IMG/VR virus record: IMGVR_UViG_3300031670_000002 | Span: 1 to 52,571 of that record | Reading direction: 5' to 3' (one strand) | DNA length: 52,571 nt | Source of the DNA: a virus | Shown here: positions 1-52,571 of the stretch, piece by piece | How positions within the stretch are numbered: position 1 is the first letter of the stretch | Layout of the letters: each line of letters begins with the position of its first letter | Notes under the pieces: model-generated | Seen by the model: the letters and a program-made list of their open reading frames with translations, nothing else | The model's database searches: none | Told to the model about the DNA's origin: nothing | Program-made: the position numbers and the translations under genes

Positions 1-127
1 CGCCGGGCGTGCAGGGAACGCAAGGTGCAACTGGCCCTGTCGGCCCCGCTGGCACACCTGGCACGAACGGAACCAATGGCTCCAACGTGCTAACCAGCCA
101 GGGCGCGCCCACTGGCGCATGTACCAC
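1..127. repeat. 127-bp terminal direct repeat, left copy (circular closure)
   Basis: Bases 1-127 are identical to 52445-52571. Joining the copies keeps the collagen-like reading frame intact across the junction (52180 is in frame with 9), so the molecule closes as a circle of 52,444 bp. The exact length of 127 matches a common assembler k-mer, so the repeat is more likely a circular-contig overlap than a packaged terminal redundancy. Confidence 0.95.
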
Positions 128-575
128 CGGTGACACGGATATCGACATTTCAGGTGGCGAGGTCTATTCCTGTGTCAGTTCCGCATGGTCAGACACCAAC
201 AACAATATCACCGGCCCGCAGGGCAAACAGGGACTACAGGGCAATCCTGGCGCAACCGGCCCGCAAGGCGCATCTGGTGTTCCCTTTACCGGCGCGCCAT
301 GCTCGGAATCCTATACCAACGGCGCGGAGCAGCAAGAAAACTTGCTCTTCTGTCTGAGCGGCGTGGGAGTGGATGGTAGCAACGTGTACACTGCCGCGGT
401 CACGTTGGCAAAGAACTATCATCTGATTATCGGGACGCCGATCAGTACCGCGCAATCGGTTGATTGGAACGGCCTCACGATCACCTACGTTGAGTTCACC
501 AGCGGCTTTCATGCCGAGTATCACGCCGATAACGTGGTGCGCATCTACAACGACGTGGATCACCAGGTCTTCTAG
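1..575 (+). CDS. Secreted collagen-like protein, C-terminal part (starts at 52180)
   Basis: Continuation of the gene beginning at 52180; the frame enters at base 3. It completes a first Gly-X-Y block (to about base 80), then an interrupting segment with two Cys (TGACTTGD, EVYSCVSS), then a second collagen block of about seven triplets (GPQGKQGLQGNPGATGPQG). A non-collagenous C-terminal domain of about 95 residues follows (from VPFTGAPCSESYTNG), with two more cysteines. This is the usual plan of bacterial and phage collagen-like proteins: trimerising triple helix plus a globular end. An inverted-repeat terminator follows directly. The function of the C-terminal domain is not recognised. Confidence 0.8.
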   Translation, partial: PGVQGTQGATGPVGPAGTPGTNGTNGSNVLTSQGAPTGACTTGDTDIDISGGEVYSCVSSAWSDTNNNITGPQGKQGLQGNPGATGPQGASGVPFTGAPCSESYTNGAEQQENLLFCLSGVGVDGSNVYTAAVTLAKNYHLIIGTPISTAQSVDWNGLTITYVEFTSGFHAEYHADNVVRIYNDVDHQVF

Positions 576-578
576 CGT

Positions 579-609
579 ATGCCGCCAGGAACTGCGCTCC
601 TGGCGGCAT
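579..609 (+). terminator. Hairpin terminator after the collagen-like gene
   Basis: Perfect 12-bp inverted repeat (ATGCCGCCAGGA / TCCTGGCGGCAT) with a 7-nt loop, three bases after the stop codon. The T tract is short (TTCTT), so termination may be partial. It separates the collagen-like gene from the promoter that begins at 612. Confidence 0.7.
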
Positions 610-611
610 TC

Positions 612-640
612 TTGCATCTGCCTCGCTCGTGCGTTATACT
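612..640 (+). promoter_or_regulatory. Sigma-70 promoter ahead of the late operon
   Basis: TTGCAT at 612-617, a 17-bp spacer and TATACT at 635-640. It lies just downstream of the terminator at 579-609 and 32 bp before the start at 672, so it probably serves the first small late-operon genes. Confidence 0.65.
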
Positions 641-671
641 GATACTAAATCACCGTGTGAGGGACACTACC

Positions 672-881
672 ATGCAATGTCAGGATACAAGCGGGCAGCT
701 ACCCGCCATTCACGTCGATAGGCAAGTGCTGGAGCTTGCGCAAGAACTGATGCCGATCATCGACGCCATTGGCAAGCAGTCGCCCAAAGGCAGTATCCTG
801 CTCTCGATTGAACACGGCTTCGTCAGCGCCATTGATTTTACGGCCCGCCGCTTTCGCAAGAAACCGAAAACGGGCGACTAG
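672..881 (+). CDS. Small protein of unknown function (69 aa)
   Basis: MQCQDTSGQL... ending in a basic tail (FTARRFRKKPKTGD). No family is recognised. It is the first gene after the promoter at 612-640. The start was chosen at 672 because GAGGGA sits at suitable spacing; the frame is open further upstream but that part is the terminator hairpin. A strong terminator follows at 963-1012. Confidence 0.5.
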   Translation: MQCQDTSGQLPAIHVDRQVLELAQELMPIIDAIGKQSPKGSILLSIEHGFVSAIDFTARRFRKKPKTGD

Positions 882-962
882 CGCATCTCCCACGCGGAGA
901 AGTGCGTAACGGCGGCGTTTCGCGTCGCCAGCCACTGTGTTGTCAGCACCTTGCGAGGTCAT

Positions 963-1012
963 GCGGACACAGGTTCTCAGGAAAGAGATACCTGTGTCCG
1001 CTTTGCGTTTTT
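963..1012 (+). terminator. Rho-independent terminator/attenuator before 1024
   Basis: Perfect 12-bp stem (GCGGACACAGGT / ACCTGTGTCCGC) with a 15-nt loop, followed by TTTGCGTTTTT. It sits only 12 bp before the next start codon and just upstream of its GGGAGG ribosome-binding site. It may therefore work as an attenuator between the first small gene and the packaging operon. Confidence 0.8.
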
Positions 1013-1023
1013 GGGAGGCGCCT

Positions 1024-1350
1024 ATGTCGCAACCGCACCATCAGATAGTCGGCCAATTCAAAGGCAACAGGACGCCACGCGGCGCGACCGGCAACGTGAG
1101 CGCGCTCGCCATCGATCTCGACAATCCCGACGGCGTGCAGATCAGGCGCGTGCAACTGCGCTACAGCCAACGTGCCGCCCAGCTTGCCCAGCAGTTCACC
1201 GTCACGACGCCGCTCGGCTACCCGCCGCGCCTCGTCTGCCTGCGATGCAAGCAGTTCATAGCCGCGCAAGCCCCGCGCGACGATCTGGTCGCGTTCGTCA
1301 CGAAACACGAGGATTGCGACGGCAGCACACAGGAGGAAGAAACCGCATGA
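1024..1350 (+). CDS. Small protein with a CxxC pair, unknown function (108 aa)
   Basis: Begins MSQPHHQIVGQFKGNRTPRG behind GGGAGGCGCCT. The C-terminal half contains LVCLRCKQF (CxxC) and a later HEDCDG, which could bind zinc. The stop overlaps the next start (ATGA). It is the first of a chain of coupled genes leading to the terminase. No family recognised. Confidence 0.6.
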   Translation: MSQPHHQIVGQFKGNRTPRGATGNVSALAIDLDNPDGVQIRRVQLRYSQRAAQLAQQFTVTTPLGYPPRLVCLRCKQFIAAQAPRDDLVAFVTKHEDCDGSTQEEETA

Positions 1351-1553
1351 CGCCACTTGCCCACGGCCTGATCATCGGCGCGGCCATCATCTTTGGCGGC
1401 GCGCTCGCTCTCGGCGCGCTCACGGCCCTGGCCCTCTGTCGCGCATCCGCTCGCGCCGAGCGACTTGCGCCCTCGCCCGACAGTCGCGCAACCCCGCTCG
1501 GCATCGTGCAATCGCGCCCCTACCCGACGACGCACGATTGGAGACGCCCATGA
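1347..1553 (+). CDS. Small single-pass membrane protein (68 aa)
   Basis: Begins MTPLAHGLIIGAAIIFGGAL; residues 5-31 form one alanine/glycine/leucine-rich membrane segment, followed by a basic cytoplasmic tail (CRASARAERLAPS...). It is coupled by ATGA overlaps on both sides. The function is unknown; the membrane-gene neighbourhood suggests a phage envelope-associated accessory protein. Confidence 0.55.
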   Translation: MTPLAHGLIIGAAIIFGGALALGALTALALCRASARAERLAPSPDSRATPLGIVQSRPYPTTHDWRRP

Positions 1554-2056
1554 GCGAGCCGCTGTACACGCACACGCGCCACGCGCACGTCCCGCGCAAC
1601 ACCAACGCCGTTCACGCGGACGAACAAACCCTGAACACGCGCCTCGCGGTTTTCTTGACGCGCCTGGTCGGCACCATGCCCACGGCCTACGTCTTCACAT
1701 TCCTCGCGTTCGTCGGCCTGCTCGGTCTGCTCGGCTTCCTGCCTCCCATCGTCTTCTTGCTTGCCACCTGGCTCTCGCAGCAATTCCTGCAACTCGTGTT
1801 TTTGCCCATCCTCTCCGTCGGCCAGAACGTCCTCTCGCGCAAGCAAGAATTGCAAGCCGACGAAATGTTTGCAACGACGCAGCACAGCTTTTCCGATATC
1901 GAACAGATCGTCAAACACCTTGACGCGCAAGACGCCGCGATCCTGGCGATCAGCCAGAAGATCGATACGACTACCACGCGCCTGGACATGCTCACCATGT
2001 CGCAGCCTGTCCGGTACGGCCCCAAACGCGCAAGCAGCAAAGGCGGTGAGGTATGA
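1550..2056 (+). CDS. Membrane protein with cytoplasmic coiled region (168 aa)
   Basis: Two adjacent hydrophobic segments at about residues 42-85 (TMPTAYVFTFLAFVGLLGLL, then PPIVFLLATWLSQQFLQLVF) are followed by a polar stretch with repeated D/Q/K residues (QELQADEMFATTQ..., DIEQIVKHLDAQDAAILAIS) likely to form a coiled coil. The layout resembles the DUF1003-type or low-affinity iron-permease-like proteins, but the family call is tentative. It is ATGA-coupled to the previous gene and overlaps the next by 4 bp. Confidence 0.6.
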   Translation: MSEPLYTHTRHAHVPRNTNAVHADEQTLNTRLAVFLTRLVGTMPTAYVFTFLAFVGLLGLLGFLPPIVFLLATWLSQQFLQLVFLPILSVGQNVLSRKQELQADEMFATTQHSFSDIEQIVKHLDAQDAAILAISQKIDTTTTRLDMLTMSQPVRYGPKRASSKGGEV

Positions 2057-2160
2057 CACGCCGCTTGACCCTGCTCATCACGCCCGCCGTCTTCGTCGCC
2101 TCGCTGCTGCTGCTCGTGCATGTGGGCGATCTGCTCGCGTTGTGGTTGAGGTGGCTATGA
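2053..2160 (+). CDS. Membrane microprotein (35 aa)
   Basis: MTRRLTLLITPAVFVASLLL...: two arginines, then one hydrophobic helix covering nearly the whole protein. It is coupled by ATGA overlap to both neighbours, which supports it despite its size. A short single-helix protein in this position could modulate the membrane protein encoded just before it; that is inference only. Confidence 0.55.
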   Translation: MTRRLTLLITPAVFVASLLLLVHVGDLLALWLRWL

Positions 2161-2483
2161 GCAACGATCCTCTCTACATCCAATTGGAAGAGTCCGCCGG
2201 TGAAGTCCGCCGCGCCGCCGACGGGGTACGATTGTGGGCGGAGATTGCTGAGCAGTTCCACATTGTCAGCATCTGGTCAGATCGCTGCTCGCGCAACCCC
2301 GGCCCGGCTGATTGCTACGATTGTCTGAGAAACCGCCTCTTTGCCGTGGCCTCACGCTACGTTGGCGGTGAAACGCTCGGCAGCGATTTGCCAGCACTCA
2401 TCGCCCTGATTGCCGATCACCGGCAATTCCAGTGCGAGCGGCACGCAAACGAAACGACGGCAGAGAGGAATAATCGCCGATGA
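2157..2483 (+). CDS. Hypothetical protein (108 aa)
   Basis: Soluble, begins MSNDPLYIQLEESAGEVRRA. It contains three cysteines in the middle (DRCSRNPGPADCYDCLRNRL) that could form a metal site. The start overlaps the microprotein stop, and the stop overlaps the terminase small-subunit start (ATGA). No family recognised. Confidence 0.6.
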   Translation: MSNDPLYIQLEESAGEVRRAADGVRLWAEIAEQFHIVSIWSDRCSRNPGPADCYDCLRNRLFAVASRYVGGETLGSDLPALIALIADHRQFQCERHANETTAERNNRR

Positions 2484-2941
2484 GCGAGCGCCCAAAAAAC
2501 GCAAAGGGTACAACGCCGCCTGTTCCTGCCCGCGACGTGAACGCTGCCGCCCGCGCTCAGGTCGCGTTACGCTTGCGTGCGCAGCATCTGACCTGGGACG
2601 AGATCGCGGCGCAAGCGGGCTACGGGTCGCGCGGCGCGGCGCACAACGCCGTGAAACGCGAGTTGGATCGCTGCCTCACGCACGATGTCAAGGCCATGCG
2701 CGACGAAGAGTGCTACGCGCTGGAGCAACTGCAAGGCCGCTGTTTCAAGGCCGCCACTGATGAGAGCAACAGCGGCTGGACATGGGCGGTGGATCGCTTT
2801 GTCGCGCTGTCCAAACGCAAATCGGAACTGATGGGGCTGGACACGCCCATCGACAGTGCCGGATCAGCCAATCTCGTGATCGTGCGCGAAGTGCCACGCG
2901 GCTATCTCGGCAATCCGCCAGCAGTGGAGGCGCAACCATGA
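2480..2941 (+). CDS. terS: Terminase small subunit (putative)
   Basis: 153-aa basic protein. An N-terminal helix-turn-helix-like stretch (RLRAQHLTWDEIAAQAGYGS, residues 31-50) and a helical oligomerisation region are the usual plan of small terminases, which bind the packaging site and hand DNA to TerL. The call rests on size, the HTH and its place two genes before the large subunit; the sequence itself is divergent. It overlaps the methylase gene by ATGA. Confidence 0.65.
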   Translation: MSERPKNAKGTTPPVPARDVNAAARAQVALRLRAQHLTWDEIAAQAGYGSRGAAHNAVKRELDRCLTHDVKAMRDEECYALEQLQGRCFKAATDESNSGWTWAVDRFVALSKRKSELMGLDTPIDSAGSANLVIVREVPRGYLGNPPAVEAQP

Positions 2942-3513
2942 GTGAGAAGAGCAACGAATGGTACACGCCCGCAAAGTACATTGAGGCGGCGCGTACCGTC
3001 ATGGGCAGCATTGACCTTGATCCGGCATCGTGCGAGTTGGCAAATCGAACCGTCAAGGCGGCGCGGTATTACAGCAAAGAAGAGAACGGCCTGGCGCAAG
3101 CGTGGTATGGCAATGTGTGGCTCAATCCGCCGTTCGGTACAACCATGCAGCAATTTGGGAACAGTGCATGGCAGGGTCAAAGCATCGCAAGTCTGTTTAT
3201 GGGCAAGTTGATAGAAGAATATCACAAGGGAACGGTGACACAGGCGGTTTTACTTGCGAAAGCAGACCCAAAACAAAACTGGTTTAGCCGTTTATGGGAA
3301 TTTCCTATCTGCTTTGCTTATGATCGGGTCTATTTCAATCGTCCTATCGGAGAGCCGTGTAGACATCAATTTGGTACGTGTTTCGTCTATCTCGGCCCCC
3401 ATGAATCGCGTTTCATTGACATTTTCTCGCAGTTTGGGCGCATCGCAAAGGCGATTGATACGCCGCGCCAGCCTGTCGCCAGCCCGCGCGAATTGTGGGA
3501 GGTGGCAGTATGA
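2938..3513 (+). CDS. Phage Dam-like N6-adenine DNA methyltransferase
   Basis: 191 aa. SNEWYTPAKYIEAAR at the start and the catalytic WLNPPFG (NPPF, about residue 62) identify the phage Dam family (PF05869), which methylates adenine using S-adenosylmethionine. The start at 2938 was chosen because it overlaps the terS stop and matches the family's usual N-terminus. Lying between terS and terL, it is expressed with packaging, which suggests genome modification before encapsidation or protection from host restriction. The cognate site is not predictable from sequence. GC content drops in 3170-3330, hinting at acquisition. Confidence 0.85.
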   Translation: MSEKSNEWYTPAKYIEAARTVMGSIDLDPASCELANRTVKAARYYSKEENGLAQAWYGNVWLNPPFGTTMQQFGNSAWQGQSIASLFMGKLIEEYHKGTVTQAVLLAKADPKQNWFSRLWEFPICFAYDRVYFNRPIGEPCRHQFGTCFVYLGPHESRFIDIFSQFGRIAKAIDTPRQPVASPRELWEVAV

Positions 3514-4892
3514 CGACGGCGCTTCCCGAACTGGTGATCACCGCACCGGAACTGCGCGGCGGCAATCTCGCGTTAGGCGCGTGCCGCGACACGGAGGTGT
3601 TGCTCGACGGCCCGGCGGGAACTGGCAAGACGTATGCCGCGCTGTACAAAATTCACGTCATTCTCACCAACTACCCGCACTCCAAAGCCCTTGTCGTCCG
3701 CAAGCACAACAGCGACTTGGCGGGTAGTGCGATGGCGACGTTTCAGGATAACGTGCTGGACCCGCGCGAGGGCGTCTATTATTTCGGCGGCAACAAAGTC
3801 AAACCTGCGGGCTACATCTACCCGAACGGATCGTTTCTGGCGGTCAACGGCCTGGACAAGCCGACCAAAGTCAAGTCGTTCGAGTGCGATATCGCCTATA
3901 TCAACGAAGCATCGGAGTGCAGCGTCGAGGATATCGAGTTCGTGCGCATGCGCCTGCGCAAAGGCAACAACCCGTTTCAGCAGATCATTATGGACACGAA
4001 CCCCGACGCGCCGACGCACTGGCTCAACCAGCGGTGCAACGACGGCGTGACCACGCGCCTCTTGTCACGTCATGAGGACAATCCGCGCTACTACGACATC
4101 CGTACACAAGATTGGACAGCCGCCGGGCGCGACTACATCTTCGGCATTTTGGGCGGCCTGACTGGCGTGCGCCTGGCTCGCTACCGTTACGGCGCTTGGC
4201 GCGCAGCCGAGGGAACGGTATTTGAGGACAGTTGGGACCGCGCGCGCAACGTGATCGAGCGTGCCACCATCTCGGCGCGCCCGCATGACCTCTTTGGCGA
4301 TTGCGGCATCCCGCGCGATTGGCCGCGCTATCTCGTGATCGACTTTGGCTTCACCCACCCGTTCGTGTGCATCTGGGCGGCGCGTGACCCCGACGGACGC
4401 CTGATCATCTACCGGCAGATATACCGCACGAAAGTCCTCGTGGAGGATCACGCCAAAGAGATTCGCCGCCTGTCGCGCTGGGGGCAAGACGGCGGCGATC
4501 CCTTGCCGCGTGAGATCATCTGCGACCATGACGCCGAGGGACGCGCCACGCTCGAACGCCATTTGGGCCTGCACACGACGCGCGCCCACAAAGCCGTGTT
4601 AGAGGGCATTCAAGCCACTGCCGCACGTTTCAAGCCCGCCGCCGACGGTCGCGCCCGCCTGATCATCCTCACCGGCAGTCTCGTCGAGCGCGATCAGGAA
4701 CTGGCGCGTGCCAAAAAGCCGACTTGTGTGGAGGACGAACCCGACGGGTATGTCTGGCATAGCGGCTCCGGTTTTCGCGCCAAAGAGGAGCCGGTCAAGG
4801 AAGACGATCACGGCGTCGATGTATGCCGCTACCTTTGTGCGCGTTTTGACATCAAATCAACCGATATCACGTACAGCCACCGGGTGTACTAG
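3510..4892 (+). CDS. terL: Terminase large subunit
   Basis: 460 aa packaging motor. The ATPase domain has Walker A GPAGTGKT (about residues 36-43) and a Walker B-like IAYINEA followed by ASEC. The C-terminal RNase H-like nuclease domain has VIDFGFTHP, ICDHDAEGRATLE and DDHGVDVCRY as its acidic catalytic positions. The length is normal for the Terminase_3/6 type. The start is ATG 3510, overlapping the methylase stop (ATGA) behind GGGAGG. No intein or truncation is seen. The packaging mode (cos or headful) cannot be decided from this. Confidence 0.9.
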   Translation: MTTALPELVITAPELRGGNLALGACRDTEVLLDGPAGTGKTYAALYKIHVILTNYPHSKALVVRKHNSDLAGSAMATFQDNVLDPREGVYYFGGNKVKPAGYIYPNGSFLAVNGLDKPTKVKSFECDIAYINEASECSVEDIEFVRMRLRKGNNPFQQIIMDTNPDAPTHWLNQRCNDGVTTRLLSRHEDNPRYYDIRTQDWTAAGRDYIFGILGGLTGVRLARYRYGAWRAAEGTVFEDSWDRARNVIERATISARPHDLFGDCGIPRDWPRYLVIDFGFTHPFVCIWAARDPDGRLIIYRQIYRTKVLVEDHAKEIRRLSRWGQDGGDPLPREIICDHDAEGRATLERHLGLHTTRAHKAVLEGIQATAARFKPAADGRARLIILTGSLVERDQELARAKKPTCVEDEPDGYVWHSGSGFRAKEEPVKEDDHGVDVCRYLCARFDIKSTDITYSHRVY

Positions 4893-4907
4893 AGAGGATA
4901 TTAGCCC

Positions 4908-6416
4908 ATGCTACCAACGCCCACGATCACACAACCGACCAGTAGCCCGACCGACGCCGTGCAGCCGGTTTATACCGTGACGGCAGCCGACAAAGCGCGG
5001 CAGGAGCGCATCGCCTTCGCCTGGAAAGCCTACGAAGGCCGCTTAGATCGCCCGCTCGTGCCGCTGCCCGGCGATCCCGACGATAACGTGCTGAGCAACC
5101 GCTGTCAGCAGATTGTGGATCGCGGCATCGATTTCCTGTTCGGCAAAGAGATCGAGATCAGCGTCAGCAGCGACGCGCCGGACACGGCTCAGGACGCGAT
5201 TGACGCCGTGTGGGGTCGCAAAGAGACGCGCATCCCGCTCTTGCAAGACCTCGCCATGAACGGCGGCATGGCCGGGCGCGCCTTTTTGCGCATCATGCCG
5301 AACAAGGACGCCACGACCTTTCGCCTGATCACGGTTGACCCCGCCATCGTCAGCGTCAAGACCGCGCCGCAGGATTGCGATACCGTGCTGCTGTATCACA
5401 TCGAGTACAGCGTGCAAGAGTCGGTCAACAGCAAGCCGCAGACCGTGTGCTACTGCGAAGAGATCGCCCGCATCGATCCCGACGGCAATGCCCAGCGCGG
5501 TGCGCCCGACGACGACGATACGTGGCAAGTCAATCACTGGACGCGCGTCGGCGAGCGCGGCAACTGGACGCCTGACCCCGACGGCGCGTATGCGTGGCCC
5601 TACAACTTCCCGCCGCTGTTTAGTTGCAAGAACCTGCCCAAGCCCAATAGCTTTTGGGGAACGCCTGACCTCACACCCGACCTGATCGGCCTCAACAGCG
5701 CGCTCAATTTGGTGCAATCGTGCATCAACCGCACGGAAAAGCTCTATGGCAACCCGATCCTCTACAGCACGGGCGCGGGATCAGGGACAATGGATATCAC
5801 GCCGGGCAAGATCGTCAACCTGCCGGAAAATGCCAAAATCACCGCCGTCGCTATTCCGACCGACGTGGTGAACGCGCTGGCCTTTGCCGCCAACTTGCGC
5901 AGCGACATCGACGAACAATCCGGCGTGCCGGGCGTGGCGACCGGGCGCATTGCCGATTTGCCGCGCGGCACGATGAGCGGCATCGCCATCGAACTGTTGT
6001 TCATGCCGCTCATCAAGAAGACCGACAAAAAGCAGTGTTTGTACGGCGATCTACTCATCGCCGTGACCCAGGCCATTCTCACGCTCAGTCACATCGACGG
6101 CACGTTCACCGTCGAACTGTCCTGGCAATCGGCACTGCCCGACGACGACCTGCTGTCCGTGCAGGCGGCCATTGCCAAAAAGGAAATCGGCATCTCCGAC
6201 GCGACGCTCCAGCGCGAGATGGGCTATGACCCTGATGAGCAGATGGCGCTGGCGCAAACGGAGGACGCGCAAAAACTCGCGGCCTGGTCGCGCGGGCAAG
6301 GGCTGCCGACGCTGCCGGAGGCGCTGCCCGGCACAAAGCCGCTGCCGATGCAACCGAAGCCGCTACCCGGCGCGCCCGCGCCAACAGCAACACCAACAAC
6401 CGGAGGGCAAGCATGA
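4908..6416 (+). CDS. Portal protein (SPP1 gp6-like)
   Basis: 502 aa, immediately after TerL with a GAGAGGA ribosome-binding site. It contains the portal-type regions NRCQQIVDRGIDFLFGKEI and GLNSALNLVQSCINRTEKLY, and ends in a proline-rich tail. It forms the dodecameric channel at the capsid vertex through which DNA is packaged. Its place before a MuF-like minor head gene is the SPP1 order. It overlaps the next gene by ATGA. Confidence 0.88.
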   Translation: MLPTPTITQPTSSPTDAVQPVYTVTAADKARQERIAFAWKAYEGRLDRPLVPLPGDPDDNVLSNRCQQIVDRGIDFLFGKEIEISVSSDAPDTAQDAIDAVWGRKETRIPLLQDLAMNGGMAGRAFLRIMPNKDATTFRLITVDPAIVSVKTAPQDCDTVLLYHIEYSVQESVNSKPQTVCYCEEIARIDPDGNAQRGAPDDDDTWQVNHWTRVGERGNWTPDPDGAYAWPYNFPPLFSCKNLPKPNSFWGTPDLTPDLIGLNSALNLVQSCINRTEKLYGNPILYSTGAGSGTMDITPGKIVNLPENAKITAVAIPTDVVNALAFAANLRSDIDEQSGVPGVATGRIADLPRGTMSGIAIELLFMPLIKKTDKKQCLYGDLLIAVTQAILTLSHIDGTFTVELSWQSALPDDDLLSVQAAIAKKEIGISDATLQREMGYDPDEQMALAQTEDAQKLAAWSRGQGLPTLPEALPGTKPLPMQPKPLPGAPAPTATPTTGGQA

Positions 6417-6775
6417 GACCGATCAAGTTTCGGGCATGGCATACGCGCGAAAAGAAAATGTATCCGGTGCGAACATGGTACTTCGATGCCGCATCTCATC
6501 AGATCGAACTTGAGGGCAAGCCGGTGATTGAGGCTTTTACCATCGGTGAAGACGTTGAGATCACGCAGTTCACCGGCCTGCTTGATCGCACTGGCAAAGA
6601 GATATGGGAAGGGGATATCGTGAGAAGTAGCAACGGCGCGTACATCTCCCGTATTGAGGATATCCACGCCTTTTGTGGAGAAACCGGCCTCTATGGGGAT
6701 GACGCCGATGAAGTGGAAATCATCGGCAACATCTACGAAAACCCTGGCTTACTCGCAACAGGAGGACAGGCATGA
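6413..6775 (+). CDS. YopX-family phage protein
   Basis: 120 aa. The family signature is clear at both ends: MRPIKFRAWHTREKKMYPV at the start, then FTGLLDRTGKEIWEGDIV and VEIIGNIYENPGLL near the end (PF09643). The molecular role of YopX proteins is not established. It is a common phage moron, here wedged between portal and head genes, coupled by ATGA on both sides. Its AT content is higher than that of the portal gene. Confidence 0.85.
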   Translation: MRPIKFRAWHTREKKMYPVRTWYFDAASHQIELEGKPVIEAFTIGEDVEITQFTGLLDRTGKEIWEGDIVRSSNGAYISRIEDIHAFCGETGLYGDDADEVEIIGNIYENPGLLATGGQA

Positions 6776-7053
6776 GCAGAAAAAATGTGCGCATTGTGAA
6801 TGACGGCAAGCCGGGCTATGATACCCTCGTGACCGACGCTGACACCGGGACGGAGATACTGCATGTGATGGCAGTCGATGTTCACCTGGAGGCAAACAGA
6901 GAGTTGCCACAAGCGATCCTCACGATGGGGTTGCCGATCGTCGATATCATTGCTGACGCTGAGATCAAGCAGGTGTGTCCCTGCTGTGGCCGTCCCGTCG
7001 AGCAGCAACCCGCGCCCGAATCGCCCTATCTCAGCAAAGGCGGTGGCGCATGA
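6772..7053 (+). CDS. Hypothetical protein with CPCCG motif (93 aa)
   Basis: Begins MSRKNVRIVNDGKPGYDTLV. A single CPCCGRP near the C-terminus looks like half a zinc ribbon. The preceding part (HVMAVDVHLEANRELPQAIL) resembles small phage proteins that carry one conserved metal-binding tail. Coupled to both neighbours. No function assigned. Confidence 0.6.
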   Translation: MSRKNVRIVNDGKPGYDTLVTDADTGTEILHVMAVDVHLEANRELPQAILTMGLPIVDIIADAEIKQVCPCCGRPVEQQPAPESPYLSKGGGA

Positions 7054-7253
7054 CCATTGCCGACGCGGTGCAAGCGATCATCTTGTGGCTGCGCACGGTA
7101 GCGGGCGTGCATGGCGCGCTCGCGGTGTCCGGTGCTGTGCAGGATAGCGCGCATCTGACGGTGGCAATCACGCCCGTCCAGCAAGCGACGCGCCGCTTTA
7201 CCGTCGCGATCACCGAGATTGCCGACTGCTGGCAAGTGACGGAGGTACTCTAA
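7050..7253 (+). CDS. Hypothetical protein (67 aa)
   Basis: Begins MTIADAVQAIILWLRTVAGV, with a beta-rich C-terminus. It overlaps the previous stop by ATGA and is followed directly by the next start at 7254. No family recognised. Confidence 0.55.
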   Translation: MTIADAVQAIILWLRTVAGVHGALAVSGAVQDSAHLTVAITPVQQATRRFTVAITEIADCWQVTEVL

Positions 7254-7615
7254 ATGGATGAACGTATCCTTGCTATCCTGAAAGCCGTCGCAAATGTGGA
7301 CTATGCGACTGCGGGAGATAATGACGATCCCTATTGCCTTTTTTGCGCATCGGATACGCCGTCAGGCAACCCGAAAGACGTTGACGATCCGCACGAGAGC
7401 GCGTGTCCGGTGGTGCTTGCGCGGCGCATTCTGGCAGAGCAGGGAACGCCGCTCAAGGTGTGGCGGGTGGAGGTGTTGATACGCTCAATTTCTTTGACGA
7501 GACGGTCACGCAGACTGTCTACAGGACAGAGTACACCGAAGAGGCCATGCGCGCCTGGTTTTCTGGGAATGATCGTCGTGTGCGTGTGACATTCGTGCGT
7601 GAGGTGCGCCCATGA
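7254..7615 (+). CDS. Hypothetical protein, apparently frameshifted near 7470
   Basis: The first frame (MDERILAILKAVANVDYATA... to LKVWRVEV, 7254 to about 7475) reads well, with CLFCAS and a CxxC. It then degrades into Arg/Ser-rich nonsense up to a stop at 7589. The -1 frame supplies a sensible continuation (DTLNFFDETVTQTVYRTEYT..., VRVTFVREVRP) ending at 7615. That stop overlaps the next start by ATGA, as other stops do here. The region before about 7470 in the second frame is nonsense. One intact 120-aa protein broken by an indel (real or sequencing) explains this best. No canonical slippery heptamer is visible. Confidence 0.55.
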
Positions 7616-7887
7616 GCGAGCAGCGCACCCGTTACGCCGACGCGCACGACATGATCGTCTATCGCACGCTCGCACTGCTGGTGAGCGAGGACGCGCCGCG
7701 CACCGTGCGCCTGCTTGACGCGACCACGGGCGAGACGATAGCCGGTGTCACCGCCTGTCACCTTGCGCGTGACGACGCGGGCCATGTCAGCGCGACATTC
7801 ACGATAGCGGACATCGATGTGAGGTGCCCGCATGACCTGGTACCGGCGCATCGGCAGATCGCCGCGCTTATGGGAGAAGAAGCATGA
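7612..7887 (+). CDS. Hypothetical protein (91 aa)
   Basis: Begins MSEQRTRYADAHDMIVYRTL; mixed alpha/beta composition, no recognised motif. Coupled by ATGA at both ends inside the accessory cassette between portal and minor head genes. Confidence 0.6.
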   Translation: MSEQRTRYADAHDMIVYRTLALLVSEDAPRTVRLLDATTGETIAGVTACHLARDDAGHVSATFTIADIDVRCPHDLVPAHRQIAALMGEEA

Positions 7888-8276
7888 GCAACACCGTCAA
7901 ACAAGCGCGAGTGATCAGCGGAGGATCAGGCACAATGCACATCGGATCAGCAGGCGGCCATGCGATCCCCGTCAACTCCTGGTCAATGACCGTGATTGAA
8001 GAAACCAGTGTGGTTGAGGGAAGAGCAAGCGAACCGCCAGCGATGGGCATAATCTCCATCGCTGTGTGTGAACATCCTGAGATGAATAGCACGTCCGATC
8101 TTTTGGGCAATCGCATCTATTGGTGTGGTGTGTGCCACAAGAAAATCATCATTCCGATGTCTCAAGCAAGTTTGAACGCCTTGAACACTCAGGACGCGCA
8201 AGCAAACTTTGCGGGCATGATGGCCGTAGCCTTTGGCGAAATGTGGGGGAAACGCGCAGCGGAGGGCCAGATATGA
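7884..8276 (+). CDS. Hypothetical protein with possible zinc ribbon (130 aa)
   Basis: Contains AVCEHPEM and YWCGVCHKK, spaced like the two halves of a short zinc ribbon (residues about 54 and 78). Codon use is more AT-rich than in the structural genes around it, suggesting later arrival. ATGA overlaps on both sides. Function unknown. Confidence 0.6.
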   Translation: MSNTVKQARVISGGSGTMHIGSAGGHAIPVNSWSMTVIEETSVVEGRASEPPAMGIISIAVCEHPEMNSTSDLLGNRIYWCGVCHKKIIIPMSQASLNALNTQDAQANFAGMMAVAFGEMWGKRAAEGQI

Positions 8277-8674
8277 GCAAACATCCCATACACGCCGCGC
8301 ACGAACCGTACCGCGCCCTGCTCTTGCACCGCGAGGCCGTCATACAGCGCGACTTGCACACGGCACACCAACGCGCGGTGGCAGCAATTCAACCGCACAT
8401 CGACGCGCTGTTACGCGAGTTGGCAGACAAGCAAGCGACGCTGGACGAAGGTGAGACGATCCCGCTGATCTGGCTGCGGGAAAACCATCGCATCGCGCGC
8501 CTGCAAGCCGTGATCAGCGCGCACATCGACGCCTATAGCCGTTACGCGCATGGCGTGGCCGTGGCAGCACAGCGCGAGGGCGCAACGCTCGGCACACAGG
8601 CGGCGCACGCGGCCATGCACGCGTCAGTACCGGAGGGCGTACAATGGACGTTTAAGCAAGCGAGGGAGAAATAA
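8273..8674 (+). CDS. Minor head protein (MuF-like), N-terminal half
   Basis: 133 aa, almost entirely helical. The run from HREAVIQRDLHTAHQRAVAA to AAQREGATLGTQAAHAAMHA and GVQWTFKQ matches the N-terminal region of SPP1 gp7/MuF-type minor head proteins. In those proteins, WTF-R-P is followed at once by the segment that here begins a separate gene at 9664. The product stops at AREK, so the head protein appears to be made as two polypeptides. The break holds four small genes (8674-9667), all translationally coupled. The call rests on recognised family pattern, not on a search. Confidence 0.7.
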   Translation: MSKHPIHAAHEPYRALLLHREAVIQRDLHTAHQRAVAAIQPHIDALLRELADKQATLDEGETIPLIWLRENHRIARLQAVISAHIDAYSRYAHGVAVAAQREGATLGTQAAHAAMHASVPEGVQWTFKQAREK

Positions 8675-8850
8675 TGGCATCGACGGCGTTTCATCTCACA
8701 TTTACGTATACGATGATAGGCGATCACTCTCTCCTTGTGCATTTCTTTGGGTGCAAGGTCGATCATTGGATGTTGCTTGACCTTGCTGAAATCAGCAGCG
8801 AAACCGGCAAATCGTCTACGGAAATCATTGAGCAGTTGAAAGGTGAGTAG
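8674..8850 (+). CDS. Hypothetical small protein (58 aa)
   Basis: Begins MASTAFHLTFTYTMIGDHSL; its start shares a base with the previous stop (TAATG). Lower GC than the head genes flanking it. First of four genes lodged between the minor-head halves. No family recognised. Confidence 0.5.
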   Translation: MASTAFHLTFTYTMIGDHSLLVHFFGCKVDHWMLLDLAEISSETGKSSTEIIEQLKGE

Positions 8851-8854
8851 GGCT

Positions 8855-9070
8855 ATGAGCGACGGAAGCGATTGGGATCAGTTGAGCAGATCGCAACAAG
8901 ACGCGGTCGATGTTTTGCGAGCGCAGATGATCGATCGTTTGACGGCAGATGCGGAGGCATTCTATGGGCTTTATCCTGACCTGCAACTATCGTGGCGCTT
9001 TGAGTTGTACCCGCTTCTTCGAGGTCAGCATGGGACATTCAGAAATCCTGACACACTGGAAGAACTCTGA
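8855..9070 (+). CDS. Hypothetical small protein (71 aa)
   Basis: Begins MSDGSDWDQLSRSQQDAVDV; acidic and helical, no recognised motif. The upstream GTG at 8843 is also in frame, but the ATG at 8855 lies 4 bp past the previous stop and follows GGTGAG, so it was preferred. Confidence 0.5.
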   Translation: MSDGSDWDQLSRSQQDAVDVLRAQMIDRLTADAEAFYGLYPDLQLSWRFELYPLLRGQHGTFRNPDTLEEL

Positions 9071-9083
9071 GAAGGAAAAGCCG

Positions 9084-9215
9084 ATGAATAGCAAAGGAAG
9101 ATTGTATCGTCTCATCATGCGGATTGCGCATCACTATCACTGGCATTATGCGCCGCCGGTTTACCCGGAAGGTGAGATGCAACGGTGGTGTAAATGGTGC
9201 GGGTTAAGACAGTAA
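9084..9215 (+). CDS. Hypothetical basic microprotein with WCKWCG motif (43 aa)
   Basis: MNSKGRLYRLIMRIAHHYHW..., ending RWCKWCGLRQ. A histidine-rich segment plus CxxC could bind a metal. It has GAAGGA upstream and is AT-rich compared with the structural genes. Function unknown. Confidence 0.5.
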   Translation: MNSKGRLYRLIMRIAHHYHWHYAPPVYPEGEMQRWCKWCGLRQ

Positions 9216-9229
9216 AGGAGAAATAGCAT

Positions 9230-9667
9230 ATGACATGGTATCCCGTTCAAGTATCGCTTCCTGGCGCAGGTATGATCGCCGTACTAGGAAAGCCATACGA
9301 AACCTTAACCGATGGATTCATTCAGGATTGGATGTTTGAACTTGCCCGCACGCATGAGGTCAGTCCTGATTATCTACTGGTAAGCCAGGAAATCCGCAGC
9401 GAGCTTCATCGCATCGTTCAGGATGATCTTCATCTGTGGCAGTGGGCCGCGCACCATGCCAGAGATGCGGATACCGGAGAAGTTGCGGAACGCTATCCCA
9501 ATAAAATCACCGGCAAATCGCTCGGCATCGTCGTTTTCCCTGGACTACCGGCAAAAGTGCTTTTTGTGGCAAGTCTGCTTGAGATGCGCGATGAAAAGAC
9601 ACACATCGATGGCATTACGCGCATCGTCACTCGCACCTATGCGGGAATCTGGGAGAACAAGGAATGA
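9230..9667 (+). CDS. Hypothetical protein (145 aa)
   Basis: Begins MTWYPVQVSLPGAGMIAVLG behind AAAGGAG. Soluble, with a DLHLWQWAAHHARDADTGEV stretch; no family recognised. The last of four small genes between the minor-head halves; its stop overlaps the start at 9664 (ATGA). Confidence 0.55.
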   Translation: MTWYPVQVSLPGAGMIAVLGKPYETLTDGFIQDWMFELARTHEVSPDYLLVSQEIRSELHRIVQDDLHLWQWAAHHARDADTGEVAERYPNKITGKSLGIVVFPGLPAKVLFVASLLEMRDEKTHIDGITRIVTRTYAGIWENKE

Positions 9668-11790
9668 GGCCAGGGATGATCGGCGCTGGCCTGGGCGATC
9701 CGTCGCTGCGGGCGCTGGAGCAATTGAGCAACGCCTTGCAGCAGGGGCCGCTCGCTGATCTCTTCGCGGGCTTCGGCACGGAAGCGTCGCAAAAAGCGCG
9801 CGGCATCCTGATGATGGCGCTGCTCAACGGCGATAATCCGACGTGGGATAAGGACGGCCCATCGATTGCCAACGCGCTCCAACAGGCGTTGAACACGTCG
9901 CTGTACCGCGCGCAAACGATTGCACGTACCGAGATGCTCAACGCCTATCGCGACAGCAACCTTGCCAATTACCGCGCCAATGCTGATGTGGTGGATGGCT
10001 GGGTCTGGACGGCGGATTTGTCAGCGCGCACCTGTTTTCCTAGAGGCACAATGATAGAAACAAGCAAGGGGCAAATACCGATTGAACAAATGGAACTAGG
10101 AGATGAAGTTTTAACACATGAAGGTCGCTATAAGCGCGTGACGGTTGTCATGGCGCGGCCTTATTCGGGAGAAATGATAACCGTGAATTGTGGGGAACAT
10201 TCAGTCACCGCTACCGTCGATCACCCGTTCCTGATCGAGCGGCAAGGCGAGTTGTATTGGATAGAGGCTGGTCATATCCGTTTGGGCGATCACGCTATCT
10301 GCTATCGTGAGGGCGCTACGGATATAGCCGATCATACCTTCAGTCAGATTGCCATAGAAGGGCGTATCAGGCAAGCGGATAACGGTATAGCCCCGGCTTT
10401 GCAAGAACAGCGTCTTGCGGGCGTCTCTTCTCACCACATCAGGCCGGTTATGCCAGTACACGCCGTCAATCTCCAAAACAGTATTCAGGCTGGTCAAGAG
10501 GAAATCAACAGGATATCTCCAGCCATTGATAAGATGCTCTTGCGAGTAGGGGATACCCAACGTTTCCAGGCACATCCGGGCGTTCTTTTCCGGTTCGGTT
10601 TCGCCAGTGAAGCAACGGTAACAGCGTGGCGAGCAGAAAAAGCGATCCCCTTGTTCGGTAGGACGGATACGAAACGTTTTTCCGCACTGTCTGCACGTCT
10701 GAGTGATGGTTGGGCGTCGGCATTCCTCAGAGCAGTAGGTGTTATCAGAACGTTTTTGACGAAAAATCTTGTCACACCGCTTACAAGTAACATAGATCGT
10801 CCGCATATGCTTACAGGCATTAGAACAATAGATTTGGTTTCGCACGCTAGGAGAAGTAGTAAAAGTTTTTCCGCAAATAGGACAAATTTTCTCATGGCGT
10901 TCATGGGCTTTACGGCATTCAAGCGAGCAGTAGTCTCTCAGACGCCGCTGCTGTACGCAAAACGTTTTACCACAGCCTTTGCAAACCAAATCGAGACATG
11001 GTTTCGCCTCTTTGCCGCGCTGTGTATGGGGGCATTCCCGTTGATAGATAGTGTAGCAAGCATTGGAACAAAACCGCCGATTGCCTTTGCGTTGCCACGC
11101 TTTGGGAATGATAAACGGCTTTCCGCAGATTTCACAGGTCAATTCAACCCGTTCCGTCGCGTGTGCCGCTTTCCAGGCATCACGGCATTCTTTGCTACAA
11201 TACGCCCGTTCCTGTCTTGCGCGATTGCTGATGTCCATCCAGGCATCCTTACCGCACACTGCGCAGACGCTTTTGAGTTTCCTTCTATCGCCAGGATCGC
11301 GCTCAATATCAAGTCTTTTCATGCATCCATTATATCACAACTTGACCACCACATCCAGCGCGATACAACGGTGTATAACCTGGAGGTTGAGGGCGATCAC
11401 AGTTATGTGGCCGATGGCTTTGTCGTGCATAATTGTGCCGCGTGCATTTCGCAAAACGGCACACTGCATAGCCTGGACGAAACAATGGATGAGCATGTGT
11501 GTGGGCGGTGCAGTCCGATCCCGCATACCAAATCCTGGTCGGACATCCTGAACAACGCGGGCTATGACACGAGCGGCCTGGACTTGCCAGACAGCGCGCC
11601 CGCTCTACCGAGCGGCGCGGATTGGTTTGCCGCGCAATCGGCGGACGTGCAACAGCAGGTACTCGGCAAGGCGGGCTACGCGCTCTATCAGTCCGGCACG
11701 CCGCTCGCGGATTTTGTCGGCATCCGGCAGAACGCGCAATACGGCCCGTCGATTTATGTCAAGTCGATCAAAGAATTACAGGGAGGCTAA
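9664..11790 (+). CDS. Minor head protein (MuF-like), C-terminal half, interrupted by an intein
   Basis: 708-aa precursor. Residues 1-123 (MRPGMIGAGLGDPSLRALEQ..., TIARTEMLNAYRDSNLANYR, DGWVWTADLSART) and 591-708 (CAACISQNGTLHSLDETMDE, HVCGRCSPIP) join into the MuF-type core, where SART-CAAC is the usual continuous sequence. Residues 124-590 are an intein (see 10033-11433). Spliced, the host product is about 241 aa. It acts with the portal in head assembly or DNA ejection. The family N-terminal region is encoded separately at 8273. The C-terminal 80 residues (SADVQQQVLGKAGYALYQSG) resemble the usual MuF tail. Confidence 0.85.
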   Translation: MRPGMIGAGLGDPSLRALEQLSNALQQGPLADLFAGFGTEASQKARGILMMALLNGDNPTWDKDGPSIANALQQALNTSLYRAQTIARTEMLNAYRDSNLANYRANADVVDGWVWTADLSARTCFPRGTMIETSKGQIPIEQMELGDEVLTHEGRYKRVTVVMARPYSGEMITVNCGEHSVTATVDHPFLIERQGELYWIEAGHIRLGDHAICYREGATDIADHTFSQIAIEGRIRQADNGIAPALQEQRLAGVSSHHIRPVMPVHAVNLQNSIQAGQEEINRISPAIDKMLLRVGDTQRFQAHPGVLFRFGFASEATVTAWRAEKAIPLFGRTDTKRFSALSARLSDGWASAFLRAVGVIRTFLTKNLVTPLTSNIDRPHMLTGIRTIDLVSHARRSSKSFSANRTNFLMAFMGFTAFKRAVVSQTPLLYAKRFTTAFANQIETWFRLFAALCMGAFPLIDSVASIGTKPPIAFALPRFGNDKRLSADFTGQFNPFRRVCRFPGITAFFATIRPFLSCAIADVHPGILTAHCADAFEFPSIARIALNIKSFHASIISQLDHHIQRDTTVYNLEVEGDHSYVADGFVVHNCAACISQNGTLHSLDETMDEHVCGRCSPIPHTKSWSDILNNAGYDTSGLDLPDSAPALPSGADWFAAQSADVQQQVLGKAGYALYQSGTPLADFVGIRQNAQYGPSIYVKSIKELQGG
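10201..11322 (-). CDS. Zinc-finger homing endonuclease, antisense within the intein
   Basis: 373 aa. Six consecutive zinc modules of the form CxxC-n-CxxxC occur (CAVCGK...YCSKEC, CEICGK...FCSNAC, CKGCGK...YCSLEC, CPICGK...YCSNAC, CKRCDK...YCSEEC, CRQCGK...FCSPRC). A Vsr/DUF559-like nuclease domain follows (WRYPVDFLLT, VLEIDGVYWH, RRDARKTLFLQSRGYTVIRL), with acidic residues and a Lys typical of that fold. The zinc modules probably bind the target DNA and the C-terminal domain cuts it. The last 40 codons overlap intein block B. An extended -10 lies just upstream, giving an almost leaderless start. The codons are exactly in register with the intein frame. Confidence 0.88.
   Translation of the reverse strand: MKRLDIERDPGDRRKLKSVCAVCGKDAWMDISNRARQERAYCSKECRDAWKAAHATERVELTCEICGKPFIIPKAWQRKGNRRFCSNACYTIYQRECPHTQRGKEAKPCLDLVCKGCGKTFCVQQRRLRDYCSLECRKAHERHEKICPICGKTFTTSPSVRNQIYCSNACKHMRTIYVTCKRCDKIFRQKRSDNTYCSEECRRPTITQTCRQCGKTFRIRPTEQGDRFFCSPRCYRCFTGETEPEKNARMCLETLGIPYSQEHLINGWRYPVDFLLTSLNTVLEIDGVYWHNRPDVVRRDARKTLFLQSRGYTVIRLPDTPFYGNLTEGMIGYIRSALTIADSVIAQTDMTSLYPIQLALPLDQERVIDGSGD
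11329..11337 (-). promoter_or_regulatory. Extended -10 promoter for the antisense endonuclease
   Basis: On the minus strand, TGATATAAT lies 6 bp before the ATG at 11322. No good -35 is seen, which extended -10 promoters can tolerate. Transcription would begin almost at the start codon, so the message would be leaderless or nearly so and could be made independently of phage late transcription. Confidence 0.55.
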
Positions 11791-11793
11791 TCG

Positions 11794-12156
11794 ATGGAGG
11801 AGACAGAAGAGCAGAGGGAACGGACGGCGGCGGGTTGGCGCACGTCGCTTCTCAACCGAAACGCGGTTCCTCAACAGGGAAAGAAGGATAACCCCATGAA
11901 CGAAGATGATATCTATGAAGTCCAGGCAAGCGGCCCGTTTCACCGCTTTAAACTGGTACGGTCAGTTGATGTGACCGGCATCTCAGGAACAGGTGAGATT
12001 GCGCTGGGTATCCAGTGGCCGGATCAGTCCTGTACGCTGTTTTGGCTGAAACACAGCACACATGGTTATTATCACAGCATTGGACAGTTGCGGGCGATCC
12101 ACTGCTACAACGACAACGCCCGCGTTGAATGGATAGACGGAGTAACCCATGCCTGA
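11794..12156 (+). CDS. Hypothetical protein (120 aa)
   Basis: Begins MEETEEQRERTAAGWRTSLL behind GGAGGCTAATCG. A second possible start at ATG 11896 (MNEDDIYEVQASGPFHRFKL), preceded by AAGGATAACCCC, would give an 86-aa protein that looks like the folded core. No family recognised; it follows the minor head gene and overlaps the next gene. Confidence 0.5.
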   Translation: MEETEEQRERTAAGWRTSLLNRNAVPQQGKKDNPMNEDDIYEVQASGPFHRFKLVRSVDVTGISGTGEIALGIQWPDQSCTLFWLKHSTHGYYHSIGQLRAIHCYNDNARVEWIDGVTHA

Positions 12157-12391
12157 ACCAATACAGAACGGCGCGTCAGTCGTGCAAGAACCGACATTTC
12201 CGCAAGAGTCGCTGCGCATCGTGCCGCAGGGACTGATCATCACCGTGCAGTTCACGCCCACGTTCAGTATCAATCAGTTGATCCCGGCCAACGCGATGAA
12301 CGAAATTGCGGGCGCGTGGCTCGAATCGCGCAAGCAGATCAAGAAAGACCTGGAGATTATCCGGGATGTCAATCGTAGCAAGTTATCATGA
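12149..12391 (+). CDS. Hypothetical protein (80 aa)
   Basis: Begins MPEPIQNGASVVQEPTFPQE; the beta-like segment SLRIVPQGLIITVQFTPTFS precedes an amphipathic C-terminal helix. It overlaps the previous gene by 8 bp. No family recognised. Confidence 0.55.
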   Translation: MPEPIQNGASVVQEPTFPQESLRIVPQGLIITVQFTPTFSINQLIPANAMNEIAGAWLESRKQIKKDLEIIRDVNRSKLS

Positions 12392-12409
12392 CACGAAAGG
12401 AACAATACG

Positions 12410-12562
12410 ATGGGTGGCAAACCGCTTAAAAGCACACCTGCTGACAGACGTTTGAAGGCCAATAAGAACAAGCCCGCGAAGCCGCCGGTCACAAAGCCGA
12501 CGCCGCCGCCCGCGAAACAGGCGTTTCCTGGCGCCGCTCCGCCGTTCAAGAAAGGCCAGTAA
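12410..12562 (+). CDS. Lysine/proline-rich small basic protein (50 aa)
   Basis: MGGKPLKSTPADRRLKANKN, then repeated KPP/TPPP stretches. It is almost certainly unstructured and strongly basic. It has GAAAGGAA upstream and its stop touches the next start (TAATG). It could bind DNA or act as a linker; nothing more can be said. Confidence 0.5.
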   Translation: MGGKPLKSTPADRRLKANKNKPAKPPVTKPTPPPAKQAFPGAAPPFKKGQ

Positions 12563-12780
12563 TGGCGAAAATAGACACGCGCAAAGCGATCCAGAAGCGG
12601 CGCACTGCCGACGAGATGCGCCGCGCCTATGCCGCGCTGTGTCCACTTGCGCCGTCGGATAGCGACGATCCTGCGATCATCCTGAATGATTGCTTTGAAG
12701 AACTGCTTGAAGCGCGGGCCATCATCGAAGACATGCGCGGCTTCGTGACGCAGTGGCACGCGCGTTTTACCAGACGATAA
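12562..12780 (+). CDS. Hypothetical helical protein (72 aa)
   Basis: Begins MAKIDTRKAIQKRRTADEMR, a basic N-terminal helix followed by an acidic helix (DDPAIILNDCFEELLEARAI). No family recognised; coupled to the previous gene. Confidence 0.5.
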   Translation: MAKIDTRKAIQKRRTADEMRRAYAALCPLAPSDSDDPAIILNDCFEELLEARAIIEDMRGFVTQWHARFTRR

Positions 12781-12790
12781 GGAGCAAGGT

Positions 12791-13072
12791 ATGGCGAAAT
12801 ATCGCAAAAAGCCCGTCGTTATTGAGGCGTGGAAAACAGGCGAATTGCTGCATCTGGCAGCATATGATTTCTGGAATTTACCGGATCGTATCCGAGAGGC
12901 ATATGATAGGGTGGAGGTTGTTTTTACGCCATCTTCCATTCATATCAACACGCTTGAAGGAACCATGATTGCGAATCAAGACGATATGGTGATTCAAGGT
13001 GTCCAGAATGAATTATATCCCTGCAAACCGGACATTTTTGAAATGACCTACGAATTGGTAGAAAGCGAGTAG
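12791..13072 (+). CDS. Phage protein of the YPCKPDIF family (93 aa)
   Basis: Begins MAKYRKKPVVIEAWKTGELL and ends DMVIQGVQNELYPCKPDIFE. Both are the hallmarks of a widespread small phage protein (K-YRKKPV-IEA ... GV-GE-YPCKPDIF-TYE). Its function is unknown in the family. Preceded by AAGGAG. Confidence 0.7.
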   Translation: MAKYRKKPVVIEAWKTGELLHLAAYDFWNLPDRIREAYDRVEVVFTPSSIHINTLEGTMIANQDDMVIQGVQNELYPCKPDIFEMTYELVESE

Positions 13073-13074
13073 TT

Positions 13075-13398
13075 ATGGCAGTCTCAGATGCCCCGTGGGA
13101 CGGCGCGCCGTCTCAGTGGAAAGATACCGATGCCTATTGTGCGTCGTGCGCGCTCGACCTCAATCCGGCGGGCAAGCCGAAGACGCAGGATAATTGCAAG
13201 TTGCCGTACACGTTCCCCAACGGTGACATTAGCCGCGTGAGCGTGCATACGTGCGTCGCGGCCTTAGCCGGGGCGCGCGGCGGACTCAAAGGCGTCCCGG
13301 CGGCGGCCAAGAAAAAAGCGGCCAAACTCTTTCTGGGCCTGTACAAGACCGCACTCAAGGAAGAGCCGCCGGATAGCCTCAAGCAGATGGCGCAATGA
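13075..13398 (+). CDS. Small phage protein, DUF6582-like (107 aa)
   Basis: Contains AYCASCALDLN and CKLPYTFPNGDISRVSVHTC, then AALAGARGGLKGVPAAAKKK and ALFLGLYK-like sequence. This Cys-containing pattern with a G-VP-A--K--AA tail occurs as a domain in phage head-associated proteins. The assignment is tentative. It overlaps the next gene by ATGA. Confidence 0.55.
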   Translation: MAVSDAPWDGAPSQWKDTDAYCASCALDLNPAGKPKTQDNCKLPYTFPNGDISRVSVHTCVAALAGARGGLKGVPAAAKKKAAKLFLGLYKTALKEEPPDSLKQMAQ

Positions 13399-13574
13399 AC
13401 ACACCCGACACCCGCCGCGCAGGCATGGGCGACGTGATCGCCGCGCTCGCTCGTCTGCTCGGCATCAAGCAATTGCAGCACTGCGGCTGTACCGACCGGC
13501 AGGCGTGGCTCAACCGCCATCTACCGCTGCCGTTCCGCATCAAACGCCGCGCGGACGAACCGGCGGATTGGTAG
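13395..13574 (+). CDS. Hypothetical small protein with CGC motif (59 aa)
   Basis: MNTPDTRRAGMGDVIAALAR..., with QHCGCTDRQAWLNRHLPLPF in the middle. This segment resembles phage proteins that follow structural genes and carry one Cys pair plus a basic end. ATGA-coupled to the previous gene. Confidence 0.5.
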   Translation: MNTPDTRRAGMGDVIAALARLLGIKQLQHCGCTDRQAWLNRHLPLPFRIKRRADEPADW

Positions 13575-13588
13575 GGAAGGACAAATCA

Positions 13589-13759
13589 ATGGCAGACCAG
13601 GAAGAAGAGCGCCCGATCACGCTGCGCTGGTTCGACAACCGAACTGGCAAAGAACACACGCTCTCAGACTCAAATGAACTCACCATCCGCTCGCGGCTCT
13701 TCACGCTTGTCCTTGACCTGATCAAAGGGCGAATCCGCGAGATACATGTCGTGCATTAA
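13589..13759 (+). CDS. Hypothetical small protein (56 aa)
   Basis: MADQEEERPITLRWFDNRTG..., beta-rich, no recognised motif. It sits directly before the Acb2-like gene with GGGAAGGA upstream. The two may be one accessory unit. Confidence 0.5.
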   Translation: MADQEEERPITLRWFDNRTGKEHTLSDSNELTIRSRLFTLVLDLIKGRIREIHVVH

Positions 13760-13772
13760 GGAAGGACGAATT

Positions 13773-14012
13773 ATGACACCAGACGAAGAAACCATCAAGC
13801 AACTGCTGAGCGATCGCATCGAAAACGATTTCTCGTATCACGCTCCGCAGGGTGATCAGGTCACTCGGTATAACAAGTTGCGCTACAAAGCGAAAGAGTT
13901 TGCTTTGCTCATTGCAGAGATTACACCGTATTCTCGTGAACAGTCGCTGGCGTTGACGCATCTTGAAGAAGCTGTGATGTTTGCCAACGCCGCCATTGCG
14001 CGGCACGAGTAA
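13773..14012 (+). CDS. acb2: Acb2/Tad1-type cyclic-nucleotide sponge (anti-CBASS)
   Basis: 79 aa. The core pattern NDFSYHAPQGDQVTRYNKLR ... KEFALLIAEITPYSREQSLA ... LEEAVMFANAAIAR is the Acb2/Tad1 hairpin domain. Characterised members form small helical oligomers that bind cyclic oligonucleotide signals and so block CBASS and related abortive-infection defence. The length is close to the family's. Preceded by GAAGGA; located among late genes just before the scaffold. The assignment rests on family recognition. Which nucleotides it binds cannot be read from sequence. Confidence 0.8.
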   Translation: MTPDEETIKQLLSDRIENDFSYHAPQGDQVTRYNKLRYKAKEFALLIAEITPYSREQSLALTHLEEAVMFANAAIARHE

Positions 14013-14062
14013 CTATCGATCCTGTCCGTCGCTACCGATAATGCGTACAAGCGCACCACCGC

Positions 14063-14091
14063 TTGACAGCAGAAAGGAATCATCGTACAAT
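14063..14091 (+). promoter_or_regulatory. Strong promoter before scaffold/capsid genes
   Basis: TTGACA at 14063-14068, a 17-bp spacer and TACAAT at 14086-14091. It ends one base before the scaffold ATG, so a transcript would begin inside or just after that start codon. It may therefore mainly boost the downstream major capsid gene. Confidence 0.65.
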
Positions 14092-14092
14092 T

Positions 14093-14773
14093 ATGGCAGA
14101 CGAACCGATTACCCCGGCGTCGCCCCAGGCGGGCGATCCACCGGCTGCACCTTCGCCCCAGGCGGGCAACACAACTCCACCAGAACCCCAGGCGGGCGAC
14201 GGACAAGAACCCATTTCACTAGCCGAGGCCAAAAAGCTGCGCTCGGAAGCGGCCAATTTGCGCGAACGCTTGAAAGCTGCTGACGCCAAAGCCAAAGAAC
14301 TCGATGATCTCAAAGCGCAGTTAGAGGCAGCCAATCTCAGCGACAAAGAAAAGCTGGAGCGGAAACTTGCCAAACTGCAAAGCGACCACGAGCAGGCAAC
14401 ACGCCAACTGCAAGAACGCACGATCCAATACGAGGTGCGTTTGCAAGCGGCACAGGCTGGCGTCAATCCGAAGCATCTGGACAAGGTGACGCGATTGATT
14501 GACTGGGCAGCCCTCGAGTATGACGACGATGGGCAGCCCACCAACGTCAAGACGCTGATTGACGCGCTCTTGGAGGATATGCCGGAACTGAAAACGCCTA
14601 CCGCGCCCGCGCCCACCGGCGGACAACCGCCGAAACCGCCGACGCCCGCGTTACCGGCCATGAACCCAGGCCGTGCCGCGATCACGCCGCCGACTGGCAA
14701 CGCCGGGCCGTTTGTACGCCCGTCGATCTCGGACGCCTACGCGCAAGCCGCACAGCAGCGCCGCGGCCAATAA
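14093..14773 (+). CDS. Capsid scaffolding protein
   Basis: 226 aa. It has a disordered N-terminus with three PQAG repeats and a long charged coiled coil (about residues 45-115: EAKKLRSEAANLRERLKAAD, LERKLAKLQSDHEQATRQLQ). The C-terminus is Pro/Ala/Gly-rich with a basic end (AQAAQQRRGQ). This is the standard layout of phage scaffolds placed just before the major capsid gene. It directs head assembly and leaves or is degraded on maturation. Confidence 0.82.
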   Translation: MADEPITPASPQAGDPPAAPSPQAGNTTPPEPQAGDGQEPISLAEAKKLRSEAANLRERLKAADAKAKELDDLKAQLEAANLSDKEKLERKLAKLQSDHEQATRQLQERTIQYEVRLQAAQAGVNPKHLDKVTRLIDWAALEYDDDGQPTNVKTLIDALLEDMPELKTPTAPAPTGGQPPKPPTPALPAMNPGRAAITPPTGNAGPFVRPSISDAYAQAAQQRRGQ

Positions 14774-14787
14774 CAACGAAACATTCA

Positions 14788-14815
14788 TCCTTCATGCCGG
14801 GAGGCAGCATAGGAG
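14788..14815 (+). promoter_or_regulatory. Structured leader of the major capsid gene (copy 1 of 3)
   Basis: TCCTTCATGCC-GGGA-GGCAGCATAGGAG: a small stem capped by a GNRA tetraloop, with an upstream TCCT complementary to the AGGA of the Shine-Dalgarno. Near-identical leaders precede the tail-tube gene (18482) and the gene at 26937. The stem changes compensate between copies. Confidence 0.7.
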
Positions 14816-14821
14816 AACATT

Positions 14822-15868
14822 ATGACGATTGCCGCAGGGACGGTCACACTGGCGGATTACGCTCTGATGAGCAACAATCCGCTGGTCAAGGCCGTTACCT
14901 ACTCACTGATTGACAATGGATCGGTGCTGGCCGATATCCCCCTGGTCAGCAAGAAATCCTTCACCATCAACGGGGCGCGCTTCGAAGGCAATTTGCCGAC
15001 CGTCAACTGGTCGCAAATCAACGCCGAGGGCGTCAGCACCAAAGGCACGCCGACCGCCTACCAGGAACAAGTCTACATCCTGCGAAACTATATCGATGTG
15101 GACAAGTACATCGTCGAGGAAGAGAACAGCATCGTTGATCCGCGCACGACGCAGACCGAAGCGTACCTCAAAGCCCTCACCTACGATGTGAACTACAAGT
15201 TCATCCACAACGACCATGTCACCGGCGATGTGAACGCGCCCGTTGGCCTGGCCTACCGCATCAACAACGGCGGCACGTTCGGCGTGCGACCGGAGAACCA
15301 TATCGACGGCGGCGGCGTCGATGTGCGCGTCGCCAACGCGACGCAAGCCACCGCGAACCATTTCCTGTACCTGCTCGATCAACTGCTGTGGAGCGTCGAT
15401 AGTCCCGACGGCAACGGCGTCACGCTGTACATGAATGAAGTCATGCAGCGCCTGTTCGCGGCAAGCATTCGCACGATGGGAACCAGCGGCGGTTTTGCGA
15501 TTGTGCGCGACCAGTTCGACCGCGTGATCCAGATGTACAAAGGCGCGGTGGTGCGCGATATCGGCTACAAAGTCGATCAGCAGACCCGCATCATTCTCGG
15601 CGGCCCGACGTTTTCCGGCGGCCTGTCGGGCGAGGACAGCACCGGCAACAGCACCAGCACCTCGTCGGGGTCGATCTTCACGTCGATTTACGCCGTCAAC
15701 TACTCGACCGATCACTTCTTCGGTTGGCAGTTCGGGCCGCCGAATGTGCAAGACCTCGGCCTGATCTATAACGGCGTGATTTATAGAACGCTGATCGATT
15801 ATGCCGTCGGATTAGTCAACGCTAGTACCCGTTCTATTGCCCGTTTATACGATATTCTCGTCGATTAG
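14822..15868 (+). CDS. Major capsid protein (HK97-fold, putative)
   Basis: 348 aa, the first large gene after the scaffold. Begins MTIAAGTVTLADYALMSNNP; contains the E-loop-like ALTYDVNYKFIHND region and a spine/P-domain pattern (YLLDQLLWSVDSPDG...) typical of HK97-type capsids without a delta domain. Translation is likely high: a conserved structured leader and TAGGAG precede the ATG. No protease gene was seen in the cluster, consistent with scaffold-based assembly. Confidence 0.85.
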   Translation: MTIAAGTVTLADYALMSNNPLVKAVTYSLIDNGSVLADIPLVSKKSFTINGARFEGNLPTVNWSQINAEGVSTKGTPTAYQEQVYILRNYIDVDKYIVEEENSIVDPRTTQTEAYLKALTYDVNYKFIHNDHVTGDVNAPVGLAYRINNGGTFGVRPENHIDGGGVDVRVANATQATANHFLYLLDQLLWSVDSPDGNGVTLYMNEVMQRLFAASIRTMGTSGGFAIVRDQFDRVIQMYKGAVVRDIGYKVDQQTRIILGGPTFSGGLSGEDSTGNSTSTSSGSIFTSIYAVNYSTDHFFGWQFGPPNVQDLGLIYNGVIYRTLIDYAVGLVNASTRSIARLYDILVD

Positions 15869-15879
15869 GAGGCGCGCCC

Positions 15880-16065
15880 ATGACCGCAAACGAAGTGCAA
15901 GAATTGCGCGCCGCCATTGATCGGGCGACCGCGCAAGATGCGCCGCTGCACAGCGTGCTGCACCTGCTCGTCGATCACCTATCCGCTGTCGCCTCGTCGG
16001 TCAGCCACGAGGCACAGGCGCTGGCACAGGCCGCGCAACCGGAGGAGAACTACCATGCCAACTGA
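15880..16065 (+). CDS. Small helical protein after the capsid (61 aa)
   Basis: MTANEVQELRAAIDRATAQD..., fully helical, ending EENYHAN, behind AGGAGG. It overlaps the next gene by 11 bp. It may be a head-associated minor component; no family recognised. Confidence 0.55.
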   Translation: MTANEVQELRAAIDRATAQDAPLHSVLHLLVDHLSAVASSVSHEAQALAQAAQPEENYHAN

Positions 16066-16453
16066 TGCCCTGATCGCGCTCCAGGCGAGCGTGACCAAAA
16101 CCGCCACGTTTAGCGGCGCGCCGCTGATCCTGCCCGCAGGCACGCCGCGCTGGCCGTTGGTGGCGCGCGTGATTTACAGCGCCGGAAGTTCCGGCACGGC
16201 GACCAGCGCGGTCATTTACAGCATTGACGTGTCGCGCGATGGCGGCTCCAACTTCTATACCGAAGTCGAGTCCGATCCGCTGACCCTGCCAACGTCCGGC
16301 GCGATTGCGGGCGAGCTTGCGCTGCCGTTCAGCCTGTCGCCAGCCATTGTCGCGGACGGCGTGCAAATCAAACTCACGGCGACGATTGCGCCTGGCAGTA
16401 GCGCGACGCCAACGATCACCTACCAGGGCGATATCATGCTCGGCAGACCGTAA
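16055..16453 (+). CDS. Putative head decoration/structural protein (132 aa)
   Basis: Beta-rich and Thr/Ser/Ala-rich: MPTDALIALQASVTKTATFS..., SIDVSRDGGSNFYTEVESDP, ITYQGDIMLGRP. Composition and place between the capsid and connector genes suggest a decoration or head-fibre protein. No specific family is recognised. GGAGGAG precedes the ATG, which lies inside the previous gene. Confidence 0.55.
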   Translation: MPTDALIALQASVTKTATFSGAPLILPAGTPRWPLVARVIYSAGSSGTATSAVIYSIDVSRDGGSNFYTEVESDPLTLPTSGAIAGELALPFSLSPAIVADGVQIKLTATIAPGSSATPTITYQGDIMLGRP

Positions 16454-16491
16454 CCGTCGTTACTCGCTCTCATTGAAAGGAAGCGTAGCCG

Positions 16492-17106
16492 ATGGCAGTG
16501 CGCACAACGATGGCGGCCTTGATCTTGCGAGTCAGATTGTTAATCAATGATCCGGCGGGCAGCAGCGAGACGTTTGCCGATCAAGACATTCAGGACGTGC
16601 TTGATGAGAGCCGCGTCGATGTGTTCAATGAACCGCTCATCCCAAAACCGACCTACACCGGCGCGACGATCAACTTTCTGGATTATTGGTCGCAAGTCGG
16701 CGGATGGGAAGACGGCTACGCATTAAAGCAATTCCTGATCACGCCGGTCACGCCGTCGCTGTTAGAGCCGATTGCCGGGCATTGGCAGTTCGCGGCCAGC
16801 ACGTTGCCGCCGGTGTACATCACAGGCTCCCTGCACGACGTGTACCGCGGCGCGGCAGACTTGCTGGAGCGGCAGGCCGCCATGTGGGTGTTGCGCTACG
16901 ACATGACCGTAGACGGCCAGTCGCTGCATCGCTCACAGGCGGCGCTCATGCTCACCAAACTGGCGGCCACGTACCGCACGAAACAGCGCCCGCAGTCGAT
17001 CACGGCGTTTCGCAGTGACACGCGCACGCAATCCGCGCTGGCGGGCATTGGACTTGGTCCGACGCAGTTGGATTATATGGGTTCGGGTAACAAGGGAGGC
17101 TCATAA
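16492..17106 (+). CDS. Head-tail connector/adaptor protein
   Basis: 204 aa. The N-terminal TMAALILRVRLLINDPAGSS ... FADQDIQDVLDESRVDVFNE is the adaptor pattern found in head-completion proteins, which bind the portal after packaging. The C-terminal part has an aromatic helical segment (RGAADLLERQAAMWVLRYDM). Located in the canonical place after the capsid. Its stop touches the next start (TAATG). Confidence 0.72.
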   Translation: MAVRTTMAALILRVRLLINDPAGSSETFADQDIQDVLDESRVDVFNEPLIPKPTYTGATINFLDYWSQVGGWEDGYALKQFLITPVTPSLLEPIAGHWQFAASTLPPVYITGSLHDVYRGAADLLERQAAMWVLRYDMTVDGQSLHRSQAALMLTKLAATYRTKQRPQSITAFRSDTRTQSALAGIGLGPTQLDYMGSGNKGGS

Positions 17107-17252
17107 TGGCCTGTTCAACACACAAGGGCAGCAGCGTCAAGGCGGCGCACAAAGGCACGCGCGCCAAGAGCAGCGGCTCGGCCAAAACCGCGCACAAAGG
17201 CACGGCGGCGGCGCACAAGGGCAGCACGCACAAGGTCGCCAAGAAGTGCTGA
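17106..17252 (+). CDS. HKG-repeat basic microprotein (48 aa)
   Basis: MACSTHKGSSVKAAHKGTRA..., ending HKVAKKC. The tetrapeptide A/T-H-K-G recurs four times with Lys/Ala/Ser spacers, giving a highly basic, histone-tail-like sequence with Cys at residue 3 and at the end. Coupled to the connector gene by TAATG. It could bind DNA at the head-tail junction or be a virion-bound peptide; the function is unknown. Confidence 0.55.
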   Translation: MACSTHKGSSVKAAHKGTRAKSSGSAKTAHKGTAAAHKGSTHKVAKKC

Positions 17253-17260
17253 GGTGAGTT

Positions 17261-17626
17261 GTGGCGATTAGCGCGCAAGAGTTAGCAAGCATACAGGCCG
17301 ATTTGCAAGCGCAAGTCTGCGATAAGACGTGCATCATTCAGCGCGAGACAAGCAGCACGCCTGACGGCATCGGCAGCAGCGCGCCGACGTTCACGACGGT
17401 GGCAACGACGGTGGCGGGCGTGACCTTGCCGACGGCTAACGACTTGCAAAATTTCGCCTATGAGATTGGCGACAAGGCCACGTTCAAGGTGCATGTCCCG
17501 TATGGCACGAACGTCAAGGCGCTTGATCACCTGCTCATCGAAGCGCAGACGCTGGAGGTGCATATCTTGCTTGACCCGCATAGCGTGCCGGGGCTTTTAC
17601 CGTTGTTAGTCGTGGAGATCAAATAA
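17261..17626 (+). CDS. Head-tail joining/stopper protein (putative)
   Basis: 121 aa with a GTG start behind TGAGGTGAGTT. The content (QVCDKTCIIQRETSSTPDGI ... TVAGVTLPTANDLQNFAYEI ... VHVPYGTNVKALDHLLIEAQ) fits the beta-barrel head-closure proteins that plug the connector (gp16/stopper class). The order connector, stopper, gp10-like, terminator is standard. Confidence 0.65.
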   Translation: MAISAQELASIQADLQAQVCDKTCIIQRETSSTPDGIGSSAPTFTTVATTVAGVTLPTANDLQNFAYEIGDKATFKVHVPYGTNVKALDHLLIEAQTLEVHILLDPHSVPGLLPLLVVEIK

Positions 17627-18027
17627 TGCCGATCATCAACCGCTTTCCGCAGATTGCCGCCAACTTGCGCCCGGTGGTGAGTCAGTTGGTGCGCAAGGCC
17701 GCATTTGACATTGCCGCCAATGCAGCATCAGGCGCGGCAGTGGATACTGGCTTTATGAAAAATAGCATCTACGTCGTCACGTCGGGCGACAGCACGTATG
17801 GCGGCGGCGGCACACCGCCAGGCGACTCGTTTCTCTTGCCAGAAGTGGCCGCGCCGTCCGATGATCTGTCGGCTATCGTGGCCTGCGGGGCGAATTATTC
17901 GGTGTATATCGAGATGGGGACGCGCTTCATGGCCGCGCAGCCGTTCTTCTTCCCGGCGGTTGACCAGGGCGCGGCAGCCTTTGCGAGCGTGGCGTCGGCG
18001 TTTGAGTCGCTGTTGGGGGCCGTATGA
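17626..18027 (+). CDS. HK97 gp10-like tail completion protein
   Basis: 133 aa. DTGFMKNSIYVVTSGDSTYG and NYSVYIEMGTRFMAAQPFFF are the HK97 gp10 signatures (D-G-L--SI ... Y---E-GT--M-AQPF--PA). It acts in joining the tail to the head. The start overlaps the previous stop. Confidence 0.82.
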   Translation: MPIINRFPQIAANLRPVVSQLVRKAAFDIAANAASGAAVDTGFMKNSIYVVTSGDSTYGGGGTPPGDSFLLPEVAAPSDDLSAIVACGANYSVYIEMGTRFMAAQPFFFPAVDQGAAAFASVASAFESLLGAV

Positions 18028-18467
18028 GCGCGAGTGAGGCTGTGCTGGGCTTGCAATTCCTGTTCGGCATTCTCTCAGCAGACAGCACGCTCGCAAGTTA
18101 CGCGCCGGGCGGCGGCTTTCGCTCGCTTGCGCCTGACGGCACGGCCACGCCGTTCTGGGTCGTCAGTTTGCAATCGGCGGGCAAGGACAGCATGACCCAA
18201 CAGGCCGTGCGCTTGCTCGCTAACCCGCTGTTCCTGATCAAGGTGTCAGGCCCGGCCTCGCAGATGGCGGCCATTGCCGACGCGGCGGCACAAATCGATG
18301 TGCTGTTAGGCGGCGGGCAGGGCTTGCGCAACCGATCCGTGACCGGCGGCTGGATCGCGGCCTGCTACCGCGAAAGCGTGCATTTGCAGGACGAGGGCCC
18401 GATCAATGGCGTGGTGTGGTCGAATCTCGGCGGGTTGTACCGGATGGAGATCGAGCAAAGTTCGTAA
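18024..18467 (+). CDS. Tail terminator protein (DUF3168/gp17-like)
   Basis: 147 aa. The overall pattern (LQFLFGILSADSTLASYAPG, WVVSLQSAGKDSMTQ, SVTGGWIAACYRESVHLQDE) and position immediately before the tail-tube gene fit the tail terminator. That protein caps the growing tail and fixes its length. ATGA overlap with the gp10-like gene. Confidence 0.65.
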   Translation: MSASEAVLGLQFLFGILSADSTLASYAPGGGFRSLAPDGTATPFWVVSLQSAGKDSMTQQAVRLLANPLFLIKVSGPASQMAAIADAAAQIDVLLGGGQGLRNRSVTGGWIAACYRESVHLQDEGPINGVVWSNLGGLYRMEIEQSS

Positions 18468-18481
18468 TCCGATAGTCTATT

Positions 18482-18509
18482 CCTTCATGTCGTGAGACAG
18501 CATAGGAGC
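18482..18509 (+). promoter_or_regulatory. Structured leader of the tail-tube gene (copy 2 of 3)
   Basis: TCCTTCATGTC-GTGA-GACAGCATAGGAG. Compared with the capsid leader, the second stem pair changed from C-G to T-A on both sides while the GNRA loop and the Shine-Dalgarno stayed. This points to an RNA structure. Confidence 0.7.
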
Positions 18510-18514
18510 ATAAT

Positions 18515-19804
18515 ATGACCTGGACACCAGAAGTTTCCGCGGTAAACCAACGGGTACAAGTTGGCGCGGAAAGTACCAGCGCGCTCGGCACGGCGGTCGC
18601 CTGTGGCAAGTACCTGGAGTGTTTTGATTTTACCTTTGGCATCAGTCCCGATGTCGTCTTTTACACCGCGACGGGGCATAAATACGCCACGGCGCAGGAA
18701 GAGAATATGGAATGGGTCGATGGCAGCGCATCCGGCTGGCTCGACTACAACGGCCTCATCTACATCTTCGGCGGCGCGATGGGCGCGACCACACCGGTTG
18801 CGCACGGCAGCAGCGCCGTCGCCAAAGACTGGGTCTTCACACCGCCGATCACCGGCTCCATCGTGCCGCAGACGCTCTCGTTTCAGCAGGGCGACGCGAT
18901 CCGGGCGCGCGAGTTCGCCTATGGCCTCTTCACCGAGGTTGGCTACAAAATCACGCGCAAAGAGACGACGCTCACCGCCAAACTGATCGGGCAGCCACTG
19001 ACCGACGATATCGTACTCACCTCCAATCCAACCACAATTGCCGTTGCGCCGATATCCGGCAAGCAGGTCAGCGTCTTTCTTGACACCACGCAGGCCGGGC
19101 TTGGCACGACGCAACTCTTGCGCGCCCTGGCCGTTGACTGGGCCTTCAATTCCATTTACGGCCAATTGTGGGTACTGAACCGCTCGACGGTGGGCTTCAC
19201 GGCGCACGTCGATAGCAAGCCGACCTGCACCGTCAAGATTTTGGAAGAAGCCAACGCGGAGGGCATGGCGTTCCTCTCGTACCTGCAAAGCGGCGTGACC
19301 TACTACCTGCGCGTGCAAGCGCAAGGCGCGTGCATCGACAATCTCACGAGCGTCTCGCTAGGTAGCCCATCGGCAGGCACATTCACCCTCACCTATGGCG
19401 GCCAAACCACGGCCACGATTGCTTACAACGCCGCGGCATCCGCCGTCGAGTCCGCACTGGCCTTGCTCAGCAGCATCCCATCCGGCGATGTCACCGTGAC
19501 CGGCTCAGCAGGCGGGCCGTATGCCATTGAACTGACGGGCGCGCTGCTCAACGCGCAAAGCGGCGGCGTGCTGTCCGCGATTACCGGATCAGGCACGGGC
19601 CTCACCGGCGGCACATTTGCCGTGACGGGCGAGCAGTCCTATCTCGCCATGACGCACGATATGGCAATCAAAGTCGGCAAGCCCTCCAATTTTGAGGATA
19701 GCGACGGCGTGTATGCGATTGAGTGGGAATGCACCGTCGTCGAGGATTCGACCTGGGGTCACGCGCAAATCTTGACCCTCACCAACCTGCTCACCAGCTT
19801 ATAA
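18515..19804 (+). CDS. Major tail (tube) protein with extra domain
   Basis: 429 aa, longer than a minimal tube protein. Residues 1-275 look like the tube (SAVNQRVQVGAESTSALGTA, GYKITRKETTLTAKL). Residues about 285-375 are an inserted Gly/Thr-rich domain (GTFTLTYGGQTTATIAYNAA, GDVTVTGSAGGPYAIELTGA), and the tube sequence then resumes to the end (AIKVGKPSNFEDSDGVYAIE). Such inserts usually decorate the tail surface. It sits behind a strong conserved leader, as expected for an abundant structural protein. Confidence 0.78.
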   Translation: MTWTPEVSAVNQRVQVGAESTSALGTAVACGKYLECFDFTFGISPDVVFYTATGHKYATAQEENMEWVDGSASGWLDYNGLIYIFGGAMGATTPVAHGSSAVAKDWVFTPPITGSIVPQTLSFQQGDAIRAREFAYGLFTEVGYKITRKETTLTAKLIGQPLTDDIVLTSNPTTIAVAPISGKQVSVFLDTTQAGLGTTQLLRALAVDWAFNSIYGQLWVLNRSTVGFTAHVDSKPTCTVKILEEANAEGMAFLSYLQSGVTYYLRVQAQGACIDNLTSVSLGSPSAGTFTLTYGGQTTATIAYNAAASAVESALALLSSIPSGDVTVTGSAGGPYAIELTGALLNAQSGGVLSAITGSGTGLTGGTFAVTGEQSYLAMTHDMAIKVGKPSNFEDSDGVYAIEWECTVVEDSTWGHAQILTLTNLLTSL

Positions 19805-19813
19805 GGAGCCTGT

Positions 19814-20167
19814 ATGCCAATTACCTTAGCCAAAATCACCAGCAACACCGCCGAGATCAGCATGATGGTCGGCGAGGATACGGTCAACGTCACGTACTAT
19901 CCAGGTCGCGTGACGGAGAAAACCATCGCGCAATTGCAGGGCTATGCCGATGTCAACCCCGATCACTTTGCCGAAACCGTGCATGAGGTCAACGTGCTGA
20001 TGGCAAGCCTCATCAAGAGTTGGGATGTGTACGAGGATGAGGCGCAAACCGTGATGTTTCCGCTTGACCCGGAGCGGTTGGCGGAACTGCCGTTCATGTT
20101 TCGCACCAAAGTGGTGGTGGCGATCATGCAGGATATCCGCCCGGAAGCGGACGCGCCGCAGATGTAG
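19814..20167 (+). CDS. Tail assembly chaperone, first product
   Basis: 117 aa. Begins MPITLAKITSNTAEISMMVG; a small acidic helical protein between tail tube and tape measure, the lambda G position. In lambda-like phages it coats the tape measure during tail assembly. The downstream -1 frame (see 20161-20385) reads as the T-like extension. Confidence 0.75.
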   Translation: MPITLAKITSNTAEISMMVGEDTVNVTYYPGRVTEKTIAQLQGYADVNPDHFAETVHEVNVLMASLIKSWDVYEDEAQTVMFPLDPERLAELPFMFRTKVVVAIMQDIRPEADAPQM

Positions 20168-20385
20168 AGCGCAAGAATCTGCGGCGGTATCTGGTCTTTA
20201 GCGCGCGCGGTGTCGAGTCGGACAATGTGACGTGTCCCGACTATTATCCGCTGTTCGTGGCGGCAGACCGCTGCCATTGCAAGCCGTGGGAACTGCTCGA
20301 CGTGCCGCTGTTCTGGCGCGAAAAGGCGCTCATCGTGCAGTCTGCCGAGAATGAGGCGCGCGAGCAAATCGACGCGCATAAGTAG
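20161..20385 (+). CDS. Tail assembly chaperone, -1 frame extension (T-like)
   Basis: The frame that reads DVERKNLRRYLVFSARGVES..., then ADRCHCKPWELLDVPLFWRE and ends REQIDAHK is the typical downstream chaperone domain. It lies in the -1 frame relative to 19814-20167 and is open back to about 20065. It has no ATG, GTG or TTG before GTG 20227, and that GTG lacks a good Shine-Dalgarno. Expression by -1 frameshifting from the upstream gene is therefore likely. No canonical X-XXY-YYZ heptamer is visible in the overlap, so the slip site is undetermined. Alternative: independent start at GTG 20227 (52 aa). Confidence 0.65.
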   Translation, partial: DVERKNLRRYLVFSARGVESDNVTCPDYYPLFVAADRCHCKPWELLDVPLFWREKALIVQSAENEAREQIDAHK

Positions 20386-20434
20386 GGAACATGGTCGCAC
20401 TCACGTCAGCACAATCGAATAAGGCGGTGCGCGC

Positions 20435-23173
20435 ATGGCGGTAATTGCCGCGCAATTGGAAGCCGTCGTCAGCGCAACGGGCGTGACCACGACGCAAGCG
20501 CAACTGGAGGAAATGGGCGCGGCTGCGGATGGCGCGGGCGTCGCACTTGATTCGATCAGCGGCGCGGCATCGGGCGCGGGCGCGGGCCTGGACACGGCAG
20601 GAACGGGCGCGGCGGGCGCGGGTACAGGCTTCGATACGATGGCGGGATCGGCGGATGCTGCCGCCACGGCACTGTCCGGGGTCGATGGCGCGCTCAGCAC
20701 GACGGCGGGCGCGGCAGATACGGCGGCGGCGGGCGCGACGGACGCAGGCGGCGGACTCGATGTGCTGGCGGGTAGCGCGGATGTGGCGGCGGCCAGCGTG
20801 ACTGGCGTTGATACGGCGCTCGGCGGCGCGGATGTGGCGATGGCGACCAGCGCGGCCTCGGCGGATGCGACCGCGACGCAATTCTCCGTGCTTGGCACGA
20901 TGAGCGATAGCACGGCGTCGAGTATGAAGTCGTTTATCGGCGGCATTCCGCTATTGGCTGCCGCCGCCGTGGTCGCGGTGGGCGCGCTCTCCGTCAAGAT
21001 GGCCGGTGACTTTCAAGAGAGCATGACGCAGCTCGTGACCGGCGCGGGCGAGAGCAAATCGAACCTGGACATGGTGAGCCAGGGCGTGCTGAATATGGCC
21101 GTGACCACTGGCACATCGACCAAAGACCTGTCAGACGGCCTCTATATGATCGAGAGTGCGGGGCAGCACGGGGCGCAAGGACTGGAAACCCTCAAAATCG
21201 CGGCAGAGGCGGCTAAGGTGGGAAATGCTTCTTTAGCCGATGTGGCAAACGGCGTGACGACCGCCATGACCGATTATGCGGGCGAAAATCTCACTGCCGC
21301 GCAGGCCGCCAACACGCTGATTGCGACGGTGGCGAGCGGCAAAACGCACATGCAGGACTTGTCACAGGCGCTCAGCACAATCCTTCCGGTTGCTAGTTCG
21401 GTGGGCGTGTCGTTCAACAACGTGATGGCGGCGATGGCAACCATGACCGGCGAGGGTGTCCCGGCAGCCGATGCGGCGACGTACTTGCGCCAGACCTTGA
21501 TGAGCCTGGAAAATCCCTCAACCAAAGGCGCGGCGGCACTCAAATCTATCGGCCTGACATCTGGACAGGTCGCATCGGAGATGAAAAAGTCGCTGCCTGA
21601 CGCCTTGAAACTGATTACCGAGCATTTGGCAAAGAAATTCCCGGTCGGCTCACAGAAGTACAACGCGGCCATCGCGGCCATCGCGGGCGGCACAAAGCAA
21701 ATGCAGGGCGTGCTTGACCTCACAGGAACGCATCTCAAAACGTTCGATAAGAACGTGAAAACGATTGCGAGCAGCGTCAAGCATGGCGGCAAGAGTGTCA
21801 CGGGCTGGTCGGAAACACAAAAAGATTTCAATTTCCAGATGGCGCAGGCGGGCGAAATCCTCCAAACCGGCATGATCCGCGCTGGCACGGCGTTGATGCC
21901 GATTGTGAGCAAGCTAGTCAGCGGCTTCGTGTCCTTTGTCGGTACGATGAGCCGATTCGTCGGGTGGCTCAGCAAAGGCTCGGCGGGCGCAACCATCGTG
22001 AAGGGCGTGCTGGCGGGCCTGGCTTTGGGTGTGCTGGCGTTCGTGGCGACGGCAATCCCGCCGCTGCTGGTGGCATTCGGCGCGTGGGCCGTGGCGGCAG
22101 GATCGGCGGCGCTCATGACGATCATTGCTGCCGCGCCGTTTATCGCCGTGGGTCTGGCTATCGGTATCCTGGTGGCGGGCATCGTGCTGGCAATTCAGCA
22201 CTGGGGAGCGATCGTCAAGTTTTTCGAGGGCTTGTGGAAGACCGTGTGGGGCGCGGTCTCGTCGTTCTTCGTCTCCATATGGTCAAGTATCAAGGGCTTT
22301 TTCGTCAATACCTGGAATAGCATCGTTGCGTTCTTTACGGGTGCGGTCAAGGCCGTGGTCAACTTCGTCAAGTCGCATTGGCAGTTACTGGTCTCAATCA
22401 TCGGCGGGCCAATTGTGGCAATAGCTTTGCTGATCATCACGCATTTCACGCAAATCAAGGCATTTTTTGTCCAAATTTGGTCAGATGTAAAAGCGGCATT
22501 TACGGCAGCACTGAACTTTTTGGTTTCGCTGGTCACGACGTTTGTGTCCAACGAGGTCAGAGGCTGGACGAATCTGTGGAATCGCGTGAAATCGATTGCC
22601 ACCTCGCTGTGGGCGGATGTGGTCGGCGTCTTTAACGCGGCGGTTGGGCGCGTGAAAAGCGCGATCTCGACGATCTGGAATGGCATCGTCTCCATCGTGA
22701 CGACGTGGCCGTCCAAAGCTCTGCAATGGGGCGTCGATATGATCAAGGGGCTGATTTCGGGCATCACCTCGATGATCGGCGGCATCGGCAGTGCGGTCGG
22801 GTCAATTGCCAGCAAGATCGCCGGGTTCCTGCACTTCAGCAAGCCCGATGTAGGGCCTTTGCGCGATGTGGATAAGTGGATGCCCGATCTGGGGGATAAG
22901 CTAGCGAAGTCGCTTACGGCGCAGATACCGAAATTGTCGGCGGCAGTGAACCTGCTGGTGAAGCCGGTGTCCAGCACGCTGTCCGGCATTGGCGCCACGA
23001 TGCCACGAATGCCGTCAGGCGCGGCCATGCTCCCCGGCAGCACGCCTGCACAGGCCGATCCCTATGCCGGTCGCCCGATCATCCTGCAAATCGACAGCAC
23101 GCAATTCGCGCGCGTGGTGATGCCGCTGGTGGCTCAGCAACTGCGGTATCGTGTCGGCGTGGGAGGGCGGTAA
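20435..23173 (+). CDS. Tail tape measure protein
   Basis: 912 aa. The N-terminus is an Ala/Gly/Asp-rich low-complexity region of about 160 residues. Next come the TP901-type core (FQESMTQLVTGAGESKSNLD ... GTSTKDLSDGLYMIESAGQH), several hydrophobic segments around residues 520-700, and tail-tip contacts near the C-terminus. It sets tail length; at about 0.15 nm per residue the tail would be near 137 nm, a siphovirus value. No muralytic domain was recognised. Confidence 0.9.
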   Translation: MAVIAAQLEAVVSATGVTTTQAQLEEMGAAADGAGVALDSISGAASGAGAGLDTAGTGAAGAGTGFDTMAGSADAAATALSGVDGALSTTAGAADTAAAGATDAGGGLDVLAGSADVAAASVTGVDTALGGADVAMATSAASADATATQFSVLGTMSDSTASSMKSFIGGIPLLAAAAVVAVGALSVKMAGDFQESMTQLVTGAGESKSNLDMVSQGVLNMAVTTGTSTKDLSDGLYMIESAGQHGAQGLETLKIAAEAAKVGNASLADVANGVTTAMTDYAGENLTAAQAANTLIATVASGKTHMQDLSQALSTILPVASSVGVSFNNVMAAMATMTGEGVPAADAATYLRQTLMSLENPSTKGAAALKSIGLTSGQVASEMKKSLPDALKLITEHLAKKFPVGSQKYNAAIAAIAGGTKQMQGVLDLTGTHLKTFDKNVKTIASSVKHGGKSVTGWSETQKDFNFQMAQAGEILQTGMIRAGTALMPIVSKLVSGFVSFVGTMSRFVGWLSKGSAGATIVKGVLAGLALGVLAFVATAIPPLLVAFGAWAVAAGSAALMTIIAAAPFIAVGLAIGILVAGIVLAIQHWGAIVKFFEGLWKTVWGAVSSFFVSIWSSIKGFFVNTWNSIVAFFTGAVKAVVNFVKSHWQLLVSIIGGPIVAIALLIITHFTQIKAFFVQIWSDVKAAFTAALNFLVSLVTTFVSNEVRGWTNLWNRVKSIATSLWADVVGVFNAAVGRVKSAISTIWNGIVSIVTTWPSKALQWGVDMIKGLISGITSMIGGIGSAVGSIASKIAGFLHFSKPDVGPLRDVDKWMPDLGDKLAKSLTAQIPKLSAAVNLLVKPVSSTLSGIGATMPRMPSGAAMLPGSTPAQADPYAGRPIILQIDSTQFARVVMPLVAQQLRYRVGVGGR

Positions 23174-23175
23174 CT

Positions 23176-26100
23176 ATGACCGTCGCTCTCACGGCTTTTG
23201 GCACATCAATCGCATCGACCACGCTGCCGACGGCGGGAACGCTGGCAACGACGACGTGGCGCGGCGCGGACGGTGGCATCGACACGAAAATCAGCAATGC
23301 GCTGGGCTATGGCGAACTGACGGCGCTGGGAACGAACACGGTGTGGGCTGCGGCAGCCGGGCCGATTGGCAGTATCGCGCCATCGGGCCTCGGCTGGCTG
23401 CTCGATAGCGCGCTCTTGTTTGGGCAGACGATTGAGAACGGGCTGTGGACGCCGAGCGTGACCTTGCGCGTGACGCTGGGGACGATCACGGCGGATATGT
23501 ACTTTCGTTCGTGGATATACGACACCTCCACAGGCGTGTACACGCCGATTGGCACGCTGCTGCTCTCAGGGCAAACCATCAGCTCGAAGACGACGTACAC
23601 GTGGGCCGCGCTGGGTCTGTCCGCCGCGTCATTCAGTTTCACGCAATATTTGTATCTCGATTGCATCCTCAACGTGCTGGGCAACTCCAATAGTTCGGGG
23701 TCAAGCGCGCAATTCGCGGTACATCTGTCCTCGGTGGCAGGCGCGGGCGTGGCGGGCGATACGGCGGTCAGCACGCCGGGATTCGCGCCAACCTCGCTCA
23801 TGTACGGCGTGACGACGCTGGAGAAGTACGTCAGCAGCACGACGGCGGCGGAACTGGCGGCGCTAGGGCCGGTCACGGTGCGCCTGCAATGCCACAATAA
23901 GGATCACGACAAGACGCAAGTGGTGAATACCACCAGCGTGACGGCGATCACGGCAGGCGTCAACACGGTCACGCCCGCATCAATGGTCAACATCACCACC
24001 TCGCAGTTGCTGTTCATTGCCGATCCGGCGGGAACCTCGGAATTTGTGACGCCGTCAGGGGTGACTGGCACGTCGTTTACGGCGACGTTTGCCAATGCGC
24101 ATAGCGCGAGCGCGTACACGATTACGGGCGAAACCTTTGACTGGACATCGATGGATACGGCGGTCGATCTGTTTGTGGCGCTTAAATGTCGCATCGTGCT
24201 GACGATAGAAGGTTTTGCGAACTGGTGGCTTGATCCGACATGCAGCTTGCCGATGTGGCAAGGGATGCAAATGTGGGGCTATCAGATCATCCAACGCTAC
24301 GGGTCGGTGATCTGCGGCGTCGAGCAGGGCAATGAAGAATTTGCCTACGTCAGCGGCGCGTGTCGCGATGCGAGCGTCTATTACGGCGTGATTTCGCAGT
24401 CCTACCCGTTCTTGAAACCGCTCAATCCATCGCTCACGGTGGGCTGTTTTGGCTATACGTCCTACAGCGGCAACATCGGCAATAATGGCGATCCAGGCTA
24501 CTGGTTCAACGCGCTCTATGCGCTCGGCGGCGGCCTGTACATGGATTATGCCAACTTCCACTACTATAACGCCGGCCATGACCCGCTGGACGCCAATCCC
24601 GGAGGCGCGCCCGCACTGCTGACGATTGTGGCGGCCATCAATAGCGCGATGGTGAGTAACGGCGTGAATTTGCCTATTCGCGTGACCGAGTTCGGCTGGG
24701 AGGGCAAAGGCAGCAAGGGCAGCACAACCTGCCCGCACGATGTTGGCCCAGCGGTGCAAGGCGCGTATCTGGTGGAGGCGTACACGCTGCTCAAAACCGT
24801 GTCCAATGTGGAGGCGGGCTATCTGTATACCTGCGGCGGCGGCACGTTCTACGACTGCCACGATATCTACGGATTGTCAAGCTATACCACGGTGCAAGCA
24901 TACTTTGCGATTGTGCCGACGCCGCCAGCACCGCCGGGGCCGCCAGTGGTCGGCACCGGGACGTATAGCGTGCAGACGGGCGGCGTGACGCTGTTCGTAT
25001 TGGCCGGCACGCTCAGCATCGATAACACCATCGGCAAACGCTCGCAGGCGTCGTTCACGGCGTACACGAATCCGCCGCTGCACTTTGTGCAATATCAGCA
25101 GGTACAAATCTACGACGCGAGCGGTACGCTGGTGTTTAGCGGCTACATCACGACGCCGCAAGAGCAAAAGCCGGGCTTCCAGAATAGCCTGATCCACACG
25201 ATCACCTGCTGCGACCAGCACTGGCTGGCGGATAAGCGTGTCATGGCGGCGGCATTTACGAACAAGACGTGCGGCGAGATGGTGCAGTGGATTGTCACCA
25301 ACATTCTCGCGCAAGAGGGCGTGACGATTGGGCAGATTTACGACGGCATTCCGCCCGCAACGACGCTCTATCCGCAGACGACGCTCTACCCTGGCGGTAA
25401 CGTCGGGCTTGTGCCGCAAGCCAATTTCGTGTACTGCTCGGTCTCGCAAGCCTTAGACGCGCTGGTCAGCCAGGCGAGCGCGGCGGGCATCCCCTACTAC
25501 TGGCAAATCGACGAAAACAAGGCGCTGTGGTTCGTGCCGTACACGGCTATCGTGAATACGGCGGTCGTCGATGGCACGCAGATCGAACTGGTGCAGAACC
25601 CGCCGACGCTGACACGCGCCAATCCGACGTACAGGAACACGCAGTACATCGGCGGCGGCGTGCAGCAAACGGCGACGCAAACGGAAATCAGGACAGGCGA
25701 CGGCACGACGCAATCGTGGGCGATGGGCTACGAGATGAGCGCCGATCCGACGGCCTCGCCGCCGGTGATTAGCATCGATCTCGGCAATGGCAGTGGCGGC
25801 TATTTGGGCTACACGGTGCAGTCGGTCGGGTTGAAAGGCACATCAGGACAGGCGTTCTACTGGGCGGCAGGCGACGCGATTATTGCGCAGGACAGCAGCG
25901 GCACGAAACTGCGCGGCGCGCCCTATAACGACCTGCTGAAAGTCGTGTACACCGGCCAATATGAGACGATGATCCTGGCGCAAAACGCGGCGCAAGTGGC
26001 CTATCAGGCGCAAGTGGACGGCACATCAGGCATTGTGGAGGAGGTCGAGACGGACGCCACGATTACCAGCATCGCCAACGGCCTGTCAGAGGCGGGGCAA

Positions 26101-26511
26101 CTGCTGACGCGCTACGGCGTGCAAGGCGCGCTCTTGCAATTCACGACACTGCAAAGCGGCTTTGCACAGGGACAGTTGATTACGGTCAATTTGCCGATGT
26201 ATGGCCTCTCCAACGCGCAAATGCTGATTGAGGAGGTGTCCGCGAGCGACCAGACGGATTCATTCAATATCTGGTTCACGGTCAAGGCGGTGCAGGGGCC
26301 GTATGACGTGAGTTGGATCGATTTCTTTATCAAGACGTTCGGGGCAAACGCGCCCGCCAACTCGATCAATGTGGGGCTATCCCAAAATGTGCCGTTCCTG
26401 GCCTCGTTCCCTATGGCAATCTCTGTCGCCATGAGCCTGACTGTCAACGTCTATGCTTGCCCTATCGTCAATACGACGCTGTATCCCAGCGCGACCAATT
26501 ACCCTTGCTGA
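23176..26511 (+). CDS. Tail hub protein with an embedded glycosidase-like domain
   Basis: 1111 aa. The N-terminal ~230 residues are beta-rich tail-like sequence. Residues about 230-580 look like a clan GH-A TIM barrel: CGVEQGNEEFAYVSG gives the acid/base Asn-Glu (386-387) and PIRVTEFGWEGKG the nucleophile Glu (505), 118 residues apart. FANWWLDPTCS and YANFHYYNAGHD also fit. After a proline hinge (PTPPAPPGPPVV), residues about 610-1111 are a baseplate-hub/tail-protein region (GKRSQASFTAYTNPPLHFVQ, GQLITVNLPMYG). The barrel probably cuts or binds host surface polysaccharide during adsorption. Substrate unknown. Confidence 0.78.
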   Translation: MTVALTAFGTSIASTTLPTAGTLATTTWRGADGGIDTKISNALGYGELTALGTNTVWAAAAGPIGSIAPSGLGWLLDSALLFGQTIENGLWTPSVTLRVTLGTITADMYFRSWIYDTSTGVYTPIGTLLLSGQTISSKTTYTWAALGLSAASFSFTQYLYLDCILNVLGNSNSSGSSAQFAVHLSSVAGAGVAGDTAVSTPGFAPTSLMYGVTTLEKYVSSTTAAELAALGPVTVRLQCHNKDHDKTQVVNTTSVTAITAGVNTVTPASMVNITTSQLLFIADPAGTSEFVTPSGVTGTSFTATFANAHSASAYTITGETFDWTSMDTAVDLFVALKCRIVLTIEGFANWWLDPTCSLPMWQGMQMWGYQIIQRYGSVICGVEQGNEEFAYVSGACRDASVYYGVISQSYPFLKPLNPSLTVGCFGYTSYSGNIGNNGDPGYWFNALYALGGGLYMDYANFHYYNAGHDPLDANPGGAPALLTIVAAINSAMVSNGVNLPIRVTEFGWEGKGSKGSTTCPHDVGPAVQGAYLVEAYTLLKTVSNVEAGYLYTCGGGTFYDCHDIYGLSSYTTVQAYFAIVPTPPAPPGPPVVGTGTYSVQTGGVTLFVLAGTLSIDNTIGKRSQASFTAYTNPPLHFVQYQQVQIYDASGTLVFSGYITTPQEQKPGFQNSLIHTITCCDQHWLADKRVMAAAFTNKTCGEMVQWIVTNILAQEGVTIGQIYDGIPPATTLYPQTTLYPGGNVGLVPQANFVYCSVSQALDALVSQASAAGIPYYWQIDENKALWFVPYTAIVNTAVVDGTQIELVQNPPTLTRANPTYRNTQYIGGGVQQTATQTEIRTGDGTTQSWAMGYEMSADPTASPPVISIDLGNGSGGYLGYTVQSVGLKGTSGQAFYWAAGDAIIAQDSSGTKLRGAPYNDLLKVVYTGQYETMILAQNAAQVAYQAQVDGTSGIVEEVETDATITSIANGLSEAGQLLTRYGVQGALLQFTTLQSGFAQGQLITVNLPMYGLSNAQMLIEEVSASDQTDSFNIWFTVKAVQGPYDVSWIDFFIKTFGANAPANSINVGLSQNVPFLASFPMAISVAMSLTVNVYACPIVNTTLYPSATNYPC

Positions 26512-26519
26512 GGTGAATT

Positions 26520-26903
26520 ATGACCGCCATTACGAAAACAGATGCTGGCTTAGAACTGTGGCGCGACGGCGCGGCAGGCGCGAATAACCCGATGATTACC
26601 TACGTCGCACTGGGAAACAGCACCACGCCGCCGACGGCAGGGGATACCGCACTTGGGAACGAGACATTCAGAAAAGCGGTCACGACGTATACCGACGGCA
26701 GCACCGGAGAAATTCTCGTCACGATGTACTTAGGCCCAAGCGACGATATTGGCGCCGATATCGAGGAAGTGGGCTTTGTGGGCGGCAGCACCGCCAACGC
26801 GCAACCGAATACCGGTATCCTCATCGCCCACGGCTTATGGAGTCACAATCCAAAGGCTGGGACGGAGAGCATCACTTTTACGCTTGATATGACCTTTAGT
26901 TAG
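26520..26903 (+). CDS. Putative tail-tip/baseplate protein (127 aa)
   Basis: Begins MTAITKTDAGLELWRDGAAG and has NPMITYVALGNSTTPPTAGD ... EILVTMYLGPSDDIGADIEE, a beta-rich pattern found in small proteins at tail-fibre bases. The role is inferred from position after the hub gene. Confidence 0.6.
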   Translation: MTAITKTDAGLELWRDGAAGANNPMITYVALGNSTTPPTAGDTALGNETFRKAVTTYTDGSTGEILVTMYLGPSDDIGADIEEVGFVGGSTANAQPNTGILIAHGLWSHNPKAGTESITFTLDMTFS

Positions 26904-26930
26904 TCCTTCACGCCGCGAGGCAGTTAGGAG
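26904..26930 (+). promoter_or_regulatory. Structured leader before 26937 (copy 3 of 3)
   Basis: TCCTTCACGCC-GCGA-GGCAGTTAGGAG. The same arrangement as at 14788 and 18482: upstream TCCT, a GNRA-capped stem, then the Shine-Dalgarno. It implies strong or specially controlled translation of the gene at 26937. Confidence 0.65.
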
Positions 26931-26936
26931 CATGAT

Positions 26937-27467
26937 ATGGGAACGTATAGCCCGGCGTATGTCGCGCCGTACACGAACACCGGTTCACCCTGGACGAATG
27001 GCGGCGCGCCCGGTATTAGCGCGGCATTTCTCGATGCCATCGAGGGCTGGGTGTACCAGGTCGATAACCCGCCGGATGTGGTGCTGACTGGCACGACGGC
27101 AGGGACGGCTACGCTCTATGAGACGGTGTACGCCAACCGCAAAGAGGTACTGCTGATCTTCGCGGGCTACGAGAATAGCGGCAGCACGCCGCAATCGATT
27201 GTGCTGCCGCACGCCTTCACGTTCATGGCCTGGGCGACGTCCGGCGGCTTTACCACGAGCAGCAGCAACGGCATCCAATTCTTGCTGTCAGGCACGGCGC
27301 AAAGCATCCACACCTGCGGTAGTTTGGCGGGCGGATCGTTCGCCACATCGACGACGCTGCTGCGCTATTGCCCAGGCGCGGAGGTGCTGGCCGGTTTCGA
27401 CACGCTCTCGCTTGAGGGCAGTTATAGCGGCACGGCCTCCGGCATCGTGCGCATTCTCGGCAATTAA
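26937..27467 (+). CDS. Putative abundant virion protein/tail fibre (176 aa)
   Basis: Begins MGTYSPAYVAPYTNTGSPWT; Gly/Ser/Thr-rich and beta-structured, with two cysteines (SIHTCGSLAGGS, LLRYCPGAEV). It shares its structured leader with the capsid and tail-tube genes, so high expression and a structural role are inferred. No family recognised; a receptor-binding tip is one possibility. Confidence 0.6.
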   Translation: MGTYSPAYVAPYTNTGSPWTNGGAPGISAAFLDAIEGWVYQVDNPPDVVLTGTTAGTATLYETVYANRKEVLLIFAGYENSGSTPQSIVLPHAFTFMAWATSGGFTTSSSNGIQFLLSGTAQSIHTCGSLAGGSFATSTTLLRYCPGAEVLAGFDTLSLEGSYSGTASGIVRILGN

Positions 27468-27475
27468 GGAGAGGC

Positions 27476-27664
27476 ATGATGCTTTTGCTGACGCTGGCGC
27501 GCGTCGCCACGGTGCTGATTTTTCTGACGACAGCCGTGGGCGGGCCGTATGCCATCCTGCTGCTGCGGCGCTTTATCGCGGCGCATACGCTGGCGCACGG
27601 CATCCTGATGGCGGAGCTTGAGGCGCTGCGGCGTCGCGTGACGCACCTTGAGGAACGGCTATGA
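27476..27664 (+). CDS. Small membrane protein, possible holin/spanin partner (62 aa)
   Basis: MMLLLTLARVATVLIFLTTA... places one or two membrane helices in residues 3-32, followed by a basic amphipathic helix (ELEALRRRVTHLEERL). AAGGAGAGG precedes two adjacent ATGs (27476, 27479). It is coupled to the next membrane gene by ATGA. Confidence 0.6.
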   Translation: MMLLLTLARVATVLIFLTTAVGGPYAILLLRRFIAAHTLAHGILMAELEALRRRVTHLEERL

Positions 27665-27996
27665 CCAGTTGGGTCATGTACCTGACCATCATCAATCTGA
27701 TCGTGATCATCGCGGGCGCGATTGGCGGCTATCTGGCGTACCGGGCGGCGTTTTCGCGCGCGAAGGACGAGATTACCGAGCGCGTGACGGGGCTGCTCAA
27801 AACGGAAAACGAGGTCTTACAACGCCGCGTCAAGACCGTGGAAGGGCGATTGCGCCTGCTGATCAACTGGTTTGCCAAGCAGGGCGTGGTGATTGAATTT
27901 GACGGCGAATCGCTGACGATCCGCGACACGAAAAACGGCGTGACCAGCGTGCATCAGAGCGAAACGCAACCGAGAGAAAGCGAGAAAGAAGTATGA
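27661..27996 (+). CDS. Membrane-anchored coiled-coil protein (111 aa)
   Basis: MTSWVMYLTIINLIVIIAGA: one N-terminal membrane helix, then a charged coiled coil (RAKDEITERVTGLLKTENEV, LQRRVKTVEGRLRLLINWFA) and a small C-terminal domain. The layout would suit a membrane lysis accessory or a tail-associated ejection protein; unassigned. ATGA-coupled on both sides. Confidence 0.6.
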   Translation: MTSWVMYLTIINLIVIIAGAIGGYLAYRAAFSRAKDEITERVTGLLKTENEVLQRRVKTVEGRLRLLINWFAKQGVVIEFDGESLTIRDTKNGVTSVHQSETQPRESEKEV

Positions 27997-28610
27997 CAAG
28001 CGAAATCAATGCCAATCCGAATTTTCCCAACGGCCTGTTGCCGCTCTATGACCCGACGAACGGGCAGGATGCGGTAGCATGGCAAGCGTCCTACGTTTCG
28101 ACCGATTCTGCCACGAGCATCAAGTACGCGGCGGGGGTGATGGTTGATAAAGTAACTAACGCGATCCTGGCAGGCAAAGCCTTTGTTGCGTCAACCGGCT
28201 CGCAGACCAGTTCCGGCACGTTTACCGAAGGTCTGTCCGTCTTTAATCCGACGGGTTCTGGGAAGACGCTGTACTTTTTCAGCGCGAAGGTTGGGGTGGC
28301 ATCGGCGCGGATACACAGTCTGTACCTCGTGCCAACCACCGATCCGGCGTTGGGGACGGCGATCACGCCGATCAACGGACTGGCAGGCGGTAGCGCGTCG
28401 GTTGCCAGCGCATCCTACACCAATGCGGGCGCAAACATCTCGACCAGCGGCGATACGCTCATTGAAACGCTGTACACGCTGGCCGACAATACGACGGACT
28501 TTTTGGATGTCGATGAGGTCAAAGTGTGTCCGCCCGGCTATGGCATACTGATGGCCGTCTCGACGGCGACCAATGCCTGGGCGGCAACACTCAAATGGTG
28601 GGAAGCCTAG
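27993..28610 (+). CDS. Hypothetical virion-like protein (205 aa)
   Basis: Begins MTSEINANPNFPNGLLPLYD and is Ser/Thr/Ala-rich with beta character (AFVASTGSQTSSGTFTEGLS, GKTLYFFSAKVGVASARIHS). It resembles tail-fibre-associated proteins by composition only. Its TAG stop lies in the palindrome CTAG shared with the stop of the convergent gene at 28607. Confidence 0.55.
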   Translation: MTSEINANPNFPNGLLPLYDPTNGQDAVAWQASYVSTDSATSIKYAAGVMVDKVTNAILAGKAFVASTGSQTSSGTFTEGLSVFNPTGSGKTLYFFSAKVGVASARIHSLYLVPTTDPALGTAITPINGLAGGSASVASASYTNAGANISTSGDTLIETLYTLADNTTDFLDVDEVKVCPPGYGILMAVSTATNAWAATLKWWEA

Positions 28611-28699
28611 TCTTTGGCGGTCAGTGTTTCGATGACGGCAATGGCAAGCGCGAGCGCGGTCATTGAAACACTCGCAAGAGCGACGATCAATGATTTCAT
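28607..28699 (-). CDS. Membrane/secretory microprotein on the opposite strand (30 aa)
   Basis: MKSLIVALASVSMTALALAI...: one hydrophobic helix after Lys2. AAGGAGG lies 9 bp before the ATG, and an extended -10 (TGGTATACT) lies 24 bp before it. The gene also contains a 14-bp inverted repeat (28623-28636 / 28659-28672, one mismatch), which could end transcription of the rightward operon. The hydrophobic ORF could therefore partly reflect a terminator. Confidence 0.5.
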   Translation of the reverse strand: MKSLIVALASVSMTALALAIAVIETLTAKD

Positions 28700-28722
28700 C
28701 AAATACCTCCTTGTTTTTGGGA

Positions 28723-28731
28723 AGTATACCA
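28723..28731 (-). promoter_or_regulatory. Extended -10 promoter for 28607-28699
   Basis: Minus-strand TGGTATACT at suitable distance from the AGGAGG site; no clear -35. The DNA just right of it (28741-28754) shares the 14-mer TCGCTCGTGCGTTA with the spacer of the promoter at 612-640. Confidence 0.5.
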
Positions 28732-28786
28732 CATGTGCGCTCGCTCGTGCGTTACATAACTAGGAGTGATGAATCGTGAGGGAATC

Positions 28787-29026
28787 ATGCCGTATGCCGT
28801 GAGTCGCGGGCTACGTCGCGTGGCGTTCCAGCCGTTCAACGTCAACACGAACGCGCACATGCCGACGTTCACGCACCCGTGGCGCGCGGCAACCGGCGAT
28901 GAGATTGTGACCTGGAATACGGCGGCGCGGGCGTTCGTGCATGAGCCGCGCTACGAACAGGCGATCTATGAGCGCGTGTGCGACTGCGGCATTGCGCCGG
29001 GCGAAACGTGCAATTGCGCGATGTGA
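28787..29026 (+). CDS. Hypothetical protein with CDC...CNC tail (79 aa)
   Basis: MPYAVSRGLRRVAFQPFNVN..., ending VCDCGIAPGETCNCAM, a compact four-Cys motif likely to bind zinc. The start at 28787 follows GAGGGAATC. The upstream ATG at 28769 has its Shine-Dalgarno only 2 bp away and is less likely. Function unknown. Confidence 0.5.
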   Translation: MPYAVSRGLRRVAFQPFNVNTNAHMPTFTHPWRAATGDEIVTWNTAARAFVHEPRYEQAIYERVCDCGIAPGETCNCAM

Positions 29027-29058
29027 TGGATAGAAAACATCTAAAGGAGAATCGAACT

Positions 29059-29619
29059 TTGGAGAAAATCCCAACGTTGTTTGTGCGTAACCCTGACAAC
29101 ATGAAGCTCGTGACACGCGAAGTCAACCCTGACGCTGCATGGGTGTTAGCAGGTGAGGGCGTTCCTACTGTGAAGAAAGATGGCACGAATGTTCGGGTTA
29201 CGGTTGTCTCTGAAAAAGTGACCTTTGTCGAGAAGCGGCGCAATCCGACCCGCGAAGAGAAAGCCAACGGCGCTGAGCCGGGCTATGTGGAAGCGCGGCG
29301 CGACGATCCGGCGGATCGGCATATCTTTGCCGCCGTCGATAACACGCACTACATTGGCTGGCCTGATGGCGCGTGGCCGTGCGAAGCGTTAGGGCCGAAA
29401 ATACAGGGCGGCGTCGAATCGCCGTATCCGGTGCTGTATCCCTTTGCGCTTGCGCCGATTTCATTGCCATCCTGGGAAAATCCGCGTACCTGGGGAGAAC
29501 TCCTGGACTATCTGGGAACGCACGAATTTGAGGGTATTGTGTGGCATCATCCCGACGGGCGCATGGCAAAAATCAAACGCCGCGATTTTGGCTTGCCCTG
29601 GCCGGCACAAAGGAGATGA
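29059..29619 (+). CDS. ATP-dependent RNA ligase
   Basis: 186 aa. The nucleotidyl-transfer Lys is in VKKDGTNVRV (KxDG, motif I, about residue 37). GPKIQGG precedes motif IV (EFEGIVWHHPDGR) and motif V (MAKIKRRDFG). The IPTLFVRNP start and overall size match the compact phage/bacterial RNA ligase family (DUF5565-like). A TTG start at 29059 is proposed because AAAGGAG is well placed and the family begins at this point; ATG 29026 is the alternative. It probably reseals RNAs such as tRNAs cut by host defence nucleases. No kinase/phosphatase partner was found nearby. Confidence 0.8.
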   Translation: MEKIPTLFVRNPDNMKLVTREVNPDAAWVLAGEGVPTVKKDGTNVRVTVVSEKVTFVEKRRNPTREEKANGAEPGYVEARRDDPADRHIFAAVDNTHYIGWPDGAWPCEALGPKIQGGVESPYPVLYPFALAPISLPSWENPRTWGELLDYLGTHEFEGIVWHHPDGRMAKIKRRDFGLPWPAQRR

Positions 29620-29620
29620 T

Positions 29621-30604
29621 ATGGCAACATTGAACGCAAAGGGCGAGGTGTGCGATCTGCTCAGCGTCGATCAGTTCATTCCCGGTCGCTCAGAGTACGA
29701 ATGCGTCGCCTATGCCGCGAGCCTGATCCGTTATGCGGGCGAGCCAAACCACGGGCCGACGGGTACGGTGCTTGAGGCGTCAAACCTGGCGCAATATTGG
29801 TACGGGCGGCTTGAGGGCAGCACCAGCGCGAGCAACACCGCGGGAACGACGCTACCGCAACTCTATACCATGCTGAGCGGTATGGGCCTGGGCTATCACC
29901 CGCTCATCGTCTCGGTGCAGGCCGTCAAGGACGCGCTGGCGCAGGGCTATCCGGTGCTGGCATGTGGTGCGGAGAGCGGAATGCACGATCTGGCGCTGGG
30001 CGATATCGTGCCGTATGCATGGCCGCCGTCGGGCAATCACGCGATTGTGGTGTCAGGCGTGGCGGCGGACGGGAATGTGCTGGTGCATGATACGGCGTCG
30101 ATAGCCGCGACAGGGGTACGTCCTGGGCCGCGCACGTATGACGCAAGCAAGCTACAACTGGTGTCGGCAACGGCGGTCGTATTGCCGTGGATGAACGAAG
30201 CGCGCGGCGTGCCGCGAGGCTGGCATGACGACGGCACGATCTTGACCGCGCCCAACGGCGTCAAGGTTGAGCAGGGCTTCCGCGCCTGGGTGCTGGCGAA
30301 TCACTGGCCCGCCGAGAACGAGCCGCTTGACGACGCGCATATGGTCGCGCAACTTGAAGCATCGAATCCCGGATTAGGCGGCGGCACGCAGCAGTTCTTC
30401 CGTGAGTGCGTGCTGGAATGGACACAGGATCGCGGCGTGTTCGTGATGTGGGTCGGCGTCGAACTGCTCAAAGCGCGCCTACAAGCCGTGGCGTATTATA
30501 CCGCGCTAGAGCAAGCCAAAGCCGATTACACGACACTGCAAGCGGCGCAGCCGGATAGCGCGCTGCAAGCCAAGATCGCGGCGGCATTGAAGGATTTGAG
30601 TTAG
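29621..30604 (+). CDS. Putative endolysin with C39-like peptidase domain
   Basis: 327 aa behind AAAGGAG. SEYECVAYAASLIRYAG holds the catalytic-type Cys (about residue 27), GNHAIVVSGVA the His (about 142) and VLVHDTAS a following Asp, the order of C39/papain-like peptidases. The C-terminal ~120 residues (GFRAWVLANHWPAENEPLDD...) may be a wall-binding or accessory part. It precedes a holin-like gene, so peptidoglycan cleavage at lysis is likely. A virion-associated peptidase is the alternative. Confidence 0.72.
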   Translation: MATLNAKGEVCDLLSVDQFIPGRSEYECVAYAASLIRYAGEPNHGPTGTVLEASNLAQYWYGRLEGSTSASNTAGTTLPQLYTMLSGMGLGYHPLIVSVQAVKDALAQGYPVLACGAESGMHDLALGDIVPYAWPPSGNHAIVVSGVAADGNVLVHDTASIAATGVRPGPRTYDASKLQLVSATAVVLPWMNEARGVPRGWHDDGTILTAPNGVKVEQGFRAWVLANHWPAENEPLDDAHMVAQLEASNPGLGGGTQQFFRECVLEWTQDRGVFVMWVGVELLKARLQAVAYYTALEQAKADYTTLQAAQPDSALQAKIAAALKDLS

Positions 30605-30876
30605 TCGAGCGGCGGGAGTGCGGTGAGGTCGGGGATCGTTTCGAGTACAATCTCCGGATCAATACCTGCATAGCGTGGGACATAGGTAAGCGCGTGCGCC
30701 ACGAGGTCATAGGTGCGTTTGGCGATGAGTTGCTCAACCTTTATGCGCCACTGCTCAGTATAGTCGGGAGTAAGCATATCATTGATGCTGGTTTCATCGT
30801 CTCTGGCAAGCTGGAGAAAGTCGTCATAGAGCAATCGTGCAAACTCGGCAAACTTGGTTTCTCGTTCGTTTGGCAT
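30601..30876 (-). CDS. Hypothetical protein, convergent accessory gene (91 aa)
   Basis: MPNERETKFAEFARLLYDDF...: an acidic, helical, soluble protein. ATG 30876 was chosen for its GTGAGGAAACC site. It is inserted on the opposite strand between lysin and holin-like genes with its own promoter (30903-30911) and overlaps the lysin stop by 4 bp. This is a typical moron arrangement. Confidence 0.6.
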   Translation of the reverse strand: MPNERETKFAEFARLLYDDFLQLARDDETSINDMLTPDYTEQWRIKVEQLIAKRTYDLVAHALTYVPRYAGIDPEIVLETIPDLTALPPLD

Positions 30877-30882
30877 AGGTTT

Positions 30883-30911
30883 CCTCACTTTTCGTTGTGA
30901 GGATTATAACA
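30883..30911 (-). promoter_or_regulatory. Extended -10 promoter with adjacent inverted repeat
   Basis: Minus-strand TGTTATAAT (30903-30911) is followed at the expected transcription start by an inverted repeat CCTCAC-8-GTGAGG (30883-30902). The repeat could be an operator or form a 5' hairpin that includes the ribosome-binding site of the gene at 30876. Confidence 0.5.
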
Positions 30912-30925
30912 CAGGAGGTCTCATT

Positions 30926-31492
30926 ATGATGAACAAAGTACGCATCACGTCGTCAATGGATGTGGTGATCCACGGCGCGCTGTCGCTGCTGTTCGGCCTG
31001 GTGTCGAGCGGCGTGGTTGCCGGTGGGCAGGCGGTGCTGCAAACCGGCACGAATACGCCGGTGATTGCGACGGCGGGCGTGATCGGCTTTCTCGCGCCGT
31101 TCCTGCACGGCTTCATCGCGCTCGTGCAAAGCCCGCAGGCGGCGCAAGCGGTGAGCGATGTGCGAGCGGAGGCCGTCGCAGCACTCGACAGTCGCCTTTC
31201 GGCGCTGGAACACGCAGCACTCGACAGTCGCCTTTCGGCGCTGGAACACGCAGCATTATCGCGCCTGGACGCGCTGGAGGCACGCTATCCAGTTGCGGAT
31301 AGCGCGGTACGGGCATTGTGGGCTGCCGCGCAAACGCCCGTACAATCGCAGGCCGCACCGAATCCAACTGCCGCCAGTCTGACGATGCCGCCATCTGCAC
31401 TGCCAGCCCCTACAGCGCAACAGGCGTTTGGCGCGCAGCCGTGGGCCATGCAGCAGAGCATTCCGATTGGCGCTGTGCCGCCGCGCGGATAA
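30926..31492 (+). CDS. Putative holin with repetitive cytoplasmic tail
   Basis: 188 aa behind AGGAGG. Two membrane helices lie at about residues 13-38 (VIHGALSLLFGLVSSGVVAG) and 46-68 (PVIATAGVIGFLAPFLHGFI). A helical region with two perfect copies of AALDSRLSALEH follows, then a Pro/Ala/Gln-rich tail. Two-helix topology and position right after the lysin gene suggest a holin; the long tail is unusual for one. A tail-anchored structural role cannot be excluded. Confidence 0.6.
   Translation: MMNKVRITSSMDVVIHGALSLLFGLVSSGVVAGGQAVLQTGTNTPVIATAGVIGFLAPFLHGFIALVQSPQAAQAVSDVRAEAVAALDSRLSALEHAALDSRLSALEHAALSRLDALEARYPVADSAVRALWAAAQTPVQSQAAPNPTAASLTMPPSALPAPTAQQAFGAQPWAMQQSIPIGAVPPRG
31178..31249 (+). 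repeat. 36-bp perfect tandem repeat inside the holin-like gene
   Basis: Two identical 36-bp units (31178-31213, 31214-31249) encode AALDSRLSALEH twice; a further partial unit follows. The unit length keeps frame and heptad-like spacing, so the coiled region can grow or shrink by slippage. Confidence 0.9.
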
Positions 31493-31499
31493 GCACAAC

Positions 31500-31532
31500 A
31501 AAAACGCCCGATCCGTGTGGCCGGATCGGGCG
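31500..31532 (-). terminator. Terminator of the leftward operon
   Basis: Perfect 11-bp stem (CGCCCGATCCG / CGGATCGGGCG) with a 6-nt loop. Read leftward it ends in TTTTT (plus-strand A tract 31500-31504). It closes the long leftward gene run and may also slow rightward transcription leaving the late region. Confidence 0.85.
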
Positions 31533-31552
31533 CGTGGGCGGGATGATGAGGG

Positions 31553-31759
31553 CTAGTCCGCGACTTTTTCTAAGCGGACTTCCTCAATTTTATATCCCCG
31601 CGTGGCAGGGAACTGATTATTAAGCAGGGCATTCGCTTGCTCATTTGCTGCTTGCTCAGTAGCGGCTTCAATCGGCAGATCGCCGAAAGAATAATTATCC
31701 TGAGGAGAACGAAACTCCCCTGCTTGATAGATTTCATACGATGCGATAAACTTTGCCAT
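31553..31759 (-). CDS. Hypothetical protein (68 aa)
   Basis: MAKFIASYEIYQAGEFRSPQ...; the start at 31759 has AAAGGAAAAAG upstream. It is the last gene before the leftward terminator and has no recognised family. Confidence 0.6.
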   Translation of the reverse strand: MAKFIASYEIYQAGEFRSPQDNYSFGDLPIEAATEQAANEQANALLNNQFPATRGYKIEEVRLEKVAD

Positions 31760-31818
31760 TGTCTTTTTCCTTTCGCCGTGTCTGCTTGCCCGCGTAGCCC
31801 ACGGGCGGGCGTTGCTAC

Positions 31819-32127
31819 CTACTTGTGGTACACTTGCCCGTCTACGAGTGGGACAAGAGAACACGTATCAGGATACGGTTCCCACTGATCTTCTTTCCCC
31901 TCAATAAGGGAAAGTTCTGAGTTCCAGTGGTAGGTAGTATTATTCCACTTCCAGGCTTGCTTCACAGCGAAGCCTTTGGAGTGAATCCACCCCAGGACAT
32001 CGCCCGCATATCCCTGGCGAAACCAGAGGCGATCTTTGAGTTCGCTGTTCTGGACATTACGAACGCGCACAAATTCCTCAAGTAACTCCGCAGGAGTCCA
32101 CTGATCCAGCAAAATTGCCTGTGTCAT
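31819..32127 (-). CDS. Hypothetical protein (102 aa)
   Basis: MTQAILLDQWTPAELLEEFV..., with three tryptophans in WKWNNTTYHWNSE. First gene after the promoter at 32216-32244. The 5' leader (32128-32210) contains hairpins GGGAAC-6-GTTCCC and GGGG-4-CCCC that may control expression. The family is not recognised. Confidence 0.6.
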   Translation of the reverse strand: MTQAILLDQWTPAELLEEFVRVRNVQNSELKDRLWFRQGYAGDVLGWIHSKGFAVKQAWKWNNTTYHWNSELSLIEGKEDQWEPYPDTCSLVPLVDGQVYHK

Positions 32128-32215
32128 GATTTCTCTCGCTTTCTTGCCGCTTTGCGCGGCCTTGTGGGGACTGGCCCCGACTGTGGGAACTCGCTTGTTC
32201 CCTCTCATTGATCAC

Positions 32216-32244
32216 ATTGTATCAGAAAACTGATACAATGTCAA
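32216..32244 (-). promoter_or_regulatory. Early leftward promoter with palindromic operator (type 1)
   Basis: Minus strand: TTGACA (32239-32244), 17-bp spacer, TACAAT (32216-32221). A perfect inverted repeat with 12-bp arms and a 4-bp centre (ACATTGTATCAG / CTGATACAATGT, 32214-32241) fills the promoter. The promoter at 33532 has nearly the same sequence, so one repressor probably controls both. Confidence 0.8.
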
Positions 32245-32480
32245 GGGGTTTGGAGAGCAATTTGCTGCTCTCCTGAAAACTCGCGTGCGCCCGCTTGCTG
32301 GATGCCAGCTTTGGCGGCGATGCGAGCGGCACGTCGCCATTGCGCGGGATCATCGCCACGGGCTGCGAGCGCGGATTGCAGGCGCTCAATATCCGCCTGC
32401 GAGAGGTAGATATTGAGGCCGATACCGCGGCCCGCTTTGGCCGCGTAGGTGTTGCCCGCGGGCGCGCCTTTTCCTGCCAT
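32241..32480 (-). CDS. Small basic protein (79 aa)
   Basis: MAGKGAPAGNTYAAKAGRGI..., then YLSQADIERLQSALAARGDD, which resembles the helix of ribbon-helix-helix-like phage proteins. Its stop lies inside the -35 of the promoter at 32216-32244. The GAGG site is modest. Function unknown. Confidence 0.55.
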   Translation of the reverse strand: MAGKGAPAGNTYAAKAGRGIGLNIYLSQADIERLQSALAARGDDPAQWRRAARIAAKAGIQQAGAREFSGEQQIALQTP

Positions 32481-32535
32481 ACGTTTCAACCTCTTACGAG
32501 AACGGGGCTGATCGCACCAGCCCGGAGACGATTTG

Positions 32536-32730
32536 CTACTCAACAGAAACAACCGCCGTTACTTTGCCGGAAAGACCGGCTTGACGCTTTGCATCCTGGC
32601 GACTACCCGCCAGAACGAACTTGACAGATTTTCCATTAGACACTTTCCATTGCCGGACATCGCCCGGCTTATTGGGGGTGTTCGCGGCCATACGGGCCGC
32701 ATGGTTGGGATACCCACCATACTTTGCCAT
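32536..32730 (-). CDS. Hypothetical small basic protein (64 aa)
   Basis: MAKYGGYPNHAARMAANTPN..., lysine-rich, behind AGAGGAAAAG. No family recognised. Confidence 0.5.
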   Translation of the reverse strand: MAKYGGYPNHAARMAANTPNKPGDVRQWKVSNGKSVKFVLAGSRQDAKRQAGLSGKVTAVVSVE

Positions 32731-32731
32731 G

Positions 32732-33058
32732 TTACTTTTCCTCTTTCTTTTGTTGGTAGCGCGCCTTTTGGTAGGCGCGGACACGGTCACGATACGCGGG
32801 ATTGTTCGCATAGTTGCGCCGCGCTAGCTCCCGCCTGTAGGCGCGGTACTGCTCAGGATGGCGCGCTTTGTAGCGGCGCTGTTTCGCAACATCTCGCTCC
32901 CGTTTATACGCGGGCGACTTGTGCGGTTTGGCGTTGATGCGCGCCTTATTTTTCTGATACCACGCCGCCTGATAGGCGTGGCGGCAGGCTTTACAGATGT
33001 TGCCAGTGGCGGGAAATGGGCCGCTCCCGCCACACTTGGAGCAAACTTTCTCTTCCAT
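32732..33058 (-). CDS. Zinc-binding basic protein (108 aa)
   Basis: The N-terminus VCSKCGGSGPFPATGNICKA is a CxxC...CxxC zinc site, followed by a very basic helix with YRAYRRELARRNY repeats. The plan resembles the N-terminal parts of recombination endonuclease VII/HNH-type phage proteins, but no nuclease core is visible. DNA or RNA binding is likely. Confidence 0.6.
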   Translation of the reverse strand: MEEKVCSKCGGSGPFPATGNICKACRHAYQAAWYQKNKARINAKPHKSPAYKRERDVAKQRRYKARHPEQYRAYRRELARRNYANNPAYRDRVRAYQKARYQQKKEEK

Positions 33059-33489
33059 TAGAAATTCTCAGAGAGGATATCGCTCAGGGAGATTGCCTCA
33101 TCCTCTTCGTAATCCCCATCCTCATCAAAGGATGTGGCACGAAGCCCGCCGATAACACGCCATTCGGCGGTTTCGATGAGACGCTCGATCCGCGTGGCGG
33201 CGCGGGGGAAAGACTCTTGGGGATTTTCGATTTGCTTCTCAAGCACGAGGACTAATCCGTCCTCGCAAGCGAACTCTTTATACGAGAGTCCGATACCGGA
33301 GATATCGGTCACGTACAGGGAACCCGCGCCCTGGACGTACTCAGAGAAATCGCCATCGGGGTCGCTCTGACCCCAGAGAACGATCTGGCCGTTCTCGGAC
33401 TGGCCGATGAGCTTGCGGAGCGTCGCGCCCTGGACGCCGTGAAAGCGGTAGTTGTCGCTGTGTTTGGTGAGAAGCTGTTCGATATCCAT
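33058..33489 (-). CDS. Hypothetical protein (143 aa)
   Basis: MDIEQLLTKHSDNYRFHGVQ...; acidic, mixed alpha/beta, ending EEDEAISLSDILSENF. The start at 33489 follows AAGGAGATTGAAA; the in-frame TTG 33495 is too close to that site. First gene under the perfect promoter at 33532-33560. Family not recognised. Confidence 0.6.
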   Translation of the reverse strand: MDIEQLLTKHSDNYRFHGVQGATLRKLIGQSENGQIVLWGQSDPDGDFSEYVQGAGSLYVTDISGIGLSYKEFACEDGLVLVLEKQIENPQESFPRAATRIERLIETAEWRVIGGLRATSFDEDGDYEEDEAISLSDILSENF

Positions 33490-33531
33490 TTTCAATCTCC
33501 TTGATGTTTTTGTTCTCTCTCTTACTCTCTA

Positions 33532-33560
33532 ATTATATCAGAAAACAGATACAATGTCAA
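33532..33560 (-). promoter_or_regulatory. Consensus leftward promoter with type 1 operator
   Basis: Minus strand: TTGACA (33555-33560), exactly 17 bp, TATAAT (33532-33537), all consensus. The spacer differs from that of 32216-32244 at one position only (plus one change in the -10), keeping most of the TTGTATC...GATA palindrome. It is the strongest-looking promoter in the window. Confidence 0.85.
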
Positions 33561-33641
33561 GGGATTTGACATGAGTTTTGGGCAATCTGGAAATATTCGT
33601 GAAAACTCGCAAGCACCTCTGGGGAATGTGGCAAGGAAGTG

Positions 33642-33812
33642 CTACTCGGCAAACTCTTGCGCGCGCCTGATGCCATAGTCGCCCGCACGCAAGCGCGCTG
33701 CCGCCTCTTCGGGCGTGCGCCCCGTCGCCCACAGGCCGCCGTAACGCCGGTAGTCGGCAAAGACGGCGACAAAACTGCGATGATCATACTGGTAGACGAA
33801 GACGATCATCAT
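33642..33812 (-). CDS. Small protein, paralogue of 35225-35401 (56 aa)
   Basis: [20 protein letters not shown]...[11 protein letters not shown], then a divergent end. It is about 65% identical over the first 30 residues to the 58-aa protein at 35225-35401. The start overlaps the sigma-factor stop by ATGA. Function unknown; the duplication suggests a small regulatory or binding module. Confidence 0.6.
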
Positions 33813-34681
33813 GCTTCGGCCATGTCGCGCTGCTGGCGGAGCGCGCGTTTGAGTGTGGTTTCCAGCGCCTTGATGGCGATTTGGCGCACGCGCTCCCTGG
33901 TCACGCCGATTTCTTCGCTCATCTCTTCCAGTGTGCGCTCGCCCGCCCCGTCCAGCCCGTAGCGCAACGTGACGACTTTTCGTGTACGCGCGTCAAGCTG
34001 CGCAAGCGCGCGCTGCACTTGCTCCTCTAGGATAGCTTGCGCGGCCTGATCATCAGGCGTGCTGGCGGGATCGACCAGCGTGTCGCCCAATGACCAGCCG
34101 TTGAAATCATCCTGATCCAACGGAATATCCAATGATACCGGCTCTTTATCCCATGATAAATATTCATAGATTTCAGCTTCTGGCATGTCCATTGCTGTAG
34201 CCAGTTCTACGACGCTCGGTTCTCGGTTGAGATCATCTGTCAACAGGTTGAACGTCTTTTTGATTTTCTTGAGGATTTCATGGCGATAGACAGGCAAGGC
34301 AATAGGCCGGTAGCGTTCTGGGAGCGCGCGCTGGATCGCTTGGCGGATCCAATTCGTCGCCATCGTCGAGAAACGCGTGCCACGGCTATAGTCAAATCTC
34401 TCGACGGCTTTCATCAAGCCCAGATTGCCCTCCTGGATGAGGTCAAGCAATAGCGCCGGGTTGTTGTGGCTATAGGCTTTGGCGATAGAAACAACCAGGC
34501 GCAAATTGGCTTCGATGAACTGCTGGCGGGCTTGCATATCGCCTTGCGCTATCTGCCTTGCAAGGGATTGCTCTTCATCGGCTGTGAGTAGGGGATACGC
34601 GGCTATCTCTTTCAAATACGCACGGATATCGTCGTACATATCCGTAGCTACCTCAAGATGTGGCGCGATGCGTCTGGGCAT
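33809..34681 (-). CDS. Phage-encoded sigma-70 family factor
   Basis: 290 aa, primary-like (group 2) without region 1.1. Region 1.2 is [20 protein letters not shown], region 2 runs [12 protein letters not shown] ... [20 protein letters not shown] ... [20 protein letters not shown], then region 3 and region 4 ([40 protein letters not shown]). In region 2.3, the usual STYATWWIRQ reads [10 protein letters not shown]: a Tyr and a Trp that melt the -10 are replaced, so promoter use may differ. The start at 34681 follows GGAGGAGGATTGAC. It probably redirects host polymerase to a phage gene class. Confidence 0.9.
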
Positions 34682-34724
34682 GTCAATCCTCCTCCTCTTT
34701 TGACCAGAGATATTGCACAATTTT

Positions 34725-34811
34725 TCACAACAACAGCGTGATACCGGCCAGCCACGCGAAGCCAAGTGCCGAACCGGCATACACTAACCACGGCGGAAGT
34801 ATGATAATCAT
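34725..34811 (-). CDS. Membrane microprotein (28 aa)
   Basis: [20 protein letters not shown]...: a single hydrophobic helix. Coupled by ATGA to the similar-sized hydrophobic frame just upstream (34808-34894). Function unknown. Confidence 0.45.
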
Positions 34812-34894
34812 CCGATGCCTATCCCGTGCGCGACGATATAAAACACGACAATAATCACGGCGGCGGCAAAGGCCAGCGCGCATGTCGCGCACAA
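34808..34894 (-). CDS. Membrane microprotein, TTG start uncertain (28 aa)
   Basis: The frame ...CALAFAAAVIIVVFYIVAHG... ends in a TGA that overlaps the next ATG. The only usable start is TTG 34894, without a good Shine-Dalgarno, so it may be translated by coupling. Reported because the hydrophobic pattern and ATGA overlap fit this operon. Confidence 0.4.
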   Translation of the reverse strand: MCATCALAFAAAVIIVVFYIVAHGIGIG

Positions 34895-34919
34895 AAAATG
34901 TATCAGGACAATCTACGAA

Positions 34920-35198
34920 TTACGACGGGAACACTTCATCGAACGCGGCGGTAAGCAGGGCATAGGCGGCTTCATAGTCACCCAGGCCGTTACGCTCGGC
35001 ATAGTCACAGGCGCGTTGATAAGCGTCGAATTGCGCTTGCGAGCAGTTCTTTGCGCCGCGCTGGACATAGCCATGCTCGCGTTTGATAGTCGCCAGTGTG
35101 CCGCCTTCGGACACGGCCTTGAAGGCATAGCGCCCTCGGATCATCGGCTCTGCCGCCAGCTTTGCCAACTGCTCACGCAGCCACGCTTGCCTGTCCAT
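34920..35198 (-). CDS. Hypothetical protein (92 aa)
   Basis: MDRQAWLREQLAKLAAEPMI..., with HGYVQRGAKNCSQAQFDAYQ; helical and soluble, ending FDEVFPS. CAGGAACAT precedes the ATG. No family recognised. Confidence 0.55.
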   Translation of the reverse strand: MDRQAWLREQLAKLAAEPMIRGRYAFKAVSEGGTLATIKREHGYVQRGAKNCSQAQFDAYQRACDYAERNGLGDYEAAYALLTAAFDEVFPS

Positions 35199-35224
35199 AT
35201 GTTCCTGAACCGCTTTGGCTGTTC

Positions 35225-35401
35225 TTAGCGGTACTCAGCAGGCGGCCAATCGGCGGGCTTGCCACGGCCATAGTCACCCGCGAGCAGGCGTGCAACAGCG
35301 CGGCACGGGTCGTAGTCGGTCGCCCACAGGCCGCCGTAGCGCCGATAGTCGGTGAAGACGGCGACAAAACTGCGATGATCATACTGGTAGACGATGATCA
35401 T
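35225..35401 (-). CDS. Small protein, paralogue of 33642-33812 (58 aa)
   Basis: [20 protein letters not shown], then [20 protein letters not shown] and a C-terminal GKPADWPPAEYR. It shares [23 protein letters not shown] with the protein at 33642. The start overlaps the stop of the frame at 35398. Confidence 0.6.
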   Translation of the reverse strand: MIIVYQYDHRSFVAVFTDYRRYGGLWATDYDPCRAVARLLAGDYGRGKPADWPPAEYR

Positions 35402-35535
35402 GCGGATACGTCACGATCCAGCCAGGTGCGGGCGTAGCGGCGGTTATCGGCGTGCTGTAACGCGAGCGCGAAGGTATGCACGCCGCCGGGGTCGCTGTCG
35501 AGCAGCCAACCATAGAAGAGGATCGCATAGAGCAG
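35398..35535 (-). CDS. Possible small membrane-linked protein, start unclear
   Basis: The open frame LLYAILFYGWLLDSDPGGVH ... ADNRRYARTWLDRDVSA ends in a TGA coupled to the next ATG (ATGA). No ATG is present. GTG 35481 would give 27 residues; CTG 35535 directly after GAGGTGA would give 45. It could be a degraded gene. Confidence 0.35.
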   Translation of the reverse strand: MLYAILFYGWLLDSDPGGVHTFALALQHADNRRYARTWLDRDVSA

Positions 35536-35540
35536 TCACC

Positions 35541-36011
35541 TCATCGCGTGCTCAGGTCAATCGTCGGACGTGTCGGCGGTCGGAACGCCTGCCCGTAGTT
35601 CGTGGCGGACTTGTCAGGCATGAGCGCGCGCGGGATCACGCCGTCGGTATCGCGGCTGGCATCGGCGGCGTCACGGGCGGCTTTGTGCAGGTTGTAGCAC
35701 AAACCGTAGGTGAGCGTCAGGCCGTCGCGCAGGCGCACCAGCTTGCAGCCGGGATGCTCGCTGCAATACTCGGTGTAGATGCGCGCATTCTCGTCCTGGC
35801 CGCGGCGGTAGCCGATGCGCCCGGCGTCCTCACGCGCAAGTTTGAGCAGGCCAGGGATGCGCTGCTCGCAATCGTCGTAGCCGTGCTGGTACGCGGCGGC
35901 AGTCACGTCACGATCGCTCTCGGCACGGCCTTGTGCGTAGGCCCAGGCGAAGAGCGGCGTGCTGAGCAGCCACGCTTTGAAACGCGAGAGCATGGGCGCG
36001 GGTGTATTCAT
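35541..36011 (-). CDS. Hypothetical protein (156 aa)
   Basis: MNTPAPMLSRFKAWLLSTPL...FAWAYAQGRAESDRDVTAAA: an amphipathic N-terminus, then a helical region with two Cys (DDCEQRI, YCSEHPGCKL). The start at 36011 has AAGGA upstream. The C-terminal tail RPPTRPTIDLSTR is likely flexible. No family recognised. Confidence 0.55.
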   Translation of the reverse strand: MNTPAPMLSRFKAWLLSTPLFAWAYAQGRAESDRDVTAAAYQHGYDDCEQRIPGLLKLAREDAGRIGYRRGQDENARIYTEYCSEHPGCKLVRLRDGLTLTYGLCYNLHKAARDAADASRDTDGVIPRALMPDKSATNYGQAFRPPTRPTIDLSTR

Positions 36012-36027
36012 CGTTGAACGTCCTTTC

Positions 36028-36387
36028 CTAGTCAGGTTCAACCGGCGACCAGTTCTCAGCGGCAGAAAAATCCATCTCGGCAAGGTAGGCGAGAAATGCC
36101 GCCTTCTCGGTAAAGGGGCAGATTTTATGCGGTGTCTCGGCATAGTGTGGCTCGCCCCAGCCCTTGCCCTCGGCGGCGTCAGGGTAGGTCACGCGGTAGA
36201 TGGACAGCAGATAGGTTCCCGGCTCATCAGGGGTTGGCGGGGCATATCTCACTATCAGGCGATAAGCAAGGCGCGTTGTCACCTTGACACGAATCAGCGT
36301 GGGCATCGGGTCTTCGGAGATAAACGATTCGGCTTGATTCTGGCTACTCAGCAGAATCGCTCGTAACACGCCCATCGAAATTGACAT
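36028..36387 (-). CDS. Hypothetical protein (119 aa)
   Basis: MSISMGVLRAILLSSQNQAE..., with a beta-rich middle (TLIRVKVTTRLAYRLIVRYA) and an acidic helical end (AAFLAYLAEMDFSAAENWSP). GAAAGGATG precedes the ATG. Family not recognised. Confidence 0.55.
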   Translation of the reverse strand: MSISMGVLRAILLSSQNQAESFISEDPMPTLIRVKVTTRLAYRLIVRYAPPTPDEPGTYLLSIYRVTYPDAAEGKGWGEPHYAETPHKICPFTEKAAFLAYLAEMDFSAAENWSPVEPD

Positions 36388-36436
36388 ACGAACATCCTTT
36401 CAAACACCCGCTTGCGCCTGTCATACAGGCAAGCGA

Positions 36437-36538
36437 TCAACGATACAGCAACAAGCCGATGGCGATGTAGGCCACGATCACGACGGCGACGGGCAAGCTG
36501 AGCGCCACGAGTGCCGCGACGAACCGGCGATTGGTCAC
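36437..36538 (-). CDS. Membrane microprotein, GTG start (33 aa)
   Basis: MTNRRFVAALVALSLPVAVV...: a basic N-terminus and one long hydrophobic helix. Its GTG overlaps the stop of the upstream gene (GTGA), implying translational coupling. Confidence 0.45.
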   Translation of the reverse strand: MTNRRFVAALVALSLPVAVVIVAYIAIGLLLYR

Positions 36539-36714
36539 TTCCTCGTTCGTCCCTTCGGTAGCAATTGCAGCACAGCCCAAACGCTCGGATAACAAATCCT
36601 CAAGTAGAGTTGCACTAGTAGCAGTGCCAATTTCTCTGGGTGCTGCCGATAATATTCTACTTTGCGTTTCCCCTCTGCTGTCAGTTTATTAAATTTTCGT
36701 TCAAACTCTGTCAC
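36535..36714 (-). CDS. Small basic amphipathic protein, GTG start (59 aa)
   Basis: MTEFERKFNKLTAEGKRKVE..., then a hydrophobic stretch LALLLVQLYLRICYPSVWAV and a basic end. AAGGGAAGTGAGATT precedes the GTG. Likely a membrane-associated helix; the function is unknown. Confidence 0.45.
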   Translation of the reverse strand: MTEFERKFNKLTAEGKRKVEYYRQHPEKLALLLVQLYLRICYPSVWAVLQLLPKGRTRK

Positions 36715-36767
36715 AATCTCACTTCCCTTCTAACCCGCCTGTGAAGCGGATTCACTGCCTGAAAAAA

Positions 36768-37043
36768 TTAAATCGCTATTTGATTTTTCTCCGGTAAGAT
36801 CGCCAGCGTTTTGCCCTCTTTCAATGCGAAATTTACCGCGTCTACCCTGTCCTCCAATGTCCAGCCTACTTTGATGTGATGCCGGATGAACTGGTCAAAT
36901 TGTTCATCGGTTGCATCTTCCACATTGACCGTTTCGCCATCCACTTGAAACAAAAATTCTTTTGCGTCAAGAAGCGTGATCTGAGGAAACGATGTGGATT
37001 TTTGATCGTCTGATTTCGGCTTTCCACTGCTCTGCTTTGTCAT
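36768..37043 (-). CDS. Hypothetical protein (91 aa)
   Basis: MTKQSSGKPKSDDQKSTSFP..., a polar N-terminal tail followed by a compact domain (VDGETVNVEDATDEQFDQFI, GWTLEDRVDAVNFALKEGKT). GAGGAGGAAAG gives a strong site. The start lies inside the -1 frame extension of the membrane protein gene. Confidence 0.6.
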   Translation of the reverse strand: MTKQSSGKPKSDDQKSTSFPQITLLDAKEFLFQVDGETVNVEDATDEQFDQFIRHHIKVGWTLEDRVDAVNFALKEGKTLAILPEKNQIAI

Positions 37044-37371
37044 GAAACTTTCCTCCTCGTTTGATGTAGTTGGTTTCGTAGTACCACTGCATGTACTCAG
37101 ACAGCCCCTGCGGCCATTTGTGACGCTCTAAACGATACAGTATGACGCTTTTTGTTTTGACTTCTGTTCGCTGTCTCCCGCGCTTTTTGTAAAACTTTGG
37201 CAGATCGGCCTGTGAAGCCCCGTGAGGTGGCAGAAAAATTAAATGATGATTTGATTTTTCCTTTGATTTTTCTGCCTCCGTTTCAGGCGCTACTGCCGCC
37301 CGTTCTGGTGGCTCCTGGTTTGCGGTTCGGGCGAGATCGTCCGCAAGCCCTGCGCTAAAGGGTGGGGCGGA
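36967..37371 (-). CDS. -1 frame extension of the membrane protein (programmed frameshift candidate)
   Basis: A 134-codon open frame with no ATG, GTG or TTG before residue ~90, yet with clear protein character: GLADDLARTANQEPPERAAV, then RTEVKTKSVILYRLERHKWP, SEYMQWYYETNYIKRGGKFH. It is in the -1 frame of 37290-38003 and overlaps its last 27 codons. A canonical slippery heptamer C-CCT-TTA lies in the zero frame at the right place (minus strand, 37362-37356). A -1 slip would join about 213 residues of membrane protein to a basic C-terminal domain of about 130 residues. Confidence 0.6.
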   Translation of the reverse strand, partial: SAPPFSAGLADDLARTANQEPPERAAVAPETEAEKSKEKSNHHLIFLPPHGASQADLPKFYKKRGRQRTEVKTKSVILYRLERHKWPQGLSEYMQWYYETNYIKRGGKFHDKAEQWKAEIRRSKIHIVSSDHAS

Positions 37372-38003
37372 TCACCTTGCGCCTTGCGGTCGCGCTCATC
37401 CTCAGCGGCTTGCATTCGCTGTTGCAAAGGCGCGACGTTGCCTTGCCGCAAGCGCGCAATTTCAGCAAGGCTCATGCCAGGAAGCTGCTGGCGCACGCCG
37501 GTATAGAACGCGCTATCTAATTCCGTATAAAACTTGCGCTCTTCGATTTCTGGGTCAGTCGCGTTGACGTGGCCGTGAACGAGCTTGCCCAAAGCAAGAG
37601 GGACGAATACCAGCGCCTGAAACATGACCCACAAAAACGCCTTTGCTTGACCATTGCTGATGGGTAGCACGCTCATGCGATTGGCATTGATGAATGACTC
37701 AATGATCACCACCAGCGTTACCAGGAAGATAGCCCAGGCGATACGGGCAGTGGCTTTCTCGCCACGAATGCGCGCGAATATCTTATTGGCGTCGATGGCA
37801 TACTCGCGCAAGATGAAGACATACAAGCCGAGGAGCAAGAATACCAATCCCGCCAGTACACCCACGATGAACGCAGGCCAAAATCCCCAGGCTTGAAATT
37901 CATCAAACATGGCCCAGCCAGCGAGAAAACTAAACAGGGTTTCGATGATAAAGGTGAGCGTCACACCCACAAATTGGGCGACAGCTGCGCTGTGCAGTTT
38001 CAT
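37290..38003 (-). CDS. Polytopic membrane protein (237 aa)
   Basis: Four to five membrane helices occupy residues 5-150 (VAQFVGVTLTFIIETLFSFL, WPAFIVGVLAGLVFLLLGLY, IAWAIFLVTLVVIIESFINA, AKAFLWVMFQALVFVPLALG). A charged cytoplasmic tail follows (PEIEERKFYTELDSAFYTGV, QQRMQAAEDERDRKAQG). The start at 38003 has AAAGGATG. It resembles DUF2637/Spd-type plasmid and phage membrane proteins only in topology. The tail probably extends by frameshifting into 36967-37371. Confidence 0.65.
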   Translation of the reverse strand: MKLHSAAVAQFVGVTLTFIIETLFSFLAGWAMFDEFQAWGFWPAFIVGVLAGLVFLLLGLYVFILREYAIDANKIFARIRGEKATARIAWAIFLVTLVVIIESFINANRMSVLPISNGQAKAFLWVMFQALVFVPLALGKLVHGHVNATDPEIEERKFYTELDSAFYTGVRQQLPGMSLAEIARLRQGNVAPLQQRMQAAEDERDRKAQGDPPHPLAQGLRTISPEPQTRSHQNGRQ

Positions 38004-38106
38004 AGCAATGCATCCTTTCACACTTGCCCCGCCGTTCGTTCTACGGTCAGGGGATATGCCGGTCATGCTGTGATTGGGAGACCGGCGATCCCGCTTGTTG
38101 GTCGCG

Positions 38107-38445
38107 CTACGATTTCTTCGCTTTTTGCCAGGCCGTGTTGGCGCGGATCACCGCGTTGACGCATTCCTGGCAGAGATACGAGGTCTGCTGCCGCGTCTCT
38201 GCTTTCAGCGTCACTTTCTGGAGTGGTCGCGTCGCGCCACATCGTTCACACTGTCCGTTCATCGTGATCCTCGCTTTCTCGTGTCTTCGCCTTGCGTGCC
38301 GTGCGCGCCGACTTTGCCGAGAGCGCGCCTCGTCGTAGTGGCAGGCGCAGTCGAGATTTGCGCAAAATGGCCGCCAGCGCGAATGCTGTTCCGGCGGGGT
38401 CAACCAGGTACGTATGGCAGGTGCGTCGAGGTAGAGGCTGCTCAT
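38107..38445 (-). CDS. Zinc-ribbon protein (112 aa; possibly two genes)
   Basis: C-terminal part: MNGQCERCGATRPLQKVTLK ... SYLCQECVNAVIRANT, a four-Cys zinc ribbon. The upstream frame (MSSLYLDAPAIRTWLTPPEQ...) starts at 38445 by ATGA overlap and is open throughout. An internal ATG 38262 with GAGGATCACG would yield the 51-aa zinc ribbon alone. The Arg-rich linker (RSRQSRRARHARRR) makes the two-gene reading plausible. Confidence 0.5.
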   Translation of the reverse strand: MSSLYLDAPAIRTWLTPPEQHSRWRPFCANLDCACHYDEARSRQSRRARHARRRHEKARITMNGQCERCGATRPLQKVTLKAETRQQTSYLCQECVNAVIRANTAWQKAKKS

Positions 38446-38942
38446 CGCGCCACCTCGCTCTCGGACGGGGCGCTGGCTGCGATAAAGGCGTCGCATTCGC
38501 AGTCGGTCATCGGCAGCAGCCGGACGTGGCCGGCGTCGTCGCGACGGAAGATCAGGCCCATTTCGCCCACTTCGCGCTCCATCGCGGCCAGGCTGCTCCG
38601 AACCTGCGCCGCCCACGCCTGGCTGCCCGCTGGCATCGGGCTGTTGGCGACCTGGGCAAGGTGCGCATAGTGGCGCGCCGCTTTTGTGTATGCCCAGGCT
38701 GCCACCGCTGCGAAGAACGCGGGGATCGTCTCCGTCGTTATGCTGCGCGGCGAGAGGTGGCGCGGCCCGGCCCAGTAGGGAAACCATTCGCGCCGCGCGT
38801 AACGGGCGACAGCGACGCCGACACAGCCATCAGTGCTGTCGTCCGGCAACAGCATCACCACTGCGGCGCGTCTGGGCGGCAGGGCATAGCGCCGCTCCCA
38901 CCACACCGTCTGGCCGATAAAGAATTCATCTTGTTTCATCAT
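38442..38942 (-). CDS. Hypothetical protein (166 aa)
   Basis: MMKQDEFFIGQTVWWERRYA..., an N-terminal beta region that resembles a small SH3/Tudor-like fold, then helices (HYAHLAQVANSPMPAGSQAW, AAQVRSSLAAMEREVGEMGL). AAAAGGAG precedes two ATGs. No family recognised. Confidence 0.55.
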   Translation of the reverse strand: MMKQDEFFIGQTVWWERRYALPPRRAAVVMLLPDDSTDGCVGVAVARYARREWFPYWAGPRHLSPRSITTETIPAFFAAVAAWAYTKAARHYAHLAQVANSPMPAGSQAWAAQVRSSLAAMEREVGEMGLIFRRDDAGHVRLLPMTDCECDAFIAASAPSESEVAR

Positions 38943-38954
38943 TTGCTCCTTTTG

Positions 38955-39092
38955 CTATTTGTACACACCGAATCCGCCGTTGTACCCGGCGGCGTCGCCA
39001 GCTTGATGACGGGGCCGCTTTGCTGCCAGAGTTCGTGGCAGCGCGCGCCAGTCCGCCACGCTGATCAGGTGATAGCCTAAAAGTGTTTTCAT
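38955..39092 (-). CDS. Small basic protein (45 aa)
   Basis: MKTLLGYHLISVADWRALPR..., a short basic and glycine-rich protein behind TGGAGGA. The adjacent ATG 39095 is too close to the site. Downstream of a 9-bp inverted repeat at 39112-39143. Function unknown. Confidence 0.45.
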   Translation of the reverse strand: MKTLLGYHLISVADWRALPRTLAAKRPRHQAGDAAGYNGGFGVYK

Positions 39093-39150
39093 CATTCCTC
39101 CATTTTCCGCGTCGCTGGCGTTTCAGGGGTTCGTCGCCAGCGATGCTACA

Positions 39151-39426
39151 CTAATCATTTACAGCATCGTTATCCTCGTACACAGTGCCGTCATCCTCCG
39201 GGAGAATGACCGTTGCGACCACCAATCGCTTGTCTTCATGGTTGGTATCTTGCCAGTAGCGATTGATACCAGCCACCAGCGATGCCCGGCGTTCTTCACG
39301 CGGCTTGATCACGGTGTTGGCATACTCGATATCCGCTAATCGTTCCGCCTCCAGGCAAACTGGGCAATTGCAATAGTAGCCCGTCTGCCGGTAGAAATCG
39401 CCAGCTTGCTCACAGGGATAGGCCAT
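39151..39426 (-). CDS. Hypothetical protein with CxCxxC motif (91 aa)
   Basis: MAYPCEQAGDFYRQTGYYCN, then CPVCLEAERLADIEYANTVI: Cys residues at about 5, 19, 21 and 24 could bind one zinc. The rest is acidic. TGGAGAA precedes the ATG. Followed on its 3' side by the hairpin at 39112-39143. Confidence 0.55.
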   Translation of the reverse strand: MAYPCEQAGDFYRQTGYYCNCPVCLEAERLADIEYANTVIKPREERRASLVAGINRYWQDTNHEDKRLVVATVILPEDDGTVYEDNDAVND

Positions 39427-39548
39427 CGTTTATTCTCCATTTCTTGCTATCTTCAATTTTTCGTGCCATGCAACCGGTTCCATTTGCCTTGTTCGTTCGC
39501 ACGCCACGTTGCGCTCCGTCTCGGCCCAAATTTGCCGCTGCGGCGCAT

Positions 39549-40364
39549 TTACGCCCATAAGCCGTCGCGGAAGTCCGTGCCGTTCATGGCGGCGTCGATC
39601 TGCCCGATCTTCAGCCGCGAGCAGAACGCGCCGCCCACAAACTTTTCCAGTTCGTCTAAGCGGTTCGTGCTGATGGCCGTCGGACGATGGTCGTTCACGC
39701 GCGCGTCGAGAATTTCCAGAAAAATCTCATTGCGGAACGCGCTGGGGTTGGCCTTGTCGATATCGTCGATCACGAACAGCCCGGCGCGGATAGCGCGTGA
39801 CACCAGCACGCCGTAATCCTCGTCTTTGGCGTTGATGCGCGCCTGAATCGCGGCAAACAGTTTCGAGGCCGTCGTGAACAACGCGGAAAGGTTGCGCTCG
39901 GCCATGACGGCGTTGCAGACTGCCGCGAGCAGGTGCGTCTTGCCCGTGCCGTAGGAGCCGTGCAGGATGAGCGAGCCTTTGCAGTCGCCCACAAACAGGC
40001 GGGCGGCGTCATACGCGTCAGGCTGCCGGGCGCGATCAAAGGTGGCGAAGGACTTGGCGGCCAGCGCCGTGTCTCGCCAGCGCGTGCCGAGCCAGGTGTA
40101 GCAGTTCGCGGCATAGGCGGCGCGTTGGGTCGCCAGTTGCGCATCGCGGTCGCGGGCAGCGCGGGCGTCCTGTTCGCAGGCGCATTGCTCGCGGATGTAG
40201 CGGCGCACACCGTACATCTCGACGGCTTTGGGCGGCACGACGACGCCGCAGGTCGGACAGGTCGCGGTCGCTTCGTCTGGCGTCTGCGGATAGGCCAGGA
40301 AACGCGACTTGAAGTTGGGAAACGGCGAGACGGCGGAGGCGTGCTGCATGGGTGTGCTGTTCAT
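39549..40364 (-). CDS. DnaC/IstB-like helicase loader
   Basis: 271 aa AAA+ ATPase. The N-terminal zinc module (TCPTCGVVV ... EQCACEQDA) is followed by Walker A GSYGTGKTHLLAA (about residue 136), Walker B LFVIDDIDK (about 196) and a sensor-like ISTNRLDE. It would load the host replicative helicase at the phage origin. It overlaps the initiator stop by ATGA, the lambda O-P arrangement. Confidence 0.82.
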   Translation of the reverse strand: MNSTPMQHASAVSPFPNFKSRFLAYPQTPDEATATCPTCGVVVPPKAVEMYGVRRYIREQCACEQDARAARDRDAQLATQRAAYAANCYTWLGTRWRDTALAAKSFATFDRARQPDAYDAARLFVGDCKGSLILHGSYGTGKTHLLAAVCNAVMAERNLSALFTTASKLFAAIQARINAKDEDYGVLVSRAIRAGLFVIDDIDKANPSAFRNEIFLEILDARVNDHRPTAISTNRLDELEKFVGGAFCSRLKIGQIDAAMNGTDFRDGLWA

Positions 40365-41734
40365 GGCGCTGTCCTTCCCGGCGTTGCGGATAACGCCGCC
40401 TGTTTGGCCGCCACACGCGCTTTGGCGGCGTCGATATTTTTCTGGCGCTGCTCAAGGCTGACCAACGGGCCGCGCCCTGTCGCGTTGGCGGTGTCTGGCG
40501 CGGCAGGACGGTGTGCCTGCTCGCGCTTGAGGTACTTGCGGATGTTGTTGGCAACATCGCAGATGTCACAGCCGCCCAGCGCGACGTAGTACGGATCGGC
40601 CTCCATCACGCCGCGGATACGGATCACGGTCGCCTCGTCGAACTGCTCGGCTAAGCCTTTGGCGCACGTCGAGGCTTGCATGAGCTTGTATGTGCTGATG
40701 GGAATGCCGCCGCGCCAATAGTCAAACCACGCCTGGCACTTGCGCGTCCCCCAGGGCATGTCGGCAGTCGGCATCGCTGGCGGGCCTTTGGGCGTATCCG
40801 CCGGGTCGGCTTTGGCTTTGCGGGCGGGTTTCACGGCGGGCAGCGCCGGGTTCGTCGGCGGCTTCTCAGGGTGCGGCGGCGTCGTGTTGACGTTTGCCCC
40901 CGGCGCAACAGGCGCGCGCTGTCCGAACGCCGCCTGCTCGCCAGTGTGTCCAGTGTCAGGCGCAACCGAAACCGCCGGTAACACCTGCTGGGGGGACTGG
41001 ACAAGCGCGAGAGATGTATGTTGAGACGCCGTCTCAGGTCGCGGCATCGCTGGCAAGCGCGGAATCGTCTCTTCGGCATCGTCCTCAAACGAGAGAGGCG
41101 CTGAGAGAGCATCCGGCGCATGTGGCGCATCGGCGCTAGCCGTGCGCAATGAATCGCTCTTTCTTGATTCTTCTTGTTTCTTCTTCTCTTCTTTAAGATT
41201 CTTGTGGTCGGGCAAAAGTGCCAGTGACGCCGCGCGTGGGCAAGGCTTACGGCCTCTTTTAGAATTAGCAATATTTCTAAATGGAATTAGCAATTTTTCC
41301 AATTGAATTGGAACTTTTTCTAATTCAATTAGCAATTTTTCCAATTGTTCTGGAAAAAGTTCCAATTGTTTGCGCATTGCAGCAATTAGAAAAAGTTCTA
41401 ATTGTTTGCTGTTACTGGCAAGATCAATCGCGCGCTGTGTCCTATCGAGATGCACGGTGTAAGCATAGCGATAGGACGCTCCGTCAGTCTCCAGGAAGCC
41501 GAGTAAGCGCAAAAGTGGCACGGCGGTATTGTGGAGCGTCTTTACGCAGACTTCCTCGCATAGCCCGTCGATCAGTTCCTCTTGTGTGCAAGAAAAGCTG
41601 TAGGTTGTCTCTTCGCAACCATTCGCGCGAAAGAGCAGATAGGCAAGCAGTTTCGCGGCGGGCTTCACGCCCATGCAGACTTTATTGAAGCAAGGGCGCA
41701 CCTGCAAGAATCGTTCATTCTCAGGGTATTTCAT
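40361..41734 (-). CDS. Replication initiator protein (O-like)
   Basis: 457 aa. The N-terminal ~115 residues form a winged-helix-like region (FNKVCMGVKPAAKLLAYLLF, SCTQEELIDGLCEEVCVKTL). Residues about 105-155 are repetitive (KQLELF, QLEKLL units) because the DNA there holds iterons. A long Pro/Ala/Thr-rich linker leads to a C-terminal domain (WGTRKCQAWFDYWRGGIPIS, MEADPYYVALGGCDICDVAN) that may contact the loader. It probably binds the repeats in its own gene and opens the origin. ATGA-coupled to the loader gene. Confidence 0.7.
   Translation of the reverse strand: MKYPENERFLQVRPCFNKVCMGVKPAAKLLAYLLFRANGCEETTYSFSCTQEELIDGLCEEVCVKTLHNTAVPLLRLLGFLETDGASYRYAYTVHLDRTQRAIDLASNSKQLELFLIAAMRKQLELFPEQLEKLLIELEKVPIQLEKLLIPFRNIANSKRGRKPCPRAASLALLPDHKNLKEEKKKQEESRKSDSLRTASADAPHAPDALSAPLSFEDDAEETIPRLPAMPRPETASQHTSLALVQSPQQVLPAVSVAPDTGHTGEQAAFGQRAPVAPGANVNTTPPHPEKPPTNPALPAVKPARKAKADPADTPKGPPAMPTADMPWGTRKCQAWFDYWRGGIPISTYKLMQASTCAKGLAEQFDEATVIRIRGVMEADPYYVALGGCDICDVANNIRKYLKREQAHRPAAPDTANATGRGPLVSLEQRQKNIDAAKARVAAKQAALSATPGRTAP
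41285..41409 (-). repeat. AT-rich iterons inside the initiator gene: candidate replication origin
   Basis: AATTAGCAATTTTTCCAATT recurs exactly at 41285 and 41327 (42-bp spacing, identical for one base more). AAAAAGTTCYAATTGTTTGC recurs at 41354 and 41390 (36-bp spacing, one mismatch), and inverted partial copies lie between. The block is far more AT-rich than its surroundings and sits in the middle of the initiator gene, as in lambda O. Confidence 0.75.
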
Positions 41735-41952
41735 CCTTGCGCCCCGCTTTCTCGATAGGCGATCTCCGATATCTGCGCTTCCTTGAGATACCCCCGCGCG
41801 ATATCCGCCACAATGAATCCGACGTGCCGCTCACACAGCGCGACGCGCATCCCGTCAATCGTCATCAGCATATAGGCGTCGTTTGGGCAGGACACCTCTT
41901 CTCCAATATCCGCAGTGCAGCGCAGCACGCGCGCACGTTGTTGTTTGTTCAT
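41731..41952 (-). CDS. Hypothetical small protein (73 aa)
   Basis: MNKQQRARVLRCTADIGEEV...SCPNDAYMLMTIDGMRVALC: an N-terminal basic helix and a Cys/His set (C, C, C, H in ERHVGF) that could bind zinc. GGGGGAT precedes the ATG; it overlaps the initiator start by ATGA. Confidence 0.55.
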   Translation of the reverse strand: MNKQQRARVLRCTADIGEEVSCPNDAYMLMTIDGMRVALCERHVGFIVADIARGYLKEAQISEIAYRESGAQG

Positions 41953-42061
41953 AGTAATCCCCCACGATGAAAATAGACAATCATACGTATTCCCTCTCGA
42001 CGCCGCTCCTTGCCATCGTCGCTCGCATGTGCGAAAATGGCAACAGGATAGCGGCGCATCA

Positions 42062-42104
42062 ATCACAAACGGCTACGACTTTGCCGGTGTGAGCCGTTTG
42101 TGAT
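42062..42104. repeat. 13-bp inverted repeat between leftward genes
   Basis: ATCACAAACGGCT (42062-42074) and AGCCGTTTGTGAT (42092-42104) are perfect complements separated by 17 bp. No T tract follows on either strand. It lies between the excisionase-like gene and the small gene before the initiator, so it may be an RNA hairpin or a protein-binding site. Nothing else is seen in 41953-42139. Confidence 0.7.
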
Positions 42105-42139
42105 GCTGCTATCTGGCAAACCAAAGTGATTTGCCTCAG

Positions 42140-42331
42140 TTATTTGGTTTGTTGTCTCTTCTTTTGTTCCTCCACATACCGTTCTAAGTCCTCTTTGGTC
42201 ACGCGCCAAACGCCCCCCACTTTGAAGCCGATCAGTCGTTTTTGTCGGAGTAACTTTTGGATGGTATCTGGAGTCACTTTCAGTTCTGTAGCGATTTCCT
42301 CCACAGTCAAGTAATTGTCCATGACGATCAT
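42140..42331 (-). CDS. Excisionase-like helix-turn-helix protein (Xis/HTH_17)
   Basis: 63 aa. NYLTVEEIATELKVTPDTIQ, then KLLRQKRLIGFKVGGVWRVT and KEDLERYVEEQKK: the MerR-like winged helix of the excisionase/DNA-binding family. It may bend DNA for recombination or act as a transcription regulator. AGGAGGTAGCC precedes the ATG. Driven by the promoter at 42367-42395. Confidence 0.8.
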   Translation of the reverse strand: MIVMDNYLTVEEIATELKVTPDTIQKLLRQKRLIGFKVGGVWRVTKEDLERYVEEQKKRQQTK

Positions 42332-42366
42332 GGCTACCTCCTCTCATCGATGTGAGGCATACCCAC

Positions 42367-42395
42367 ATCATAGCACACATTCCTGAAAAGCACAA
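42367..42395 (-). promoter_or_regulatory. Leftward promoter of the first excisionase-like gene
   Basis: Minus strand: TTGTGC (42390-42395), 17 bp, TATGAT (42367-42372), with TG at the extended -10 position. No palindrome fills the spacer, unlike the other early promoters. Confidence 0.65.
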
Positions 42396-42481
42396 GGAAA
42401 AACGCCTTACATCACCCTGTTGTGCCGTGAAACGTCGTGTCTCCGGTACGTACCGTTCGCTCATTTCATCGAAATAGCCCA

Positions 42482-42697
42482 TCATGACACCGCCTCACTC
42501 TCAATAAGCATCCCCTGTACCGGCGTGTTGTGCGTCTTCACGGCCCAGGCCAGGCGCGTGCGCGCATTGGAGAGATCGGCGGCTATTTGCTCATGCTGCT
42601 GATAGGTCAGGAAACCGGACTGATACAACGCCAGCACGTCCTCGCGCACGTTGCCGATCTCCTCACAAAGCTTGTTCGCCAATTCGCTGTCGTTCAC
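42482..42697 (-). CDS. Hypothetical helical protein (71 aa)
   Basis: MNDSELANKLCEEIGNVRED..., helical throughout (ALYQSGFLTYQQHEQIAADL, SNARTRLAWAVKTHNTPVQG). It overlaps the gene upstream by ATGA. No family recognised. Confidence 0.55.
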   Translation of the reverse strand: MNDSELANKLCEEIGNVREDVLALYQSGFLTYQQHEQIAADLSNARTRLAWAVKTHNTPVQGMLIESEAVS

Positions 42698-43155
42698 GGC
42701 GTCACCTCACTTTCATACGCCTTGTTCCACTTGCGCGCAAGGTAGGACGCCCGGCGGCGCGGATACAGGCCGTACACGTCGCCTGTCTGCCGATCCACGA
42801 TCTGATAGCCGTCGATCACACCTTCCCGCATATCGTAGTGCGCCCGTGTGCTATAGCGGCGTTTGGTGGGCGCGGCAAAGTGCGCGGTGTAGTAGGCGTC
42901 GTTATAGGCGTGTTTGCGCGCCCGTTGACAGGCAGGACAGTATTTCGCCTTGCCCACAAGCTCCGTCTGGCACTCGCAACACTGCCCGCGCGGGCGTGTC
43001 ACCGCGCGCGGACCGTCGGCATCGGCGTGCAGTTCGCCGCGCACAATCTTGCTAATCGTGCATTGCGCCATGTGGTAGCGCGCCGCGATCTCGCGTTGGC
43101 GGATACCGAGCGCGTATAATTCGCGGATTTCGGCGGCGCGATCTGCGGTGATCAT
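42694..43155 (-). CDS. HTH protein with zinc ribbon (153 aa)
   Basis: Residues 1-40 carry a resolvase-type HT-H (AAEIRELYALGIRQREIAAR, YHMAQCTISKIVRGE). A four-Cys ribbon follows (QCCECQTELVGKAKYCPACQ), then a basic region. The plan resembles phage endonuclease/regulator proteins of the HTH-plus-Zn kind. It probably binds DNA. ATGA-coupled on both sides. Confidence 0.65.
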   Translation of the reverse strand: MITADRAAEIRELYALGIRQREIAARYHMAQCTISKIVRGELHADADGPRAVTRPRGQCCECQTELVGKAKYCPACQRARKHAYNDAYYTAHFAAPTKRRYSTRAHYDMREGVIDGYQIVDRQTGDVYGLYPRRRASYLARKWNKAYESEVTP

Positions 43156-43526
43156 CGCGTCGCCTCGCCTTCGCACACATGCGCGCCGCCGCCAGCCACA
43201 ATGCGCGCGCAACACATCCCGCAGTAGCAATGCACCGGGTGGTGAAAGAATATGGCGCACATGTGGCACAGCTCGCTATGCGCCACGTCGGTGAGCGCGC
43301 GGTGCTTGCCACAGGTGACACAGTAGCGCGTGGCATGGCACTCTACGTAGGCTGTCAGATCGCCTTGCAGCAGCGCCATGTAGTGCTGATCGCAATAGCA
43401 ATACCCCGGCTGATCGGGGAGCGCATGCAGCGCCATATCGCCACAAAAGCGCTGCGCATCGCTCAGGTAGTAGCCACACACCGGCGCAAGCCTCGTGCTG
43501 TCTCCGTGCTGCTGATCTGCCGTCAT
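43152..43526 (-). CDS. Cysteine/histidine-rich protein (124 aa)
   Basis: Fifteen cysteines, grouped as PGYCYCDQHY, RYCVTCGKHR, ELCHMCAIFF and HCYCGMCCAR, suggest two or three zinc sites. Treble-clef or RING-like folds are possible. Function unknown; ATGA-coupled to both neighbours. Confidence 0.6.
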   Translation of the reverse strand: MTADQQHGDSTRLAPVCGYYLSDAQRFCGDMALHALPDQPGYCYCDQHYMALLQGDLTAYVECHATRYCVTCGKHRALTDVAHSELCHMCAIFFHHPVHCYCGMCCARIVAGGGAHVCEGEATR

Positions 43527-43813
43527 GCCGACACCTCCACACTTCCACTTGACCCCATCTGGACATTCGCCAACTCAGCCATGCGCTCATAAAGCGCGAT
43601 TTCCCTTCTCACATTGGAATTGATACCTTTTTCGGATTGCATTCGCTTCCAGGTCGGGTAGTTCAGCGCGGGTATTCCCGCGCTTTTAAGCGGTTCGGCG
43701 ATCTTTTCCTGGTATGCCTGATACCAGGCGGTATAGAGCATCTCTGCTGTCAGCCCTGTCTGCTGACCTGCACGCGGCGCGTGTATATCGAAGAGTTGAG
43801 GCTGGTCGATCAT
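43523..43813 (-). CDS. Hypothetical protein (96 aa)
   Basis: MIDQPQLFDIHAPRAGQQTG..., helical, with TAEMLYTAWYQAYQEKIAEP and a basic middle (YPTWKRMQSEKGINSNVRRE). Coupled by ATGA. No family recognised. Confidence 0.55.
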   Translation of the reverse strand: MIDQPQLFDIHAPRAGQQTGLTAEMLYTAWYQAYQEKIAEPLKSAGIPALNYPTWKRMQSEKGINSNVRREIALYERMAELANVQMGSSGSVEVSA

Positions 43814-44031
43814 CCCACCACCGCCATTTCTCCCGTAGGCGTGTCGTCCCAGCGCCCGATCACGTCGGGATACCAGTCGATCAGCGCCTGCTCGACGGTG
43901 ATCGCGCCCGCTTCGAGCAGCGCGATCAACTCGTCGGACAGGCCGTCATGCCGCGTCACGACATCAGGCGCGTGGCGTTGGTACTCGGCAAAGTGGCGCG
44001 CCCACTCGGCATCGGACAGGCCATCGGTCAT
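43810..44031 (-). CDS. Hypothetical acidic protein (73 aa)
   Basis: MTDGLSDAEWARHFAEYQRH..., short and acidic. The phrase DGLSDE recurs (residues 3-8, 29-34), hinting at an internal duplication. ATGA-coupled both sides. Confidence 0.55.
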   Translation of the reverse strand: MTDGLSDAEWARHFAEYQRHAPDVVTRHDGLSDELIALLEAGAITVEQALIDWYPDVIGRWDDTPTGEMAVVG

Positions 44032-44291
44032 TGCGCCGCCTCCGTTCTGGCCTCATACCTCTTACAAGCAGGCCACGCCGCTTTATGATCGCTGGCTTTT
44101 CCGTGCGTGATTTTGCGCAAATTGCACTTGCGGTAGGTCTGATCGTGGTAGCGCAGGCGCACAAAATGCACACAATCCTTGCACGTCGCCCCGTCCGGCC
44201 CATAGCCGAACACCAGCATCGGATTCTCGCCTTTGGCCGGCACAATGCCGATTGGCGCGCCGTCCCAGCCGCGCACGATTTTAGCCACCAT
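44028..44291 (-). CDS. Zinc-binding small protein (87 aa)
   Basis: MVAKIVRGWDGAPIGIVPAK..., then ATCKDCVHFVRLRYHDQTYR, KCNLRK and WPACKRYE: four Cys in the spacing of the short phage zinc proteins with a CKDC-H-F motif. It overlaps the upstream gene by 11 bp. Role unknown. Confidence 0.6.
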   Translation of the reverse strand: MVAKIVRGWDGAPIGIVPAKGENPMLVFGYGPDGATCKDCVHFVRLRYHDQTYRKCNLRKITHGKASDHKAAWPACKRYEARTEAAQ

Positions 44292-44529
44292 CCGCCTCCC
44301 GTTCCTCGCGCAGCCGTATCGTCGTCAGCATGTCCTCCACATGCCGCTGCGCCTCTTGCGCCGCATCACGCGAGACGCGGAGGTACTGGCGCACGCCGAT
44401 CATCTGGTCGCGCTCGGCATCGCTGCACGCGGCATCGCTCATTGCCATCTCGATAGCGCGCATGGCCGCCGAGATCTGATCGATCTCGCGGTTGATAGCG
44501 GTCTGCGCTCGCTGGAGGTGTTCTCTCAT
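44281..44529 (-). CDS. Hypothetical helical protein (82 aa)
   Basis: MREHLQRAQTAINREIDQIS..., helical and likely coiled coil. GGGAGGTGCGCA gives a good site at 44529. First gene of the Cys-rich leftward cluster (42482-44529). Upstream, the strand opposite carries small RNA-like units. Confidence 0.55.
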   Translation of the reverse strand: MREHLQRAQTAINREIDQISAAMRAIEMAMSDAACSDAERDQMIGVRQYLRVSRDAAQEAQRHVEDMLTTIRLREEREADGG

Positions 44530-44611
44530 TGCGCACCTCCCAGCAACCGCCGCGTGGTATACCTGCACCACATGTCGGATTGCAGCACGCTATACAGCGA
44601 CGGCGTGCGTG

Positions 44612-44713
44612 TGGTAGAATGCTGCTGAGGCACAATGGCCTCAATACCAAATCGATTAACGAATGAAGTAATTCCTGAGTGTTGTACGGCGGGTTGACCC
44701 CCGCCATTTTTTG
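44612..44713 (+). ncRNA. Candidate small RNA 1 (promoter, hairpin, terminator)
   Basis: Extended -10 TGGTAGAAT (44612-44620), then TGAGGC-6-GCCTCA (44626-44643), then a terminator GGCGGG-6-CCCGCC (44688-44705) followed by TTTTTT. A transcript would be about 86 nt, from near 44627 to 44713. No ORF with a Shine-Dalgarno lies inside. Oriented against the leftward operon. Confidence 0.5.
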
Positions 44714-44765
44714 TGTCCTGTGACACGCTGATACCCCTTTCTGTGTGTCCCCCAAAGAGGCTATA

Positions 44766-44794
44766 TTGACGTAGAGGTTTCTCTACGGTATACT
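44766..44794 (+). promoter_or_regulatory. Rightward promoter with palindromic spacer
   Basis: TTGACG (44766-44771), 17 bp, TATACT (44789-44794). The spacer is an inverted repeat CGTAGAG-GTTT-CTCTACG (44770-44787), a likely operator. The transcript meets a terminator within 60 bp. Confidence 0.7.
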
Positions 44795-44800
44795 CTCTTT

Positions 44801-44864
44801 GTGGCTGTTTGTTGACGACACCCGTTTCCCCACCCGCGAAGACAGGGAAGCGGGTGTCTTTTTG
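44801..44864 (+). ncRNA. Candidate small RNA 2 ending in a strong terminator
   Basis: From the promoter at 44766-44794 a transcript of about 64 nt would end at a 14-bp stem (GACACCCGTTTCCC / GGGAAGCGGGTGTC, 44817-44858, one G-T pair) with TTTTT. It contains no usable ORF. Its T tract abuts the 3' end of the convergent HTH gene at 44865, so it may overlap that messenger RNA's tail. Confidence 0.55.
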
Positions 44865-45080
44865 TTAATCGCCCTCTTCTTCGTCTTCTTTCTGCGGATA
44901 GGAATGGGTGCGAACATAGGCGTCGAGCGCACTTTGGGAAATGCGATACTGATTGCGCACGCGAATCGCCCCTAATTCTCCATCGTCGATCATACGTCGG
45001 ATCGTGCGCCCCGTCACGCGGAGTCGCTTTGCCAGTTCCTCAACGGTGTAGAGATGTTCATCTGTCATTGTTACGCTCAT
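44865..45080 (-). CDS. Excisionase-like helix-turn-helix protein, second copy
   Basis: 71 aa. LYTVEELAKRLRVTGRTIRR, then MIDDGELGAIRVRNQYRISQ and SALDAYVRTHSY: the same MerR/Xis-type winged helix as 42140-42331, with an acidic tail. The start at 45080 follows AAGGGAAT. Its promoter (45128-45156) is part of a divergent pair with symmetric sites, which suggests autoregulation. Confidence 0.82.
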   Translation of the reverse strand: MSVTMTDEHLYTVEELAKRLRVTGRTIRRMIDDGELGAIRVRNQYRISQSALDAYVRTHSYPQKEDEEEGD

Positions 45081-45127
45081 ATTCCCTTGTCCTATCTGTC
45101 CGAAAACACGTAAAGATGCATAAACAA

Positions 45128-45156
45128 AGCATATCATACCGATCTGGAAATTGCAA
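45128..45156 (-). promoter_or_regulatory. Leftward promoter of the second excisionase-like gene
   Basis: Minus strand: TTGCAA (45151-45156), 17 bp, TATGCT (45128-45133). The -35 overlaps one arm of a 10-bp inverted repeat (45144-45153 and 45170-45179). Confidence 0.6.
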
Positions 45157-45211
45157 GCCCCTCTGCGCCCAATTTCCAGGCGGTTGCGATTTCTCTACAA
45201 ACTGCTATGCA
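45144..45211. promoter_or_regulatory. Divergent control region with paired operator half-sites
   Basis: CTGGAAATTG (45144-45153) and CAATTTCCAG (45170-45179) form a perfect 10-bp inverted repeat with 16 bp between. One arm covers the leftward -35. A weaker rightward promoter, TTGCGA-16 bp-TATGCA with an extended -10, follows at 45184-45211. Rightward RNA could carry only very short ORFs; 45212-45300 shows no convincing gene. Confidence 0.5.
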
Positions 45212-45301
45212 AAGTGGTTGAGAAACGCGGTAGTGTGGTGATGATTTTAACTTTTGGGGATGTGCTGCGTCTTTAGAAGTAGACAGGCGAGTAGCGCGGC
45301 A

Positions 45302-45340
45302 TGGTAGAATGTCCCTGAGCGCAGGTGTTGCGCTTTTTTG
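45302..45340 (+). ncRNA. Candidate very short RNA 3 (promoter directly joined to terminator)
   Basis: Extended -10 TGGTAGAAT (45302-45310), then AGCGCA-5-TGCGCT (45318-45334) and a T run. Transcription would stop after about 25 nt. The promoter block TGGTAGAATG plus CTGAG three bases later is repeated from candidate RNA 1. It could be an abortive RNA, a roadblock or a decoy promoter. Confidence 0.4.
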
Positions 45341-45415
45341 TATCGTAACCTTTACGGGCCAATAACACTCGACACACGCCGCCAGGGATTTGCAGCCCGG
45401 CGGCGTTGCTCGTTA

Positions 45416-45613
45416 TCAGTCCTTGTGGCGGGCGAGCCAGTCGGCATAGCGCGGGTGGGCGCGTATCCACTGCTCCAGCACGTCGCTGCGGTTGCCGTCG
45501 CCCGCCAGCCAGTCGAGAAAGGCGAGCGTGTCGGCATGGCACGAGACATCGAAGTGGACGCGCCGCTCTATCTTGCGCGGGCGTCCTGGGCCACGTTTTG
45601 GCTTCTCGCTCAT
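45416..45613 (-). CDS. Small DNA-binding protein with AT-hook (65 aa)
   Basis: MSEKPKRGPGRPRKIERRVH holds an AT-hook core (GRPRK). The rest (CHADTLAFLDWLAGDGNRSD, VLEQWIRAHPRYADWLARHK) reads like a ribbon-helix-helix helix pair with the hook as N-terminal arm. It is likely a DNA-binding regulator; the target is unknown. ATGA-coupled to the upstream gene. Confidence 0.65.
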   Translation of the reverse strand: MSEKPKRGPGRPRKIERRVHFDVSCHADTLAFLDWLAGDGNRSDVLEQWIRAHPRYADWLARHKD

Positions 45614-46044
45614 TCCCGTATTGTCTTCATTGACAACGGTTCATCCGGCCAATTGGCCGGGACACCGTCTTCGATTGGTTCGGGGTATTTGAGCAAGCCC
45701 GCGTCGATTTCGGCGTGCGCCTCGCGCAAGGCTTGCGTAATCATGCCGCGCAAGGCGTCAATGCCGATGCGCAGCGACTTGCGTTTCACGGCACGCAAGT
45801 CTTGTGTCCAGTTCAGCAGTTTTGCGACTTTTTCCAGCCACAGGCGGGCGTCCATCTCCTCATCGGCGTACCAATCGGACGCGATATCAATACCGCTTCC
45901 GACGTGACAAAGAATGAAATCATTCTTCGGATCGTTGCTCTGGCGGTGATAGCCCAGGCCCGACCCGACGCCGACGATTACCGGCATTTCGACGCGGTTG
46001 CCGTCGGTACGCAGGATACCGAGCGGCTGCTCCTGAAATTCCAT
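45610..46044 (-). CDS. Hypothetical protein (144 aa)
   Basis: MEFQEQPLGILRTDGNRVEM..., with VGSGLGYHRQSNDPKNDFIL and helical C-terminus. AAGGAGGTTTCT precedes the ATG at 46044. No family recognised. Confidence 0.55.
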   Translation of the reverse strand: MEFQEQPLGILRTDGNRVEMPVIVGVGSGLGYHRQSNDPKNDFILCHVGSGIDIASDWYADEEMDARLWLEKVAKLLNWTQDLRAVKRKSLRIGIDALRGMITQALREAHAEIDAGLLKYPEPIEDGVPANWPDEPLSMKTIRE

Positions 46045-46054
46045 AGAAACCTCC

Positions 46055-46348
46055 TTAGACATTTTCGGACTGGCGATCAACAAACTTGATCGCCAACTGG
46101 AGAGACTTGAAGGATTTGAACCCTTTGGAGACGGTTGAGAATTGCTGATAGCCCAGGAAGTAGCCCTTCCAGCCGCTTCCCTGAATGACCTGACCGGCGG
46201 CGATCAGGTCGGTTACAGTGCGCATTGAGCGGATACGCCCGTCGCAATAGGAAGAGCAAAAGATAGATTGTTCCTGAGGGTAGTACGCGCCGTCTTTTTC
46301 AACGACGCGAAACATTCCGGTGAGTGAGGTGTACAGAACTGTCTCCAT
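46055..46348 (-). CDS. Hypothetical protein (97 aa)
   Basis: METVLYTSLTGMFRVVEKDG..., with two Cys in IFCSSYCDGR and a basic C-terminus (SKGFKSFKSLQLAIKFVDRQ). CAAGGAGATTGAA precedes the ATG. First gene under the perfect promoter at 46393-46421. Confidence 0.55.
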   Translation of the reverse strand: METVLYTSLTGMFRVVEKDGAYYPQEQSIFCSSYCDGRIRSMRTVTDLIAAGQVIQGSGWKGYFLGYQQFSTVSKGFKSFKSLQLAIKFVDRQSENV

Positions 46349-46392
46349 TTCAATCTCCTTGCTTCGTAAGGGTACATCCCTTATCTGTATTT

Positions 46393-46421
46393 ATTATACG
46401 TCGGAAAATAATAAATGTCAA
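46393..46421 (-). promoter_or_regulatory. Consensus leftward promoter with operator type 2
   Basis: Minus strand: TTGACA (46416-46421), 17 bp, TATAAT (46393-46398). A perfect 9-bp inverted repeat (ATTTATTAT / ATAATAAAT, 46389-46397 and 46408-46416) covers the -10 and reaches the -35. It is unlike the operators at 32216 and 47419. Confidence 0.8.
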
Positions 46422-46470
46422 GCGATATTCGTCGATTTTGTGACCAATTTCTGCACGCGCCGAAAACTCG

Positions 46471-46941
46471 TTACAGCCCGGCAAACTTCTGCTCGATGCG
46501 CTGATAGCCCGTATCGGCCTCGGTGGCAAGCAGTCTCAGGTACGTGTCCGTGGTCGCCAGCGAGCGATGCCTGAGCAGGTGTTGGATCTCCCGGATGTCC
46601 GATCCCGCGCTATAGCGTTCCCGTGCGCCGGTGTGCCGCAGCGAGTGAATGCCGACGCGCGCCGGATCAAGCCCCGCGCGTTTCGCGTAGCGTTTCAATG
46701 CCTGATACGGCGTGTTCGTGTCGAGCAGCTTGCGCGGATCATAGTCGGGTCGCGCCGGATCAATCGTGAACAGCGCGTGATCCGGCTGCATGTCTGCCAG
46801 TCGCCCCGTGTCGCGCAAATAGCCGAACAGCGCCTCAGCAGCCGGTGGCGGCAACTCTGCTGTATCCGCCTCTCTTGCTTTGCCCTTGCCATACCACTGA
46901 TACGTCCAGCCCAGACGGCGCACGTTGCCATCGATGATCAT
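46471..46941 (-). pseudogene. Tyrosine recombinase remnant (C-terminal catalytic part)
   Basis: 156 aa from ATG 46941. It keeps the Lys strand (YQWYGKGKAREADTAELP), HSLRHTGARERYSAGSDIRE (HxLRH) and LLRHRSLATTDTYLRLL with the nucleophile Tyr. The N-terminal core-binding half and the first catalytic Arg box are missing. No Shine-Dalgarno precedes the start. On the other strand the next DNA carries a short reading frame (46940-47053) with good codon use, suggesting a recombination junction at about 46940. Confidence 0.75.
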
Positions 46942-47053
46942 GAACGGCTTTGTGGACTTCACGTTCACCGGCGCTGGCAAGGAACTCGCGGCCAAACTGG
47001 TGAAGCCCGCCGATGCCGAGCGCGTCCTGGCGGTGCTTGCGGAGCCAGCGTAG
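46940..47053 (+). CDS. Short open frame opposite the recombinase remnant (37 aa)
   Basis: MNGFVDFTFTGAGKELAAKL..., ending RVLAVLAEPA. Codon use matches the window's genes well, but there is no ribosome-binding site. It may be the end of a gene left by rearrangement. Reported with low confidence because it is short and opposes another frame. Confidence 0.3.
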   Translation: MNGFVDFTFTGAGKELAAKLVKPADAERVLAVLAEPA

Positions 47054-47061
47054 CCGCGCTG

Positions 47062-47142
47062 TGCTATAATGATCACGATGTACAGAGGACACGCGCCGTT
47101 TGTTGTGAGATTGGAACCTTATAGATAGATCGCGCGTGTCCT
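47062..47142 (+). promoter_or_regulatory. Extended -10 followed by an 11-bp inverted repeat
   Basis: TGCTATAAT at 47062-47070, then AGGACACGCGC (47086-47096) and GCGCGTGTCCT (47132-47142), a perfect 11-bp inverted repeat around 35 bp. There is no T tract. It abuts the 3' end of the HTH gene at 47147. It could be a structured RNA, a site for recombination or a transcription barrier. Confidence 0.45.
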
Positions 47143-47146
47143 GGCC

Positions 47147-47386
47147 TTATGCCACTTCCTCTTGTTTCTCAGGATACGGTATCGGGTTGCGTTTCTTCGG
47201 CGGCGCAACCGTGCGTATCTCCTCCGCGTCATACAGTGTCATGTGTGCGGAGAGCGTCTGAAACAGGCGCAGTCGCCTGGTGCGTCGTAGCTGCCGGATA
47301 TCATCCGGCGTGATGCGATAGCCAGCCCGCTCGCTCATTGCGTGCGCCGCCTCTGCTGGCGTCAACCATTTTTTGCCTATTGGCAT
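47147..47386 (-). CDS. Small HTH regulator at the divergent switch (79 aa)
   Basis: MPIGKKWLTPAEAAHAMSER...AGYRITPDDIRQLRRTRRLR reads as a MerR/excisionase-type winged helix: LTPAEAAHAM is the first helix and the basic stretch the recognition part. A short tail (PKKRNPIPYPEKQEEVA) follows. GAGGAGGTTCCA precedes the ATG. It is the first leftward gene of a divergent promoter pair with shared operator sequence, so it may be the switch regulator. Confidence 0.65.
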   Translation of the reverse strand: MPIGKKWLTPAEAAHAMSERAGYRITPDDIRQLRRTRRLRLFQTLSAHMTLYDAEEIRTVAPPKKRNPIPYPEKQEEVA

Positions 47387-47418
47387 TGGAACCTCCTCAT
47401 TACTAGGATACCCCTCTT

Positions 47419-47447
47419 ATTGTACGGATATCGGATACCATTGTCAA
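47419..47447 (-). promoter_or_regulatory. Leftward promoter of the divergent switch (operator type 3)
   Basis: Minus strand: TTGACA (47442-47447), 17 bp, TACAAT (47419-47424). The spacer carries TATCCGATATCCG, two direct TATCCG units one base apart, in the same place as in the rightward promoter at 47512. Confidence 0.8.
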
Positions 47448-47511
47448 GCCGCGCAATGTGCCGAAACAGGCCAAAATCCCGTAAAATTGGGCATATTCGT
47501 GCCAAAAACCC

Positions 47512-47540
47512 TTGACAACATATCCGATATCCGGTATAAT
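47512..47540 (+). promoter_or_regulatory. Rightward promoter of the divergent switch (operator type 3)
   Basis: TTGACA (47512-47517), 17 bp, TATAAT (47535-47540), all consensus, with TATCCGATATCCG in the spacer. It drives the early rightward operon from 47587. Both leaders share GAGGTTCCAAT near their start codons. Confidence 0.85.
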
Positions 47541-47586
47541 TAAAGCATCAAGAGATTCTTGAAATAACAAAACGAGGTTCCAATCA

Positions 47587-48009
47587 ATGACCAAAACCAA
47601 GCGTGCAGCACACGACCGGTTCGCAACCATGCCCCGCATCACCGGCTACGGTATCCGCGATCAAGTTATCCGCCGCGAGTCCGATGATCCGATCATCGTC
47701 GAGTACGATGAGCAGCACGCTATCGCTATCTACCTGGTCGCCAGCCCGTTCGCGCACCTGTACTATCAGGTCGCAAAGATCGATGGCGAATGGCGCTGCA
47801 CCGCCAAAGAGGAGAAGGTAAAAGCTGAGTGCATCTACAAGGCACTCAGCTTCAAGAACGCGCCTGAGCGCAAGGCGCGTATGCAGCAACGGCACGCCGC
47901 CACCCGTCACGTCGCCGCCTTCGCCCGTGTCGTCGAGGCGTTCAACCACGCTGACGACGAGTGGCAAGCCATGAGCATTGACGAGCGACTGGCTCGCCAC
48001 GCGGCATAG
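47587..48009 (+). CDS. Hypothetical early protein (140 aa)
   Basis: MTKTKRAAHDRFATMPRITG..., with a beta-rich middle (DEQHAIAIYLVASPFAHLYY, QVAKIDGEWRCTAKEEKVKA) and a long basic helix. It is the first gene after the rightward switch promoter, a position typical of anti-repressors or early regulators. No family recognised. Confidence 0.6.
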   Translation: MTKTKRAAHDRFATMPRITGYGIRDQVIRRESDDPIIVEYDEQHAIAIYLVASPFAHLYYQVAKIDGEWRCTAKEEKVKAECIYKALSFKNAPERKARMQQRHAATRHVAAFARVVEAFNHADDEWQAMSIDERLARHAA

Positions 48010-48046
48010 TAGCGTGGGCGGCGTATCCGCCCACAAGGAGCAAGCA

Positions 48047-48292
48047 ATGAGCATCACCAAAGAGCAGATCGCGCAGCACGCCAGCGCGATCCCCAGCGCG
48101 ACCACTGCCGTCTACCGCACGATATGCGCGGCGCGGCTGGACATCTCGCATTACGGCGTCGTTTCCGATGAGACGGAAGCCACCGCCGTCGTCACGATTG
48201 GCCGGTTGCGTGACGCCCTCGACGCGTTGGAGCGCGACCTGGGCTTAGTCGCCCACATCGAAGCCGCGCTAGGATTGTCTCTCGTTGAATAG
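48047..48292 (+). CDS. Hypothetical small protein (81 aa)
   Basis: MSITKEQIAQHASAIPSATT..., helical. AAGGAG precedes the ATG and follows a hairpin (GTGGGCGG-5-CCGCCCAC, 48014-48034). No family recognised. Confidence 0.55.
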   Translation: MSITKEQIAQHASAIPSATTAVYRTICAARLDISHYGVVSDETEATAVVTIGRLRDALDALERDLGLVAHIEAALGLSLVE

Positions 48293-48326
48293 TACGGGCG
48301 GATATCCCGCCTATGGAGGTTTTCTT

Positions 48327-48950
48327 ATGGCAGAAGTCCAGCGGAAAGTGGTTGACGGCGTCAATGTCGTCAACATGCACGGCAAAAACTATGTGGAAGT
48401 CGCGGAGCGCGTGCGCCTTGTCCATACGCAGAAGCGCGAATTTGAGGTCATTGACAGCGCGCCCTTCATTATTGGCGACCGTTGCCTGTGGCGCGTCGTC
48501 GTTCTGGTAGACGGCAAACGCTATACCGGCAATGCCGAGGTCAAGCTGAACGCGCGCTCTGGCCCCGACCAGACGAATCCCTTTGAATGTGGGGAAACCT
48601 CGGCGCTCGGTCGCGCCCTGGCCTTCGCGGGCTTCGGCTCGGTCGAATCCATCGCATCCTACGATGAAGTCTACCGTGCCACAAACGGCGACGGCGCGAA
48701 ATCCGCCCCGGCAAAGCCCGCGCGCATCGATGCTGACCCGGCAGAAGTCGAGCGCGTGCGTGCGCTGGTCGGGCGCGTCTTCGGCTTCGCCGATGAGGAC
48801 TTTGAGGCGCGCTGGGACAAGTGCAAGCGCTTCGTTCTGAAAGCCGCGATTGCCGATCCCGACCTGCAACCTCAACATCTGGAGGCGTTGTCACGTTACG
48901 CGACAGCGCAACAAGAGAAGCACGCCGCACCGCAATCGAGCGCGGCATAG
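48327..48950 (+). CDS. Putative single-strand DNA annealing protein
   Basis: 207 aa. The stretch NYVEVAERVRLVHTQKREFE ... LVDGKRYTGNAEVKLNARSG ... DQTNPFECGETSALGRALAF ... AGFGSVESIASYDEV matches the ETSA-GRALA-GFG pattern of phage ERF/Rad52-type annealing proteins (Sak class), with a separate helical C-terminal part. It probably pairs complementary ssDNA in phage recombination, together with the nearby exonuclease. GGAGG precedes the ATG after a short hairpin. Exact family unsure. Confidence 0.65.
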   Translation: MAEVQRKVVDGVNVVNMHGKNYVEVAERVRLVHTQKREFEVIDSAPFIIGDRCLWRVVVLVDGKRYTGNAEVKLNARSGPDQTNPFECGETSALGRALAFAGFGSVESIASYDEVYRATNGDGAKSAPAKPARIDADPAEVERVRALVGRVFGFADEDFEARWDKCKRFVLKAAIADPDLQPQHLEALSRYATAQQEKHAAPQSSAA

Positions 48951-48997
48951 TCGAGTGCAGGGGCGCGAGCGATTGCGCCCCTGGAAAGGATACATCC

Positions 48998-49432
48998 ATG
49001 ATTACCATCGCAATCCAATTGATCAGCAAACCCGAAATGTCCTTCAATGAGGCCGTCGGTACGATTGGCTGGGCGTTCCCGTCCGCCGTTACCGTTGATA
49101 CTGACGGCGCAGCGGTGTCGTCAGGCATCGTGCGCGTGACGCTCGATCCGGACGCGCTGACCGATGCACAGCGCGATTGGCTGCACCTCTCGCCCTTTTC
49201 GGCGCGCTACATCGATTCCTACGAGGTGCAGTCCGCCGTCGATATCTGGCAAGTCCACAAAGACAACGAGGCGGCGTTTTTGTGCGTGCTGCTCAACGCT
49301 TACGCCGCGTTGTGCGAGATCGACGACAACGACGAAGTGGTCGCGCTCGCGTGTGAGCGCGTGAAAGAACTTGGCTGGGTGCTGATAGCCGATGAGAACG
49401 ATACGTTCACGCTCGCCCGTCAGGCGGCGTAG
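48998..49432 (+). CDS. Hypothetical protein (144 aa)
   Basis: MITIAIQLISKPEMSFNEAV..., mixed alpha/beta, with LLNAYAALCEIDDNDEVVAL. GGAAAGGA precedes the ATG and follows the hairpin at 48959-48982. No family recognised; it lies between the annealing protein and the exonuclease. Confidence 0.55.
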   Translation: MITIAIQLISKPEMSFNEAVGTIGWAFPSAVTVDTDGAAVSSGIVRVTLDPDALTDAQRDWLHLSPFSARYIDSYEVQSAVDIWQVHKDNEAAFLCVLLNAYAALCEIDDNDEVVALACERVKELGWVLIADENDTFTLARQAA

Positions 49433-49444
49433 AAAGGAAAAACA

Positions 49445-50290
49445 ATGATCCCATTACAGCGCAAATTGCGCACCCTGCGTAGTTGGCAAGGCAAGACGCT
49501 TGCCAGCATCGAAGCATCGCACCACATCCGCCTCGCGTCTCTCGTCGAATTTGAGGCGGGCGCAAGCAAGGCAATCACCTCGCTTGAAGCGATACACGGC
49601 CTGGACATTGCCGATGCGTATGGCCTGTCCGATGCGGCCTTGTTGCGCCTGATCGACGATGAGTACGCCTGGCGTGTGAGCGGCAGGACTGGCAATCTTG
49701 CCACGTTGCCCCGCCTTGTGCGCTATCTCTATCGCGGTGATTTACCGTATTCTGCCCGCGCGCTCTTTGCCGACGGCTTTGTCGTCATCGACACGGAGAC
49801 GACGGGCAAGGACGCGCACGCGCTTGAGGCGGAAATCGTCAGTATCACGATCCTCGATACCGACGGCATTCCCATCCTTAACAGTTCTGTCAAGCCGACG
49901 CGCCCTATCCCTGCTGAGGCGACGGCGATCCACGGCATTACTGACGATATGGTTGCCGACGCGCCCACATTCTGCGAACTTGCGCCGCGCATTGCGGAGA
50001 CGATCAACGGGCAAACGGTGATTGCCTATAACGCCGACTTCGACTGCTATCTGCTTGATAATCTCTTTATTCGCAACGGGCTTGACCTGCCAGATTTCGA
50101 TCAGTGGTGTCTGATGCGCGCGTATGCCGATTATCGCAAGACGCCGGGGCGCTACGGGAACTACAAGTGGCATAGCCTGAGCAACGCCTGCGAGCAGCAA
50201 CACGTCGCAATCGAAGACGCACACAGCGCGCTGGGGGATACGCTCGCGACATGGCGATTGCTCCAGGCGCTGGCGATGCCTTGCGAGTAA
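49445..50290 (+). CDS. HTH-DEDD exonuclease fusion (DnaQ-like)
   Basis: 281 aa. Residues 1-65 look like an XRE-type helix-turn-helix (LRSWQGKTLASIEASHHIRL, ASLVEFEAGASKAITSLEAI). Residues about 110-275 are a DnaQ-like 3'-5' exonuclease: VVIDTETTG (Asp, Glu), VIAYNADFD (Asp) and EDAHSALGDT (His, Asp) complete DEDDh. It would trim DNA ends in replication or recombination. The HTH fusion suggests DNA targeting or self-regulation. GAAAGGAAAA precedes the ATG. Confidence 0.85.
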   Translation: MIPLQRKLRTLRSWQGKTLASIEASHHIRLASLVEFEAGASKAITSLEAIHGLDIADAYGLSDAALLRLIDDEYAWRVSGRTGNLATLPRLVRYLYRGDLPYSARALFADGFVVIDTETTGKDAHALEAEIVSITILDTDGIPILNSSVKPTRPIPAEATAIHGITDDMVADAPTFCELAPRIAETINGQTVIAYNADFDCYLLDNLFIRNGLDLPDFDQWCLMRAYADYRKTPGRYGNYKWHSLSNACEQQHVAIEDAHSALGDTLATWRLLQALAMPCE

Positions 50291-50310
50291 CGCCACGCTC
50301 GCGGTATACT
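50281..50310 (+). promoter_or_regulatory. Rightward promoter after the exonuclease gene
   Basis: TTGCGA (50281-50286), 18 bp, TATACT (50305-50310). It starts inside the end of the exonuclease gene. No gene follows on this strand before the terminator at 50400, so it would make a short noncoding RNA. Confidence 0.5.
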
Positions 50311-50316
50311 ATCCCT

Positions 50317-50430
50317 ATCTTGGGTGATTTCCGTGTACCCTACGCCGTGAGAGGGAGATCGAATCCACGGCATGTCTTTCTTCACTCCTTGACAGGCACG
50401 CGAGCGCGATCCACTGATCGCGCTCGCTCT
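50317..50430 (+). ncRNA. Candidate noncoding RNA 4 (about 114 nt)
   Basis: Bounded by the promoter at 50281-50310 and a perfect 12-bp hairpin (GCGAGCGCGATC / GATCGCGCTCGC, 50400-50427, 4-nt loop). CCGTG (50333 region) can pair with CACGG (50366 region). Only ORFs below 9 codons occur. The hairpin has a weak T tract and also sits between convergent genes, so it may simply be a bidirectional transcription barrier. Confidence 0.4.
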
Positions 50431-50434
50431 GTGC

Positions 50435-50608
50435 TTATTTGCGTCGCGTTGGCTTTGCCGGCACAAGCGCGACATTGCCCTCGGCGGCGGCGATCAGCAG
50501 CAGTCGGATCACGTCGCTCTCGGACGACTGGCTATAGCGCGTTTTGAGCGCAGCCAGCGCGGCGTCTGACTCCGGTGTGGCATAATAGGTTTTGCGTTTG
50601 ACGTTCAT
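50435..50608 (-). CDS. Ribbon-helix-helix DNA-binding protein (57 aa)
   Basis: MNVKRKTYYATPESDAALAA...LKTRYSQSSESDVIRLLLIA is an RHH/CopG pattern: a basic beta strand, then two helices. A basic tail follows (PAKPTRRK). Its own extended -10 (TGCTACACT, 50633-50641) lies upstream; GAGGGAAGC precedes the ATG. Located between exonuclease and recombinase genes, it may repress the recombinase promoter or a nearby operon. Confidence 0.75.
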   Translation of the reverse strand: MNVKRKTYYATPESDAALAALKTRYSQSSESDVIRLLLIAAAEGNVALVPAKPTRRK

Positions 50609-50632
50609 GCTTCCCTCGCAGCGTTTGGGGAT

Positions 50633-50641
50633 AGTGTAGCA
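50633..50641 (-). promoter_or_regulatory. Extended -10 for the RHH gene
   Basis: Minus-strand TGCTACACT 25 bp before the RHH start codon. No good -35 was seen. Confidence 0.4.
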
Positions 50642-50689
50642 TACGCGACAAGTGACGCCATCATGGGTACTTCCATGCTATCACCGAGC

Positions 50690-50718
50690 TTGCGAATGTG
50701 ATGGTATGATGGTACAAT
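50690..50718 (+). promoter_or_regulatory. Recombinase promoter
   Basis: TTGCGA (50690-50695), 17 bp, TACAAT (50713-50718). Its expected start point falls inside the left arm of the inverted repeat at 50718-50749. Confidence 0.7.
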
Positions 50719-50749
50719 AGTGTACGTAAATCAGAGTTTACGTACACTA
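50718..50749. repeat. 13-6-13 inverted repeat, dif-like site at the recombinase promoter
   Basis: TAGTGTACGTAAA (50718-50730), six bases TCAGAG, TTTACGTACACTA (50737-50749): perfect 13-bp arms around 6 bp. That is the geometry of a tyrosine-recombinase core site (two binding arms around a 6-8 bp crossover). It lies 14 bp before the recombinase start codon. Because transcription would begin within the left arm, a DNA-level role (crossover site or operator) is more likely than an RNA hairpin. Confidence 0.8.
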
Positions 50750-50763
50750 GTTTGGAGGTTCTG

Positions 50764-51675
50764 TTGAGCGATATTATCCCGGCGGTCACGATAGACCGCG
50801 ACGCGCTGATCTCGCCGTTCGCAGGCGAGTTGATGAAAAGTTCGCAACGGGTGTATGCCCATGACGCGGAAGTGTTTGCACGCTGGTTACAATCACTGCA
50901 TATTACCCCGGATACGATTACCGAAGAGGTGATGAGCGCCTATCGCGGCTATCTGCTCAATGAGTATAAATCCGCGACGGCCAAACGTATGTTTTCCGTT
51001 GCCTGCCGCCTGCTCGGTGTCCAGGTCGGGCGCAAAATCCTTGATTCCAATCCAGCCGCTAACGTGCGTGGCATTAAAGCAGAGGATGAAAGCCCCCATA
51101 TCGCCCTCTCCAAAGAACAAGCGAACGAATTGCTGGGTGCGATTGATACCAGCGCGCGCAAGGGCAAGCGCGATTACGCTTTACTTATGACGCTGCTCTA
51201 TACAGGTATCCGCCGCTTTGAATGCGCCGCTTTGACGCTGGGAGATATGACCGTTGCGCAGGGGCATCATATCCTGATCATTCAATCTGGCAAGGGAGAC
51301 CGCCGTGATATCGTCAAGTTGCGCGTCGAGGCATGGCGCGCCATTGACACCTATCTCCATGCGACGGATCGCGCCGCTTTGCCCAAAACCGCACCGTTGT
51401 TCTGCCAGTTCCGTCGAGGCGATAGCATGGTGGAAGCTCCGATTAGCAGCAACGTGATTTATCGCACCGTGACGCACTACGCGGAACTGGCAAAAATTGA
51501 CAACCTGAAACCGCACGGGATGCGCGCCTCGTTTATCACTCTCTCATTGGAGGGCGGCGCAAAGTTAGAGCAAGTCCAGTACGCGGCGCGGCACAAAGAC
51601 CCGCGCACGACGGAACGCTACCATCGGCGCAAACTGAATCTTGACCTGAACGCCGTTGATTTTATTCACCTGTAA
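50764..51675 (+). CDS. Tyrosine recombinase/integrase (full length)
   Basis: 303 aa with a TTG start behind GGAGG (TTG 50752 overlaps that site and is less likely). The N-terminal SAM-like core-binding domain spans about residues 15-100 (SSQRVYAHDAEVFARWLQSL). The catalytic domain has LLYTGIRRFECAALTLGD (Arg box), GKGDRRDIVKLRVE (Lys), LKPHGMRASFITLSLEGG (HxxR) and ARHKDPRTTERYHRR (His and nucleophile Tyr). It is the probable integrase or dimer resolvase; size and layout fit the XerC/D class. Confidence 0.88.
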   Translation: MSDIIPAVTIDRDALISPFAGELMKSSQRVYAHDAEVFARWLQSLHITPDTITEEVMSAYRGYLLNEYKSATAKRMFSVACRLLGVQVGRKILDSNPAANVRGIKAEDESPHIALSKEQANELLGAIDTSARKGKRDYALLMTLLYTGIRRFECAALTLGDMTVAQGHHILIIQSGKGDRRDIVKLRVEAWRAIDTYLHATDRAALPKTAPLFCQFRRGDSMVEAPISSNVIYRTVTHYAELAKIDNLKPHGMRASFITLSLEGGAKLEQVQYAARHKDPRTTERYHRRKLNLDLNAVDFIHL

Positions 51676-51690
51676 GGAAGGACACTTGAC

Positions 51691-52059
51691 ATGCGTAAGC
51701 AATCAGCAATCAGGGAACAGTATTGTAAAGAGCATAATATCAGTAGCAGTGACTTAGATCATATGCTATGGATATGGAAACAGCAAGGTAAGCGTACCGC
51801 CGATGCAAGCGCGGAGGTTCGTATCTATAGTGAATTTGCCACATCCCAAGAAGCTTTGACGCGCATTCAATGGGCCGAGATAAAGGCTTCTCATAACTAT
51901 GAGTGTTTGCGATGCCACAGGCGCGAACCTGATATAGAGTTAGTCGCCGATCATGTTCTGCCTAAATCCAAAGGCGGGCCGACTACTGCCGCGAATACGC
52001 AACCGCTTTGCCGATCCTGCAATGCAGCAAAGCGTGACAAACATATCGACTACCGATGA
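51691..52059 (+). CDS. HNH endonuclease
   Basis: 122 aa. The HNH core is YECLRCHRREPDIELVADHV, then LPKSKGGPTTAANTQPLCRS and CNAAKRDKHID. The two CxxC pairs hold zinc, and His-Asn-His-type residues form the beta-beta-alpha-metal site. The N-terminal part is helical and basic. Free-standing HNH genes are common in phages as homing or packaging nucleases; here it follows the recombinase. AAGGAAGGA precedes the ATG. Confidence 0.82.
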   Translation: MRKQSAIREQYCKEHNISSSDLDHMLWIWKQQGKRTADASAEVRIYSEFATSQEALTRIQWAEIKASHNYECLRCHRREPDIELVADHVLPKSKGGPTTAANTQPLCRSCNAAKRDKHIDYR

Positions 52060-52179
52060 TCTTACAGAAGACATCTCCGCTCGCGGTTGCGGTTTCATCA
52101 CCACCTGCGCTGCCGCGTTGCTCATACGTTCTACAGGAAGAGGCGATTTGCCCCGATGTTTGCTTTGGAAGGATTGTGT

Positions 52180-52571
52180 ATGAAAAAGATTCTTGTTTTG
52201 ATTGCCGCCCTCGCGCTGGTGTTGACCGCGCTTGTAGGCGGCGGCGCTGCGCTGGCGTATCACCAGTCTATCTCAACCACCGTGTTCTACGCCTGTGAGA
52301 ACACCTCAACCGGCGCGATTGACAGTTCCACTATCACGCAGGATAGCGGGCTTGATTGCAGTACAGATGGCGCATTCTCTACCCTGGTCAATTGGAGTGT
52401 GACCGGCCCCAAAGGTGACGCTGGCCCCGCTGGCCCGCAAGGCGCGCCGGGCGTGCAGGGAACGCAAGGTGCAACTGGCCCTGTCGGCCCCGCTGGCACA
52501 CCTGGCACGAACGGAACCAATGGCTCCAACGTGCTAACCAGCCAGGGCGCGCCCACTGGCGCATGTACCAC
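52180..52571 (+). CDS. Secreted collagen-like protein, N-terminal part (continues at 1-575)
   Basis: N-terminal 130 residues of a protein of about 279 aa that runs across the circular join. It begins MKKILVLIAALALVLTALVG, a classic signal peptide with a lysine-rich n-region and a leucine/alanine core, so export is expected. A short Cys-containing stretch (FYACEN, GLDCST) follows, then Gly-X-Y triplets (GPKGDAGPAGPQGAPG). The ATG is preceded by GGAAGGA with good spacing. No convincing -35/-10 was found in 52060-52179, so it may be read through from the recombinase/HNH genes. A secreted collagen-like product could be a lysogenic-conversion surface protein or a virion fibre. The signal peptide argues for the former. 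Confidence 0.8.
   Translation, partial: MKKILVLIAALALVLTALVGGGAALAYHQSISTTVFYACENTSTGAIDSSTITQDSGLDCSTDGAFSTLVNWSVTGPKGDAGPAGPQGAPGVQGTQGATGPVGPAGTPGTNGTNGSNVLTSQGAPTGACT
52445..52571. repeat. 127-bp terminal direct repeat, right copy
   Basis: Right-hand copy of the sequence at 1-127, lying inside the collagen-like gene. It marks the circular join of the contig. Confidence 0.95.

Follow-up and report, generated by a model that had tools for sequence, protein, structure and literature searches.

The window analysed here is a stretch of 52,571 nucleotides (positions 1 to 52,571 of IMG/VR record IMGVR_UViG_3300031670_000002) from a bacterial virus in which the gene for the MuF head protein, a single piece in relatives, is present as two genes. 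An initial annotation had placed the locus at 8273–9790; its start stands, but 9790 falls inside the gene for the C-terminal half, which reaches 11790. The features are:

8273–8674, plus strand: separate gene for the N-terminal domain of a MuF/SPP1-gp7-type minor head protein (133 aa; HMM of the N part of relatives, E 1.3e-25)
8654–9693, no strand: inserted interval, delimited by the last N-part and first C-part residues aligning to relatives (from the HMM alignment ends; GC 0.50)
8674–8850, plus strand: inserted gene 1, 58 aa, no family match, its start overlapping the N-half stop
8855–9070, plus strand: inserted gene 2, 71 aa, an ORF with a weak relative in contig L003
9084–9215, plus strand: inserted gene 3, 43 aa, an ORF; a start at 8964, which would give 83 aa, is an alternative
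9230–9667, plus strand: inserted gene 4, 145 aa, weak match to phrog_13692 (E 0.002), overlapping the C-half start
9664–11790, plus strand: MuF domain and C-terminal part, intein-bearing (708 aa precursor; HMM E 2.7e-68; PHROG head morphogenesis families)
10033–11433, plus strand: intein, 467 aa, C1...HN/C+1 (splicing motifs; Hint fold in the model)
10204–11322, minus strand: antisense homing endonuclease gene, 373 codons, with an I-Bth0305I-like nuclease domain, in the same codon register as the intein frame
11329–11337, minus strand: TGATATAAT, an extended -10-like box whose end lies 6 bases ahead of the endonuclease ATG

Both head-protein ORFs and the residues claimed for their ends are present as initially annotated: the product of 8273–8674 terminates in ...GVQWTFKQAREK and that of 9664–11790 opens with MRPGMIGAGLGDP.... 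Their assignment to one protein family was borne out by HMMs built from the corresponding parts of 12 relatives and searched against all 1025 ORFs of 30 codons or more in the window. The N-part HMM matched 8273–8671 (E 1.3e-25; next-best window ORF 0.47) and the C-part HMM matched 9664–11787 (E 2.7e-68; next-best 0.068). An unrelated family for 8273–8674, or a complete MuF gene elsewhere, would have spoken against a split; the first does not agree with the HMM match, and an HMM search of the ORFs in the full virus record found no second or complete MuF gene. By itself the N half matched nothing in Pfam or PHROG, a direct search for a close relative of it found none, and the generic Pfam family PF04233 matched the C half weakly (0.008, under its cut-off). 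Of the hallmarks of MuF/SPP1 gp7 proteins, the C-terminal MuF domain with its conserved Cys motifs is found in the C half and the N-terminal helical domain in the N half, but the two parts do not form a single polypeptide, being encoded by genes 1 kb apart. The best reading of these genes is that two polypeptides would co-assemble in the head.

That the two segments are normally continuous, as had been stated, was confirmed in the relatives whose C domain could be used: 59 distinct contigs carry N and C parts in one ORF. A further 20, more divergent, give no N match, but at least 110 residues precede the C domain in the same ORF. The only other interrupted MuF gene among these relatives, that of L050, contains a stop and no new start. 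As second examples of a split MuF, L050 was set aside because of its in-frame stop with no start after it, and L088 because it is the truncated end of a bacterial bin; the split was observed in one record only. Homology to the N part ends at the F of WTF (base 8653) and that to the C part restarts at GDP (about 9694), so that the only extra residues are KQAREK and MRPGMIGAGL. In an AlphaFold model of the continuous relative L002 the break maps after residue 124, and residues 120–125 form the only internal stretch with pLDDT <50, separating a two-helix N domain from the MuF domain; as modelled, the break sits in a flexible interdomain linker. A fold search of the PDB with the MuF model returned nothing at E up to 0.001.

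The gap is filled, as the initial annotation noted, by four small, coupled genes that are richer in AT (GC 0.50, against 0.63 on either side), which marks the insert as foreign in composition. In TAATG (8672–8676) the stop of the N half and the start of inserted gene 1 overlap, in ATGA (9664–9667) inserted gene 4 and the start of the C half do, and the inserted genes themselves lie 4 to 14 bases apart. Inserted gene 2 has its weak L003 relative at a different place (25% over 60 aa, E 6e-6), and other small genes of the module lie at other positions in relatives, indicating that such genes move. For the 145 aa gene 4, no relative was found among annotated phages or in IMG/VR. No clear repeats were seen at the insert boundaries. 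Two ribosome-binding regions, 8652–8673 and 9204–9225, share a 22-base similarity of 77%, pointing to the leader of inserted gene 1 as the likely source of the final six N-half codons.

Three other accounts of the split have to be weighed. The C half alone might be the head protein, with 8273–8674 a relic or employed in another job; the N domain is indeed very divergent in distant MuF proteins, as the 20 relatives without an N match illustrate. Yet the N half keeps 120 of 120 aligned positions with no frame break and scores 90 bits against close relatives, and both ends of its frame are tied into the operon; we consider a dispensable N half unlikely. Marginally less probable still is that the split arose by chimeric assembly or that the copy is a dead one from a defective provirus. 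The single record and the precedent of L050 for an interrupted MuF in assemblies would fit such an origin, but both halves have intact frames, a GC of 0.63 each and conserved motifs, the intein frame of 467 codons is likewise intact, and the TAATG and ATGA overlaps suit a settled operon. Finally, the 1.04 kb block could be an RNA intron with internal genes, the mature mRNA encoding one MuF chain; the protein alignment is seamless across the block, and homing elements do occur in the same gene. Against this, a permissive Rfam search (E up to 1) of 7800–12200 gave no group I or II match, its single match being a chance one, family searches detected no endonuclease, maturase or reverse transcriptase in the block, and the start and stop overlaps at either end are in the style of an ordinary operon, which together make an intron very improbable.

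The second half is itself interrupted by an intein, as had been proposed (TIGR01443 2.9e-9, Hint_2 1.3e-9). It is inserted ahead of the first Cys of the MuF CxxC motif (SART/C) and has N- and C-terminal splicing motifs, first and +1 residues of the C/S/T type, the penultimate HN and a Hint fold; its model scores a VIA Z of about 20 to the Hint domains of RecA, DnaB and hedgehog proteins. Its frame (10033–11433) is free of stops across the endonuclease gene on the opposite strand, unlike a fractured gene with a split intein, where two ORFs flank an endonuclease gene.

This antisense gene, which had escaped the initial annotation, ends in a stop codon at 10201–10203. Its product combines zinc-finger-like repeats with an I-Bth0305I-like nuclease domain (EIDGVYWH), and matches the I-Bth0305I catalytic domain 3r3p (E 1.1e-9; profile 1.4e-12), phrog_1271 HNH endonuclease (4e-24) and DUF559 (2.4e-6). 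It thus has homology to the Vsr-like catalytic domain of I-Bth0305I (EDxHD). The extended -10-like box recurs in L065 with the identical 9 bases and spacing, and was not flagged by a sigma-70 scan that requires a -35 box; as a promoter element of the endonuclease it is suggestive only.

MuF inteins with this antisense layout were also found in L065 and L083, in the three Vibrio phages 1.265.O, 1.266.O and 1.082.O, and in nine records of Gordonia phages. Their endonucleases are of three types (zinc-finger/I-Bth0305I-like, HTH/DUF559-like and I-MsoI-like LAGLIDADG), at two insertion sites. The codon register is the same at 6/6 loci measured, and the endonucleases lack annotation in the GenBank records examined. 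No antisense endonuclease was seen in about twenty control inteins, whose host genes include those for methylase, reductase, helicase, terminase and portal proteins, so that the orientation is not a general property of this kind of intein; GC-rich controls do contain long chance antisense ORFs, of which the three checked (372, 153 and 236 aa) have no family match. A literature search of incomplete coverage returned no report of antisense or opposite-strand endonucleases in inteins, and to that extent the arrangement appears not to have been described earlier.

Codons whose complement is a stop (TTA, CTA, TCA) are absent from 6/6 endonuclease genes. The chance of this is only modestly low for the window (0.014), because its genome is GC-rich, and is 0.012 for L083, 1.9e-4 for L065 and 7e-9 and 1e-8 for Vibrio phages; the Gordonia value (0.46) is uninformative alone. 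The strong tests come from relatives, not from the window itself. In the overlap, sense codon position 1 corresponds to endonuclease position 3, and differences at sense positions 1 and 3 number 51:16 in the Gordonia pair, against 79:235 in the rest of the gene (p 8e-15), and 8:1 against 28:118 in the Vibrio pair (p 3e-5). That the changes concentrate at third positions of endonuclease codons indicates that the endonuclease strand is under selection. The inteins are also far more alike than the exteins in these two pairs (16/1020 against 156/1101 differences in Gordonia, p 1e-29; 0/825 against 75/2280 in Vibrio, p 1e-10), as would be expected of recent homing, while the close Gordonia comparison of SchottB with Nordenberg shows no excess of intein identity. 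Chance antisense ORFs do arise in phase in GC-rich coding DNA (349 codons in an Eggerthella portal intein, 291 in Dante), but the ORF here is hardly a by-product of a GC-rich intein read backwards, given that the chance ORFs checked lack family matches whereas the antisense proteins match solved endonucleases or nuclease families, that GC is 0.36 in L065 and 0.44–0.46 in the Vibrio phages, that selection on the antisense protein is apparent in the Vibrio and Gordonia pairs, and that the window and L065 are 46% identical in the endonuclease and 30% in the sense linker.

Taken as a whole, an insert-split MuF gene persisting as two linked genes, with a spliced intein that harbours an antisense endonuclease, is in our judgement the probable explanation of the locus. 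Four small accessory genes (8654–9693) would have entered the MuF gene exactly at the linker between helical N domain and MuF domain, and the gene would have persisted as two translationally linked genes, one for the N protein of 133 aa and one for the C protein. The 708 aa C precursor should lose the 467 aa intein, with a 241 aa MuF part expected to be left, and we infer that the N and C proteins meet at the portal and head. Since the endonuclease is encoded on the opposite strand in codon register, a sense ribosome would translate its complement as a long, probably disordered linker between the splicing halves; such a linker of 330 residues could slow the splicing. Splicing in vivo, expression of the endonuclease from its own promoter and its cutting of intein-free MuF genes are likewise presumed. 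More generally, we propose that there is, probably, a class of mobile inteins, so far in late MuF-family phage head genes, in which an antisense, in-register endonuclease makes one DNA stretch serve both as endonuclease and as disposable linker of the splicing domain, freeing the endonuclease from late in-frame expression. The class would have originated with, or been passed among, no fewer than three types of endonuclease at two insertion sites.

Such an arrangement might explain how early production of the endonuclease is achieved by a mobile intein that resides in a late gene. It would also be a clean natural example of coding on both strands under one simple constraint, an endonuclease without Leu TTA, Leu CTA and Ser TCA, and the splicing protein would have to put up with any sequence specified by the complement of the endonuclease gene. 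Vibrio phages 1.265.O, 1.266.O and 1.082.O and Gordonia phages Nordenberg, Lennon and SchottB could be used for laboratory tests. The split MuF bears on the fragmentation of phage structural genes, suggesting that accessory genes can divide a head protein at an interdomain linker and that the division can persist.

Several known systems invite comparison. MuF/SPP1 gp7 proteins (Pfam PF04233, TIGR01641; PHROG 241, 4728 and 115) share the domain order, the preceding portal gene and the CxxC and HxNCRC-like motifs with the joined halves here, but are encoded by one gene in the 59 continuous relatives and by two in this virus. The homing endonuclease of an intein, if present, is normally an in-frame domain of the translated intein. 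Standard endonuclease-bearing inteins (PI-SceI, PI-PfuI, TliVMA) resemble the present one in having a Hint domain with a mobility module between its halves, but their endonuclease is in-frame, whereas here it is a separate antisense protein. Fractured genes, reportedly described by Dassa et al. in 2009, are said to contain split inteins with a free-standing I-Bth0305I-type endonuclease gene between the intein halves. They share with this locus a phage-associated host gene, an intein and a Vsr-like endonuclease of the same family; there, however, the intein itself is split, whereas here its frame continues unbroken through the endonuclease complement and the MuF break lies away from the intein. 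In mitochondrial cox2, insertional fission has been described, with a nearby nuclease gene proposed as the agent (PMC5374615); the insert turns one protein into two complementary polypeptides, as we read the genes here, although that case concerns an animal mitochondrion and an insert with antiparallel ORFs, in contrast to the same-strand small genes of this virus. Antisense homing endonuclease genes are known from nuclear group I introns (PMC9548176), where, as here, the endonuclease lies opposite the strand of its host element. The host there is a self-splicing RNA intron, of which the Rfam search of 7800–12200 found none around the endonuclease gene; it is not translated, so that no shared reading frame is needed, whereas in the intein the same bases also have to be translated in the sense direction.

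All six ORFs of the proposed arrangement, a minor head protein gene in two parts with four small genes between them, are present in the window, which covers the entire virus record. The N-terminal half (8273-8674) has no family match in Pfam or PHROG, and the C-terminal half (9664-11790) matches Pfam MuF, the SPP1 gp7-type minor head protein family, weakly (E 0.008). Since neither half was decisive by library match, relatives were used to decide. Searching IMG/VR with the C part yielded 14 loci whose MuF ORFs hold both parts. After a wider scan, N and C parts were found in a single ORF in 59 distinct relatives, in line with the initial annotation that these segments are continuous in MuF-type proteins; in 20 more divergent relatives at least 110 residues precede the MuF part within one ORF, and four relatives have truncated MuF ORFs. 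Separate HMMs built from the N and C parts of relatives from the first scan were run against 1025 window ORFs. They selected only 8273-8671 (E 1.3e-25; next-best ORF 0.47) and 9664-11787 (E 2.7e-68), placing the N half within the MuF family rather than an unrelated one and revealing no second MuF gene. The last aligned N-part residue is the F of WTF (base 8653) and the C-part alignment restarts at GDP (about 9694), so that no MuF protein sequence is missing. Judged by these alignments the split is real, a new variant of gene fission known from one record.

In the AlphaFold model of a continuous relative, L002 (mean pLDDT 81.7), two long N-terminal helices are followed by a coil (116-128) and the MuF domain. 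The window break maps after residue 124, and pLDDT falls below 50 only at 120-125, the first three residues aside. Given this position in a low-confidence coil between domains, the model makes two separately folded chains plausible. The sole interrupted relative in the wider scan, L050 (MuF at 6539-7618), has an in-frame stop codon without a new start at the same interdomain linker, suggestive of a damaged frame or a sequencing error. In two other loci (L036 and L037, 1198-2460) about 195 residues unmatched by the N-domain model precede the C domain; MuF may carry another kind of N domain there.

The inserted block is indeed more AT-rich (GC 0.50, against 0.63 in each half) and its genes are coupled, with overlapping or abutting starts. 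TAATG links the N half to the first inserted gene and ATGA the fourth to the C half, overlaps from which translation of the halves as members of one operon would follow. Comparisons with Pfam, PHROG, phages and IMG/VR assigned the four proteins to no known family except for one weak match. The second inserted gene has a weak relative at a different position in a related virus, and two further small genes have relatives at other positions in related viruses:

Small genes of the portal-MuF interval
6413-6775, relatives elsewhere in loci L016, L004, L022 and L028 (jointly with 6772-7053)
6772-7053, relatives elsewhere in the same four loci (jointly with 6413-6775)

Such differing positions mark the head module as a site of small-gene gain and loss, and the layout of this pair is a sign of accessory-gene shuffling. 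A permissive Rfam search (7800-12200) found no RNA intron across the insert. Elsewhere, similar-looking phage adenine methyltransferase-type genes occur in the window (2938-3513) and in an Anaerolineae bin (L088, 5649-6344, minus strand), a possible hint of a Chloroflexota host, and collagen-like GPAGPTGP triplets at the extreme record end (52287-52520, minus strand) are possibly a piece of a truncated fibre gene.

The four inserted genes sit 340 bases upstream of an intein (467 residues, 10033-11433, good splicing motifs at both ends) which, as initially annotated, interrupts the second half. Its insertion point lies directly ahead of the leading Cys in the CxxC motif of MuF. In its model, residues 1-93 and about 443-467 form a Hint domain (pLDDT near 90; VIA Z about 20 against RecA, DnaB and hedgehog Hint domains), and residues 109-442 have pLDDT below 50. 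An antisense endonuclease gene spans intein residues 58-430 and thereby reaches, with the part encoding its C terminus, into strands of the Hint fold.

Antisense homing endonuclease genes in MuF inteins
Window, 10204-11322, minus strand, 373 residues, zinc-finger-like repeats and nuclease domain
Vibrio 1.265.O, 3145-3882, minus strand
Vibrio 1.266.O, 3145-3879, minus strand
Vibrio 1.082.O, about 5001-5720
Gordonia SchottB, 3097-3684, minus strand
Gordonia Nordenberg and Lennon, 3501-4088

The window nuclease domain matches 3r3p, the catalytic domain of I-Bth0305I (E 1.1e-9; 1.4e-12 by profile), and the protein matches PHROG HNH/homing endonucleases (4e-24). In locus L065 (regional GC 0.36) this MuF site is likewise occupied by an intein, which carries a homologue of the antisense gene (46% identity, against 30% in the sense linkers). 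A second site, before CR of HxN-CR, is occupied in locus L083 and the three Vibrio phages, all with antisense nucleases of HTH-DUF559 type, and a third type, related to I-MsoI and phrog_5046, lies in the MuF intein of nine Gordonia phage records (SchottB, Barsten, Nordenberg, Thing3, Sitar and Lennon). The antisense gene is unannotated in every GenBank record examined, and none was seen in about 20 related inteins of non-MuF genes.

Antisense codons are in register with intein codons, an arrangement shared by all six loci in which it was measured. The intein reading frame therefore remains uninterrupted solely because the endonuclease gene lacks TTA, CTA and TCA codons. For the given endonuclease protein and the codon use of the genome concerned, a stop-free intein frame would arise by chance with probability 0.014 in the window, 1.9e-4 in L065, 0.012 in L083, 7e-9 and 1e-8 in Vibrio (mutually related phages) and 0.46 in Gordonia. 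The strands were told apart by codon-position tests of the overlap against the rest of the gene. Overlap differences concentrate at what are third codon positions on the antisense strand: SchottB and Nordenberg differ at 51 sense first and 16 third positions (elsewhere 79 and 235; p 8e-15), changing 15 antisense and 55 sense residues, and Vibrio 1.266.O and 1.082.O at 8 and 1 (elsewhere 28 and 118; p 3e-5). By this pattern it is the protein sequence of the endonuclease that is maintained, and the sense linker may vary freely but keeps its open frame.

The same Vibrio pair differs at 16/1020 intein and 156/1101 extein bases (p 1e-29), low intein divergence that is also seen at third codon positions in the splicing parts on either side, and Nordenberg and Lennon at 0/825 and 75/2280 (p 1e-10). 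The natural reading of these comparisons is recent transfer of the inteins into divergent MuF genes. SchottB and Nordenberg show no excess of intein over extein identity, as expected if some transfers are older.

Provided with start signals of its own, the antisense gene could be expressed early, in contrast to MuF itself, a late head gene; late sense transcription might then silence the endonuclease. By eye, both the window and L065 carry TGATATAAT at a spacing of 6 bases ahead of the endonuclease ATG, its bases also coding for a conserved SIIS stretch of the intein, and promoter-like and ribosome-binding sequences precede the Vibrio antisense genes; as start signals these are suggestive only. 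A 290 aa ORF resembling a sigma-70 family factor by eye (33809-34681, minus strand) could be relevant to the antisense promoter.

Searches of open-licence literature, which covers the field in part, turned up no description of a contiguous intein with an antisense endonuclease inside it. The fractured genes of Dassa (2009) are reportedly I-Bth0305I-type genes between split-intein halves. Antisense endonuclease genes are already known in group I introns, where, unlike here, the host element is untranslated (PMC9548176).

Follow-up and report, generated by a model that had tools for sequence, protein, structure and literature searches.

A predicted homing endonuclease gene encoded antisense and in exact codon register within the intein of a phage MuF minor head protein

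The window, the whole stretch of DNA analysed here, spans the 52,571 bases of an IMG/VR virus record. It encodes a phage head-tail module composed of terminase, portal, MuF, major head, and tail proteins. The gene for the MuF-type minor head protein (9664..11790, + strand) contains an intein and is one unbroken 708-aa ORF, 708 codons without a stop. The N-extein (9664..10032, +) ends in LSART and the C-extein (11434..11790, +) begins with CAACISQNG; both are placed by sequence and by intein-less alleles, those of L076-L083 for the N-extein. The insertion site is empty and continuous at RT|C in six IMG/VR relatives (L076, L077, L079-L081, and L083), and the intein-less MuF allele of L076 is 52% identical. 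A search of IMG/VR with the full 708-aa sense protein found no relatives.

The intein (10033..11433, +) is 467 aa long and is identified by Pfam and NCBIfam matches and by a Hint fold model. Its first residue is Cys (10033), it ends in VVHN (11433), and a Cys+1 follows at 11434. The N-terminal half of the Hint splicing domain (10033..10332, +) includes block A, which starts with Cys1 at 10033, and block B, with its TxxH motif, at about 10192-10239. The C-terminal blocks F and G, VYNLEVEGDHSYVADGFVVHN, carry the His-Asn pair and lie at 11368..11433 (+; TIGR01443 E=2.9e-9). Hint_2, Intein_splicing, intein_Nterm, and intein_Cterm match both ends of the 708-aa ORF. Pfam and NCBIfam find no endonuclease domain in the sense frame of the intein, so that the endonuclease of a conventional homing intein is missing from the intein's own frame. 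The sense spacer between the Hint halves (10333..11367, +) is translated, predicted to be disordered, and evolves as filler in which only the stop-free reading is conserved. In an AlphaFold2 model built on eight aligned inteins, pLDDT is mostly 77-94 for residues 1-90, 58 for residues 91-100, ~30 over most of residues 100-442, and ~72-89 for the C-terminal 25 residues. The two ends of the intein are modelled as a Hint fold and the sense spacer between them as disordered, and the best PDB matches of the model are bacterial intein-like (BIL), hedgehog, gp41-1, and other inteins.

The opposite strand of the intein encodes a predicted homing endonuclease of 373 aa (10201..11322, - strand). Both frames start at coordinates equal to 1 mod 3 and are thus in exact codon register. 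Six zinc-ribbon (CxxC...CxxxC) modules span residues 20-234 (10621..11265, -), as judged from the sequence, the nuclease alignment, and PHROG zinc arrays of HNH endonucleases. The catalytic domain, residues ~240-343 (10294..10605, -), is of the EDxHD type, resembles DUF559/Vsr in Pfam, and is placed by its 3r3p match, Foldseek, and pLDDT. The best solved relative of the nuclease is I-Bth0305I (3r3p; phmmer E=1e-9). The C-terminal tail (10201..10332, -), nuclease residues ~331-373, lies opposite the end of the Hint N-half, including block B. An AlphaFold2 model built on ten aligned nucleases has a mean pLDDT of 78, with 80-95 in the catalytic domain, and its best PDB match is again I-Bth0305I (Foldseek E=4.5e-6, TMt 0.75), with Vsr next; the last 30 residues (344-373), which face block B, are modelled as disordered. 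The residues of the zinc and catalytic motifs are largely invariant across the ten aligned nucleases, and the pattern DF...E-D--YWH...RD, invariant in 10/10 of the aligned sequences, is a candidate acidic/His catalytic motif. A preliminary description of this DNA had proposed splicing blocks at both ends with no endonuclease between them in the sense frame, a minus-strand gene of 373 codons with six zinc modules and a Vsr/DUF559-like domain, exact register between the two frames, and an overlap of the last ~40 nuclease codons with block B; the domain matches, the ORF, and the coordinates bear out each of these points.

Relatives were gathered by nuclease homology alone. Single-sequence searches first recovered L002, whose nuclease is 51-52% identical, L003, and the Vibrio phages 1.266.O, 1.082.O, and 1.265.O. 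A profile search with ten nucleases returned 334 relatives, and the best 80 of the 334 formed 66 clusters at 90% nucleotide identity. The nuclease gene lies antisense and in exact register within an uninterrupted host ORF in 40 of these 66 clusters. The remaining clusters carry it on the same strand at +1 (6/66) or have no open host frame (20/66), and the two remaining antisense phases and the +2 frame are unoccupied (0/66) among these best 80 relatives. The antisense hosts scanned (n=39) match Intein_splicing (36/39), Hint_2 (34/39), and Phage_Mu_F (19/39), and mostly match head-morphogenesis or portal PHROGs; nearly all nested hosts are recognisable inteins of MuF or portal-MuF proteins. Individual hosts have additional matches to domains of ADP-ribosyltransferase exoenzyme, inorganic pyrophosphatase, or 2'-5' RNA ligase, and the sense frame of one gives a DUF559 match.

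The cultured Vibrio phages are independent instances of the nested arrangement. Their nuclease is EDxHD-like (DUF559) with a different DNA-binding region, and their inteins occupy another MuF site (HPNA|CRS or HWNA|CRS). The public records MG592631, MG592457, and MG592630 (L014, L015, and L068) annotate the sense ORF only, as 'hint domain protein', 'coil containing protein', or 'hedgehog/hint domain protein', and leave the antisense nuclease unannotated. A search of IMG/VR with the Vibrio antisense nuclease found no relatives, and a scan of genome contigs returned mostly zinc-array loci. Plasmid relatives were also seen. On the nuclease tree, many branches of which are weakly supported, the antisense-nested state requires 14 changes, compared with 24.7 in shuffles, and at least 4 changes are forced by well-supported branches, which implies repeated origin or loss of the nesting. 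Two further features were noted. In L095 (3501-4595), an intein in another gene has an in-register antisense ORF of 318 aa with a zinc module, an HTH-like stretch, and a possible nuclease core, which matches no Pfam nuclease family. In L019, a second intein C-terminal block lies near 8781 (G003:C1:49213-49278), within a different large ORF of that phage.

The minus-strand nuclease frame is the conserved frame. Between L167 and L175, the nuclease frame has a pN of 0.052 and a pS of 0.295 (pN/pS 0.17), compared with a pN of 0.107 and a pS of 0.106 (pN/pS 1.0) in the sense frame. Nuclease identity exceeds sense identity in 174/174 pairs, with means of 0.49 and 0.26, all of these pairs having been admitted at 45% nuclease identity or above. 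Differences between the window and L002 fall at nuclease codon positions 1, 2, and 3 in the numbers 108, 101, and 207.

Start signals were found in front of many of the antisense genes. In the window, the extended -10 promoter motif TGATATAAT (11329..11337, -) places TATAAT exactly 6 nt before the nuclease ATG, a spacing that implies a leaderless mRNA. The same TATAAT-N6-ATG occurs in L017, L126, and L128, and variants occur in L129 (TACAAT-N6-GTG) and L125 (TAGAAT-N6-ATG). The antisense start of the window was missed by a simple sigma-70 scan, since its promoter is of the extended -10 type with a weak -35. A -10 hexamer lies 5-7 nt before the start in 9/41 antisense members, compared with 0.7% at random ATGs, and a Shine-Dalgarno sequence is present in 18/41, compared with 2.8%; both enrichments are inflated, since each locus was scored at its best start and the Shine-Dalgarno threshold was looser than that of the control. 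These signals bear on whether the nuclease gene was inserted antisense and persists only as a silent passenger or a decaying remnant, with its mobility over. The 14/41 antisense members with no recognisable start signal fit such a reading, but start signals are enriched in the set as a whole, the nuclease frame is under purifying selection in every pair examined, and the motif residues are largely invariant in 10/10 nucleases. A silent passenger is improbable, if less so than the other alternatives.

A second alternative is that the sense spacer itself is functional, for example as a folded regulatory or DNA-binding part, and that the antisense gene is secondary. Sense identity was compared with a null in which the nuclease protein is fixed and its codons are resampled. 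The window and L002 have 52% nuclease identity, and their sense identity of 27.0% equals the null (27.2 +- 2.0%). The Vibrio pair is the exception, with a sense identity somewhat above the null (38.7% vs 29.7 +- 2.4%), which would fit a functional spacer. In the other unsaturated comparisons, however, sense identity equals the null, and the sense-frame pN/pS of 1.0, the spacer pLDDT of ~30, and the loss of most of the spacer from split versions of the intein all argue against this reading, which is very unlikely.

The exact antisense register has a strict consequence: a stop in the sense frame can arise only from a TTA, CTA, or TCA codon in the nuclease. The window nuclease has none, where the codon usage of the phage itself predicts ~4.2-4.5 (P(0)=0.008-0.012). 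Codon avoidance is suggestive from the window alone, and it is decisive with the relatives included. The 40 antisense clusters have 0 of these codons in 10,712 matched codons, compared with 144 in 5,207 (2.8 per 100) in the 20 clusters without an open host frame and 43 in 1,619 in the 6 same-strand clusters. In 12 nested cases judged by each locus's own codon usage, 75.7 are expected and 0 are observed. The free-standing relatives use these codons as often as expected or more often, with observed/expected counts of 13/13.4 in L004, 20/15.7 in L008, 10/7.2 in L021, 18/6.8 in L005, and 10/3.7 in L006. At the rates of the non-nested clusters, ~268 codons would stay open by chance with a probability of about 6e-4 per locus. 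Membership of the nested class requires an open sense frame, which makes the zero count partly definitional; the P values accordingly measure the improbability of an accidental open frame and do not amount to an independent test. What gives the codon evidence its force is the number of loci in the nested class, together with the presence of intein blocks at either end. The avoidance of the three codons in the nuclease, predicted in the preliminary description, is seen in the window and upheld across the relatives. Two findings that could have told against that description, a minus-strand frame without conservation and a known endonuclease domain in the plus-strand centre, did not appear; the former is excluded by the comparisons of the two frames, and in the latter region Pfam and NCBIfam find no such domain and AlphaFold2 predicts disorder.

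The antisense ORF could also have arisen by chance as a mirror image of the intein's coding sequence. Real genes often have long in-register ORFs on their antisense strand, an arrangement mechanically favoured wherever certain codons are avoided in the sense frame, and the GC content of the window is about 0.5. This reading is refuted by pN/pS and by the free-standing homologues of the nuclease outside inteins; the antisense product also has a solved homologue and a matching fold, and its codon positions 1 and 2 are conserved, with changes concentrated at position 3. Removal of the centre as RNA, with precedent in the antisense homing genes of rDNA group I introns (PMC9548176), has next to no likelihood, since an intron would not need the sense frame that is open in 40/40 nested clusters, protein-splicing blocks stand at both ends, and an Rfam search of the window found no match and thus no known intron family.

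With the architecture, register, conservation of the nuclease frame, codon avoidance, recurrence, and exact intein-less alleles all observed, the locus is very probably a homing intein that has its endonuclease as a separate protein, read from the opposite strand with the codons of the two frames exactly in register. This supports the nested, opposite-strand reading of the preliminary description, of which transcription, splicing, DNA cleavage, and homing are the inferred part. The sense transcript would yield a MuF precursor, in which the Hint halves would fold around a disordered spacer of ~340 residues, the product of reading the antisense gene in the sense direction, and would splice the intein out. 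The antisense strand would use its own start signals to produce the zinc-module EDxHD nuclease. By analogy with I-Bth0305I, cleavage by the nuclease would fall near the RT|C site of the intein-less MuF allele, and the whole intein, nuclease gene included, would be copied in during repair. Selection preserves the protein sequence of the nuclease and purges TTA, CTA, and TCA, such that the capsid protein stays readable.

Homing inteins with an in-frame endonuclease, such as PI-SceI, likewise place an endonuclease gene between Hint halves within a conserved host protein. In the window, by contrast, the endonuclease is a separate opposite-strand protein and the sense centre is disordered filler. 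With I-Bth0305I and the EDxHD (Vsr-like) family, the nuclease shares the catalytic fold, the sequence (phmmer E=1e-9, Foldseek E=4.5e-6, which place it among homologues of the 3r3p/Vsr catalytic fold), and a multi-module DNA-binding part, but it has six zinc modules and sits antisense in an intein. Fractured genes, reportedly described by Dassa et al. 2009 (as cited in PMC10448857), are said to combine split inteins with EDxHD endonucleases. They too have an intein and an EDxHD endonuclease at one phage locus, whereas the window and the 40 clusters have a continuous sense gene that overlaps the endonuclease codon for codon; a host gene broken into two ORFs is found in L003/L019 and L164 and not in the window. 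The ShiLan element is an out-of-frame HNH endonuclease hidden in a phage methylase, and it is likewise a homing endonuclease concealed out of frame within an in-frame insertion free of stops; it lies on the same strand and is without intein splicing domains, unlike the antisense, in-register gene inside the intein of the window (PMC11855218). Antisense homing endonuclease genes are known in nuclear rDNA group I introns, where the homing gene also lies on the strand opposite its host element, but there the host is an rRNA ribozyme, which has no protein frame to maintain (PMC9548176). A literature search, to which Dassa et al. 2009 and subscription papers were external, found no antisense endonuclease in an intein.

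The related loci can be arranged in a plausible series, the direction of which would run from (i) the empty MuF with its exact intein-less alleles, through (ii) a free-standing nuclease and (iii) the nested antisense nuclease of the window and the 40 clusters, to (iv) the split intein. Stage (ii) is represented, for example, by L132, L160, L161, L181, and L194, where the nuclease converges on the 3' end of a MuF-like gene that has no intein, these genes being called MuF-like by a C-terminal motif only. Free-standing relatives of the nuclease that converge on a neighbouring gene, in many cases overlapping its 3' end, were noted in L132, L137, L160, L161, L169, L178, L181, L190, and L194, and several of these neighbours look like intein-less MuF. 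Stage (iv) is found in L003/L019 and, separately, in L164 (2489-5827, with an antisense EDxHD nuclease). In these split inteins, the sense N and C halves overlap both ends of the antisense nuclease with the register kept, most of the sense spacer is dropped, and the middle of the locus contains 9, 9, and 15 TTA/CTA/TCA codons in L003, L019, and L164, respectively. The C half of L003/L019 carries AAAAGG-N8-ATG, which lies within the nuclease gene.

A second class of hidden endonuclease was found in a survey in which intein loci were located by their N-terminal domain. Here, inteins of other genes conceal an EDxHD-like or HNH endonuclease in the +1 frame of the same strand. The survey gave L096, L100, L105, L106, L108, L109, L110, L111, L117, and L120, and the nuclease profile search gave L155, L177, L191, L193, L197, and L199; many of these inteins are in non-MuF genes, in contexts that resemble terminase and helicase motifs. 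Codon pairs that would make a host stop number 0 in ten +1 inteins, with 114.9 expected. Forced host stops were computed by dynamic programming over the synonymous codings of each nuclease. The antisense register and the same-strand +1 frame have zero forced host stops for every nuclease tested, the former because Leu and Ser have other codons and the latter because every NNT codon has an NNC synonym; the other three alternative frames usually carry some. With duplicates removed, the hidden endonucleases comprise 12 in antisense register, 10 at +1, and one at +2. The last is an HNH endonuclease ORF in L107 on the same strand (HNH_3 E=6.6e-13), the sole hidden case outside the two permissive frames. 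On balance, we favour the view that hidden-endonuclease inteins form a broad class under one coding rule, in which only two of the five alternative frames are permissive for any protein, synonymous codons being enough to keep host stops out, and hold nearly all cases, the antisense form arose repeatedly, and splitting of the intein relaxes the codon ban, as one natural route to split inteins.

These loci contain long stretches of DNA that can be read codon for codon on both strands, and they do so at scale. One strand encodes a selected enzyme, and the other a translated, apparently neutral linker, so that the two parts of a homing intein are separated into two proteins. The three-codon ban provides a clean natural test of how overlapping genes accommodate one another. 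Annotation pipelines miss such nucleases, as in the Vibrio phage records. The arrangement also offers a route from a nested endonuclease to a split intein, which bears on the origin of split inteins.
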